Of a stretch of 64,000 bases of DNA, positions 1 through 64,000 are shown in pieces. The DNA lies in assembly GCF_000004825.1 (NCBI RefSeq), contig NW_008805068.1, positions 310,001 to 374,000 on the forward strand, written 5' to 3'. The notes under the pieces are model-generated. The model did not search any database. It was not told where the DNA came from and saw only the letters and a program-made list of their open reading frames with translations. This DNA is from Heterostelium album PN500 (lineage: Eukaryota; Evosea; Eumycetozoa; Acytosteliales; Acytosteliaceae). Position numbers and translations under genes: made by a program. Position 1 is the first letter of the stretch; each line of letters starts with the position of its first letter.

Positions 1-1650
1 CTGCGATTGTATCTTCATTATCCCGAGGAGAAACACTACCCGTTCCGTCAGTTCCTCCAGTTGATAATGGCGTCGCTCGACGTGCCACTCTCACACCGCA
101 ACGTGCGCGCCCTGCTCCTACAGATGGGATTCCTGATTGCGGGTGTCGAGCGTGACGAACTGAATCTCTTCACCAAGGAGACGATGGAGTGTGTCAAGCG
201 CAGTCGTTTGGAATCGATAAGCGATCCGCTCGCATCGATCCGTCGCACTCTGGAGTTGCCGGCATTCGCCATCGATTCCAACAATATCGTAGGTGCGGAG
301 GATGCCTTCTCCTTTGACTTTAACGAGTCGAATCAAGATCAAATCGTATTCTACATTCACACGCTCGATGTTGCCCGATGGATTCGTCCACACGACCAAC
401 TCTTCAAGAATGCAATGCTCACTCAATCCACTCACTACTTTGCCAACTCATCTTACCCAATGCTACCAATCGACTTTGTCAAATCGATTTCATTCAATCT
501 CACATCGAAACAGGTATTTGCAATCTCTCAGAAATTCATAGTTAGAAGAGACAACTGTGAGATCATCTCAACTGAAGTAATACCAACTAAATTAACAAAG
601 TAACTATAATTATAACTCTATTTATAACAAATTGTTAACATTCCATTTCTTAACATTAATGTTTATTTTAGTATTGCACAGTTATCTTTCCAACAAGCAA
701 ATAAACTGATATCGAATGTCGGTGAAATGGATGAGAGTAGTATGTCAGAGGGTCATTTAATATTGAAAGAGTTGACCTACATGGCGAATACAAGAAGTAC
801 AAATATGGATTTGAATATATTCGGTAGAAGAATCAGAAAGAAAAGATTGATCAACCAAAAAACAGGAGAAATTAAGAATATAGATCATCAATCCATTGAA
901 TCTGCACATATCTTGAATACTTTATTAACTTTTGCTGGTATGTTAACTAACATCTTTAATTTTTATATATAACTAACCTTAATTATAAAAGATGATGGAT
1001 ATACATCTTTCTTTAAGATGAATAAGATACCTGCTTTCTTTAAATCCGGTCACAACTATAGGATGTTTCCACTTGGCAAGTCTGTGGCAATGGCCACTAC
1101 ACCTGTGAGAAACTTTGTGCATCTGGTGTCACAGCTTCAGATCCACGAGTTTCTCTTGTCGGGCAAGCCTGCATTCCCACTGAAGGAGTTCAAGGAGTTT
1201 GGTTATGGTGTTCTGGAAGCGATTGAAACCAACGTCTATTTTAAGAAGCTGTTGTTACAAGTACATCAAATCAAGTTGATAGAAAATGACTTGTTAGACA
1301 AGCTTGCAGCTCAGCAACAACATCCAATGATACAAAGTGCAAACCAAGGAAACCGACCTAAACTATTGAAATCAAGAATGCCATTCGCTTCGAAATCGGC
1401 AGGTGTTGCATTGGGTGGTGGCGGTGTCAATACTACTAACACCGACTATATAGGTGAGCTTCAAGGTGAGATCAAAATGATTTCCAACACCGATCGTGTA
1501 GTCAACATTTACTTTAAGGATTATGACTACCAACAGAATGGAATACACATCGATCAAGTCAGATTACAACACTTCAAAGTTGGTGACATCATTAAAATGA
1601 AAGTCAAAGGTTTCGATTACAATAAAATCGAATTAATATTAGAATGGTAA
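1..1650 (+). CDS. RNB-domain (RNase II family) exoribonuclease, 5'-partial
   Basis: Three exons, <1-599, 672-937 and 992-1650, join in phase to give the last 507 residues; the start lies outside the window. The RNB domain is recognisable: the Ile-Asp opening of the metal site (codons 271-276), a VFYIHTLDVARWI strand like the family's HIADV segment, YPMLP, and near the C-terminus TTPVRNFVHL, matching the TSPxRR motif with its RNA-binding Arg kept. A beta-rich tail (about 1450-1650) looks like an S1-type RNA-binding domain. The family degrades RNA 3' to 5'. Organellar-type members (Dss1/RNR1) are the closest in feel, but I cannot assign location without the N-terminus. The acidic metal cluster is altered (see findings). 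Domain call is firm; substrate unknown. Confidence 0.8.
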
Positions 1651-1769
1651 TAAAACAAAGATTGTTACCTCAGAACTTCACTATTTTTTTTTTGAAATAA
1701 ATTCTTTTTTTTTTTGTCTTTAAATTTTGTCTATAGTATATTATAATCTTTTACTATCTATTTGAAGAA

Positions 1770-3566
1770 ATGAATAACAAAGTTATTAGTCATAGTAATA
1801 GTTTCGAATGTTCAGATCATAAAAGAATATTAGAAGCTTTGTGTTATGAGTGCAATAAGTTGTTGTGTTTTAGATGTTCAACCAATCACAACAAACAAAT
1901 AGAACATTCTAATTTCATTGATCATATTGATGATATTAGAATTGAACTTGGTCAAATATTACATAATATTAATAATAATAATGATAAAAGTAATAATGAA
2001 AATGATAATAATACTAAAGATAATGATAATAATAATAAAGATAATGATACAACAAGTACCAACTATTCAATTCATATTTCAAAGAGATTAGATGATATTT
2101 GGAATATGATGAAGTGTAAAACAGAAAACTACAATTCATTATCATCAGATGAGAAACAGATCAGCAAACACTTTGAAGAGTTGCATAAATATCTTATGAT
2201 TGAAGAACAAAAGTTAAAGAAACCAATCATCGATCATAAAGAGTTAATAATCAATCAAATAGATCATAATATTAAAGAATTAAAACATTTAATCAACATC
2301 ATCATATTAAATAATCATTTAGAAACTAATAGTAAAAATAATGATTTAGAGACGAATAGTGCAACCACATCATCATCATCTTTTCATGATGATACAACAG
2401 AGAGTTATTCAATTCCATTCATCATGAAATCAATCAATTCAAGTGAATCACTTTCAACATTCATCAAATCAAATAATGAAATGTTATTCTGCAACACCAC
2501 CTCTACAAACGAACATCCTCTCGATATTCTAATAAATTATAATAATAACAGTGATTCAATGATATTAGATTTAATCTATAAATATAATAATCAATTTAAA
2601 TCATCTTCATTCAAGAATAATGACAACAATAATGATAATGATAACAAAACCAACAATCGTAAATTAGAACTCAAACAGTTTGATTTCACTAAACTTGATC
2701 ATTTATTGAAACAATCAATCAGACCCAGCTCAAATTCAACAACTTTAAATAATAATCATAACAAACACACTTATATCTTATCAACACATCAAAATGGAGC
2801 ATCATTGATAGATTTATCCAACTCCAACATCACTGATCTTGGAACAATAAAAGACTTTGACACATATTTCATTATATCAATTCTGGCTGGAGAGTATATT
2901 TACATGTTTGGTGGTAGCGATGATCTAGGAAAATACATCAGATACTCGATAGCAGATCAATCATTTCAAGTTATTCAAGATCAGGTTTTAAATAGCAGCC
3001 TTACAGTATCAGTGTGCTATGATGGAAAAGATCATATCTATCTATATGAGGTAGGAGTCTTTGGATCTAAAAAGATCAGAATTATACGATTTAATGTAAG
3101 AACTTTACAATTTGAATTGTTTTGTGAGGAAGTAGATGACGGTGCTTCCCCTATCATTTTTTGTCACTATAATGGATTTCTATATATCCTACCAACCTAT
3201 TCATTTGCAATGACTATCATCGATATCAAAGACAAAACAACTACAAAGTGGCAATCGGGTCAAAAGTTTAAGTGGATGTCAGCATGCACCGATCACAAAG
3301 GAAATATTTATTTGCACAGCAATGACGACAAATTCATTCGATTCAACATTCAAACCAAAGAAATCAAGTACCTCAATCACTGTAATATTACAGCCAATAG
3401 GTCACTCCCAATGATTTACCACGAGATATCAGAGGTAGAGAGTTATTTTTATATCACTGGTGGAGTTTGTGGCAGTGCTCGATATTCCATCGAAAAAGAT
3501 CAATGGGAATCTATTTTAAGTGACGACAAGTTAAAAAGATATTCTTCAACTCTCTTTTTGAAATAA
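1770..3566 (+). CDS. B-box zinc finger protein with C-terminal beta-propeller-like region
   Basis: Intronless, 598 aa. A B-box-type zinc site sits at the N-terminus: C14, H17, C25, C28, C33, C36, H40, H46. A helical, Asn-rich coiled-coil-like middle follows (about residues 50-310). The C-terminal 270 residues repeat short blocks of the form GEYIYMFGG / YIRYSIADQSFQV / HIYLYEV, as in kelch-like propellers. The architecture resembles TRIM proteins without the RING, a type expanded in dictyostelids. No enzymatic role can be read; a protein-binding scaffold is inferred. It is the intact member of a tandem pair with 3948-5679. AT-rich codon use is lower in GC than that of the housekeeping genes nearby. 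Confidence 0.8.
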   Translation: MNNKVISHSNSFECSDHKRILEALCYECNKLLCFRCSTNHNKQIEHSNFIDHIDDIRIELGQILHNINNNNDKSNNENDNNTKDNDNNNKDNDTTSTNYSIHISKRLDDIWNMMKCKTENYNSLSSDEKQISKHFEELHKYLMIEEQKLKKPIIDHKELIINQIDHNIKELKHLINIIILNNHLETNSKNNDLETNSATTSSSSFHDDTTESYSIPFIMKSINSSESLSTFIKSNNEMLFCNTTSTNEHPLDILINYNNNSDSMILDLIYKYNNQFKSSSFKNNDNNNDNDNKTNNRKLELKQFDFTKLDHLLKQSIRPSSNSTTLNNNHNKHTYILSTHQNGASLIDLSNSNITDLGTIKDFDTYFIISILAGEYIYMFGGSDDLGKYIRYSIADQSFQVIQDQVLNSSLTVSVCYDGKDHIYLYEVGVFGSKKIRIIRFNVRTLQFELFCEEVDDGASPIIFCHYNGFLYILPTYSFAMTIIDIKDKTTTKWQSGQKFKWMSACTDHKGNIYLHSNDDKFIRFNIQTKEIKYLNHCNITANRSLPMIYHEISEVESYFYITGGVCGSARYSIEKDQWESILSDDKLKRYSSTLFLK

Positions 3567-3947
3567 ATAAATAAATTAAATTTATAAAAGCTTTGATCAA
3601 CTGACAATTCTTTAGTGTTTTATTTGAGTGTTTGATAAATTTCATTATAATTAATTTATTTCGATTTGATTGGATATTCTATGTTTGTGTATGAAGCGTG
3701 TTAGGTGACTTTAGTAGCAATAAGTTTCTGATGGTAATAATACTGATATTGATAAACCACAATTATCTACCTCCTACCAGAGGAAAGAAATTCGATTTAA
3801 ACCGTTTAGAACGGATAACATGTTCTTAAGATCATTGTCTAAACATATTTTTTTTTTTATACATGTAAAATCATTCTTTTTTTTATTTAATTTTTTAATC
3901 TTTGTCTATTTATAATCAGAGTAATAGTAGTAAATATCTTTGAAGAA
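3567..3947. other. Intergenic spacer between tandem B-box copies
   Basis: AT-rich, no coding potential seen. It holds the 3' flank of copy 1 and the promoter of copy 2. A CTTTAGTGTTTTA motif follows copy 1 (about 3610) and recurs after copy 2 (about 5740), so the duplicated unit includes 3' flanking DNA. T-runs followed by CTTTGTCTAT lie about 40-70 bp before the ATG in both copies. Confidence 0.6.
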
Positions 3948-5679
3948 ATGAATAATAAAGATATTAGCAACGGTTTCGAATGTTCAGCTCATAAAAGAAT
4001 ATTAGATGCTGTGTGTTATGAGTGCAATAAGTTGTTGTGTTCAAGATGTTCAACCAATCATAACAAAGAAAGAGAACACTCTAATTTCATTGATCATATT
4101 GATGATATTAGAATTGAACTTACACAAATATTAAATAATATTAATAATGTTAATAATAATAAAGATACAGCAACAACTACCAGCGATTCAAGTCATATAT
4201 CAAAGAGATTGGATGATATTTGGAATATGATGAAATGTAAAACAGAAAACTACAATTCATTATCATCAGATGAGAAACAGATCAGCAAACACTTTGAAGA
4301 GTTGCATAAATATCTTATGATTGAAGAACAAAAGTTAAAGAAACCAATCATCGATCATAAAGAGTTAATAACTCAATCAAATCGATCATAATATTAAAGA
4401 ATTAAAACATTTAATCAACATCATCATATTAAATAATCATTTAGAAACTAATAGTAATAATAATGATAGTACAACATCTACAACATCATCATCATCTTTT
4501 CATGATGATACAACAGAGAGTTATTCAATTCCATTCATCATGAAATCAATCAATTCAAGTGAGTCACTTTCAACATTCATCAAATCAAATAATGAAACGT
4601 TATTCCACACTACCTCTTCTAAAAATTCATATCTTCAAGACACTCTATTAAACTATAATAATAACAGTGATTCAATGATATTAGATTTAATCTATAAATA
4701 TAATAATCAATTTAAATCATCCTCATTCAAGAATAATAATAACAATAATGATAATGATAACAAAACCAACAATCGTAAATTAGAACTCAAACAGTTTGAT
4801 TTCACTAAACTTGATCATTTATTGAAACAATCAATCAAACTCAGTTCAAATTCAACAAGTTTAAATAATAATCACAACAAACACACTTATATCTTATCAA
4901 CACATGACGATGGAGCATCATTAATAGATTTATCGAATTACAAGATCACTGATCTTGGAGAAATCAAATATTATGATCTATATGGCACTCAATTAATTCT
5001 GGCTGGAGAGTATATTTACTTGTTTGGTGGTCTAGGAAAATTCATCAGATACTCGATAGCAGATCAATCATTTCAAGTTATTCACAATCAAGTCAATTTC
5101 AGCAGTTTTGTATCAGCGTGTTACGATGGACAAGATCATATCTATATATGTGAGGTAGTAGGATTCCCTGGAACGAAAAAGATCAGAAGATTTAATATAA
5201 GAACTTTACAATTTGAATTGTTTTGTGAGAAAGTAGATGCCAGTTCATACCAAATTATAATGTGTCACTATAACGGATTTCTATATATCATGGCAGACCG
5301 TGCATTTGAAATGACTATCTTCAACATCAAAAACAAAACATATAAAAAGTGGAAATCGGATCAAAAGTTTGTGTGGATGTCAGCATGCAACGATCACAAA
5401 GGATATATTTATTTGCACAGCAATGACGACAGATTCATTCGATTCAACATTCAAACCAAAGAAATCAAGTACCTCAATAACAATAAAAACACTATTACAA
5501 TCATTTGTAAACTACCAATGATTTACCACAAGATATCAGAGGTAGAGAGTTATATTTATATGATCGGTGGAATTTGGGGAGGTGCTCGATACTCGATCGA
5601 AAAAGATCAATGGAAATCTTTTCTAAGTGACGACAAGTTAATAAGATATTCTGCAACTATCTTTGAAATAAATAAATAA
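3948..5679 (+). pseudogene. B-box/propeller gene, second tandem copy, frameshifted
   Basis: Nearly colinear with 1770-3566 and very similar at DNA level, with the same B-box (Cys/His set intact) and the same propeller-like C-terminus. Compared with copy 1, one extra C at about 4372 moves the frame, so the first reading frame stops at 4391. The second frame is open without interruption from before 4540 to 5679. All other differences are substitutions or in-frame Asn/Thr repeat length changes. The long intact downstream frame argues for a very young lesion or an assembly error. As written it would make only a 147-aa B-box fragment, possibly with separate translation of the propeller part. Confidence 0.75.
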
Positions 5680-5967
5680 TTTAAATTTATAAATAAAGGC
5701 AGAGTAATAAATACTTTTATTATCCTACAATTATTCTTTAGTGTTTTATCACCTTAGTACTCTATAAAGTTTAATACACAATTCATGTATCTCTTTTCTA
5801 ATCGATCGAGTAAATGTCATTTGAATATTTAAAAAATAAAAAAAATAAAAAAAACAAAATCATTCCAAGATTTAATTAAAATTTTTTGTACTTTTGACGA
5901 ATCTTTAAGATAGATAGATAAATAGATTCACACTTAATAGTAGTACTAGTAGTAAAAGTGTAAAGAC

Positions 5968-7984
5968 ATGTCAGATAAACCACCATCTAAACCATCGGGT
6001 ACGATCCGATTGAAATCGGTTGAGTCTAAAGGTCTACCGACGTTAAACACAGCAAAGAAACCTGCTGGTTTGAATCGTACACCTCCAACTTCATCATCGT
6101 CATCTACCTCATTAACATCATTATCATTCTCAACAACTCCATCTACTTCCTCTTCTTCTTCTTCACATGCACAACCAACTTCAACAACATCGTCAACACC
6201 ATTGTCATCATTGTCATCTAGACTACCAACCACAACCACAACTACTACCACAACATCAAGTAGTAGTAACAGCAGTAGCAGTAGTGGTAGTACTAGACCT
6301 GCAATCAATGTAAATGTATCGAGTGGTGTCACTAGAAATCCAACTACTTCCACTACTTCAACTACAACATCAGCAGCACCAAAGTCAGCTGGACCAAGAC
6401 CACCTGTTGCACCAAACATCGTTCCAAGAGCAAAGAAAGAGTTTACTCCAAACTTGGTGAAAAGAACTAAAGTTGAGTATGAATCGTTTAGTTGTTATTT
6501 AGATAGTTAATTAGTAGTTCATTGATTCACGTGTTCGATTATTAGTTCGTTCGTTCGTTTGTTTGTTTGTTGAATCAATGAACATTTAATAAGTAAGAGA
6601 GATGTTAACTAATTAACAATCATTATAATAGGGAGAATAAAATAGATTCTATGCTACCAAGTTCAATTACAGATATTCTAAAACATTCTTTGACAACGAT
6701 TGGCACTATTTCCGATCAGAAACCAAAACATGATAGAAACAGACAGATTCGTCAAGGTATCAATCCAAGAGCTAAAAAGCATGGTACAACAACATCTGCT
6801 ATACCGAATGCTCCTTCGCTTCCACTCACTCAACTACCAGATTCATATCTAGAGAGAAATAGTCAGCAAAGTATGTTAATTACAGATCTATCTATTTATA
6901 TATTCTAACATTTATACTTTATCAATATAACATATCAAATCAAATAGGATCAGCAAATAAAGAAACAGATAAATTGAATGAAGATTTCGTTAATCAGTTA
7001 TTCCACGAGATGGAAATCGACCCGATGCAACCGAACCATCCAACACATCTTCCATTGGTAGATCCAAGAAAGGTATTAAAGGAATACTCACTTAAAGATG
7101 CAAAACTAGATATCGAAAAGAAAAAGAAAGAGATTCAAGGTAATCTAATTATAATCTAATAGAGAAAACCATAATTATATATAGATTATTAATATGTAAC
7201 AACTATCTATCCATATCTATTTACTTAACTTAACTTCTTATCTATAGAGAAAATTCAAAATGGTGAAATGTCAGATGGTTTGAGTTTAGATTCGTTGATT
7301 GAAGATTCGAATAATACATTGTTTTCAAAGCCAAAGAAGGTGGAGGAACAGGTGAAACCATTCCACAACGAAGGAATATTCCTAAATGACGACCATCTAT
7401 TTTTTATTCAACTTCCTACTTCGTTGCCATCGTCGGCAACCAGACCAGTTATGATATCCCCACTGATGCCATTGCCACCCGGTGCCAAACCACCACCTGG
7501 AATGCCTCTGCCACCCGGTGCCAAACCACCTGCTGCTACCGGTGGTACCGCACCACCTGCTGCTGCTACTAATGCAGCTAACAACAATAACCCAACAGAA
7601 CTTAACAAAACATCATTCGTACCTATGATTTATCCAGGTGATTTCTCAAACACTATGAAATCGTTACCATCTGGCAAACTAGGTACTCTCAAAATATATA
7701 AATCCGGTAAAACTATATTAACAATTGGTTCCGTTGAATATCATGTATGTATCATTAATACATTAACAAGCCTTCATCATTCAATCAATGTTTAATTAAC
7801 AACCAACAACTATAATACTTTATAATATAAATAGGTATCAGCAGGTAATAAATTAAAGTTTTTAGAAGAGATCAAGTGTATTACTCCTGATGGTCCTACT
7901 TGCTATACACTAGGTACACCTTCACAACATCTAGTAGCATCACCAATGATAAATATAGGTGCACAACAACAAGATGCAACATAA
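5968..7984 (+). CDS. rpc4: RNA polymerase III subunit RPC4 (RPC53/POLR3D)
   Basis: Five exons (5968-6476, 6632-6870, 6948-7139, 7248-7744, 7835-7984), 528 aa. The diagnostic C-terminal motif is GKLGTLKIYKSGKTILTIG followed across the last intron by GNKLKFLEEI, matching the RPC4 C-terminal domain that docks with RPC5 on the Pol III core. PRAKKEFTPNLVKR near the end of exon 1 fits the conserved N-terminal RPC4 segment. Linkers are low complexity: Ser/Thr-rich at residues 30-140 and a Pro-rich stretch with an LPPGAKPP repeat before the conserved end. The protein acts in the nucleus in termination and reinitiation on tRNA and 5S genes. All four introns keep the frame. Confidence 0.88.
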
Positions 7985-8112
7985 AATAATATAATATAAT
8001 AAAAAACAAACTAGACTATTTAATTTATATAAATATATATATATATATGTTTATGTTGATTAGTTTTATACAAGAATCTTTATTTATTTATTAATTTCTG
8101 ATTTAATTTAAT

Positions 8113-8709
8113 TTAATTTGATATCAATTTATTATATTCTGTGATAACTTTGTTCTTTGTTATTTCATAGTCACCGGTAGTATCGAAAACGACATCTGCA
8201 TATTTCTCTCTCTCCTGGTTGGTCAGTTGTGAATCGATTCGCTTGATTGCCTCTTCCTCTGAGAGACCGTTACGTGCTGACAGTCTGGAGATTGCAACCT
8301 TTCTATCGATGGAGGTAACCCATACACGATCGACAATATCGAGGAATCCAGCTTCGATCAACACCGCCGCTTCCAATACAACGACCTTCTCCTTGCGAGA
8401 CAGCGACTCTTGAAACTCTTTCTCAATCAACACTTTCATCTCTGGCCAAACGATAGAACATAGAGTATTCATATTCTGTTTGTCTGCGAATACGATCGGA
8501 CCCAGACTACGACGATCGATTTCACCGTCGGCCGCTACAATCGATTGTCCGAATGCCTCGATCAACTTTGAGTGTGCAGGTTCACCCTTTTTGTAGACGG
8601 CATGACCTATCTTGTCTGCATCTATACACTTTGCGCCCAACTCTGTTAGATATTTGAGTACTGTTGATTTACCAGATGCAATTCCTCCTGTCAATCCTAT
8701 CTTTATCAT
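8113..8709 (-). CDS. coaE: Dephospho-CoA kinase
   Basis: Intronless, 198 aa. Catalyses ATP-dependent phosphorylation of the 3'-OH of dephospho-CoA, the last step of CoA synthesis. The P-loop GGIASGKST lies at residues 8-16, followed by CIDADKIGHAVY (the conserved D-A-D substrate site) and VVLEAAVLIEAG, the usual LxPLLxE-like region. Length is typical of monofunctional bacterial-type CoaE rather than the fused animal CoA synthase. Convergent with rpc4 (128 bp between stops) and downstream of the unknown minus-strand gene at 8890-10186. Confidence 0.93.
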   Translation of the reverse strand: MIKIGLTGGIASGKSTVLKYLTELGAKCIDADKIGHAVYKKGEPAHSKLIEAFGQSIVAADGEIDRRSLGPIVFADKQNMNTLCSIVWPEMKVLIEKEFQESLSRKEKVVVLEAAVLIEAGFLDIVDRVWVTSIDRKVAISRLSARNGLSEEEAIKRIDSQLTNQEREKYADVVFDTTGDYEITKNKVITEYNKLISN

Positions 8710-8889
8710 TTTCTAGTTTATAATTACTAACTATTTAGTTTAACAAACAAATTAAAAAAAAAAAAAATCAAAATCAAACAAACTAACCAAATTTAGGCAA
8801 ACCAAATTAATCAAATCAATCGATCAAGTGTTTTAAATTAAATTTTAATTATTAAATATTTTATTATTTAAATATTTATTTTTATTTAT

Positions 8890-10186
8890 TTATGTTTTTA
8901 CACTTGCGAATATCTCTTCATAACTACTGAGATTTCTAATGAAATAATGATAGATTATAATGAGTTCATTGTAGATAACCTGTATTGTTCTCAAGGTATT
9001 GTATACACAATTATATTTTGTGTCTTCAAAAAGATCTGAATAATTAGCTATATCTTTATGTTTTTTAACCTTTTTTAATAAAAAAATGGATGTTAGTAAA
9101 TTTTAATCATTTTAATAATAATTCCCAATATGTGTATTTCGAAATTGATGATGATAAATTGGTGGGTGTGGTATGAAATTCCAAAAAGAAATGTTGAAAA
9201 CGAGTGACGGTTGCTAAATTGTGGTCATCAATGACGAGTTGGATCATTGTTTACTCTAAAAATACTTGCCTTTTGTGAAACATCTTTTCGCACATGTGAT
9301 CGCAGCTTTGCCATTCTGGAATAGAGTTTGCCACAGATTTTTTGAATTGGACTACTTGATTTTAACTGAATAATGATTAAGATATTTTATAACAATAATA
9401 AAAAGAGAATAGGAAATTAATTAATAATGATCCAAAGCCAATAAGATAAAACTGATTGAATAGATATTATTACAATTATATATGTTAAATGTGTATTGGT
9501 GTCACCTTTGGGAGGTGTTAAAAGATCCAATGGAGTTAGGGTATTAAAGGTTTCTGCAACTAAAAATCCCAATACTTTAAAAAGATATGCTTCCAATTGA
9601 TTCTGTCATTATTAAGATAAAAAAATAGATATAAGATTAGTTTGAGAATGTAATATTATTAAATTATTGTTGAAATTGTACCATTGTTGTTATTTTTTGT
9701 ATATTATTCTCTTCAAATTTTGCTATCAATCCACTCTCCATTAAATCCAAGTATAACTGTGGGTTTTCAAGAAATTTTTCTATGTTCCATGTGGTCTAAA
9801 TGAAACGAGTTATAATTGTAAGAATTAATAAACCAACTAATGTGATATGACTTTGTAGAAGCAATCTCTATTGTACAGTTCGTGACTATATGCTCATTAA
9901 CCATTGATATCTGATGTCAATCTACTTTTGTTTTTTGTTGTTATCATACCAATAGTTGAGAGAAAGTATCAATGTATGCGGGTATAATCTCTTTATAGAA
10001 TTTAAAAAAATGTTCTGATCCAATCTTTTGGTTTAATCCTTCAAAGGCAATCTCTTTCTTATACTTTTCAAATAGTTCTTCTAATTCTCTCTCTGCATCA
10101 TCTAACTCTGTTGGATTGTGTTGGTTTTCATTCTTTTTCTTTTTATGAACATGAATTCTTGCTCTGATACTCTGAAAACTAGACAT
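8890..10186 (-). CDS. Unrecognised five-exon protein, about 238 aa
   Basis: I do not recognise this family. Reading the minus strand, exons 10186-9950, 9795-9682, 9602-9506, 9354-9266 and 9069-8890 join in phase through GT..AG introns with no internal stops. The protein starts MSSFQSIRARIHVHKKKK, has an acidic helical stretch rich in Glu/Lys (residues 25-60), then mostly amphipathic helices (for example WNIEKFLENPQLYLDLM, QLEAYLFKVLGFLVAETF, IYNELIIIYHYFIRNLSS). It could be a helical adaptor or complex subunit. No signal peptide or clear membrane span. The acceptor of exon 4 (9354) was chosen because the nearer one gives an immediate stop, so this junction is the weakest. Confidence 0.6.
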
Positions 10187-13100
10187 TTTAAATTAAATGG
10201 GTTGTATGTTAACACAACAAATATATAAATTATCAAATTAATCAATCAAGAGTGTCCTACGTTAAATTTAAAACCAATTAAAAAAAATTCAATTTTTTTT
10301 TATTATTAAAAATATATTATTTTTAAAGAAAAGGAAAAAAAATTGTACAAAAACTAGTTTTTTTTTAACGTAATATTAGATTTATTTTTCATCAGATTTA
10401 AAAATAATAATATTTGTTTAAAAAATAAACTATTCTTATTAATTAATCTTAGTTAGTTTGATTATTAAATTTAACACAAATACAAAAAAGCATTCAAGAA
10501 TAGTTGTATTCTAAGAAGAAAAGAATAATGTTCGTAGAAACGTTCATTTTTTTGATGCCTTTACATAATGATAATATGATACATCATAATTATGTAATAG
10601 AGTGTGTTAATTAATTAAGTTTATTCGATCAGTTGCTGTTTTATAACCCCAATAAAATATAGGTTTAAATTTAATAATTAATATGTATGGAATTGTAATT
10701 CATCGCAATCAATCCTCATACCGCCAAAAATTGAATACACACAGATAACAATTGATGGTATTTCGTTTCATCACCTATTTGCGCAATTTTATTCTTATCC
10801 TGTTTAGTGAAAAAAAGTAAACAATAGAACATGACGGAGTGGACTTCAAAATAGGTAATTAAAATCATTTCGACTTTAAGTTTGTTTTTTTATAAAAATA
10901 ACTTCTGTGGGGTGACACCAGCATTAAGATGACTTGATTGATTAAACCTTTTGGTTCATTAAATTTAATGTGACCTGACTCCAACAATCGCGATCATGTT
11001 TTTCGTTTTTTTTAATTTGAGCAAAAAAACAACCCATTTTGATTTTTTTTACAAAAGGATGGGGGCAAAAGACATAAACGGATTCCAATTTTTCAGTTGT
11101 TTTTTTCTCAGATGTTGATGGCAATTCTCCTGTTGTTGATATATGAGAACAGCTTTTATGAGGTGAAAGTTTTAATTTATCGTGATGTTGATTCATCCTT
11201 AGAACTATCGAGTTATAATGATGCTCTTCTGTTGTCAGAAATCATCAATTGTGTGATGGTCTATGCTTTATTGTAAGCCTTAATATGAAATCGTTGCAAA
11301 AAAATTTATTTTTATCCCAAATTTAAAATAATTGAAAAATAAAAAACATAAATTCGAATTTCTAATGATGCACCAACAATGATTACACACTAAGGGTTTC
11401 TGTTTGTGTGGGAACAGTGCAAAGCAAAACAAAGTGGGAGAATAAAGTTCTATCATAAATGACTATCACAAGTAATGGTGGTGAACTGTGTTAAGTGGTA
11501 TTCACAATCAAATGTTTAAACAGGAGCTACCTTACATGGGTACACGCCCTCCTTTAAAAATAAACTTTTACAAAAAACAAAATTAAAAAAAAATACTAAA
11601 TTCTTTTTCACAAAGATCTGACAACATAGAGCATGATTAAATGACACCTTCTGATTATAGACATTATTAAAATAAAATAAATCAAATCAAATCAACTCTG
11701 GTTTAAACTCCACCATCCAAAACTATTAAATACAACAACCAAACTAGTCGAAAACATCAACACCCCCCATCTCCTACTTTGAATATATATAACAACTACA
11801 AAAATAAATATAAATACATATTAAAAATATTATATTTTTAGAGAATCGCATTAATAAATTTGTTTGAAATTTCATATTTAATATCAATATTGAAATTGCG
11901 AACAACATTATTTTTCCAGTTTACCACTTACCTTAATGTTTAGATGTAAGTAGAACTCCCAAACTCTGGGTAGATCTTAGTCCATAATAATTTAGATTGG
12001 TCCCGATCTATAGAATCGGAAATACTTTTAAATAAAATACAATAGTCATTTCACACACTATAACCATCCCAAAATTCACAGAATTTAATAACACTTTCAA
12101 AAACCAATCCTAACAATAACCGTATCAATATATCTATTTTCAAACAAAATGACAAGTTTAATTAATAACAAATCATATTTAAAGTTTAAATCGGCTTTAT
12201 AATTATATTATGACATTCTTATTATTAAATAATTACCTCTACCACATTACCACCAAAATATGAATTGTTTTTTTAATAGATAAAGATAAAAAAAGATAGA
12301 GATTTCTTTCTTTAATTTTTTTTTAAAAGAGAAAAGAATTATTCATTTATTTGATGTTGTCTCTTAATTTTTTTTAATAATTATAAACATTGGCTTATCT
12401 TTTAAGGTTGAATTGTTCGATCCATTTGTTGTTTTAAAATACCTTTATATTATTTATAAATTTCTCATTCTTTGTTCATTGTTGTATCTTTAAATAAATC
12501 CATCATCATTTTGTCGACATCAACAACGTTCATTACTCAAGAAAAACATTATTCGAATGTTTGTGTTCGCACTAACTCTCCCTTAATGTTGGTTCGGGCA
12601 TAACATTTGAATTCTATTTTTATAGAGTTAACTACTGTAAAAAATATTTTTTTGAATGTAAAATTATTGGAGAATAACCAATTGTTTACCCACTAATTAC
12701 TTATACTTTAAAAAAAAAAAAATTAATAATTAAAAAACACCAAAATAAGTAATTTTTTATTTTATAAAATATATTTTACAATTTTTTTATTTTTATAAAA
12801 TATATTTTATGAAAATTATGTTTTTCAATAATAATTAAAATTTATAAGATCTTTAGATTTCTAAAAATATAACAAGTCTATTTTAAAAAAAAAAACTAAA
12901 TAATAATAAATACCAAGTGTTTTTACAATTTGCTTTTTGTTTTTGGATTTTTAAGATTTATTTACACCACAATTGGTGCAAAAAGTGGGTATCATAGTGA
13001 AAGTGTGTTTTTCGTTTGGGTAAATTTGTTGTTTTCACACGACCTGGTGAAAGTTGGTTATTTTTGTTCTTTTGTAACTTTACACAAAACTTAATAATAG

Positions 13101-13668
13101 ACAGATATTTATATAAAGTATGACAATGAAATATACAAATTCTAATGGTAACATCACTCTGTCAATCAACAAACAACTTTTTTTGCAATCATTATAAAAA
13201 GCGAAATAATAATAATAACCATCTATCGATCTTAAAATTGTTTTTCTTTTTTTTTTGTTTGTTACTTATTATTCTATTCAATGCACATTCGAATACACAA
13301 TCATGTACGATTATTGGATGTCTGTTTATGTTTGAAGTTGTAAAAGGTGTGTCAAAACTACTTTTTGTATTAGGTAATGGAATGTTGCTTCTATTATGTG
13401 ATAAATGATGGTGGATGGTGAAGTATTGCCTAATCGATTTTGTTGTTACATTATCCAACATCATAGAGCATCATAAATCACAACTCAACTGAAAATAATA
13501 TAACCCAGAAAAAAAAAACATTTTTATTTTTAAATCAAAATGTGCAAAGCTAAAAAAAAATATCATAATTAGATGGATGGATTGAAGCTAAAAACAACCA
13601 CGCATTCAGTTTTTAAAATTTTGACAAGTATTTTGTTTTTCATTTTTTTGCAATTAATTTTTGGTCAT

Positions 13669-13807
13669 GTGGTGGTGTGTGTGTGGGGGTTTGTTTACAC
13701 TTGTCTTTTAAGACTATTCTTGTGAATCTTCACACAACTATAAGAAAGACAATCAGAGTGTGTTTGTTTTTATTGTAATGAGCCTGGTTGGGGTTGATGT
13801 GTGGGTT
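13669..13807. promoter_or_regulatory. GT-rich G-box-like elements
   Basis: Two G/T-rich tracts stand out from the AT background: GTGGTGGTGTGTGTGTGGGG at 13669-13688 and GGTTGGGG..GTGTGGG at 13786-13805. Similar CA-rich tracts on the + strand occur at 14095 and 16177 (ACCACACCCCACC). Such GT/CA boxes are the known binding type of dictyostelid G-box factor in developmental promoters. Function here is inferred only. Confidence 0.35.
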
Positions 13808-14459
13808 CATATCGTAACAATCAAATTGACAACTCACACCACCATTACTTAATATTTTTATTATTACCTTCTATTTTTGTTGTTGTGTGGGCTCTGAAAC
13901 ATATGTGTTTTATTGCTAATGTCATTTTTTATAAAACAATTTTAATTAAAAAAAAAAGTTTTTATTCAATTTATAAATAAAGTTTTTTGGTTAGGACCTA
14001 GCTTGTTTTATTTTAAATTTTGTTTTCAGATCTATTATTAAATTAAGAAAAAATAGAAATTTTGAACATATTCTTATTTTTCTTTCAGAGTAGTACCACC
14101 CCACTTTCACACTTCACATTTACACACAAACTATTTATATATATTTATTTTTAACTCTGCTTCTTAGACTAGTATTGCTTTTGTTTTTTTTTGCTATTCA
14201 TTTTGATTCTATTAAAAAGTTGGTTAGTTGTTAACAATTATAAATAAATCAAAATATTTTGGACAGTCTATCAATCATTATAAATATAATTTGTATGTTT
14301 TAATAAAAATTGCCTCCAAAAAACAACAACAACACACCAAGTTTTAAAAATACATCAAATTATTATTATAAAAATACTTCAAAATATAATAAACCACATT
14401 TTTATTAATAAAAATATTAATAATATATCTTTTTTTTTTTTTTTGTTTTTATTTTATAG

Positions 14460-14577
14460 ATTGAATATCATCATAGCAAGTGCAATAATAGCCGTTAATT
14501 ATCTTCAGTCATTGTATATATAAATATATTACCAACTCAATAATTAGCTAATTATATTATACAAAGAAACAAAAAGT
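14460..14577 (+). other. Candidate untranslated leader exon upstream of the MEF2-type gene
   Basis: Bounded on the left by a long T-run with ATTTTATAG (acceptor at 14458-14459) and on the right by AGTGTAAGTTATT (donor GTAAGT at 14578). The next good acceptor is TATATATAG at 15219-15227. No start codon with a long frame lies inside. D. discoideum MADS-box genes such as srfA are known to use alternative promoters with untranslated exons. Splicing here is inferred. Confidence 0.3.
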
Positions 14578-17500
14578 GTAAGTTATTATTATTATAAATC
14601 AAATCTTCAATCAACTTTGAAAAAGTAAAAACATCACCTCCCATCACATCCTATATACAAATCAAATAATTAATAATAAGGGTTTGACACTTTTAATGTA
14701 ATGTTAACTTATTTGAAAGTCTCTGTAAGGTTGTTGGTTTGGATTTTAATTATGTTAATTGAAATTGCAACACTCTTTTACATTTCACCCACTCTTTTAA
14801 ATTTGGAAATTCTCAAATAAAATTTAGATTTTATTTTTTTGTTTTGGTTAATGGGGCGGATCATGTCATCGACCATTACAATGACGCGTTTTTTGTTGTT
14901 TTTACTTGGAAATTGGCATAAGTAATGAAAAAATCAAGAAATTCAATTAGCTTTCTCTTTGCACTTATGCAAAAGATAAGTTACAACTTTCGATCTGAAG
15001 AATCAACTAGAAATCAAAAACAACAACAACATTGACCAAACAAAAATTTTGTAATCAAGAGCTGTTTTGATGAAATTCTATTATTAAATTTGGATTCCAA
15101 AACCAAAAGATTATTTTTAATTAATTTTAATCAAAGAGTTGTGTGTGTTTGGTCACTTTGTAATTAATTCACTCAAAAAAACATCACTATCATTTCATTC
15201 TTATATAATTATTACTTTTATATATAGAATTACAAAAAGAATTGCAAAGAAGAAGTTGGTCTGAAAAAAGAACACTCAAACCACCAAAAAATTCTTTAAT
15301 CAAAAAACAAAAAAACTCAACAACAAATTGTAAACATTTTTTTTTCTTTCCCAAAAAAAATGATCCCCCATTAAATCACTTAAAAAAACAAAGCATCATA
15401 TGTGTTTTTCAGACACCATCACCACCATCACTACTACTGTCACTATTACCAAAACTTATGAATCACTATTGTTACACATTGATTACATCGCGAATCTGTT
15501 GCAAGACATTCATTCTATACTCCTCTTCTATTTTTTTTTTTTGTTTTATCGTTTTGTCGTTTTTTTATTTTTATTTTTTTTATTTATTTATTTTAAAATT
15601 GTTAACTACATCTGTAATATTCACCATATAAGCAGTTCAATCTTAATCATCATAGTTAAATTAGGAAATTCAGGTCCACCTCTACTCATTTCTACAACAA
15701 CAACCAAAATTTCCCTTCTTTTATTTGTGTTTTTAAAAAGCTCTTGAACCACTTCTTCTAAATATAACTGAATCAAAAGCTCATTCTTCTTTGGTATGTT
15801 TCTAATGTCATCACCTCATGTTTCTTATCTTAATTTGGCGATAAAGACATTTCTCTAAAACAATTTTGTTTTTTTTGGTTGGTTTTTTTTTTTTTCGAGT
15901 TTTTATGTTTTTTTTTTATTTTTAGTTTTTTCGATTTTATGTCTCATTAAAAATGTAATTTAGTGGGGACTCATGACCACCACCAATTACGTAATTTTTG
16001 ACTTTCTAGAACCAAAAAAGAATCAACTTGTTCCGAATCACGATGGTGAATGTTCGTTAACAAGCATCAAATATGTTGTATTCTATTATTATATATTATA
16101 TTTAATTTATTTAAAACAAAAAAATAAATAAATAAATATAAAGTTTTTTTTTTTTTTTTTGCACAACTTCTCCCTGGCACCCCAATAACCACACCCCACC
16201 TCAGATATATACAACCCACTACCAAATTAATTATAATTGTTATTGCACTACTAAAATAAAAAAAAGATATTAATAGTAATAGTAGTTAAGAGTACCAATA
16301 CATTTATATAACAACATCAGATAAATTAAATTAATATAAAATAATAATAATTTTTTTTAATCTGTTAATAAAAAATAATATATTAATAAATTAATGTTTG
16401 GTCCAAACCACTAATAATATTTCATCACACAATCAATCACTGTCATCTATTCCAATATCCAAACAACCCAAAAATTAAAATAGAAATAGATCAACATCAT
16501 CAGAAGAGATAATAACAATAACAATACCAAACAAATAAGAATCATAATATTAGGTTCCTGATAGATATTAATTAATTTAATATAATTTTTTATATTTCTA
16601 ACCATTAATATATCAATAGAAATTTTAAAAGTAAAATCATGATAATAATATACTTTATACCACTACCACTAAATATTACTAGACCACTACCACCACTCGT
16701 CGCAACACACTCATTCCCTCCACTACCACCATCAGATTGATTTCACAAGTTCATACATTCTCTCTTTTATATTTCTGCAACTTCAAATTTGTCTTTTATT
16801 TATTTTTATATTATACACTTTGCTATTCAACCTTGATTTGGATCGCGTTGTACTATATTCTATTCTATTTATTACCAATAGATAAAACAAAAATATAAAA
16901 TTTATTTTTAAATTTTCACTCACTTGCAAATAATTAAATTTACACTTTATAATCACACTGTCATTGACATCTAAAGTATTTTCTTGGTTAAATACAAGCT
17001 AAATCATGAATGAATAAATAAATAAATATTGTTACTGAAAAAAACCACATATTCCCACCCGCCATATCTTGTTTTCATATGAATGCAGGATGAACCACCA
17101 CACAACTTCCAACACCATCATAAATAATAATAAATTTTCGACATCACCCACATTATTATTTATAAATATAAACCAATCCAATGACCATTGTCACCTTTAT
17201 TTTAAAATTCATTCTATTCATTTTTAGACATATCATTGCATGTTCACCCCCTCTCTTTTCAAATATTCCAATAATAATTTCGAATATACTCCATCCATTT
17301 AGATATATACCATTTTGATTTATAAATAAATCAAATTTATATATTTCTTCACAAAAACCAAGAGCTTCTTTTTGTTTTTTTGTATATTAATTAAAAATAT
17401 ATTCTCATCCCTCTTTTTTATATTAATCTCTCAATTGTAACTAAACTAATTTAAAATTAATTACTTTCTTTTTCTCCCCCCTCAACAACAATATAGAATT

Positions 17501-17663
17501 TATAATTTAACAAAATTTTAGTTTATAAACTAAAATTCAAAACCAAAAAAGTTTACAAAACTGTTGTATTCCTTCCACCCTTGAAAGCGTTGTACAACCC
17601 CCTCCCTTTTAATCTAAAAGTCCAACCCACCACTGTCACTATCATCACATCCACTATCACACA

Positions 17664-19061
17664 ATGGGAAGAAAGAAGATCAAGATTCAAAAGATTACCG
17701 ACGAGAGAAACAGACAGGTCACCTTTACAAAGAGAAAGAATGGACTCATCAAGAAGGCAATGGAATTGGCTGTCCTCTGTGACTCCTCAGTGACCTTGGT
17801 CATTGTAAATAATTCTCCAAACGCCAAAGAAAAGTATTTCCAATATGTTAGTTCAGATTTGGATCAACCATTGACCACTATTCCAGACCTTGGTCCTGAG
17901 ATTTCACAATTCTATATGAATGAAGATGTATGTAGAAATAATTAATTTTATAACTTTTAAAAAAACAACAACTAACTAATATTATCTATCTTTTTCCTAA
18001 AGTATGATAAAATCTTTAATAAAAAAGATAAATCTGATTCTCATGATGATATGTTTTTGATGGACGGTCATTCCAATCAGGAACATTCTTCACCGTCAAT
18101 GTCACCCACAAATTCACCAAAAATAAATCCACAACCAATTAGATCGAATTCGGTCGGTCAATATAAGGCAGCTGCTGCCTCACATCATCATCATCATCCA
18201 TATCCATTGTCACAAAAGAACTATCATCAACAACAAACAAACACAGCACCATTATTAACACCAAACAGCAACAACAAATCACAACCACCACAACAATCAA
18301 TATATAAAACATCGCCACAAATCATAAGTCAACAACCATCGCTCGGTAACAACATTCAACTGTCCAACCAAACCGCCATTGAACATTTAGACTCTGAGAA
18401 TGACCATATCTCACCAATGGGATCGCCAAAACCTCAGAAATACCAACAGGTTCCACAGACTTTTGACTCGGCACAAGCACTCCTCTCACTGACCAATCCA
18501 AGCACCTCCAACTTTGAACTGTCACCAACTTCCTCCAATTCTACATCGCCTGCGTCATCCCCAAGAATACCAGCCACTTTAGAGTCACCACCAAACAACA
18601 ACAACAACAACAACAATAGCAACCACAATGAACAATCTATTTCAACATCGTCATCGCCAATTTCTAATTTACAACTCTCATCAGCTGCATCCATTCAAAC
18701 CGCACCATCCAATATTAAGAGAAAATGTATAAATGAATCAATTTCCAATATACTTAATCATAGCGGTGATAGTATTTCATATAATAATCATATTAATAAT
18801 AATAGTAGCAACAACAACAACAACAACAATAGTAATATAAATAATAATAATAACACTCAAACATCAGCATCACCATCACACAACAACAATCCAAATAATT
18901 TTAGACCAAACTCACCAAAAGCTTCACTCACTCTGCCACCTTTGCAGACAGATTTTTCCCTTGAAAGACCTTCATTTCCTTCGTTTTTTTTAAATAGGGA
19001 ATTCAATAGTAATATAGATCCAAAGAAAAGAGCTCATCCATACCATGAGGTCAATGTATAA
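17664..19061 (+). CDS. mef2A: MEF2-type MADS-box transcription factor
   Basis: Two exons, 17664-17927 and 18003-19061, 440 aa. The MADS box occupies residues 1-57: [20 protein letters not shown], then [20 protein letters not shown]. The Met-first GRKKI start and [13 protein letters not shown] string are MEF2-class, not SRF-class, and a short MEF2-like extension follows ([12 protein letters not shown]). The rest is low complexity, with His, Gln, Asn and Ser-Pro-rich runs typical of dictyostelid transcription factors and likely activation regions. It should bind AT-rich CTA(A/T)4TAG-like sites in the nucleus. The very long upstream region suggests complex developmental control. The symbol is by family resemblance; orthology to D. 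discoideum mef2A is not proven. Confidence 0.88.
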
Positions 19062-19426
19062 ATTAAAATTCGATGACAACCAACAACAATAATATTGTTT
19101 TTTTTTTCCAACACCCCATTAAATATAGATACATTAAAGTTTAAATAAAAATTATTTAATCTTCTTCTACCAAAAAAAAAAAAACAAATACTCTTTTTTT
19201 TCTTTATTATTATATCTTTGATTTTTCCATCATTATAAATCTAGTGAGTCTATTACCCACTTTCGGTGGCATAATCATTATGCTACGAAATTTTTTTTGA
19301 GTTTTTTTTTTTTGTTCAGATGACATTTTAATCGATTGTTAATTTTATTTCTTTTTTAGTTATACTTTGATATTGATATTGATATATATATATATTGATC
19401 AATATCTATTATTTAGAATAAAAAAA
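19062..19426. other. Intergenic region with GC-containing hairpin and palindrome
   Basis: Spacer between two + strand genes. Within T-rich DNA, 19257-19269 forms a CCAC/GTGG hairpin with a TTTCG loop. Overlapping it, 19266-19286 is an imperfect 21-bp palindrome: arms GTGGCATAAT and ATTATGCTAC around a central C, one mismatch. Runs of T follow at 19291 and 19304. Nothing coding seen. Confidence 0.55.
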
Positions 19427-20581
19427 ATGTTAAGTTCTAGATTAGTTAGAGTTTTCAATCATGGATTGAATAGATCATTTACAACAATAACAGGATCAAC
19501 TTGTACAAAGAAGATGTTATCATTAAATTCAAATCAATATAATAATAATAATAATAGTAATAGTGACAATAATAATTATAGATATAATAATAATAATAAT
19601 AGTGAAAAAGAATCAAATAGTAATAATAAGAATGAATATAATGAAAAGAATGGTAGATTTAATAAATATGGTGGACAAGCATTGTTTGCTTTTTCATTTG
19701 GATCGTTGTTTGGTTGGAAAAAAGAAGATGCAATGCTGTCACAGGCAAAGAGAAAACCAAGAGCACCGGTGACAGATTTCGAAGATGCTCTCGAGTGGTA
19801 TCAAACCTACTATCAAAACGGTGCGGATTTAGATAACTTCCCAGTGGCAATGGCCTATCTCTTGGGTAAACAATCGCAACACTATCTGAAACAACAACTC
19901 TCTAGCATAAAGAACGACAAAGACCTACAGACACTGGCGAAACTTCAGACGATCCAATCGTTCTACTACATCCCGATGGTTGGATTCATGGCGGAGATCT
20001 TCCGTCAGAACCCGACCAAGATCAAACAGTGGTACGAGTTGCTGATGTCAAAGGAGGACATCACCACACCCTGGAAGTCGACACTCGGCAATCTCGACCC
20101 ATCGATGCTCTTGACGCTGGCAGTGTCACTCGCCGACTGCAAAGAGGCAGAGGAGATTCAGCTGGCGATCGTCAAGAAGTCGCTGGGCGCCAAGCAGGCA
20201 GAGTCGCCAGAGAAAGTCGCCGAGAGTCTGGCGTCGCTCAAATCGTGGTCGTCGAAGCAGCGTGAGAGCTTGCCGACCTACCCACTGCTGTTGATCGGTG
20301 AGTATCTCAGCACTGGCGACGAAAAGATCGTGCGAAAGATATCATCGATGTGGAGACGTTCGCTCGACAGCCTCGAAAAGATGGCACTCAACACCACGCC
20401 ACAAGTGAACACCGCCAACAACCTCAACAAGAAACTCGAATTCCAACAACGTGAAATGATCATCGATGAACTGAGTCAAGCGATCAGACTACTCTCCAAA
20501 GATCAAAAGGCACACAAGATACTCAAAGAGGAATTGGATCATCATCTTCAATCATCTAAAGCATCGACAACCAAACAATAA
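19427..20581 (+). CDS. Unrecognised protein with likely mitochondrial targeting sequence
   Basis: Intronless, 384 aa from the ATG at 19427, chosen over upstream in-frame codons because those encode an Ile/Tyr-rich AT leader and this ATG follows a run of A, the usual dictyostelid context. The first 25 residues (MLSSRLVRVFNHGLNRSFTT) are basic, hydroxylated and lack acids, as in mitochondrial presequences. A 60-residue Asn/Ser/Lys tract follows, then a soluble, helical C-terminal region of about 280 residues (DFEDALEWYQTYYQNGADL; MVGFMAEIFRQNPTKIKQWY) reminiscent of helical-repeat folds. No catalytic motif seen. GC rises sharply in 19,990-20,400 and falls again at the ends. Confidence 0.75.
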   Translation: MLSSRLVRVFNHGLNRSFTTITGSTCTKKMLSLNSNQYNNNNNSNSDNNNYRYNNNNNSEKESNSNNKNEYNEKNGRFNKYGGQALFAFSFGSLFGWKKEDAMLSQAKRKPRAPVTDFEDALEWYQTYYQNGADLDNFPVAMAYLLGKQSQHYLKQQLSSIKNDKDLQTLAKLQTIQSFYYIPMVGFMAEIFRQNPTKIKQWYELLMSKEDITTPWKSTLGNLDPSMLLTLAVSLADCKEAEEIQLAIVKKSLGAKQAESPEKVAESLASLKSWSSKQRESLPTYPLLLIGEYLSTGDEKIVRKISSMWRRSLDSLEKMALNTTPQVNTANNLNKKLEFQQREMIIDELSQAIRLLSKDQKAHKILKEELDHHLQSSKASTTKQ

Positions 20582-21456
20582 ATAAACAAAACAAATTAAA
20601 CTAAAAACTGATTTCAAATCAAAATAGATAAACAACAATCAAAAATAATAATATTGTACACACACACACACACACAACACCATCAAATGAACAAATCTAC
20701 ACTAATAAAATCAAATCAAAACAAAATCATATCAAACCAACCCAAATCACATGATTGTATTGTAGTACTACAATTTCATTTTACAATTTATTTGTTAAAT
20801 CTACAAAATTATAATAATCTATTTAAATAGCAGATATCAAAAGTACACTATCATTTTTTACATCTTATTTTACTTCTTTTTTGATTTTTTTATTTTAATT
20901 TTTTTTTTAATGTCGTGTGATTTTCACGGGAGGTGGTTTTTGTTTTGTTTTGCTCCCTGCAAACATCAGCTCACTCCAAAAAAGCAAAAAAAAATAAATA
21001 TATAAATAAATAAATATTTTTTTTAATTTTTATTTTTAATCCTTTTTTTTTTTTTTTCTTTCGCTCGTGTTCGTGTGGTTGTTATTAAAAACCGAACTAT
21101 TAGAAGTTGGTTTAGTTATTCTTTTTTCTCTCTCAACTCAACTCACCTCAACTTAAAGTTTAAACTTTTTATTCTAGTCAAAAAAAAACATCTTATTATT
21201 GTTTTTTTCTTTATTATTTATTATTACAAACAAAACAAAACAGTTAAATCAATTATTTATTACTATATTTAATTGAATATTTAATTATTTTATTTTTTTC
21301 ACTTTAGAAATATTTATTTACAAAATAAAATAATAAAATCGAATTATTATCGTTATTTTGTATTTTTTTCTAAATTCTTTCGTAACCATACACCTCTATA
21401 ACATCAACACTATACAAATACAGAGATACCTATATAGAATTATTATATAATAAAAA
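20582..21456. other. Intergenic region with CA microsatellite
   Basis: AT-rich spacer between two + strand genes. Contains an AC dinucleotide run at about 20658-20676, long T-runs (20880-21060) and AAATA repeats. The last 150 bp before the ABCF2 ATG are T/A-rich, as usual for a dictyostelid promoter and leader. No coding or RNA gene signal seen. Confidence 0.6.
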
Positions 21457-23304
21457 ATGGGAAAAAAGTCTGCCAATAATAAGAAGAACAACAAGAAACA
21501 AGTCGAGGAGGTTGTTTCTGATGACGAAAATGTCACCCAAAAGTTTGAGAAGATGAGAATCAACCAATTCACTGCTACTGGATCGTTATCATCAAAAGAA
21601 TCATCAAGAGATGTAAGTAAAACACTAACTAACACGAGCAAACAATTAATAAATTGATTATTAATTTTGATTATCTTATTTTTTTTTTTTTTTGGTTATT
21701 TTTTATTTTAGATTAAAATCGAACAAGTAACTTTAACTTTCCACGGTAAAGAATTACTTAGTGATACTACAGTAGAAATTAATTTTGGTCGTCGTTATGG
21801 TTTGATCGGTTCTAATGGATGTGGTAAATCGATTTTCCTCCAGTGTCTTTCGATCCGTGAGTTACCAATTCCAGAGCACATCGATATCTTCTACTTGTCA
21901 GAGGAAGCTTATCCAACCGAGAGAACCGCACTCCAAACTGTCATTGACGATGCCGAGAAGGAGGTGAAGCGTCTCGAAGCCTTGGAAGAGCGTCTCTTGA
22001 TCGAGGAGGGTCCAGAGAGCGAAGAGCTCATGGACGTCTACGAGAGAATGGAGCGTCTCGACCCAGACACCTTTGTTGCACGTGCCTCTGAGATCTTGAT
22101 CGGTCTCGGTTTCACAAAGACCACAATGCACAAGATGACCAAGGACTTGTCCGGAGGTTGGCGTATGAGAGTATCACTCGCCAAGGCACTCTTTATCAAG
22201 CCAACCCTGTTGTTGCTCGACGAGCCAACTAACCATTTGGATCTCGGTGCCTGTGTATGGCTCGAGGACTACCTCTCCAAGTACGATCGTTCACTCATTG
22301 TCATCTCTCACTCACAGGACTTTTTGAATTCCGTTTGCACCAACATCATCCACATGAAACAATCGAAACTCCAATACTACGGTGGTAACTACGACACCTT
22401 CATCAAGACAAAGGCCGAGCTGGAGGTCAACCAGATGAAGGCATACCACAAGCAACAAGAGGAAATCGCACACATCAAATCTTTCATTGCCAGTTGCGGT
22501 ACCTACGCAAATCTCGTCAGACAGGGTAAGAGTAAGCAAAAGATCATCGACAAGATGGAGGAAGCCGGTCTCGTAGAGAAGGTCGTCGAGGAGAAGAAGT
22601 TCAATTTTAGATTCCCACCATGCCCAGAGTTGGCACCACCCATTCTCCAGTTTAACAATGTCACTTTTTCATACTCTGGTAAGGAGGCCGATGTTTTATA
22701 CCGTGATTTGGATCTCTCTGTAGATCTCGACTCTAGAATTGCCTTGGTCGGTCCAAACGGTACCGGTAAGTCGACACTCTTAAAGTTGATGTGTCAACAG
22801 ATCCACCCAACCAAGGGTGAGGTTCGTAAGCACGGTCATCTCAAGATCGCTCGTTACCATCAGCATGCCGCCGAAGCTTTGGATCTCACAATGACTCCAC
22901 TCGATTTTATCAAGAAATCCTTCCCACAATACGAGAAGGACACTGAAGAGTGGAGACGTGAGATCGGTCGTTTCGGTGTCACCGGTAAGTCACAGACCGA
23001 AGCAATCGGTTGCATGAGTGACGGTGTCAAGAGTCGTCTCATCTTTTGTATGATGGCTTTGGAGAACCCACATTTGCTATTGTTGGACGAGCCAACTAAC
23101 CATTTGGATATGGAGTGTATCGACGCTCTTGCCGAAGCCATCAACGAATTCCCAGGTGGTATGGTACTTGTAAGTCACGATTTTAGATTGATTTCCCAAG
23201 TCGCTCAGTCTATTTGGGTTTGCGATAACAAGACTATTGCTCCATGGAAGGGTGACATCACAAGTTATAAGAACACTTTGAAGAGCCAAATCAAATTCAC
23301 ATAA
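21457..23304 (+). CDS. abcF2: ABC transporter F family protein, ABCF2 type
   Basis: Two exons, 21457-21612 and 21712-23304, 582 aa. Two ATP-binding cassettes and no membrane segments, as in ABCF ribosome-associated ATPases that act in translation or ribosome assembly rather than transport. Cassette 1: Walker A GSNGCGKS, signature LSGGW, Walker B LLLLDEPTNHLD. Cassette 2: Walker A GPNGTGKST, signature SDGV, Walker B LLLLDEPTNHLD. VPIPEHIDI-like (LPIPEHIDI), SHSQDFLN and GRYGLTGK-like segments align closely with animal ABCF2. The N-terminus is basic (KKSANNKKNNKK). Codon use is strongly biased to C-ending codons, implying high expression. The second signature has Val where Gln is usual. Confidence 0.93.
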
Positions 23305-23750
23305 ATAAAATATTTTTTTTTGCCATTTTTAAACAACTAAAACAATTACAAGTTGACTACTTGAAGCCACTGGACATGTTGAATTCCAAAACATTGAAAT
23401 CAATCGAACTCGATTATTAATATTGTTTGATAAGTGGTCAAGATAGAGAACAAATTGTGAAGATTTTGAAAGAGTTAGTTCAACACTACATAGTTCATAG
23501 TTATTCATTTGTAAAAATTAAGTTGTGCAAAGATGAAATTTAAAAGTTAAAATTTTTACTCGAAAATAATCGTTGTTTACTTTTATCTAACTATTAATTC
23601 CACACTACAATATATAAAAGTTGAAACTAAAATTTTTGTCTCTCTAAATTGTCCTAGGCTTGAACGTTGTATGATCACAATCAATAAAAAAAAAATAATT
23701 AAATTTAAAAGTTAAAAAAAAATTTTGTTTTATTTAAAAATAAATGATTA

Positions 23751-24755
23751 TTATTTGTAGTAATTCAAATCGATGGAATCAGGAATTGTTTGTGAATCTG
23801 TTGGTGTATCAAATCCAGTCTTTGTGGTGTATTCTTCCCATCTCTTTTGATCTTTGATCATCTGGTCAGTTTTGGAATGAACCAATTCATTTGCTTCGGG
23901 ACTAATAAAGAGATGACTGGTATCATCACCTTCAGATTGATAGACTCGAATTAAAATATCCAATATCTTTGATGGATCACCATTTTGTTTTCCACTGTAT
24001 TGATTAACAATAAAATCTAATGTACCATGAACATGTTTATATGCTTCAATCTTGTTTATTGGTTTATATACATCTGCCTATAAATAATAAATAACAAAAC
24101 AAAGAGTTAATATCTTCAATCAATTATTATTCTCATAATTATATAAATAATCTGTAATACCTACACCTAAAATACCAGTTCTAAATGAACCTAAGTTGAC
24201 AGAGGTTACTCTAACACCTAATGGTTTGACCTCAAGTGCATAGGATTCCGACAGTCCATCGAGTGCAAATTTAGTGGCACAATAGGCACTGTGTCCAACG
24301 ATACCTTTAAGTCCAGCAACTGAGGACATGTTGAATACATATCCAGATTGTTGATTTCTAAAGATTGGTGAAACGTTTCTGAGGACATTGAACACAGAGA
24401 ATAGATTGGTGTCGAAATTGGCACGAACATCTTTGTCAGAGTTCTCTTCTAATGCTCCTGAAATAGAGAATCCTGCATTATTAACGACAACATCGATTCT
24501 ACCGAATTTAGTGAGAGAATCATTCAATGATTGCTTAACACTCTCTTCATTGACCAAATCAACCTGTACAGCCAAGAAACGATCGTTATCACCAAGCGAA
24601 CCAACTGCACCAATCAACTGTTGTTTATCTCTTGATGTACCAACCACTTTAAATCCATAGGTTAATAGTTTCTTTACCAATTCCAATCCGATTCCTTTTG
24701 AAGCACCAGTAACATACCATACTTTATCGACAGATTTAATTTCTAAACTTGACAT
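23751..24755 (-). CDS. Classical short-chain dehydrogenase/reductase, copy A
   Basis: Two exons, 24755-24165 and 24077-23751, 305 aa. NAD(P)-binding TGASKGIG at residues 16-23, NNAG at 92-95, catalytic Ser in MSSVAG (144-145) and YCATK (Tyr158, Lys162): a complete classical SDR active site. A basic residue after the glycine motif and TSRDK at the end of strand 2 favour NADP(H). The C-terminal exon (residues 198-305) is Lys/Asp-rich and helical. Substrate cannot be told. The donor GTAGGT was chosen because it restores phase with the second exon and agrees with copy B. Head-to-tail duplicate of 26765-27743. Confidence 0.9.
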
Positions 24756-24885
24756 TATTGTTTTATTTGTTTATTTATTTAAAAGGTATTAATATTTATG
24801 AAAAAAATAGTTAATTATTAGATTTATATTGAGATTTATATTTAATTTAATTTGATATATATTTACATTGTGAATTAGAAATCAT

Positions 24886-25085
24886 TTATTTATAGTACAA
24901 GCATTCATCTTCTAAACTAATGAAAGTGCTTATTGTTTCAAAGGTCAATGACAATCGAACATTACTAGTTTGTTCTATTATTCTAAATGTGATAATTCTA
25001 TTGTCATAGAAATTGAATGTTGAATCGACATCTGACTCTATCAAACAAAAACATGAACGAAAATTTTCTTTTAAAATAACTTATT
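24886..25085 (-). pseudogene. Isolated 3' exon of an unrecognised gene
   Basis: The minus strand is open from about 25080 to the stop at 24886-24888 and reads as protein (ESDVDSTFNFYDNRIITF then RIIEQTSNVRLSLTFETIST, ending LEDECLYYK). No start codon or upstream exon is evident. The same block occurs, more decayed, at about 27870-28035 upstream of SDR copy B. It seems to be the tail of a neighbouring gene carried along in the duplication. Family not recognised. Confidence 0.45.
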
Positions 25086-25299
25086 GTCTGTTTTTGTAAT
25101 AAATAAAATAATGATTATGTGTTAACTTTGACATCCACCTTTAAAAAAATTAAAAAAATAATTTTAATTTGGCAATAATTTGTTTCGTGTGTGAATGATA
25201 AGATGCACAATAATAAATGTTTTAAATTTCTTATTGTTATAATTTTAAAAAAAAATCAAGATTTAAAGATTTAATTAATTGTTATAATATTATCTTTAA

Positions 25300-26351
25300 T
25301 CAATGAACATAGATTATAAAGATTTCAGTGACTGAATCTATCAACATGTTTAAATCAACTTGGTCAGGTCTTTCTTTGAATAACAACTTGAGCATTTCAA
25401 GATCTCCACAGCATGCAACCAATATACTGCTATCTGATGATAGTCTTAATGTTCTGTTTGATAAGAGGAATTTGAAACTTCAATGTGATTACCTTCAAGT
25501 TTAATTTTTAAAGGTAGATCGGAAATAGTTTCAGTTCTATTGTTTAGGAGAAAGACAACCATTTTTAGATGTCCTCTGCAAACTGCTAAATTAATGTCTC
25601 GACTTCCTGTCGGACCTTCAATTCGATTATTGTGAAGAAATTCAACACAATCTAAATGTCCATTGGTCTCTGCAAGATCAAAGGCATCGGTTGAGCAACC
25701 TTCAGTTCGATTAAAGTGCAAAAACTTTAAAATATCCAATTGTCCGTATTCTGCTGCCAAATCCATCAAATGACGTTGTTGTTTTCTACGAATTCTTCCA
25801 TTAAACCCCACAGTTCCAACATCAAAAGCACTCCATATTTGACTTTGTTGTGAATGAATTCGACGATTGAAAGATGACCATAGAGAAAAGCTCGTTCTAA
25901 AATTGGTCTGCTATACAATTCTTCTGGAAACATATTGTATACCAATTCAATGAGATCTAACGCTCCCATTCGAGCAGCGATATACAAAGAATGTATTAAG
26001 AGTTCTTTAAATAATACATAAGCAATAATTTCAGGTGAGCTACTATCTTTTAGTTTTACTTGTTCTTTCTCTTCTTTGCTATCCAATAGAGCAATTGGAT
26101 GTTGATCTCGAACATTTGTGTTGAATAACTGTTTGTATCTCTCATGATATATCTAATCAATTGATCTGGGAAAACACCAAGGTCATCAAAGTCAAATATT
26201 AGCTTTCGAATATTTTATTGACACCTATTAAATCAATTGATGATCTTTACAAAACTAAATATTTGGTAGAATACATATTGTGAATGCAATAGTTTTTAAA
26301 TAGTTTACTTCTTTTGTCATCATTATAACAATCTACACTGTTGATTTGCAT
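25300..26351 (-). pseudogene. Dictyostelid ankyrin-like repeat gene, broken
   Basis: The minus strand encodes fragments of the dictyostelid ankyrin-like repeat family: YGHLSIVEFIHNK, AAEYGQLDILKFLHFNRTEG, LAETNGHLDCVEFLHNNRIEG, VCRGHLKMVVFLLNNRTE. A plausible N-terminal exon starts at 26351 (MQINSVDCYNDDKRSKLFKN). The frame shifts near 25810 (between the 25766-26086 and 25446-25811 frames) and again near 25470, after which coding-like sequence continues (LLSNRTLRLSSDS, CCGDLEMLKLLFKE) to a stop at 25300. With at least two frameshifts it is a pseudogene, fairly recent since the repeats remain clear. Confidence 0.7.
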
Positions 26352-26559
26352 AATTATTGAATTTGTTTTGGTATAAAAAAGTTTGATATCGATATTAAAT
26401 ATTTAATATAAACTTTTGAGTAAAAAAAAGAGAAATCGTAAAAAAACAAATGAAAATAAAATAAAATACTTTTTATTAAAGTTGTAGACACGGTGGCTGT
26501 GCACTTTTACATGATTGTCTTCTAATGTATACTGGAATAGCAAAGCTATTCGAAAAGTA

Positions 26560-28035
26560 AAAATATTTACTCAAAAATAAGCGTTGTTTACTTTTATCTA
26601 ACTATTAATTCCACACTACAATATATAAAAGTTGAAACTAAAGTTTTTGTCTCACTAAATTGTCCTAGGCTTGAACGTTCACAATCAATAAATAAAAATA
26701 ATTAAATTTAAAAGTTAAAAATTTTTGTTTTATTTAAAAATAAATGATTATTATTTTTAGTAATTCAAATCGATGGAATTTTTTGTGAATCTGTTGGTGT
26801 ATCAAATCCAGTCTTTGTGGTGTATTCTTCCCATCTCTTTTGATCTTTGACCATCTGATCGATTTTAGTGTGAACCAATTCGTTTACTTCTGGACACATA
26901 TAGAGATGACTGGTATCATCACCTTCAGATTGATAGACTCGAATTAAAATATCCAATATCTTTGATGGATCACCATTTTGTTTTCCACTGTATTGAGCAG
27001 CAAAATCCAATTTACCATGAACATGTTTATATGCTTCAATCTTGTTTATTGGTTTATATGCATCGGTCTTTTTGTTTTTAAACAAATAAAGAATTAATAT
27101 CAATCGACCAATTTTTTAATATCATAACTATAAATCAATCTGTAATACCTACATCTAAAATACCAGTTCTAAATGAACCTAAGTTGACAGAGGTTACTCT
27201 AACACCTAATGGTTTGACCTCAAGTGCATAGGATTCCGACAGTCCATCGAGTGCAAATTTAGTGGCACTATAGGCACTGTGTCCAAAGGCACCTTGGAGT
27301 CCTGCCATAGAAGACATGTTGAATACATATCCAGATTGTTGATTTCTAAAGATTGGTGAAACGTTTCTGAGGACATTGAACACAGAGAATAGATTGGTGT
27401 CGAAATTGGCACGAACATTTTTGTCAGAGTTCTCTTCTAATGCTCCTGAAATAGCGAATCCTGCATTATTAACGACAACATCGATTCTACCGAATTTAGT
27501 GAGAGAATCATTCAATGATTGCTTAACACTCTCTTCATTGACCAAATCAACCTGTACAGCCAAGAAACGATCGTTATCACCAAGCGAACCAACTGCACCA
27601 ATCAACTGTTGTTTATCTCTTGATGTACCAACCACTTTGAATCCATAGGCCAACAAATTCTTTACCAATTCCAATCCGATACCCTTTGAAGCACCAGTAA
27701 CATACCATACTTTATCGACTGACTTGATTTCTAAACTTGACATTATTGTTTTATTTGTTTATTTATTTAAAAGGTAATAATATTTATGCAAAAAATAGTT
27801 AATTATTATTTAACTTTATAATTATATTTAATTTAATTTGATATATATTTACATTGTGAAAGTCTTTTATTTATAGTAAAAGCATAGTTTGATTCTAATG
27901 AAAGTGCAAATTAGTTCTAAGATGCTAATGATAATCGAACAAAATAAATTTATTCGATTCTGAAGGTGATAATACTTTTGTCATAAAATGGAATGTTGAA
28001 TCGACATCTGACTCTATCAAACAAAAACACATGAT
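26560..28035. repeat. Segmental duplication, copy B
   Basis: Partner of 23545-25085, offset about 3.0 kb, same orientation. Contains SDR copy B and, at 27870-28035, a decayed version of the unknown exon at 24886-25085; the shared GAATCGACATCTGACTC block marks the far edge. Confidence 0.8.
26765..27743 (-). CDS. Classical short-chain dehydrogenase/reductase, copy B
   Basis: Two exons, 27743-27153 and 27067-26765, 297 aa, with the same intron position and phase as copy A. All SDR motifs are kept: TGASKGIG (16-23), NNAG, MSSMAG, YSATK. Differences from copy A cluster in the substrate-loop side (GLQGAFGHSAYSATK against GLKGIVGHSAYCATK) and in exon 2. A short deletion before the stop shifts the last codons, so it ends SQKIPSI and lacks the final dozen residues of copy A. 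Likely functional; the core first exon is highly conserved. Confidence 0.9.
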
Positions 28036-28239
28036 GTTGTTTGGCTTATGACACGATTATGTCTTAATTAACCACCATTCAAAACAAACTGGCTCATGCT
28101 TGTAACCATAAATAGAATAAAATAAAAAAAACCACTCAGATCACATTAACCCCACTAACCCCATGAAAAATTAAAATGAAAAATGACTATCATCGATGAT
28201 AATTTAATGAAATTTCAACCAATTTGCAAATTTTTATTT

Positions 28240-28717
28240 TTATTTCATTTTCACTGATTTTTTTTTTGGTCTGCTTCTTTTCTGTGTGGTGGTACCACTG
28301 CTGGATTCAGGGATTGGAGCGGTACATGTATCATCAGTTGGTGTGGATTGACTCTTTGGAGGTCTGCCTCTCTTCTTCTTTGGAGCGGTACATGTATCAT
28401 CAGTTGGAGGGGAATGACTCTTTGAATTGGCACCATTGGTTGGTGTAGAGTTCTTTAGGTATCGTTGAAGAAGTTGGGTATACGATGATTTTGAAGTTTT
28501 GTTGATTGCGTCAAGCAAAGAGATAAAAAAGTTTGAATGAGTGGACTTGGTAATAATAAACAAGATTTCCATCAAAGCCAAGACATCTCCGATATCGAGT
28601 TTGAGATCTACAAAACAAAATCACTGATTACGGAACACAATAGCCTTTGTTATGATTTTAAACTTAAAGTAGTCTACTTTTGGTCGGGTATAGCAAATGA
28701 TGTTCGTGATCATTCAT
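28240..28717 (-). CDS. Small AT-hook protein, 135 aa
   Basis: Two exons, 28717-28678 and 28607-28240, separated by a 70-nt GT..AG intron; the phase closes exactly and gives an uninterrupted frame. The N-terminal half is helical (LDIGDVLALMEILFIITKS, then FFISLLDAINKTSKSSY). The C-terminal half is basic and disordered, with an AT-hook core KKKRGRPPKS, a second basic cluster KRSRPKKKS at the end, and a 9-residue PTDDTCTAP unit present twice. AT hooks bind the minor groove of AT-rich DNA, so a chromatin role is inferred. Without the first exon the frame would start at an internal Met. No homologue recognised. Confidence 0.6.
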
Positions 28718-29015
28718 GAACTTGTTGATTTAGCTCCTAACAATTTTTGATCATGCATTATAATATAATTAATTTAATAATAATAATACAAATAAAATTA
28801 TACATTTAGAAAAAAACAAAAAGAACTAACATATGTTACATCCTATATTGAATAATTAATGTTACAACAAATAAAAAAAAAACGATTAAAAAAAATAAAA
28901 TATATTTTAACTATTGACAGATGTTTCTAATGAGTGATAGGAATAAGAATAACTTGAAGTTCACAATATGATTTGTTTACATTATATTTATTTTATTTTA
29001 TTTTATTATTAAATT

Positions 29016-31009
29016 TTAATCGTCTTTTGGTGGAGTCAGTTCATTCTCGACAGGTCTGAGGAATTGATTGATAACTTGCTCTACCAATTGCGACAAGGTT
29101 GACTCGACCAGTTGTCTATCACTTCCGATCATCTCTACGTAGTACTTTAATTTTGGTTCTGTTCCACTGCCTCTGAGAGTAGCAATACCACCGTTCTCAA
29201 AGTAGAAAGTAATCATTTGAGTGGAACTGGAAACGGGAAGTCTTGCTTTGTGATCGGGATATCCAGAGTCATAGCCAACGGTGAGATCACGCACTCTGGT
29301 GATATAGAAATCACCGCAATTTGTTGGGAACTGTCCGTAGTTTCTGATCTTATCGAATATCGCTACCATCTTCTTGGGATCGTAGCAAAAGAAGTAACGA
29401 TTCTTACTGATATGATAACCGTAGCGTTTGTACAGCTCCTCGAGGTGATCTTGACACGATTTGCCCGCTTGGTAACAGGTGAGTGCCAACTCTGCGAAAA
29501 TCGGTGCGCATCTAACACCGTCCTTATCGAGCGAGACATCGCCATACATGAAACCGATCGCTTCCTCGTAGGCAAACAAGAAGTTGTATCCTTTGTCCAT
29601 CAACTCACGTGCTTTGTTACCGACCCACTTGAATCCAGTCAAGCACTCCTCGTGGCGATATCCATCTTTGTTGGCCATCGTCTTGAGCATCGACGACGAC
29701 ACGGCAGTGTTGATCATGCAGAATCGCTCGGCGGGAGTAGTCGAGTCAGCACGACGTGCATTTTGCCATGCCCAATCGGCGAATAGCACACCGATTTCAT
29801 TACCGTTGAACACCTTCCATTGTCCGTCTGGCTGACGCTCGGCAACGGCGAGACGATCGGCATCGGGGTCATTCGCCAGAATCAACCGACTGTTGTTTCT
29901 CTCGGCTGTCTCAATGGAGAGTTTCAAAGCGCCTTTACCCTCCTCTGGATTGGGGAAAGCTACCGTTGGGAACTCTGGATCCGGTTGGATCTGTTGATCC
30001 ACTGGAATGAACGCTGGCAATCCAAACGTTTCAAATGCCATCTTGGCATACTCACCACCGACGCCATGCATAGCAGTATATACAATCTTTTCGCTGGTTG
30101 CCAATTTCACTTCGTTCTTTACTGAATACTTGGCAATCTTACCGAAATAACTCTTGGTAATTGTATCCAATGGATCGGATACCAATGAACCATTCAACAA
30201 TTCATTTACATCAATCTAAAAAATGTGCGCCAATCAAAGTCAGTCACCTTTTACACTATAATATTAATTTACACTTACATTCCATGGTTCCAAATTCAAA
30301 TCGATTTGCATGGCAATACGTATGTCGTGAGGAGTATTGATTTGACAACCATTGTCCCAATATACTTTATATCCATTGTCATCCTTTGGATTATGAGATG
30401 CTGTAATCATAACACCAACCGATGCTTTCAACTCTGGTACTGCAAATGCCTGATGAACATAACAATCCATATAATTAGAGATAAGATATAGTACTATATA
30501 TTTGTTTTATTACTTACGACATATGGTGTTGGTACAATCTTTGAAAACAAATAGACTTTGAATCCACGTGATGCAAAAGTGGCAGCAGTCAATCTAGCGA
30601 ATTCTTTAGAGTGATGTCTACCGTCGTAACCAACTACGATACCGCTGTTTTTCGAGTTTGATAGTGTTTGCTCGACATAGATACACAATCCCTGACTTGC
30701 TTGAATCACAGTTAGATCGTTCATACATGAGAAACCTGCTTTCATTGGTCCTCTTAAACCTGTTTAAATAGAACAAACAAACAAACAAACAATTAGTTAA
30801 ACTTTTAGTTTAACAAAACACTGTTGCTCAAGTATAAGTCTTTACAAAATAAAACACATACCAGCAGTACCAAATGCAATTCTTTGTTCAAGTCTTGACT
30901 TTAATTCAGATTGATTGTCTGATTCCAAGAGTGATTGGATTTCCTTTCTAGTTTCAGCATTCTTATCCCATTTCAACCAACTTTCAGCCAACTCTTTAAT
31001 GTTTGACAT
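29016..31009 (-). CDS. pgmB: Phosphoglucomutase-2 / phosphopentomutase family
   Basis: Four exons, 31009-30862, 30759-30518, 30449-30279 and 30215-29016, 586 aa, the usual length. The phosphoserine loop TASHNP is at residues 146-151 (Ser148), the Mg-binding loop DPDADR at 303-308, and the C-terminal phosphate-binding loop [14 protein letters not shown] near residue 550. FGTAGLRG spans the first intron. These are eukaryotic PGM2-class motifs: interconversion of glucose-1- and glucose-6-phosphate and of ribose/deoxyribose phosphates in the cytosol. The long last exon is markedly GC-richer than the three short ones. The symbol follows the D. discoideum PGM2-type gene and is by resemblance. Confidence 0.9.
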
Positions 31010-32145
31010 TTTATTATTAATCTTATATATAAATATAACTATGTTGTTAAAATATTTAGTTTGCACAATATTACAATGTTTAAATGATTTTTGTTTTTAT
31101 GTTATCTTAATTTATATTATTCAAGTGATCTTAAAATCAAAAAAAATTGAATTAAATTTTAATAAAAATCATATGATGACCAGGACAAGATATTTTTTCA
31201 TATTAAATAAAATTATAATATTGGTGGTTAATACTAAAAAATTAAATATACTGTGAGTCATCAACAATGATTCATTATTAAAATTTTTTAACATTATGGT
31301 TATAATCAGTGAATCAACCTATTATATATTATTATTTATTTTTAATATGTATCTACAAATAAATAATGAATCATTAAACTAACTTCTTTGTGTTTACTGT
31401 GAAGTGATCACAGTTACAGTTACAACTCTGTTTTATATTTTCTGTTTATTGTTATTAAAGAGAGAGAGAGAGAGAGAGAGAAAGTGAAGGAAAAATGATA
31501 AATTCAATTCCAACATGTCATGACAACAAATTTGTAGAATAAAAAAAAATCTAATGACAAAATATCAATGGTAGATTTAAAAATCACCGAAACGATTGAT
31601 GGTAATTTAAAAATAGGCTTTATGTCAAAACACCATCATCAAAAAAAGGAATTCTATACCTTTGCAAGTTTTTAATATGTATTTCGCCTTAATTTTAAAC
31701 AATTATTTCAAGCCACACATAAATTCCGATGATTATTTTTGCAATGAAATAACGACACTCGGTGGTGAGATCTGGCTTTGTTTTTTTTTAACCACGAAAA
31801 AAGAAAAAACAAAAAAAACGACACGAAATAAATTTAATTTATAATATTATTACTAATAGGGGGTCGAATTGTTTATCTTACCGAATTGATGTGCATATTT
31901 GTATAGTCTTATTGCTATTGTTATTCTTTAAATTTCATTTTTTTTTTAATTTTAATTTTAAATTTAAAATTTGAATACCGTATCAATCATAATAATCATT
32001 AATAATTAATAGTTAGTTACTCCATCCCTATATATCAAACCAAAGTCAAATTGTTATTTGATTTGTATACAAATATCAATATAGATAGATATAATTTAAA
32101 TATATAATATATATATATTTAACAATTATTATTAATAATATAAAT
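31010..32145. promoter_or_regulatory. Divergent promoter region with GA microsatellite
   Basis: Lies between the minus-strand phosphoglucomutase and the plus-strand folate dehydrogenase. AT-rich throughout. An AG dinucleotide run occupies about 31459-31481. CTGTG..CACAG inverted repeat around TGATCA at about 31398. No coding frame of interest. The last 100 bp before 32146 are almost pure A/T with TATATA runs. Confidence 0.5.
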
Positions 32146-33205
32146 ATGGAAGAAATTGAAAGAATTGTTTCTGGAAAGAAGGGTAAAATCGATGTTACCC
32201 CAATTGCAACTATATTTAGAAATGAAATCAAAGAAGAAGTTACAAAAGGACAGATGAAACCACGTATCGTTGCTTTCTTGACAACAGACGATGCCGGTGC
32301 CATCGAATATGCAAAGTGGACAAAGATTGCATGCAATCGTGATGGTATCGAGTTTATCTTGAAAAAGATTGAAAGATTGGATTTAGAAGATGCTATCATC
32401 GATGCAAACAATGTAAGTATATCAAATTTCAAATCTATTTCCTAAATGTTATTAATTTGTTTTTTAACTTGTTTGTTTTCCAAAGGACGATGAAGTTCAT
32501 GGTATAATGGTGTATTACCCAGTGTTTGGTGGAATGTTGGATGCCTATTTGCAAGATGTCGTGTCGCCAGCCAAAGATGTCGAGGGTATGTCGACAACCA
32601 ATCGTTTCAATCTGTACCATAACATCCGTTTCCTCGATGAGAAACAGACAAAGAAGTGTGTGATTCCATGCACCCCACTCGCCATGGTGAAGATCATCGA
32701 CCACCTCGGTATCTACGACAAGAGCTTGCCGATGGGTGAGCATCTCAAGGGCAAGAATGTCACCATTGTCAATCGTAGTGAGATTGTCGGTCGTCCGCTC
32801 GCAGCGATGCTCGCCAACGACGGTGCATTCGTCTACTCTGTCGATATCAGCGGTGTCATCTGTTTCCAGGCAGGCAAGCGTCAGGGAACCATCAAGATGA
32901 CAGAGACCACCGTCACCCGTGACGAAGCCATCCAGAAGAGCGATATCCTCATCTTGGGTGTGCCATCACCAAAGTTCAAGATCGACGAATCGCTGATTCC
33001 CGAGGGTGCCGTCGTCATCAATTTCGCCGGATGTCTCAACGTCGAGGAGTCGGTCGAATCGAAAACCATCTTGGTACCGACCATCGGAAAAGTAACCATT
33101 GCAATGTTGGAGAGAAATCTTCTCAGACTCTACCAAAATCAAATGCAATCAAGAAGCACCTCATCTTCCTCATCCTCTGCACAAATTGACCAACCACAAC
33201 AATAA
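32146..33205 (+). CDS. NAD-dependent methylenetetrahydrofolate dehydrogenase, yeast MTD1 type
   Basis: Two exons, 32146-32412 and 32486-33205, 328 aa. Monofunctional cytosolic 5,10-methylene-THF dehydrogenase, making 5,10-methenyl-THF. Motifs: GIMVYYPVFGG (the Yx3K region is modified as in MTD1), KDVEGMS, CTPLAMVKIIDHLGIY (family PCTPxG with Gly replaced), VTIVNRSEIVGRPLAAML (Rossmann GRSxxVGxP motif). The overall length and the VDISG insert match MTD1 rather than bifunctional FolD or trifunctional C1-THF synthase. The C-terminal 25 residues are a Ser/Gln-rich tail not expected in the family. High-GC codon use in exon 2. Confidence 0.88.
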
Positions 33206-35963
33206 TCAATTATTCAACAAATCATAACAATTTTTAGGATTTTCCAAAAAAAAAAAAAATACAACAACAATTGTTGACATACATATATAAAACCAATTTC
33301 ACACATATTTAAAATAATACAAAAAAATAATAATAATCAAACAACCAACCAACCCATACCATATATATATTCCAAATCAAATTATGGAAATCAAATATAA
33401 TATTGCAACATAATAATATTTCCAATTAAACCAAAATAAAAAGTGTAAAATTAACCTATTGGATTAGGTTAAATAAATTAAATCAATCAATCAATCAATC
33501 AATCAAAGATCATAATATTTCAGTATTAATTCTTTATTTAAAAAAAAAAAAAAAAAATTATAAGATCTATTTATTTTTGTACTACATAGGTGGATCATGG
33601 ACTAAACACGGCAATTGATTATTGGTTTGAAAGAGAGTCGGGTACTACAACCTTTCATGTTATTTTATAACTGACAAAATTTTTTTAAATTTAAACCTTT
33701 TATTTTTTTAAAATAAAAAATATCAAAGTATGATGTTGCCCTATGTTTTTTGGACAAACAATGTTTTTTTTATTGTCAAAAATTGTTTTTTTGATATTTT
33801 TTTTTAAATGCTTTTCTTGGTTTTGGATCACCACAAGAACTTACCCACTTTATTTTTAAAAAAACAATCGGTTTTTTATTTTTTCTGTTTCATTTTCATA
33901 TTATTTTTTTATTTTTATCTGTGTGACAATCATACTATTCATACTATTAATACTGTAAAACTATAGATATATAATATCATATACTTATTATCGCTATCAA
34001 AAGAGAGAGAGAGAGAGATAGAGATTAAATAAAATTTAATAACATAAAATATTCAAATTCATTTAACTTATTATTAATTTAAGATTTGAGTAAAACATTT
34101 TATTTTATTTTATTTTTTTGTTTATTTTTTGATTAGTTTAATTATTATAATATTATTATTTATTCTTTATTATCCACATTCTATTATTATTTTTAATAAC
34201 AAAATTCTTATTCAAATCTATATCCAAACAACATTTACCAGAACAAGATAGCAGCAGAAGTAATTATTCAATTAATTTAATATTTAAATTCGATATAATA
34301 ATCCTTTTTTATTATATTCATTCAAAATTAAATAATCTTGGTATTAAATTAAGGTAAATATCTGTTTTAAAGAAAAAATCTGATTGTTACCACCACCACA
34401 AAACAACCACAATTCAACAACACCAAACCAAACACTTTACTACGAAATCTAAAAATAACAAATAACTTCAAATGTGTAAACCAATAACGAAAGAAAGATA
34501 GAACCATTCAATATTTATAAGAATATTGAAATTCTTATTATTTTTATTATTGATAGTTTCATTCGGTTTAATCATTCATTGATTAACTGATGATCATCAG
34601 TCTATCTATCTATGTAGCTACTATTTAAGAAAATGAATTAGATAGGTGGTGTGTTTAAACTAATATAATAATATTAATAATTGGTGTGGTGTGATCATTC
34701 CTCTTGGGAATAACAATCATCTTTCAATATTGAGAATCCCAATATCTATAGAACCATCACAAGTCCACCATCAACATCATATTCCATCTATGGTTTTAAT
34801 TTATAGCACACACACACATACAATCAATTCGAGTTGTTTTCACTCACAAAACAACCACACACATTTATATACCGGTGACAGTAGTCAGTTATATATAAAC
34901 ACCCACTAGACAAATTATTATATCTTTTGTTCATCAAAAACAAACACATCACACACACACACACAATTAAATAAAAATAAATATTATATAAATAAGTTAA
35001 TCATGTAAATGTGTTGGGTTGCATACATTAAAATAGTAAAAACAAAAAAAAAAACTTTAAGTATAAATAACAACTCTAAATTTCAGAGTCATTATCAAAT
35101 CTAATTACAAATAAAATAAAGAATATATCTTATATATAAATACATATTACAGTAATAGATAACAATAAATCAAAAAAAGATATAAATAATAAACAACACA
35201 ATCAAAGCAGCAAAATATTTAAACAACAAACATTTTTTTTTTTTTTTTTTTTTTAGATTAAATCTGCAAACAAAATTTAATTTAAAAATATCATCAACTT
35301 TTACCTAATCAATTCAATCAAATCAATCATTCGTTTCAAAGGTCACTTTTCACTTTATATTTTATTTTTAAAGTAGTTTATTGATTGGTTTCGTTTCATT
35401 ACATTTGCCTATGTTTTAATAATTATTACAACATTTGTAAAAAACTAACAAAAAATAAATAAAATCTTTATATATATATATATAGTTAAATATTATTTTT
35501 ATATAGTTTACTAAATAATATAATTTTGTTGTTCATATATATATTCAAATATCATATATTTCCCTCCAAACACACGAATTACAATATATTTGTTACCATT
35601 AACAACCACACCCACAAAAACTTACACAAATCAATCACACAACTTTTTTTATTTTTATCAATCAAGTTCAACTTTCATCAAATCTATCAGATATAATCTA
35701 ATATTTGATTGTCTCATTTTCTCATTTCCTTTCATTTGTTAGGAACTTTTATTCAATAATAATCTAAATCAATCACACATTTATTTATTTTAAAACCTGT
35801 ACAATATTTCTCTTATTAATATCATTATAATTATAAATTCATATTCATATTTCTATAGCGTTTAAGTCTATTTTAAAAGAAAAAAACAGAACACATAAAT
35901 CAATTTAAATTTAAATTAATCAAAAGGAAAAAGATCAAATCAAATCAAAATCAAATCAAAATT
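33206..35963. other. 2.8-kb gene-free region upstream of the lipase gene
   Basis: No coding region seen. Contains an AATC tetranucleotide run (33481-33505), A-run (33540-33557), GA run (34002-34018), CA runs (34807-34818, 34950-34963), and a 24-base T tract ending in AG (35233-35256) that resembles a splice acceptor. The last 100 bp before the lipase ATG contain repeated AAATCAAATC. A long, possibly spliced leader for the lipase gene is conceivable. Confidence 0.5.
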
Positions 35964-37367
35964 ATGTATGCTGTATTACGTATGGTTAAATTCTTATGGA
36001 GATGGAGTCAACTCTATTTGACTTTGATGATCCTTTTGGCGGAAAGAGTGATTCGCTCGATTATCTCAGTGGTTTTGAGTGTCATTCCGTTCTCCTCTTA
36101 TTTGGAATCGTTGGCAACTCTTCAGAAGAGTAGTGATAGCTACACCGAGTACGAGAAGGACTTGGAGAGAGACGCAATTGAAATGATCACCAGTCGTGGT
36201 TATCCAGTGGAGGAGCATTTCGTTACTACTCCCGATGGTTTCGTGCTCGGTCTGCACAGAATCACCGGACCAAGAGCATTCACCTCGCCACTCGACAGTC
36301 CACCAACATCGCCACGCGATCTCGGTGTCTCGGGCGGTGAACTCTTTGCACCCACTGGAAAACCGGCTGTCTTGATCATGCACGGATTCATGCAAACCTC
36401 TGAAGCATGGCTGTGCCGTTCCAACCCAAACAACAGTCTGCCATTCATCCTGGCCGACGCCGGATTCGACGTCTGGCTCGGAAACAATCGTGGCAACAAA
36501 TATTCGTTCAAACACACCACCTACACACCGGATCAAGAGAAATTCTGGAATTGGTCGTTGGATGAGCTGGTTCGTTACGACTTGCCGAGCATGGTCAATT
36601 TCATCACCAATCGCACCAAACTTCAATCGATCTCCTACATCGGTTTCTCGCAGGGAACCGCTCAGGGTTGGGCAGCTCTCAGCACCAACACCGACCTGGC
36701 TGCAAAGATCAACTTGTTCGTAGCACTGGCACCGGTCAGCACTGTCAAGGGATTCAGCAATCCCATGATCGACTCGCTTGCCAGATCACGTCCAGACTTT
36801 ATCTTTTTGTTGTTTGGCAAGAAGTCGATGTTGCCATCGACCATCTTCTGGAGAAACTTGCTACCCAAGCAGTTCTTTGTGTCGATGATCGACGCCTCTG
36901 TCCGTTTCCTCTTTGGATGGTCCACCATCAATTTGGGTGAAGACGAGAAGGCGATGCTCTACAGCCACATCTTCTCGTACACCAGTGTCAAGTCGGTGGT
37001 TCACTGGTTCCAGATCATCCAGACCAATCGTTTCCAGATGTTCGATGACATGCTCCTCGGAATCACACCAAACGAAAGCTCAAATCAGCCACACAGATAT
37101 CACGGACGTGTCATTCCCGCTTACCATCCAGGTCAGATCCTCACCAAATGCGCATTGTTCTATGGTGGTGCCGACACATTGCCAAACACCAAAGCACTGC
37201 TCAGTCACCTACCAAGAGACAAAGTGGTGATGGTCCACGAAGAGGAATCATACGAACATCTCGACTTTATGTGGGGCAAAGATGCAAACAAAAAGATTTT
37301 CTCAAAGATTGTTCACCTCTTGAAATCTACAAACAAAACAAATATAGAATCAGATTATGATGAATAA
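35964..37367 (+). CDS. Acid lipase / steryl ester hydrolase family (alpha/beta hydrolase)
   Basis: Intronless, 467 aa. N-terminal hydrophobic stretch (residues 1-45, LYLTLMILLAERVIRSIISV) looks like a membrane anchor or hairpin rather than a cleaved signal. The lipase-associated N-terminal region (GYPVEEHFVTTPDGFVLGLHRI) and the oxyanion HGF at 140-142 are followed by GNNRGN, the nucleophile elbow GFSQGT (Ser229), and toward the end GGADTL (Asp) and YEHLDFMWG (His). These match lysosomal acid lipase and yeast Tgl1/Yeh steryl ester hydrolases; the membrane segment favours the Tgl1/Yeh type on lipid droplets or membranes. A short Ser/Pro insert sits before the HGF motif. Confidence 0.88.
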   Translation: MYAVLRMVKFLWRWSQLYLTLMILLAERVIRSIISVVLSVIPFSSYLESLATLQKSSDSYTEYEKDLERDAIEMITSRGYPVEEHFVTTPDGFVLGLHRITGPRAFTSPLDSPPTSPRDLGVSGGELFAPTGKPAVLIMHGFMQTSEAWLCRSNPNNSLPFILADAGFDVWLGNNRGNKYSFKHTTYTPDQEKFWNWSLDELVRYDLPSMVNFITNRTKLQSISYIGFSQGTAQGWAALSTNTDLAAKINLFVALAPVSTVKGFSNPMIDSLARSRPDFIFLLFGKKSMLPSTIFWRNLLPKQFFVSMIDASVRFLFGWSTINLGEDEKAMLYSHIFSYTSVKSVVHWFQIIQTNRFQMFDDMLLGITPNESSNQPHRYHGRVIPAYHPGQILTKCALFYGGADTLPNTKALLSHLPRDKVVMVHEEESYEHLDFMWGKDANKKIFSKIVHLLKSTNKTNIESDYDE

Positions 37368-37987
37368 ATAACAAAATAATAATAAATAATATATTATATA
37401 AATTAGACAATTCTTTATTTTGTTATTTTTTTTTATACATTTTTTCTTAACTTTTAAAGAAATATTAATACACATAATAATATCTCTCTCATTTCCTTAA
37501 AATTTGCATTAGTCAGAAAAAGCGAATTGGATCATTTCGGATAATTTTAACAACATGAGGAAACTTGAACTGACCAATGATTTTTTTATTTATCTAAAAT
37601 AGGAAAAGATGCGAAGTTCTCAAAAATAATTAATATTTTAAAACTCATCATTAGGAATAAAATATTAACATTCAACAAAAAAATCTTTTTTTATTTTTAT
37701 CTAAATTTCTATATGAGGAAAAATATTTTAATGATGGCATAAACTCTTTTAGAAAATAATTTATATATCTAGATATGAATCATGAAGTAAACTAAAATAG
37801 TATTTAACAATATTGTACATTATAGTTGTACATTAAAACTAAAGTAGGTTTATTTATATTTATTTTTTATAAAATAAATGTTTTTAATAATTACAATAAA
37901 TAAATATTAAAAAAAAACATATTTATAGAAAAAAGTAAAAAATATTTTTAGTAATATTAAGAATAGATAATTAGATTATAAATAAAA
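37368..37987. other. Intergenic region
   Basis: AT-rich spacer between the lipase gene and the ubiquitin-like gene on the same strand. No coding frame, RNA gene or repeat of note; A/T runs near 37,910 directly precede the ATG at 37988. Confidence 0.6.
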
Positions 37988-38550
37988 ATGAAAGTTAATT
38001 GTCCGTCTGGTAACACTATTGAAGTGGAAATCAATGAAAATGACTCTGTTTTAGATTTAAAAGAGAAAATTCATGATAAAACAGGTACACCTGCAGTACA
38101 TCAACAAGTAGGTATTAGTAAAAAATTTTTTTATAGAATATAAATTAATTCATTTATTCTCCTTAGCTAAAAATTGTTGGTAAAAAAACATTATCAAAGA
38201 GACATGATAAAAAGAAAATATCCTCTCTTCATTTAAACAATGAGTCCATGGTATGTTTTGATATTTCTATTTTAAAATATCTTTTATTAATACTTTATAT
38301 AGCTTAATATGTCCTATGTTCTAGCAGGAGGATGTGGTGTAGGATGTGATCTTTGTGGATGTGGAGGTGAATGTTGTGTAAGTAAAAGACTTCAAAAGTT
38401 AAAATATCTCAATGTCCACTAATACATTTTTTATTTTAGTGTAATATTTTATAGAGTATCAATTTACAATCAAATCTATAGAATATCGATCATAGAGAAT
38501 TAAAAGAGTTTTATCAAGAAACAATATTGAATAATTATAGTTGGATTTAA
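37988..38550 (+). CDS. Ubiquitin-like protein with Cys-rich C-terminal tail, about 97 or 115 aa
   Basis: Exons 37988-38107, 38167-38250 and 38303-38377 all end in phase 0 with GT..AG introns of about 50-60 nt. The first 78 residues align with ubiquitin: MKVNCPSGNTIEVEI, VLDLKEKIHDKTGTP, and NNESMLNMSYVLAGG in place of KESTLHLVLRLRGG. After the di-glycine comes CGVGCDLCGCGGECC. The 3' end has two options. A strong acceptor (TTATTTTAG, 38439) gives a 15-nt last exon encoding CNIL and stop at 38454, a CaaX-like ending (97 aa). A later acceptor (AATCTATAG, 38481) gives NIDHRELKEFYQETILNNYS and stop at 38550 (115 aa). Both keep the frame. Function unknown; a membrane-anchored or metal-binding ubiquitin-fold protein is possible. 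Confidence 0.65.
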
Positions 38551-38737
38551 AAACAATAAAAAATGTATAGAGACAAGAAAAACAAATAAATATTCTTTTT
38601 ATTTAAAAGTGTAAAAATAATATTGTTTATTTTTACTTATAAAAACTGCAAATAAAAAAAAAAAAATGTGAAACCACCCACTTAATTTATTTATTAAAAG
38701 AATTCACATTTGATTGATCAGTCAGTCGACTTTGGCA

Positions 38738-40291
38738 ATGCTCACGAGAATAACAAGCAACAAGGTTGTTGCAAATAAACCTATATATCTATCATTATCA
38801 TCGTTAATAAGTAATTGTAGTATTATTAAAAGTAAAAGTTATCTATTTAATTATAGTATAAATAATCATGATGATAAACTATTAAATATATACAAGTATA
38901 GTAGTAGTAGTAATTATAGTGGTTATCAACTAGCTGTTGATTCTTCAAACAACAGTGACAACTATGATAATCAACAACAACAACAATCAATACCTACTCA
39001 AATAGATATAATTCAAAAAGAAAAGAAAAAAAGAACAAGAAGAACTAAAGCTGAATTATTACTGGAGAGAAGTTCTTTAGAAGGAACAGCAGCAGCAGCA
39101 ACAACAACAACAACAACAGGAATAGCAGAAGCAGTTAGTTCACCAAAGAAAAGAACCAGAAAATCGAAATCTTTGAAAACAACAGAACTTGAAGAGATTT
39201 ATCCAATTAAGCAACCAGCATCGTTTCCAACCATTCAATTACCTTCTACACCTCTGAGGATTAGGATAGTCGATAATAATAATAATAATAATGAATCTAC
39301 AAAGAATGATATGTCGTATATCGGTGTCGATGAGGCAGGTAAGGGTGCTGTTCTCGGCCCACTGGTGATTGCAGCGGTCTCGTTGGACTCTGCCGCCGAG
39401 CAATATCTAAAGGCAGCCGGTGTCAAAGACAGCAAGAAACTATCGGCTCAACGACGAGAGGAACTCTACGACATCATCAAGGAGCGCGCACTCTACACCA
39501 CCATCTACATTCTCGAGGCACGTGACATCGACATACGCAGAAAGACACAAACACTCAACAAAATAGAATCCGATATCTTCTTGGAACTCATTCAACGTTC
39601 TTTAAATCATTTGAAATCAAATCCACAAGAATTCATAGAAGAAGTTGAAGAAAATAATAATATAGTAGTAGGAGGAGAACAATTCAATAATAATAGTAAT
39701 AAACCAAAGAAATATAAAATACAATTAGATAGTTTGGAGAGTAATACAGGTAAATTTTCATTGCCTTTCAGAGATGCATTTCCAGCACCAGAACATACTG
39801 TGATCTGTGAGAATCAGGCGGATTCGAAATATGTGTCGACGGGTGCAGCTTCGATCATCGCCAAAGTGGAGAGAGATCGTGCAATAGCGGCACTCGAGAA
39901 ATCTGTAAATACACCAGTTGGTTGTGGTTACCCGAGTGATGCTACCACCCTAACATTTATCGAATCTTACTATCAGAGAAATGGAAACGATCATCCAGAT
40001 GTAAGATTATCATGGAAAACACTTACCAATAAAAGAGGTATAAACAATAACAACAACAATATCAATAATATAAATATCAATAATAATAATAATAATATTT
40101 TAACAACACAATTACAATCAAATATATCATCAATAGCATCACAGTTAGAAACAGCAACAAACAATGATCAACAATCATCGACACAAGACCAACTAACTAT
40201 TTTACAGAATATTCAACAAGACTTAAGTGCTCTAACTAAATCTGTACAATCTTTTATTAATTTATTGAAAAATAACAAAAACAATAAATAA
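38738..40291 (+). CDS. Ribonuclease HII with low-complexity extensions
   Basis: Intronless, 517 aa from the ATG at 38738. The core starts at about residue 195: GVDEAGKGAVLGPLVIAAV gives the first catalytic Asp-Glu pair (Asp198), then VKDSKKLSAQRRE, KIQLDSL (third acid) and ENQADSKYVSTGAASIIAKVE (fourth Asp), followed by GCGYPSD, the archaeal/eukaryotic-type RNase H2 catalytic signature. It removes RNA from RNA-DNA hybrids. The family is normally 210-300 aa; here there is a 190-residue N-terminal extension with a basic start (MLTRITSNKVVANK) that could target mitochondria, an Asn/Glu insert before the third acid, and an Asn-rich tail with a coiled coil. GC peaks over the core motifs only. Confidence 0.88.
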   Translation: MLTRITSNKVVANKPIYLSLSSLISNCSIIKSKSYLFNYSINNHDDKLLNIYKYSSSSNYSGYQLAVDSSNNSDNYDNQQQQQSIPTQIDIIQKEKKKRTRRTKAELLLERSSLEGTAAAATTTTTTGIAEAVSSPKKRTRKSKSLKTTELEEIYPIKQPASFPTIQLPSTPLRIRIVDNNNNNNESTKNDMSYIGVDEAGKGAVLGPLVIAAVSLDSAAEQYLKAAGVKDSKKLSAQRREELYDIIKERALYTTIYILEARDIDIRRKTQTLNKIESDIFLELIQRSLNHLKSNPQEFIEEVEENNNIVVGGEQFNNNSNKPKKYKIQLDSLESNTGKFSLPFRDAFPAPEHTVICENQADSKYVSTGAASIIAKVERDRAIAALEKSVNTPVGCGYPSDATTLTFIESYYQRNGNDHPDVRLSWKTLTNKRGINNNNNNINNININNNNNNILTTQLQSNISSIASQLETATNNDQQSSTQDQLTILQNIQQDLSALTKSVQSFINLLKNNKNNK

Positions 40292-40508
40292 TAATAAATT
40301 AAGATTTTTTTTGTTTTTTTTTGCTATTGAGAGACTTGATAATACAATATTACCACAATGAGTATATGATATTTCTCTTAAGTTTAAATCTCTGCTATTA
40401 TTTACATTAAGACTATTTAATTTAAAATATCAAAATAAGATTATAGCTATTGTAATAAGATAAAGTTAGATATTATAAAATAATAAAATATCTAAATATA
40501 ATTTTAAT

Positions 40509-40795
40509 CTAATTATCTGTTTGTTGATTTCTCTTTTGAAAATTATAAAATTGGTAAAATAAACCAAATTGGTTCCATTGGATCCTTGCCCAGCTTAAAG
40601 TACCCAACGATCTCAAAAAAAAAAATAATCATTAAAAAATCTTAACTTTTGCAAAAGATATTTGATGATGTAAGTGGAAATCAGCTCGTTTGGGTTTGAG
40701 GTTTTTACAGCTTTTTTTTTCATTGATTCTAGAATCAAATAGAATATAAATACAATTAAAATAGAAATAGAAATAGAATCATAGATTACTTTCAT
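40509..40795 (-). CDS. Small membrane-protein candidate, about 84 aa
   Basis: From an ATG at 40795 (minus) the sequence reads a hydrophobic N-terminus (ISISILIVFIFYLILES, a likely signal anchor) and a basic, polar continuation (KTSNPNELISTYIIKYLLQK). If read through it stops at 40613 (60 aa). Removing an intron 40646-40612 (GTTAAG..TTTGAG) extends it in phase with SLGTLSWARIQWNQFGLFYQ and ends at 40509. Coding character continues past the intron, but both splice sites are weak. No family recognised. Confidence 0.35.
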
Positions 40796-40922
40796 CTTAA
40801 TTTATTAATATGTTAAATATATTATAAATATGCATTAAAGTGAGTGTAAAGAGATATAAAAAGATTGTAAATTAAGCATTGTGTAAATATAGTAAAAACG
40901 AATCAAATATTTAATAAATAAA

Positions 40923-41876
40923 ATGAATCAAAAAAAAATAATAGTAGTATTATTAGTTGCAATAATATCAAGTTGGTATTGTAATGCAAAATCACAACCA
41001 ACTCCAACACCATCATCAAAATACCCAGTACCTCTGATACCAGGTCAGAGAAATGCAGTTCATGGATGGCTGATTTTGCCACTCGATCAATTCCTTCCAA
41101 ATCCAAATGACCCAGCACAACCAGTTCAAGCATACTTCTCACATCACACTCCAGAATTCCCAACAGACTCTCCACACGACTTCCAAATCATCTTCCTCGG
41201 CACTCTCACTCCACTTAGCTCAGGAGAGAACATTACCTATCCAATCGACTTGCCATATCCACCAGCAAGCGAATTACTTCAATACGAATTTACTTTTACA
41301 CCACCTCCACCTTTCTCTTTGAACGACTTGCTCTCTGGCCAAATCAAACAATTACTCGGTGTCGTCTACAACGGCAGTTTCGACACACCCTACGAAAGAG
41401 AAGCAATTTCAGTTGCCACTCTCGACATTTACGAGTTAACCACTGCAACCTACTTGAACGACTCTCAATCCATCCAGAGCTACACCTCTCAACGTTACCT
41501 CTCTTATCCAAGACTTGGAATGGGATTGCCACTTCCAAGCGGTGGTCAACATCATTTCTACTGGGCACATGAAATTCATGCTGTTCCTGATTTCGATCAA
41601 GTAGTTCATGTTGTCATCGATCTTGACAGTTGTGTCTGTGGTAACAATGCCACCAATGGTTGCTCAAATGATCCAACCCAATACATTCCAACCGTTTATC
41701 AAGCAGCATCATCATGGGAGATCCAAGGAATTCCAAACGATGTAGAACACAGATTACTCCCAGAAACAACTCCATACATTCAAGCTACATTAGTATCAAA
41801 TGGTTTAACATGTAAAGCTGAAGTAGTTGAACAAATTCATTGTGTATTAGGCCCAATGTTTTATGAAATTTGTTAA
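40923..41876 (+). CDS. Secreted protein of unknown function
   Basis: Intronless, 317 aa. A clear signal peptide (MNQKKIIVVLLVAIISSWYC, cleavage near residue 22, after NA) is followed by a Pro/Thr/Ser stretch and a beta-rich domain with several N-glycosylation sequons (GENIT, YNGS, LNDS, GNNAT). Cysteines cluster in CVCGNNATNGC and at the C-terminus (CKAEVVEQIHC, EIC), suggesting disulfides. HFYWAHEIHAVPDFD resembles nothing I can assign. Probably an extracellular or endolysosomal dictyostelid protein. Divergent from the small minus-strand candidate 128 bp away. Confidence 0.8.
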   Translation: MNQKKIIVVLLVAIISSWYCNAKSQPTPTPSSKYPVPLIPGQRNAVHGWLILPLDQFLPNPNDPAQPVQAYFSHHTPEFPTDSPHDFQIIFLGTLTPLSSGENITYPIDLPYPPASELLQYEFTFTPPPPFSLNDLLSGQIKQLLGVVYNGSFDTPYEREAISVATLDIYELTTATYLNDSQSIQSYTSQRYLSYPRLGMGLPLPSGGQHHFYWAHEIHAVPDFDQVVHVVIDLDSCVCGNNATNGCSNDPTQYIPTVYQAASSWEIQGIPNDVEHRLLPETTPYIQATLVSNGLTCKAEVVEQIHCVLGPMFYEIC

Positions 41877-42425
41877 AATATTGATTATTAATATTTTAAA
41901 CACAAATCTTTATTTAAAATTATTAAATAAAGCTTTCAAAATATATAACTTGTTTAGTTTTTATTATATTGTTTATTTCATTAAAACTGTGATCATAATC
42001 AGATTAGATTAATAAACTTTTGTTTGACTTTTTTTTTTTTTTTGGTATCTCAAGAAATTAATTGACTTCCCCCAATTAAAAAAATTAAAAAACGAAGTAT
42101 TGCCACCTTATATCACTCACAATAACACCAACAATATAATTTCATTCCATTTTTATTGAACCGTTATTTTACACCTCTTTAATATTTGTTTGTTTGTGTG
42201 AATGAAATAAATAAAGAAGGTGTGAAAAAAACATATTATATTTATTTATTTGTTGTTTTTTTTATCTGTAAAATTAATTAAATTGATTGTATCACTATTA
42301 TTATTTATATTATATTTATATTATATTAATTTATTAGAATTATTTTATATTAGAATTATTTAAAAAAAAAAGTTAGAATTTATATACTATAGTATTAAAG
42401 TAAAAACAAAAAAAGAAAACATAGA
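41877..42425. other. Intergenic region
   Basis: AT-rich spacer. The first 60 bp hold AATAAA-type signals for the secreted-protein gene; a T15 run at about 42030; repeated TTATATTA before 42360. Nothing coding seen. Confidence 0.6.
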
Positions 42426-45400
42426 ATGATTAAAATGGATAGTTCAACAGATAGATTAGAAGATGTTATAAACGATAGTTTCAATGAGTTAAATAGTGGA
42501 TTACTATCGAAAAAAGAGATTATTGGTGTGCTATTGGTAGATAGTTTTCAACAGCAGTTGTATCCACAACGAAAGGATATCAAAAAAGAGATTGTAGAGT
42601 TTCTAAGTACGACATTCACATCGCTATCGATTTCACACAGTTCATTGAATTATCTGATACTGAACAACAACAATCATCAGACAAGCACACTAGGAAGTAA
42701 AGTAACAAGTAGCACAAACTCACCTACACTCCTATCACATAACAATAGTTTTAATACATTATCTCAATTTTCACTTGATAACAATAATACTACTCAAGAT
42801 AATAATAGTATTAGTAATAATAATAGTTTAGAAAATAATAATAATAATAATGAAAATAGTAGTTTACAACAAAAGAAAATAAAGATATATGATGAATTTC
42901 TACCAAGATCAGTTAATAAAACATTGAGAAGTGATATTGAATTCATATTGGATCACAATCATCACGATGAAATGATAAAGTTTCACAAGAGAATAACCGG
43001 TGCAGAGACATCGAAAGAAAAGAGTCAACACTTTCAAGCATTCCACTTAAAACTTGTCAATTCAAATTTGGTATTACCATCGAAATACTCACATCTCATC
43101 ACATCAAATAACTATGCAATAACATTATATCAATGTGTTGAATATTATATATTTCAAAATATATTTCATAAGTAAGTAATATTATTATTATGTATCAAAA
43201 AAGCAAAACAAACAAATCATATATTAATATAATAACAATTGCTATCTATCTAGTATATTCCCAATTTGTTATGATAAAGATGTAGAATTATCGAAAAGAA
43301 TAGAATCACTATCGTTCATTGAACCTTCACACTTGGGTCTTACAACTGATTTAAACCAACTTGGAAATGCATTGAAATGTATGTTTTGGTTTTAATAGTT
43401 TTTAAACATATGTATATATTACTTATTAACTAATCATTTCGTTTTTTCACACACAGATGTAAATAAATTGAATTCATATCAAACACCTTTGGAAAAGAAG
43501 AGATGTATATCAAAGATGTTGATACAGCTGATATCGGTGGGTGGAGAAGACTATCTGTTGCCAATGGTGATCTATCTACTGTTAAAGTCGAATCCTCATA
43601 ATCTATGGTCAACCAATAATCTTTTGGAGTTGTATTCTATCGGTGTTCCCGACGGTCAAGATAGCATCTATGATTCATTCGTCACCACATTCTCGATAGC
43701 GATACAAATGATAGAGAAACTAGATCACACTCATCTTTCAATCGATAGGAATCTATTCTATCAAAAGTTACAACAAAATAATAGTTTAATAATTGAATCA
43801 ACTGTTTTACCAACAACTACAAATATATCAACAACAACAACAGCAACAAATTCTACCTCTTTGGATGTACAACAATTAACATTAGTAGATACCTCTGTTG
43901 TTAATAGTAAAATAGAGGATGTTCAACAATTAAAACAAGAAATGAAGAAAGAAAAACAATTAGAAGAGGTTGATAAACAACAGATGGATATCAATCAGTT
44001 GGAGAGTATAAAGGTGTTTAGACAGATGAATAGACGGTCTAATATGGTAGAGATTCTGTTGGAACAATTGAATGCAACAGAGGTAGAGGAATTGATGTTG
44101 AAATTCATAACGACAGCTCTCATCAGTCAGAATTACTATTCGTCGATTCGTAGCTCGCTGAAGCGATTCTTTATCGAATTCCTCGGTGTCAAAGAGAACA
44201 ACTTTTGTGTGACAGAGATGGAGATTATCGGTTCGCTGCAAGACAGTAACGATCAATCGTCGCTCGTAGTGCTACCACATACCAACTCGAATGGCAAAGC
44301 ACTGAAAGCCGCCAAGATTGCAGGTGCCGCTGTCACTGGCGCCGTCATTGTCGGTCTGACCGGCGGGTTGGCCGCGCCATTTGTTGGCTCGGTTCTCTCG
44401 GCGATCGGTGCCGGTGGACTGGTGACCGGTCTGACAACTACGACCGGGCTGAGTGGCGCCACCATGCTGAGTGTCATCTTTGGTGCTGCCGGTGCAAAGG
44501 TGTCGGCCGACAAGATGATCTCGGTCACCTCTGATCTTCAGGACTACTGTATACACAAAGTTAAATCACAGACATCGCTACACGCCATCGTCTACATCGA
44601 TGGATTCACAGCGCAGCCCGACGACACCACCCCTGCCAAAGACTCACTGAAATCCTGGGAGAATGTAGTACGTCGGGCGACCGACGAGTACGGTGACATC
44701 TTTCTCGTCGAGTACGAAAAGAAGAACAAACAGAAGCTACAATCAATCATTGCAGAGTATCAAAAGACACTAGTACAAACACTATTTAAATCGGCTGCAA
44801 CCAATATTATTTCACAGAGTTTAGCGCATGCACTTATACCGTTATCAATATTGAAAGTGGCTGATGTTCTAGATAATCCTTGGTCAATGCTTAAGGATCG
44901 TTCAGAGAAGGCTGGAAAGATATTGGCCCAACAGATTATCGATGGTAATTTCGGAAAGCGACCACTCACTCTTGTCGGAACTGGTATGGGTGCGAGAATG
45001 GTATTCTATTGTCTTGAGGAATTAGATAGACTATCGAAAGCCAACAACAATCTAGATATGTGTGCATCATACATTGAAATGGTTGTATTCATTGGTGCAC
45101 CAATTCCAAATAATCATAAAAGATGGATAAATATTTTGGTATGTTATATATATATATATATATAAAACAAAAAATTAATATAAACTAAACAACTAATTGT
45201 ATTTATTGCTATTATTATTATTATTAGAATGTTGTTAGTGGTAGAGTTGTTAATTGTTATTCTGCAAAGGATGTGGTATTGAAATATGTATGTAGGTCAG
45301 CACATTGTTTGAGTGACGGTTTGTTCCCGGTGTCTGGAGTATCGCCGGTGCATATCGCATCGTCACCGCTGATCATCGAGAATGTCGATGTATCCAACAT

Positions 45401-45533
45401 CGTAAAGACACATCTAGACTATGAGAAGGAAGCTGTCATCACCAAGATCATTGAATACGTTGGAATCAACAAGGTATCCTATTGTCCACCTAAAATACCT
45501 CCAATATTCAGTGGTATAGTTTACAATCTCTAA
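42426..45533 (+). CDS. DUF726 (TMCO4 / yeast Mil1-like) alpha/beta-hydrolase-fold protein
   Basis: Four exons, 42426-43171, 43254-43378, 43457-45138 and 45228-45533, 952 aa. The N-terminal half has Asn/Ser/Thr repeats and helical segments. At 44310-44500 a long Gly/Ala-rich hydrophobic hairpin (AAKIAGAAVTGAVIVGLTGG..GGLVTGLTTTTGLSGA) is the TMCO4/Mil1 membrane segment, followed by the hydrolase domain: HAIVYIDGF, WSMLKDRSEKAGKILAQ, LTLVGTGMGARMVFYCL, and YSAKDVVLKYVCR (Asp). Relatives are predicted lipases of Golgi/endosome membranes; the expected GxSxG elbow reads GTGMG here. GC is high over the membrane hairpin. The first Met is followed by a second at codon 4; either may be used. Confidence 0.85.
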
Positions 45534-45655
45534 ATTATAATTATTAATAAATAAAAAATAATAAAGAAAAATTGTAAAACCTTTTCTAACTATTAAAGTT
45601 AAACTTTGTTATATTTATATATACATATTAAAAAGGAAGGTATTATTACTTTATG

Positions 45656-45687
45656 TTATGTTGATTTCCTCTTTTTATAATCATTAC

Positions 45688-45721
<34 letters not shown>

Positions 45722-46334
45722 GTTGTTTGTTGATGATTTTGTACTTGATCTCTTTTTACTACTGTTTGGTGATGATGATGTTGTTGTACTTGTTGAAGTT
45801 GTCGATTGTGGAATTTGCATTTCATCATCTCTGTCGATATCACTTTTCATTCTAATAGTATTCTTTAATAAAGATCTAATTAAAACGTTTGTCTCATCAT
45901 TCTTAACCTGTTTTTCTTTATTTTCAATACTAGATGGTATATATTTAGGTAAACCCTAATATTAAACGATATATTAATACTATAGCTACTTTGTAATAAG
46001 AAAATCTTATCTCATATGAACAAACACTTACATAATGTTTAAAATGAGGATTACTTTTATAATTTGTAAAGTTACCGTTTGAAGGTAGTGAAGACAATGA
46101 AGATGCTATAGATGATGATGAAGATGACGATGATGATGTTGTAGATCTTGTAATAGATGGCGGATATCCATATTGACTACCACCATTGCTACTATTGTTA
46201 TACCTTGAACCAGAACTACTACTTGTAGTGGTTGTTGTAGTTGTCGTTGTTATACCACCACTACCACCACCACCATTATTATTGTTGTTATTATTATTAT
46301 TATTGTTGTTATTGATATAATCAACGTCATCCAT
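45656..46334 (-). CDS. Low-complexity protein of unknown function
   Basis: Two exons, 46334-46032 and 45955-45656, 200 aa. N-terminus MDDVDYI, then a 13-residue Asn run, Gly, Thr and Ser runs; the only complex segment spans the intron (FTNYKSNPHFKHY / GLPKYIPSSIENKEKQVK, then DETNVLIRSLLKNTIRM). A Ser/Thr tract, a second run of 13 Asn and a basic end (DYKKRKST) follow. The central segment is probably the functional part, perhaps a short helical binding motif. Convergent with the DUF726 gene, 122 bp between stops. Confidence 0.65.
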
Positions 46335-46572
46335 CTCTAAAAATATATATATATATATATAATTGAACTATTAGATCTTAATTAAATCTTTTTAATTTAT
46401 GATTTTTAATTTTTCATTCCTTCACTTCATTCACACTTCAAAACCAAACAACACGCTTATATTTTTTCTTTCCCAGAATATATATATAAAACAAGTATAT
46501 ATTTATTTTTATTTACATAGGTTAATGTATTATTACAATTTATTTATTTATATTTTGAAATTTAAAAGATAT

Positions 46573-47367
46573 TTAAAAGATATTAATGTTGAATTGCTTT
46601 GGATTTTGTTTCTTTTTGTTGATACTAATTGTAAGAAGACCATCTTGATGTTTGGCAGTGATAGAATGCAAATCTAAATTCTTTGAGAGTTCAAATGATT
46701 GGTTGAAACTCTCGATTTGTTTTGGTGTGACGAGTGGCTGTTTCTTTACGGTTGGCTTACGAGTAGATGGGATAGGGGATGATGTTGAGTTGATAAAATC
46801 AATCTCTTGATCTTCAATCTCTTCAAAGTATGGTGTATCTTCTCTTGACTTTACTTCTTCTGCATGACTCTTGGTTCCAGAGAGAATCAATGTTAAATCT
46901 TGTACTGCAATATTGATGTCTTCCTTCTTGAAACCTGGTAGTTCCATACTGATAACAACAACACCATCAATTTCATTAATTTTATATTTTGGTGTAAATT
47001 TAACTTGTTGTTGTTTTTGTTGTTGTTGTTTTTGTCGTTGTTGTTGTTGTTGATTGAATTGTTGTTGGTATTGTTGATATTGTTGCTGCTTTAATTTTTG
47101 TTGTTCTAGTAACTTTCTTTTTCTTTCCAACTCAACTTGTTGCTGTTGCTGTTGTTGTCTCTCATACTCCAATTGTTGTTGTCTCTTTTGTTCAGCCAAC
47201 TTCTGTTGTCTTAATTTACCCAAGTACAATCGGTATTGATCTTCTTCATCTTCCTCCTCGTAATATCTTGAATGATATGGATTTTCATAATAGACTGGTT
47301 GTCTTCTTTGTCTATATCCTTGATTGGATCTTTGTTGATAAAATGATGGATCTTCGAATAAAAACAT
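46573..47367 (-). CDS. Hsp20 / alpha-crystallin domain protein with Gln-rich N-terminus
   Basis: Intronless, 264 aa. The N-terminal 120 residues are Tyr/Arg-rich then Gln/Lys/Arg-rich and would form a charged coiled coil. The alpha-crystallin domain is in two parts: YKINEIDGVVVISMELPGF with KKEDINIAVQDLTLILSG, and SFELSKNLDLHSITAKHQDG then LLTISI. An insert of about 60 residues (acidic, then Ser/Pro/Lys) separates them. Small heat-shock proteins hold unfolding clients. Split alpha-crystallin domains are familiar from the D. discoideum hspG group, to which this is probably related. Confidence 0.82.
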   Translation of the reverse strand: MFLFEDPSFYQQRSNQGYRQRRQPVYYENPYHSRYYEEEDEEDQYRLYLGKLRQQKLAEQKRQQQLEYERQQQQQQQVELERKRKLLEQQKLKQQQYQQYQQQFNQQQQQRQKQQQQKQQQVKFTPKYKINEIDGVVVISMELPGFKKEDINIAVQDLTLILSGTKSHAEEVKSREDTPYFEEIEDQEIDFINSTSSPIPSTRKPTVKKQPLVTPKQIESFNQSFELSKNLDLHSITAKHQDGLLTISINKKKQNPKQFNINIF

Positions 47368-50300
47368 GGTTTATTATATTGTTTGTTTAATATATTATTT
47401 AACTATCTATATATATTTATTTAACTATTACTAATTTGTAAGTTAATTTAATTTAACTATTTGTTTAATTTATTTGATGATTTCAAACTCCATGTTTCCA
47501 AGACTATTTATAAAAAAATATTAATACAGTTACAAATAATGTACATTCAAATTTCACTTAGATTTCAAAAAAAATGGAATTTCTATTGAAATTCGTTGGA
47601 ATTTCAAGTAAAAAAATGATAAAAATTGGGTGAAATTATAAAAAACAAATTTGTGAATTTCAATGATAAAATCATATGATACTAATTTTTATCTAAAGAT
47701 AATCTTTGTTTTATCTTTAAATACTAGTATTTAAAATCAAAACAGCTTCAAGAAGATGATATAAAGTAACAATTAGGAGATTCATACAAATTTGTAAATA
47801 TCAGAATCTAAAGTCGCTATCTTTAGTAGTGAAGTAGATTCAAAGATTTTTTAACTTGTGATATTTTTTAAAATCTATCATTTGTCCAAATTTCCAGTGA
47901 TTGTTCATTTTTTTTTAATTGGTGAGGAATAGAACAAAGTGTTTTACTTTTCATGTTTGATCTCAAACATTCTATTCTTTATCAGTTGAGAACATCAACG
48001 CATATTTAATATTAAGTTGTTTGAACATACTTCTTGAATTTCTTTGACTGGTTTTTATTTTTATTTTATTCTCAAGTTTTTCAGAAATTTAAAAGTTTCG
48101 ACTACCAATGGCAAAAACTGTGTGTACACATCAGCAAAATTTTTTGTAGATAGTCATCATCAGATGATATCATCTCATTCCTGAGAATTCAAATGAAAAA
48201 ATAAAATAAAATTTTAAAATTAAAATTAAAAAATGGGTTTCTACCTAGAATCAAACATTGATCATGATTTATTTTGTGGGTGTTAGAAAAAATACACAAC
48301 TGGAGTAAGTGCCTCTTTGAAGTTATTCATTTCGAAATTTGATTTGCGTTGTAAATATGGTAAAGGTATGTTTATCTTTTAATCCACAATTAATTCTATT
48401 TTGATTTAATAAATTTATTTGTGATTCCTAAAACTAAATAATAAATAGGGTGATTGGTAAGTTTGGGTGTAATATTACTGGGGGTGGTTTTATTTGCTGT
48501 CCAGACCACACAAATTCCTTTGCAGGAAATGGAATGTCGACAGTGACAAAAGTGTTTGTTTTTTTTAATTTTTGCAGGGAAGTTTTAATTTTTTTGTTTC
48601 GAAATCAATATATCATGATTTTAAAAAAAATGGTTAATCAATTGTTCTTTTTAATTCCAACAACAAAGAATCATCAACTCTTTTCAAATTAAACAAAAGA
48701 ACAAGATTTTAGATTTGTTATTTTCTTTAATTAATTATACATTATCAAATGAATATAATAATATAATAATATAATAAAATTTTTAGTAAAAGTTAAAAAA
48801 GGATAATAATAATTTAGAAAGTATACTATTTATTAATTAGTTTATATTTTAACGAATTGTCTGTGTTTGTTTGTCAATGACTTGAAAGTCACGAGATGAT
48901 GTCATAACTACCAGCAAAATCAATTTTTTTTGTTTTTTTTTCACCATTTTTTTCCGAAAAAAAACTCCTTCCCATCCATATCATTATCTAATCAATCTAT
49001 AAAAATCTCAAAAAAATTCTTTACCAGATAGTAAAATCGAGATAATATCTACTCTTATCAAATTACCATGTGAGGTCAACATATTTCCAATAATAATAAA
49101 AAAAATCATTATTTACTGCTATCAAATATCATTCGCTCAATTTAATCAGTTTCATTGTAATCATAATTAATTGTCCAATCCACACACCACCTATGCAAAA
49201 AGTAATTATACAACAAATTATATTAACAAAAAAAAAATCTTGACGAATGACACCCATTAATTATCCACTTTCAGAGATTTTTAATTTTGTATGAGAATCA
49301 AGATAATTTAAAGATTTCAGCAAAATAAAATTTTGATTTTTTTTTATTTTTATATTAATTTTGATTTTTTTTTGTATCAAAACCTATTTTTTTTTTTTTT
49401 TTTTAATTGTTGAAACCCACACCACATCATAACAATAATAGAATTAGATAATATAACAACTAAAAGTTAAAGAAAGTAGGAACAGAACATTATTAAAATT
49501 TAATCGTAATCTTCATCTCTCTTAATCTCATATTTATAATATTATTCGATTCGCCGATTATTACTTTACACATTTTTGATTGCAATCAAAAAGTTACCAA
49601 TCGACCAACCAAACAACCCAAAAACAGTGAATGTTTAAAAAATAAACACGATATACAATCAATCACTACCTTTTTTTTTTTTTTTGTCTTTCCACTCCAC
49701 CAAATCGGTAACACACACACAATCATATACTCTGCCCAAATAACACATTTTTTATTTTTTTTTTAAAAAAAAATATATATAACTGAAGCATATATCAATC
49801 AATTAATATATTAAAATCAGTAAATCAAATTAATTAGTCGTCACATTGATCAACAACACAACTGAAGCATTCATCTACACAATATTTTTCTTTTATTCAG
49901 TGATCGCTTACCGATAATACGTAAATAGAGTGTGTGTGCAGTTTAGAGGCTGAGCTATTAGATCTATACAATTTTCTATATTAGAAAGAGACAGTTGAAC
50001 TAATTCAAATTTAAATTTTAATCAATTTATATCAGTCCATAGAATAATAGTCATACCAAAACACCAAAGAATTAAGACCAACATTAAAATCAACAGTAAT
50101 AGTAATAGTAGTCGTTATTAATAATATTGGAAACATCGACAAGCAACAATAACAACAACTACAAAACCAACAACACAAGATAGGAGCAATCATTTAGTAA
50201 TCAAATTATCTCAGAGGAGGTGACACACCAGTTATTATTATTATTGTTATTATATATTTAGTTTTATCAAACATACCAAACTTCACATGTTATTATTGTT

Positions 50301-50879
50301 AGTGGAAAGTAACATCAGCGTGGACATTAAAATTGGGTGATTGGGTCACAATAGCAACAACATTTTATAGTAGTCGTAGTAGTAGTAGTGATAAATTCAA
50401 TAGCATTTAAAGACAAAAATAATAGCCAATCATCAAGAATCTTGATCGATCAATCTTACCAACAACAGCAACAACAAAATAATATAATAATCAAAATATT
50501 ATAATTAAATAAGCAATCAATCCAACTCTTCATTCTTCATCCATTTTCATTTTCATTAAATCACCAAATCGTAGTATTAATAATAATCAAACCAAATCAG
50601 TTTCAAATCAAATCAAATTTGGCGAGAGAAACAATAACAACATCATCAGAATAGAACAACATTAACACAACAGTATCATCATCAACCTCTTCAATTCATT
50701 GTTATTTCATGCATAGGAAGTTGTAGTTTTAAATCTCACATCGCCATTTCAATTCTATTTTTATAATATTATACTTTACATTTTTATCACTTTAACCTCA
50801 ATCACACAACACAGTCAACCACCAACAACACATATTCAGTAAACCCCACACACTGAAGAAAGAACAACATATATAACAG

Positions 50880-50917
50880 CAGGCTGCCCCACCCACACCA
50901 ATCACACTCCCCCGCCA
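50880..50917. promoter_or_regulatory. C/CA-rich G-box-like block
   Basis: CTGCCCCACCCACACC with a further CACACTCCCCC 8 bp on, in otherwise AT-rich DNA about 950 bp upstream of the bZIP ATG. Its complement is GT/G-rich like dictyostelid G-boxes. Function inferred only. Confidence 0.3.
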
Positions 50918-51721
50918 GTTGCATAAATAAAACATTGATATTGAATTCATTCTCAATAACATCATCATCAGTAACAGCATCATCATTATCATCATCAATT
51001 ACAATCCCCACGGCCACCACCGACGTCGTTTTCCAAACCAAAAGTCACACTCAAAAACTCACACCATCTAGCTACCACTATCACCCTCGCAGCAACATCA
51101 ACACACACACCAACATTCATACACACACATATTACTCAACTCCTTTGTAGCCAATAATAATAATAATAATAATAATATAAGGAACATTTATATAACTAAC
51201 TTAGTTTACATATATATAACAGAAACGTGGGAGAAGAAACAAGAGTATTACATTATTAGTGGTAGAATATTAGTGCAATAGTCATCTTTATTTATATATT
51301 TTTATATCCATTTTTGTTTTCACTATTTGTTGAAATTTAATTATTTAATTGATACAATAGTTGTTACTCTTCTCTTTCTACAAAAAAAAAAAAAAAAAAA
51401 AACTCTTTTATTATTAAAACGGTGTAACCTAGTTAATTGTACATCAAAAAAAGTAATTATTATAACTTCAGTAACAATAGCCAACAAAAACATCAACAAC
51501 TATAGTACAGCAGCAACAGCCAAGTAATAAGTGTAGTGTAACAACAATATCATCACTATCACCATCGTCAATCAATAAAATATAATTGTGTAATTGTATT
51601 GTTATTGTTATTGTATTTGGAAAGAGAGATAGCAGCAAATCAAATAACCACTAAACTGAGCTACTACAACTACTATACAATAATTTATTTTTAAAAAAAT
51701 ATTATATTATTTGTCAAAGAA

Positions 51722-51803
51722 GTAAGTAAAATTAATTTGTACAAAATTAATATCAAAATATTGATCTTTTATAATTTATTAAACTATCCATTCAAAATTA
51801 CAG
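51722..51803 (+). other. Probable 5'-UTR intron of the bZIP gene
   Basis: Donor AAGAA/GTAAGTAAAATT at 51722 and acceptor AAAATTACAG at 51803, 82 nt, AT-rich, ending 56 bp before the start codon at 51860. Size and borders match the coding introns of this window. Confidence 0.5.
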
Positions 51804-51859
51804 GACAGTTTCTTACAGTTGAGTTTTACATCTTAAAAAAAAACATCAATCTTACAAAA

Positions 51860-53246
51860 ATGAGTTCTCCAATTATTTTTGAGGCAAATGAAGATGAACT
51901 AAAAAAGAAGAGAATAAGGTAATTATAATAATACAAATATATATAAATATTAAATTAAATTTTTAATTAATCTTTAATTTATTAATTATTATTATAGACA
52001 AATGCAGAATAGACAATCTGCAGCACAATACAGAGAAAGGAAGAAAGAATATTTGGATAAATTGGAATCGGTCGTTGAACAATTGGAAAGTGAGAGGAAT
52101 CAGTTGATTAGTAACACAGAGAAGCTGGCGGCATCCCAAAATGAAGTGAATCTTAAGATCTCAAAGTTGGAGGAGAAGCTTGATTTATCAATACAGAAGA
52201 ATCGTGAGTTGAAGTCCACACTCGCACAACTTGCAAAGACAACCGGTGCACCCGTAGAATCAGAGTTACTCCAAGATCAAATGTATCTAGATCAGCCATC
52301 ACAACAACATCAACAACATGTAAAATACAGCGCAAATCATTATCATACACATGGACATAGTCATAGTAATCATCAACATCAAAACAAGTTATTATCACCA
52401 CAGCAACAATCAAATATCAATTCATTCAATCTCGAGGGCAATAGAAGTATTTTGAACAATGAATCACCGTCGTCCTCGACATCGTCCTCACCGATACACA
52501 ATACACACCTGACACTCTCGGATTCCAACGAGAAGTACATCGATAAGTTTAGCAGTATCACAATCAGCAGCTTGAGTAGCAGCGGAGAGCGCGACCATCT
52601 CGGTGGCAGCGGCAGTAACTCCAACTCGCTCGAGAACAGCAACGAATTCAAATCGCATCCACTGAACAGCTTCAAAATCGAGTCGCCCTCCACACTCAAA
52701 TACCAACAGCAAAAGCGTTCAAGAGATATGCTTCCAGAGCTTTTAAATGCTGCATCTCAATCAAGTGGCAGTAGCAATAGTAATAATCTTAACAATAGTA
52801 ATAATAGTAATAATAGCAGCAGCAACAATTCAATTCAATCACCATCCATTTACACTACATCACCATCACCTTCACCTTCACTTTCATTTTCACCACTGAA
52901 CAAACTTCCTTCATTGTCACCATCATCGCAACCAAACAACAATCCGAGTATTCTCAGTACGAGTATCAATAACAACAACAACAGTTTCAACAACCAATCA
53001 TTTACACCACCACTGGCATCGTTTTCCTCCATTCTCTCTATAGCATCGCCATCTTCTTCGCCACTGATATCGTCGCTTTCTTCATCACCCTCTAGCTGCT
53101 ACCTAGGATCTAGCATCTCCAGCGACACCTACTCACAGTCGTCCAACACCACCAACAGCTCCTCTGGTACCTTCAATAGGAACAACATCAACGATAGCTA
53201 TTCAAATTCTCCGTCAAACTCTAGATATAAATCATATCTAAAATAA
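51860..53246 (+). CDS. bZIP transcription factor
   Basis: Two exons, 51860-51918 and 51998-53246, 435 aa. The basic region spans the intron: KKKRIR / QMQNRQSAAQYRERKKEY, with the invariant Asn and Arg spaced by seven. A leucine zipper follows (LDKLESVVEQLESERNQL, continuing through LEEKLDLSIQKNRELKSTL). The domain lies at the extreme N-terminus (residues 15-85), leaving a 350-residue tail rich in Ser, Asn, Gln and His, including an HxHxH run. It should bind DNA as a dimer in the nucleus. Long upstream region and leader intron suggest developmental regulation. Dictyostelids have a bzp family; I cannot say which member this is. Confidence 0.88.
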
Positions 53247-53499
53247 ATGAAAACAACAAAACATAACAATGATCATCAACATAGATGACTAACCAACCAA
53301 CTAACCAACCAAACAAACAAACAAACAAACAAAACCAACCAAACTAATACAATCATACGCACACAACACACAAATAATACGACCGAATACCCTAATCTTA
53401 ATTTAATTTAATTAATTATCTATGTCTCTTTTTTTTTAAAACAAACTAAACCAATATACTTTTAATTAAAGTTATTATTAAAAATCAATTACAGTATTA

Positions 53500-54058
53500 A
53501 TGTTTCTAAACAATATTATTTCATTATTGTTTAAGGATAAACAACTTGTGTCAGATAAAATAGAGAGTAATCAAACAGGTGTATTTGTAAATCTATCACA
53601 TCTGCTATTAAACAAAATCATTAGTCATTTAGATCAAAACATCGATAGAATATGTTTTAGTCTAGTTTGTAGGACATGGTTCTATGTTATAGTTATTTAA
53701 TATTCAACACAGATAATATCATAATTAAATCTGATATTAGTAACGATATTGCTACTCTTAATCATAAATATTTCAATCTACCGGCAGAACATGCAGATGG
53801 TTTTTTAAGAATCTACAATAAACTTCTTCTTTCGTTCGACCTGATCAAATCGATCGATTCAATCAAAACACTTGCATTTTCTCAATTACCAGCAATTGAA
53901 ATCACATTTATACTAAAAATAATATTAACTACAGAAGGCTAGATGATAATTTTTATTTGATGTGTGGTTGCATAAATGGATTTACAATAGCAAGAATTTG
54001 TCATCAATCTAAATTGCCTGCAAATTTACACATAAAAATTAAAAGCTATAGTGTTTAA
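53500..54058 (+). pseudogene. F-box protein remnant
   Basis: Begins with an F-box-like segment (VNLSHLLLNKIISHLDQN then IDRICFSLVCRTW) typical of dictyostelid F-box proteins, which link substrates to SCF ubiquitin ligases. The frame shifts near 53680, where the family continues YLIFNTDNI (found in the next frame, up to 53942), and again near 53940, after which RLDDNFYLMCGCINGFTIAR continues to a stop at 54058. The usual long repeat region is missing. Two frameshifts plus truncation make it a pseudogene. Confidence 0.7.
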
Positions 54059-54307
54059 ATAAATAAATCATTTGTAAAATATTATCTAAATTTCTCAATT
54101 ATCTTCATTTATCAAAAACTTTAAGATATAATATAGATATATCTATTTTTAAAAGCCAATAAGTAGTAAAAATATAATAATCACAGTGATAATAAATATT
54201 TGTTTAACTTTTATGCATTAAAATAAATATAAAGTTTTTACATTTTATGATAAATAAATAGATGTATAGATCGTTTGGTGTTTGGTTATATACATATATA
54301 CAATATA

Positions 54308-54932
54308 TTACATATTTATACTTCTATCAACGCATTGTCTAACTCTTTTTCTGTATTCTTTCTTATCTTTTATAAATAGATTGGCTGCTTCTGGATTAGC
54401 TGGTGAATTTGGGTTCTCATCTGATAGCAATGACTATATTGTTATTGATTATCGATTAGTAAATCACTTAATTATTCTTTAGTCTAATTAGCATAACATA
54501 CTTGTATTGAAGTTAATATTGAGGAAACAGAATATACAGGTGACCACTTGTTGGTCAAGATATCTAAACATATTGCACCATCAGCGTAAACATTTGGATG
54601 AAATATAGGTGTAACAAATTTAATCTTTGGTGGTTGATCTGGATATGACTCGTTAAAGTTTAATGATAATTGAAAGATTCCACCTTGTTTTATTTGTAAA
54701 CATATTATTAATAATGCTAAATCATCATTTATACACTAATATATAGTATAATATAATATAATGTACCTTCGAATGGAGAATTCTCTGGACCAATAATAAG
54801 ACCTGTCCAATTCATTAGATTTCTACTATCGACAGGCTCTGCACTGACACCTTCGGGTGGTTCTTCCTTCATCTGTTTGAGATCACTCATCAATCTGATC
54901 ATCGCTTTTCCAACTGTATTAGAACTTGACAT
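54308..54932 (-). CDS. Ubiquitin-conjugating enzyme E2, Rad6/UBE2A-like
   Basis: Three exons, 54932-54767, 54683-54502 and 54433-54308, 157 aa. The UBC core is complete: [38 protein letters not shown] (HPN at about 84-86), DGAICLDIL with catalytic Cys at about residue 94, [18 protein letters not shown] and ENPNSPAN. The arrangement and the NPNSPAN string match Rad6/UBE2A-B. A six-residue N-terminal extension (SSNTVG) and a Lys/Arg-rich last helix are the main departures. Intron 2 has a donor CAA/GTATGT and keeps phase 0. Confidence 0.9.
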
Positions 54933-55611
54933 TATTATTATTATTTTTATAATTTAAAATTCAAATATATATATATATATTCTGTAATTCTTTTTATGTA
55001 ATAAGTAAATAAGTAAATAAATAAATAGAATAGATTAAAGTCGACTTTAATAAAACATATCTAGATATAAAATATGTATATTTTTTGAAATTTTACCATT
55101 TTTAATTAAAAAATTGGTTTTTATGAAAAGTTTCAATGAAAATTATGGGTATGTTTGATTTTATGACTGGTTTCATCACTATTTTATACAAAAGAGAACA
55201 GATTTAATAAATTTAGTTCAACGTGAACTATAACCAAGTTTTTTAAAATTATCATATATCATATATGATATTTTGTCAATAATAATTGCTTGTCTATTCT
55301 TTTATTATATTATTTATTATTTGTTTTCTTTTAATTGATGAGTTTCAAAGATATTACAAATTATTACACATTTTGTGTGTTTTGTTAATCTTAAAAAAGA
55401 TTTTTTATTTTTTAATTTTTTTCACCCAATTTTTAACAAAAATTTATTTTTTTTTCAAACGATAGATCAATTTCATTAATAAATCCAAGATAGGAAAGAC
55501 ATTAACATATTATATTATTTGTTATCTTTAAATTTGTATAAATAAATAATATTAAAATTACTAAAAAAAAAAAAAAAAAAAAAGGAACAGAGAATAGAGA
55601 ATAGAAAGAAG
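54933..55611. other. Divergent promoter region
   Basis: Between the minus-strand E2 and the plus-strand carrier. AT-rich; an AAGTAAATA repeat at 55000-55030, a TATATCATATATGATA palindromic stretch near 55250, and a 20-base A-run at 55563-55583 just before the carrier ATG. Nothing coding seen. Confidence 0.55.
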
Positions 55612-56579
55612 ATGATATCAATTGAAAATAAACAAGTTAGAGAAAAAGTTAGAGACTTTATTGGTGGTGCTTTCTCTGGTGTTGCATGTACGTTGGCAGG
55701 ACATCCATTCGATACTCTGAAGGTCAGACTTCAAACCGAGGGAACCACCGGTAGATTCAAAGGAATGACTCACTGCTTGACGACCACCATCAAAGAGGAA
55801 GGTATACTCGCTCTCTACAAGGGTGCAACACCACCAATGGTTGGAATGTCAATAATCAACTCCTGCATGTTTGGAACACTGGCAATCGTCAAGAAGAAAA
55901 TTCATCCAGACACAACCACACCCATAACACTTCCAGAGATAATGGTATCAGGTGCCATAACAGGTTGGGCAGTAAGTTTTGTTGCCACTCCAATTGAAAC
56001 AGGTTAGTTAACCAATAGCTATTTAATAATAACAAATAATAATAATGAAAAACCAACAAGAACTAACAATAACAAACTTAACTAGTTAAATCGAAATTAC
56101 AAGTACAATATTCAGGTACAAAGTTATATAGTGGACCAATCGATTGCATTCAAAAGGTGGTTAGACAGGAGGGTATTCAAGGACTGTATAGAGCGTTGAT
56201 TCCAACTGGATTCCAACGTAATAGTTTGTGGGCGTATTTCGGTGGCTACGAGCTGGCCAATCGCTATTTGAAGCGTGAGGATGGCACTATGACGGTGGGA
56301 CGTTCTTTCTTGGCGGGTGGTGTCGCCGGTACTGGATTCTGGTGCACCAACTTCCCGTTCGATGTGATTCGTAGTCGTATCATGACGATGCCAAACGACA
56401 AGGTAACAGGCAAGCCTATCTACTCGGGCATGATCGACTGCGCCAAGAAGATCTACGCAGTCGACGGTTGGCGTGGATTCTGGAAAGGTTTCACCCCATG
56501 TCTCTTACGTACATTCCCCGCAAACGGTGCCACTTTCGTTGCTTATGAATTCGTCATGAAGATGATACCCGCTGCTTAA
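55612..56579 (+). CDS. Mitochondrial carrier family protein
   Basis: Two exons, 55612-56002 and 56086-56579, 294 aa. Three carrier repeats, each with a Px[DE]xx[KR] signature: HPFDTLKVRLQ, TPIETVKSKLQVQ (across the intron) and FPFDVIRSRIM, with six predicted membrane helices and GxxALYKG/GLYRAL/GFWKGF half-motifs. It exchanges metabolites across the inner mitochondrial membrane. The length and RDFIGGAFSGVACTLAGHPF start resemble the carnitine/ornithine carrier branch, but the substrate is not certain. Confidence 0.9.
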
Positions 56580-57433
56580 ACCGAACAATAACAACAAACA
56601 ACGAACAACTCAATTCATCCAAATATCAACCCAACCATCATCATTCTCTCTCTTTTTTTTTTTTTTTTCTTTTTCTTTTTCTTTTCTTTTTTTTTTTATA
56701 GAGTAAACTTTATTTAGATTGGAAACGTCGACGAAATAAGATAAAGATAGATTGATAGATAAATAGATAGATAATAGATAGATAAAATATAGATAATAGA
56801 GAATCTATTTATAATCTTAAAGTAATTGTTTCAAATAATATCGAGCATTGAACTTTAAACTTTGTCTTTTCTTTTCTTTTCACACAAAAATTTATCAATA
56901 AATCGACTATTTCGATACTTTACTAGTTTATTTCAAACAAAAGTTATCACTAGATGTAGTGTAAAAAATCATTAATTTTATTCAATTTTATACATTGTAA
57001 AGAAAAAATTGTTTACAGATTTTTTAAGAATTATTTTTGGAAATTTTTATATTAGATTTTTTATAAAAAAACAACAATATTTGCATGAAAAAAATTATAA
57101 ATTCCAGTTTTGGCAGTTTGGAGTTGATGAAAAAAAATATTTTTTAGATCTGTTTTATGTTTTTTTCTTTATAATTTTTATCTCTGTTTTTTATTAAATA
57201 TATATTTGTAACCCTAATTTTGTTTTTTGTTTTTTTGTATTATTATTTTATTTTAAAAATAATTCAATTATTATTACCACACACAATTATACACAAAAAA
57301 AATAACCATCATCAAATTAATAATAACAATATTTTTGTATATACAATTAATTTTTATAGATAAATTACTTAAATTTAAATAGATAGAATAGATAGATAAT
57401 AAATTTAGTATTAATAAATAAAAAACAATAAAA
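56580..57433. other. Intergenic region with GATA-type simple repeats
   Basis: Pyrimidine tract (CTTTTT repeats, 56650-56695) then GATAGATAAATAGATA repeats at about 56740-56800. T/A-rich beyond. No coding frame with gene-like composition. Confidence 0.55.
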
Positions 57434-59601
57434 ATGAAGATTGATAATATTGATAATAATGAAGATTCTATAAAATCAGAAGAAAACATCAACAACAATA
57501 ATGTAACAGTAGAAGAACATGAGAATAATGATAACGTAGAAAATGAAGATAATGAAGAATCAGAGATATATCTACAAGGAAAAGATTTAATTCAGAAATC
57601 AAAAGATATGTTAAAGGATATTAAAGCATTGGAAAGTGGAAAAGACCTATTCAAAGAGGGTAATGCACTGGTAGATGCAATTGTCAAGCGTGAAGAAGCA
57701 AGAAAACTAATGGAAAAGGGACTGGAATTGGTATCACAAGTGAAACAAGATAAGGATGCACGTGCTCTACTCGACCAATCAAAAGAGTTACTCGAATTCT
57801 TTTCGAATGAAGAAAGAGTTAAAAGTGTATTATCAGAGGGTAAACAATTATTAGAAGATATTGTAAGTGTGATCACATTAATCATTAACTATACCTATTA
57901 CTATAATATGTTATAACATTACATTCGGAATACTAATTGAATTGCTAAAACAACAAAACTAGAAATCAAAAGATAAAACAGTGACAAGAGAACAAATTGA
58001 ATCGCTCTTTAAACAGGGTGGTTCAATTTTGAAGGATTTCAAAGATAGTGAACAGAGTTCGTTGTATTTGGAAAAGATGAAAAAGATGTTCTTTGATTTG
58101 AAGGAGGAGGAATCCACGAGGATCAAGTTGAAGGCTGGCATTGCCGAGGGCAAGAAGTGGGTGGAGAGTCTGGCAGAGAGCGATCCCTATATCAAGTCGA
58201 TCGTCGACGAAGGCGAGCAGATCTTCTTGACACTGAAGAATAGCGAGGAAGTGCAATCGTTGATTGGCGATGGCAAGAGTGTCCTCATTGACTTCTTGAC
58301 CGATGAGAACAAGCACTTCTCTCGTGACTCTCCAGAGTTACTCAGCCTGTTGGAGCGTGGTGGTAAACTTGCATCCAACGTAACAGAGACACTGAAATCC
58401 AACAAGATAGTCGGAGAACTCACAGAGAAAGAAGACTTTAAGAACATCTTGGGCAAGGGTAAAAAATTCGTATCCGAAGTTAGATCGAAACAACAGCTAA
58501 TAGATTTCCTTAAACAAAACAAAGAGTATGTCATATTTTCTATATCTATATATTGTTTTACTTAGTTTTTTTTGGAATCACACTAATGTGTTTCAACTTC
58601 TACCTATTTATCATATTACTACACTCCATATATCAACCATATTTCTGAGATACATATAAAACTAACTATTCATAACTTCTTATCCATTGTTATACCACAT
58701 AAATAGCTTCATTAAAGAGATTAAAAATACTATTATACCATTCATCACAGATCAGCTTCTAAAAGTACAGATTCCAGTTGTAAATGGTGTCACCAAGGGA
58801 TTTTGGTATGAACTGTCAGGTCTTGTTTTCGCTGGTTTGAGAATTGCTCCCGAGAATGTAAATGTAGATTTCAATGAAGTAAATAAGAGTATAACTGTTT
58901 CTGTGTATGTATTTTACATGTAATTTAAATGATATTGTTATGTTATTAATATTTGTTGTTGTTGTCTGTTTAGTAATCAATTCGTTGCGGAATTGAACTC
59001 GTTCACTTGGTCATATAAACAAGAGGGATTCCCCTATTTGAAGGATACCGGTTTGGCGTGTGCCAATGTGCAGAACGGAACGTGTTCACTCACCTTCGAG
59101 ATCGATACGATACCAGAGACGAATACACCGAACATCAAGATAACAGAGATCAAATTTATATTGGAGCACTTGCAGGTCGTCGTTGGCAAGGGCAAAGCCA
59201 AGTGGCTCTACAACTACCTGATATCAAAGTTCTCAGAGACCATAAAGTCGACCGTGGAAACCAAGATCAAGAATACCATCACCACACATCTCAACACTCT
59301 GACGACCAAGATCAACTCGATCATCGAAGAGTACTGGGAGAAACTAATGTCGAAACTAAAGAAAACAAAGAACAATAAGGAGATTGACGGCGGCGATGAT
59401 GATGGTGCCGAAGCAGAGATTCAAGTCACCATAACTGAAGAAGAAGAAGAAGAAACAATAACATCTACAACAACAACTACTACTACATCAGGTGGTGCAA
59501 CCATCAAAGAGATTGATACCACCACCACCGAAGAGGAAACAACACAAACCTCCCTGATCGTTGCAAATGAGACTTCAGAAGTCGCAAGTGAATGTAGTTA
59601 A
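57434..59601 (+). CDS. Helical-repeat protein with C-terminal BPI/TULIP-like domain
   Basis: Four exons, 57434-57862, 57963-58525, 58707-58904 and 58974-59601, 605 aa. After an acidic Asn/Glu start, residues 45-330 are amphipathic helical repeats of about 30-35 residues (GKDLFKEGNALVDAIV, MEKGLELVSQVKQDKDA, LSEGKQLLEDI, VDEGEQIFLTLKNSEE, IGDGKSVLIDFLTDE). Residues 335-530 resemble the lipid-binding BPI/LBP-like domain of the DUF4449/HAM1-like proteins: YELSGLVFAGLRIAPENVNV, LNSFTWSYKQEGFPYLKDTG, WLYNYLISKFSETIKS. The tail is Glu/Thr-rich. A lipid-transfer or membrane-contact role is inferred, not shown. Exons end in compatible phases; 58905 is the donor that keeps frame. Confidence 0.7.
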
Positions 59602-62205
59602 AATCAATAATAATCATCATCTTCATCTTAGTTTAGTTAACTAAGGACAAATCAAAACAAAATAACCATATTTATACACACATTAAAATTCTATTATTAA
59701 TATTATTTTTTTAGTAACTAATGAAACTAATTAGTCAAAAGATGACACTTTTGTTGCTTTCTAATGTGATGTCATACTTGTCAATCATCAGTATGATTTC
59801 ATTTATCTTGTCTGTTTTACTATTTTTTTTTTTTTTTCTCGTAAATCACAATTGTCAATGCAACTTTTTATTTTAATTTATTTTAATTAATTATTTTTTT
59901 GATCAAAATCTCAACGATTAAAAAAACCGGGTGCAAAAAACAAAATTTTATTTTAAAAATAAAAAATAATGGTTTGGATTTTTCAATGTTCCCAATGAAC
60001 TAAAAAAAAATTGCAAAAATTCAACAGTTGTATGAAATTTAAGGGTTTTTGGGGATTAAAACCAGGTAAAGTTCAATTGAAAATTATAGATTTCTTTTTT
60101 TTTTGTTGTCTTTCCAAAACTTTTCATACTTTCAAAAATATTTTATTTTAATTTTCTATTTTATTTGTTTATACACACATAATTATAATTATAATTATTA
60201 GTTACTGTAATATACACACACTATAGCATATTATTAAATAAGTTTGTTATTTTTAGTTTCATATAATATCAAATCAAATCATATTGTAATAATATAAAAG
60301 TAGGTATTTAAATTATTATTGAATAAAGATAATAATATTTTGTTTTTATATGTATTATGGATAGCATATATATTTTTTTATTTAATTTATAGGTTTGTTG
60401 TTGTTTCTATTTAGCTATCTCTACCCTACTCAACTATACCGAGATTAGATAGTAGATAACGATATGATAGCGGTGGAGGTATTCAACGATATTCTTCTTC
60501 TCAAAGAAACAATAAAAACATGTCTTTAAACCTTTTTTTTTATTATTATTTATTATGATTTGTTATTCTGAAAATGAATGATAAAAGTGTTGATAGAACA
60601 TCAATTCAATCAATAACAAAATTACATAGATATTGTTTTTTTATTTAATTGATTGGAATCATCATAATGATTTTATCTATCTATCTATCTATATCTCTCT
60701 ATCTATTTATCTTTCTCCTATTTTATTAAATATAAAATTTTACCACCAATCAATATTATTTAGATATATATATCTTATTTTAGGAGTTATCTTTTTATTT
60801 ATATATCTTATCTCAATTTCAATTTACTTCACTTTTTTTTATAAATCTTTTAATAAAATAAAAGTTAACAACGAGTGTATTGTTGGTAGTTTAAGCAATC
60901 CAAACATTAATTCGTAGCTACACACTATTTTCTGTGTTATCAGATGATTACCCAGAATTTATTATTGATACATTTTTACACAGAATATATCATATCTTAT
61001 CACAAAAACAACTTCATTACATTTGGAATTGCAATTTTAGATTTATTTCAAATTGGCGATTGGTTTCATTCTACATGTATATTAACATCAAAAATCAACA
61101 ATAGCAACATCATCATCACCAACAACAATATTAATAATCAGTAAAAACCATTCAGAAACTCCAGATAATAGCACATTAATAGTAGTTAACAATATAAATT
61201 TATTTATTGTGGTGTTTGTTTAAATTTAGGGGGTTTTGTGAAATGAAACTAAAGTAAAAACAACAGTCTTTAATAAATAAATAAAAATAAATAACAAAAC
61301 CGATCGTTGTGTCTACCTATCTTTTTATTCACCTGGATATTATATAAAAATGTGTGAATGGTGTATATATATCATAACATTACATTGTAGCACACTACAA
61401 TAAACAATCTAACAGTTATTCAAATTCTTATTGGCGCCGCTTTAAAAAGATACCCCTTTCACACCACATACACACCACTAAAACATCCACACATTACACA
61501 CTCACACTCGTTCACCTATTTTTTGTATTTATTTGATGACTATCGTTCACATATTAGTTATACATATATATGTATAAACACCAACCTTTCTATTTTCATT
61601 CAACATATATGTTTTAAGAATTCTGGTTAGTACCTCCTTTTTTACCACCCTCACGCCAACAGCATAAGAAAAAGAAGAACAACGATAACAATAATAATAA
61701 TAATAATAATATTAAATTTTTATTGTTTATTTTATTCAAAATTATAATTTTGGTTATTACTTGTTTCAATTCCAAACACAACAAACACAAACACTAAACA
61801 AACCTATTAATTAAATAAATACTGTCGCATATTCTTATAATTATTAGAATATCATATCATAATCACATTTAAAAAGTCTTTTGTCTTTGACTTGTTTTGT
61901 TTAGTTAATCATTCAAATTTACTTATGCATTTATTACTTTTATATTACTATCATAATATTATAGATTAGAAAAGATTATATAGTTTAGTTTAGTTTAGTT
62001 TAGTTTAGTTTAGTTACAGCTCACAGCTCAGTCAATCAAACAGAATATAGATATAGTTTTTTTTTCAATTTAATTTATTTTCAATATCAGGTTATTTTCG
62101 ATGTCTGCCAACTTTTATTGTTGTAACAACAAGTGTGGCAATAGTCAATAACAAAACAAACAAATACACATTCAATCAATCTCAGAATATATACTCATTT
62201 TTGTA
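59602..62205. other. 2.6-kb gene-free region upstream of the CK2-like kinase
   Basis: AT-rich with short non-gene frames. Simple repeats: TCTA run at 60674-60693 and the TTTAG pentamer at 61981-62014. CA-rich, C-containing block at 61430-61520. TATATATGTATA palindrome near 61563. A possible promoter and leader for the kinase gene; no RNA gene recognised. Confidence 0.5.
61981..62014. repeat. TTTAG pentanucleotide repeat
   Basis: About seven perfect tandem copies of TTTAG, followed by ACAGCTCACAGCTCAG (a short direct repeat), some 190 bp before the kinase start codon. Probably a microsatellite in the leader or promoter. Confidence 0.85.
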
Positions 62206-64000
62206 ATGATTCATTACAATAATTGCCAGTTTATGATTTGCAATACCTTTCGATTTGTAAATAGTGTCCGATTGATGACCTATAATTTCTCTAAACTTTT
62301 ACTGCTATATGTCGTTGGCATATGGATAGTGGTGTCATGTAGCAGCTTTGCATCTGGCTACTTGATAGCATTGCCACCTATCATTGGATACATTGGTGGC
62401 GTGGCAGTTCGATCCACCTCAAAGACTATTCAGCGAACTTGTACATTGGCCCGCTCTTGCACTCAATACTATGCAAGTTGCTGGTCGTCTGCTACATCAA
62501 ATAACGACACCAACTACGACTATCCATCGTCCGACCAACTGTCGTCATCGAATTTCTTTGTTCCCTACAGTGAATATCATCAGGGTGGATTCTCTGATCA
62601 TCATTCATCGATAAGCAGCGGAATCGGTGGAAACATTGATCACCAGCCCAACAACTACAGTCACTTGGGTATCTTTGATAACCAACAAGACCCACAGGTG
62701 TGTAACAACGTTCAATACAACAACTATCATTATAGCCAATCACTGGCCACCAGGAAACTAAAGAATATAGCTAGAGTCTATCATCATATCAATGAGAATC
62801 AACCAAGCGAATATTATGATTATGAAAATTTTATGTTATCTTGGAGGTAAGTTTATTGATTAATAGCGATCATCATCATTCATCTTTTATCATATCTCTC
62901 ATATCCTAATAATATCATATATCTTTATAATCATTATATTAGTGCACCAGATAAATATGAATTGATAAACAAAGTTGGTAGAGGCAAATATAGTGAAGTG
63001 TTTTGTGGTGTGGATACGCACACTGAACAGGAAGTCGTCATTAAAATACTAAAGCCAGTGCAGAAGCAAAAGATTCAGAGAGAAATCAAGATTTTAGAGA
63101 ACTTAAAGGGTGGACCGAATATTATACCACTGCTAGATACAATCAGAGACCCACTGACAAGAACAAAGAGTTTAGTTTTTCCTTTTGTAAATAATATGGA
63201 TGTTAGAGAATTAGTAAACTATTTGAATGACCGTGATTTAAGATATTATATGTTTGAATTATTAAAGGTATGTTAATGATATCAAGTATAATAGTTGTAA
63301 AATGGATTTATTAATTGTTATGTTTGTAATTTTAAAGGCAATTGAATTCACTCATTCAAAAGGTATAATGCACAGAGATATAAAGCCACATAATATAGCA
63401 ATCGATCATTCTAAACGTAAATTATATCTATTGGATTGGGGTTTGGCAGAGTTTTATCATCCCTATAAGAACTACAATGTTAAAGTTGCATCCAGACACT
63501 ACAAACCACCAGAACTACTAGTAAATATGTACGACTATGATTATTCAATCGATATGTGGAGTCTAGGTTGTTTGTTTGCCGGTCTCATTCTCAACAGAGA
63601 TCCATTTTTCAATGGTGAGAACAACGATGACCAACTTGTAAAGATTGTAAAAGTATTAGGAACAGACGATTTCTATAAATATTTAGATAAATATGGTTTG
63701 GATCTAAGTCCGCATTTAAAAGATTTAATTAAACCGTATGTATATGAATGAATTAATAAAATAGATAATATGAAATTTTCAATGACTAATTTTACATATC
63801 TTTATTAATATAGATCTGTAAAAAAAGATTTCCAAAGATACATTCCATTTGCAAACGATGACATTGCTCACCCAACTGCAATTGACTTTTTAGATAAACT
63901 ACTGAGGTATGATCCTCAGGAAAGAATGACTGCTCAAGAGGCTATGAATCATCCTTACTTTTCTGAACTTAATGGTAATAGAGAATCTTCTTCTCTTTCC
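62206..64000 (+). CDS. CK2 alpha-type protein kinase with N-terminal membrane segment, 3'-partial
   Basis: Exons 62206-62846, 62943-63267, 63338-63735 and 63814->64000, 517 residues to the window end. From about residue 185 it is casein kinase 2 alpha: [28 protein letters not shown] (Gly loop), [20 protein letters not shown] (Lys and the basic substrate cluster), [11 protein letters not shown] (catalytic), [12 protein letters not shown] (DWG as in CK2), [27 protein letters not shown]. All kinase residues are present, so it should be an active, acidophilic Ser/Thr kinase. Unusually it has about 180 extra N-terminal residues with a hydrophobic segment (residues 31-45, [15 protein letters not shown], and 51-68), a Cys/Thr patch, then a Ser/His/Asn tract. 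No Met lies between residue 24 and the CK2 core, so the extension is not easily avoided. Confidence 0.87.

Follow-up and report, generated by a model that had tools for sequence, protein, structure and literature searches.

Small ubiquitin-like proteins of dictyostelids and Planoprotostelium with a conserved Gly-Gly-Cys tail and a CaaX-type end

Results

The window, i.e., the whole stretch of 64,000 nucleotides of Heterostelium album DNA analyzed here, contains a short gene with four small exons. Splicing these exons as an earlier note on this DNA had proposed keeps all of them in phase 0 and yields a protein of 97 residues. The features of the gene are as follows.

37988..38107, plus strand: exon 1, residues 1-40, first half of the ubiquitin fold; 120 nt at both paralogous loci too
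38108..38166, plus strand: intron 1, 59 nt, GTAGGT...CTTAG
38167..38250, plus strand: exon 2, residues 41-68, including a lysine-rich loop
38251..38302, plus strand: intron 2, 52 nt, GTATGT...TATAG
38303..38377, plus strand: exon 3, residues 69-93, last strand of the fold, Gly-Gly (GG) and Cys/Gly block
38327..38332, plus strand: Gly-Gly codons, residues 77-78, aligned with ubiquitin G75-G76
38333..38377, plus strand: Cys/Gly block CGVGCDLCGCGGECC, 15 residues directly after GG
38378..38439, plus strand: intron 3, 62 nt, GTAAGT...TTTTAG; GTAAGT donor at both paralogous loci too
38440..38454, plus strand: exon 4, 15 nt, CNIL CaaX box and TAG stop

The C-terminal order of the protein is AGG-CGVGCDLCGCGGECC-CNIL-stop. 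The six cysteines reported earlier for CGVGCDLCGCGGECC were counted correctly, the seventh being that of the CaaX box. Protein database searches did not bring up the window protein itself, which therefore seems to be unannotated in the protein sources searched. The upstream gene (35877-37367, plus strand) resembles a lipase-like hydrolase by eye, with no NCBIfam match. The next gene downstream (38738-40291, plus strand) codes for ribonuclease HII (TIGR00729, 156.6 bits versus 123.3) and has long low-complexity stretches before, inside and behind the domain.

A search of the genome (32.9 Mb, 39 contigs) with the spliced window protein detected two further loci approximately 5.6 kb apart on another contig, C2. 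They encode 100 and 97 residues on exons of 120/84/84/15 and 120/84/75/15 nt, all in phase 0, and their last exons specify CSIM and CSLM. At all three loci in the genome, the CaaX box thus stands alone on a phase-0 exon of 15 nt. The changes separating the three loci favor silent sites, with dN of 0.267 and dS of 1.166 (NG86) between the window gene and the first C2 locus, 0.300 and 0.955 between the window gene and the second, and 0.039 and 0.178 between the two C2 loci. An open reading frame of 1009 residues lies between the latter on the other strand (L011:3355-6384, minus strand); by eye, it resembles a secreted protein of the cell surface and has Cys patterns of the EGF-like type.

We also searched the genome for the peptide pattern GCD[x]CG with a hydrophobic-type middle codon, which gave five matches, three of them the family loci, versus two for the reversed control pattern. 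The other two matches (on C12 and C30) were rejected as family members, as their frames contain stops and no ubiquitin fold. Genome searches with two family proteins returned 35 and 36 matches, and those at 33-36% identity were presumed, as a group, to be ubiquitin genes.

Dictyostelids provide the nearest protein relatives of the window gene. The earlier note had raised the question of whether related genomes lack it, and they do not: the family profile finds 16 database proteins in other species, with E values from 4.0e-41 to 1.3e-11; nine of these proteins are among the 12 aligned query sequences, which raises their scores. Twelve of them are from dictyostelids (Cavenderia fasciculata, one; Tieghemostelium lacteum, two; Dictyostelium species, eight, among them D. 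discoideum DDB_G0293906; Polysphondylium violaceum, one), and four are from the variosean Planoprotostelium fungivorum. Where named, they are labeled as hypothetical or ubiquitin-like domain-containing proteins. Together with the three loci of this genome, they make up a family set of 19 sequences. In a tree of the family, the four Planoprotostelium sequences are on one side of a branch with 100/100 support, and 7 of the 16 inner branches are unresolved. For the tree alone, we trimmed the N-terminal extensions of two Planoprotostelium rows. These extensions, of approximately 58 and 91 residues ahead of the ubiquitin fold in P0015 and P0016, respectively, may be gene-model errors.

Splicing, the paralogous loci and the homologues all bear out the proposed four-exon gene with its CNIL end on a separate 15-nt exon, and the last two rule out a set of spurious exons. 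Judging by its sequence, the gene is genuine and conserved among these amoebae, and its product is a small ubiquitin-like protein. Among the sources searched, we found the family only in Dictyostelia and Planoprotostelium, by a search that depends on shared five-residue words and that remoter relatives may escape. No relative was confirmed in the viral contigs and prokaryote genomes searched. Searches of the open-licence PMC literature turned up no description of the family, which is undescribed as far as these searches reach.

The ubiquitin fold claimed for the window protein was supported by a Pfam match to PF00240 over residues 2-71 (E value 1.2e-9, 38.2 bits versus a cut-off of 25.4) and by the model of the homologue P0001. 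PF00240 matches 18 of the 19 family sequences, and the pairwise alignment of the window protein with ubiquitin extends through the GG. The lysine-rich loop of exon 2 is missing in all four Planoprotostelium sequences of the 19-sequence alignment. In the models of P0001 and P0009, the ubiquitin fold is followed by an unstructured tail, with pLDDT values below 50 from the GG region onward, as would be expected for a flexible tether. A structure search with the P0001 model placed ubiquitin and NEDD8 among the nearest, among the matches listed; the membrane-anchored ubiquitin-fold proteins MUB/UBL3 were not among the 50 structures listed, which excludes nothing. The column of ubiquitin Ile44, the center of the usual binding patch, is hydrophobic in just 3 of the 19 sequences (L, L or I) and non-hydrophobic in 16, so that partners or receptors of the ordinary ubiquitin type are unlikely in dictyostelids. 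An isoleucine-centered patch is also what binds the E2 in MUB/UBL3; the counts given here refer to the ubiquitin column.

PF13881 (Rad60-SLD_2), presumably the Pfam model to which MUB/UBL3 belong, matched none of the 19 family sequences at E values up to 10, with the HMMER filters on and without a MUB positive control. A search of this genome for UBL3/MUB with the same model gave two matches, both under the cut-off, and as the model gave no hits in any of 14 control genomes, absence from the genome is not established. A ubiquitin-like stretch at L009:1285-1827 (minus strand) has a weak PF13881 match (18.4 bits, under the cut-off), and its frame as read has no CaaX end and another kind of C terminus.

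The claims that a Cys block directly follows the GG and that the protein has a CaaX-type end held throughout the family: the fold ends in GG-Cys and the protein in C-x-C-a-a-X in all 19 sequences. Counted from the printed tails, the last residue is L in seven, M in seven, Q in four and I in one, and the residue before it is I in 17, L in one and V in one. The tails contain five to nine cysteines each, and the spacing C-x3-C-x2-C-x5-C-x-CaaX is kept in 18 of 19, the exception being P0013. Next to the GG, the ubiquitin L73 column is L, M or I in every sequence, and the R74 column is variable (A, E, H, N, D, Y).

Between dictyostelids and Planoprotostelium (60 pairs), the mean identity is 24% before the GG and 65% after it, a comparison to be taken with caution, as the homologue profile included the tail and favors sequences with a good tail. 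The post-GG value stays at 52% for the same pairs without the columns that are Cys in both, indicating that the tail glycines are kept as well. Dictyostelid pairs average 48% before and 71% after the GG (105 pairs), and Planoprotostelium pairs show no difference (71% and 67%, six pairs). That the tail is better conserved than the fold suggests that the protein does its work through the tail. A Pfam scan of three tails alone, short queries of 24-28 residues with little power, gave no matches, and an NCBIfam scan of P0001 and P0005 matched no family.

The earlier note had proposed two acceptors for the last exon. Spliced in silico, the second (exon start 38482) does lead to a tail of 22 residues, but the alternative soluble isoform that was to arise through it has no match in the family or the paralogues. 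This ending is absent from all 18 other family sequences, and none of the acceptors listed at the two C2 loci gives an end of that type, which together rule it out as a conserved feature. The second acceptor also has a weaker pyrimidine tract, with 6 pyrimidines in 12 positions versus 10 in 12 at the acceptor for the exon starting at 38440. CaaX conservation in 19 of 19 sequences supports CNIL as the end of the gene. Retention of the third intron does not read VSKRLQ-stop, as had been stated, but VSKRLQKLKYLNVH-stop.

Discussion

We favor, with some reserve, a membrane-anchored ubiquitin-like protein that carries a prenyl group and functions in the manner of MUB/UBL3. The ubiquitin-type domain would face the cytosol, and the tail would tie it to a membrane. 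The CaaX Cys may be prenylated, with geranylgeranyl favored for the L and I ends and farnesyl for M and Q; the final three residues would then be cut away and the new end methylated. The Cys two residues ahead of the CaaX Cys, and perhaps others, may be palmitoylated, which would add a second and reversible attachment. The fixed Cys/Gly spacing might form a recognition or thiol element beside the membrane. As its biological role, the anchored domain would recruit or restrain a partner there, e.g., a ubiquitin-pathway enzyme or cargo. This reading is supported by the CaaX-type end and C-x-CaaX in 19 of 19 sequences, by the separate 15-nt exon at three of three loci, by the modeled fold with its unstructured tail, and by the preference for silent changes among the loci.

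Nevertheless, the tail is more conserved than a lipid anchor requires. An anchor alone needs neither a fixed Gly/Cys spacing (18/19) nor an invariant GG, and we therefore keep two rivals, a precursor processed at the GG and a metal or redox site. A ubiquitin-like protease might cut a lipid-tethered precursor after the GG, freeing a ubiquitin-like protein with a conjugatable GG end and leaving a prenylated Cys-rich peptide in the membrane, or else freeing that peptide as the active product. The GG and the next Cys, invariant in 19 of 19 sequences despite only 24% fold identity between dictyostelids and Planoprotostelium, speak for such processing, as do the L73 column and the closeness to ubiquitin and NEDD8 among the structure matches listed; yet the R74 column varies, a discarded peptide would need few cysteines, and the GG may be just the first part of a Gly-rich tail motif, because the part after it is more conserved than the part before it. 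We consider this processing unlikely. There is a similarly small chance that the protein combines the roles of GG modifier and CaaX protein, i.e., that it is a membrane-tethered precursor whose tail motif, more conserved than the fold, controls release after the GG or whose tail peptide is the product. As GG-Cys is invariant, the peptide left by any cleavage would begin with Cys and have a prenylated C terminus. An N-to-S acyl shift at GG-Cys is conceivable.

The tail could instead be a membrane-held metal-thiolate or redox site (zinc, copper or iron-sulfur), with the ubiquitin fold as its carrier or read-out. Four non-CaaX cysteines in fixed C-x3-C-x2-C-x5-C spacing (18/19), the total of five to nine per tail and the conserved glycines (52% tail identity without columns Cys in both) are in keeping with metal binding, to which we give a low probability: P0013 breaks the spacing, the three tails have no Pfam match (short queries, little power), and the tail is unstructured in the P0001 and P0009 models. 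AlphaFold2 does not place metals in its models. Least probable of all is a toggle between the anchored form and a soluble, CaaX-less one through alternative splicing or through intron 3 being retained. The gene layout would lend itself to such a switch, with the CaaX box alone on its 15-nt exon at three of three loci and intron 3 retention leading to early stops after VSKRLQKLKYLNVH, VSS and VSR with loss of the box at each; however, no alternative end is conserved, and the second acceptor of the window gene is unmatched at the paralogous loci and in the 18 other sequences.

Returning to the anchored protein, the family may represent a novel means of membrane attachment for a ubiquitin-like protein. 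If its tail is lipidated, membrane-tethered ubiquitin-like proteins would extend to Amoebozoa and include a tail of another design. DDB_G0293906 of D. discoideum offers a tractable model in which to address the GG, the Cys block and the CaaX box one at a time.

Compared with known systems, the family shares with the type-1 ubiquitin-like modifiers a fold ending in GG, which in those proteins occurs with or without a removable extension. It differs from ubiquitin, NEDD8 and their short-extension precursors in its patch residues, in its identity of approximately 33% to ubiquitin genes of the same genome and in its conserved, CaaX-ended extension. The heavy-metal-associated isoprenylated plant proteins (HIPPs) combine an HMA domain with a CaaX anchor. 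They resemble the amoeba family in joining a possible metal-binding element to such an anchor, whereas the latter has, in place of the HMA domain, a ubiquitin fold with a short Cys/Gly tail.

MUB/UBL3 of plants, animals and some fungi have in common with the amoeba family a small ubiquitin fold, an unstructured C-terminal tether and a CaaX end, according to excerpts of PMC4996978 and PMC10511055. Both also have an extra Cys shortly ahead of the CaaX box: UBL3 orthologues carry one, as C-X-CAAX in most plants and some fungi (PMC10511055), and C-x-CaaX is found in 19 of 19 amoeba sequences. The excerpts of PMC10511055 call the CAAX sequence of UBL3 unique among ubiquitin-like proteins and name green algae and fungi as sources of unicellular UBL3 candidates; a text search of that paper gave no mention of amoebae, Planoprotostelium, Cavenderia or Dictyostelium. 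The earlier note had stated that the membrane-anchored ubiquitin-fold proteins with CaaX ends of plants and animals are not known to have such a Cys block right after a GG, and this agrees with both sources, in whose excerpts the MUB/UBL3 fold does not end in GG (PMC4996978, PMC10511055) and the UBL3 C-terminal region is without glycine (PMC10511055). All 19 sequences of the amoeba family have the GG, and their tail is a conserved Cys/Gly motif starting right at it. The family is most likely MUB/UBL3-like in working design, but because of the GG and the 0 of 19 matches to PF13881, we do not place it in MUB/UBL3. It unites a CaaX end and a GG, the feature whose lack, in the excerpts seen, sets the described MUB/UBL3 apart from the GG modifiers.
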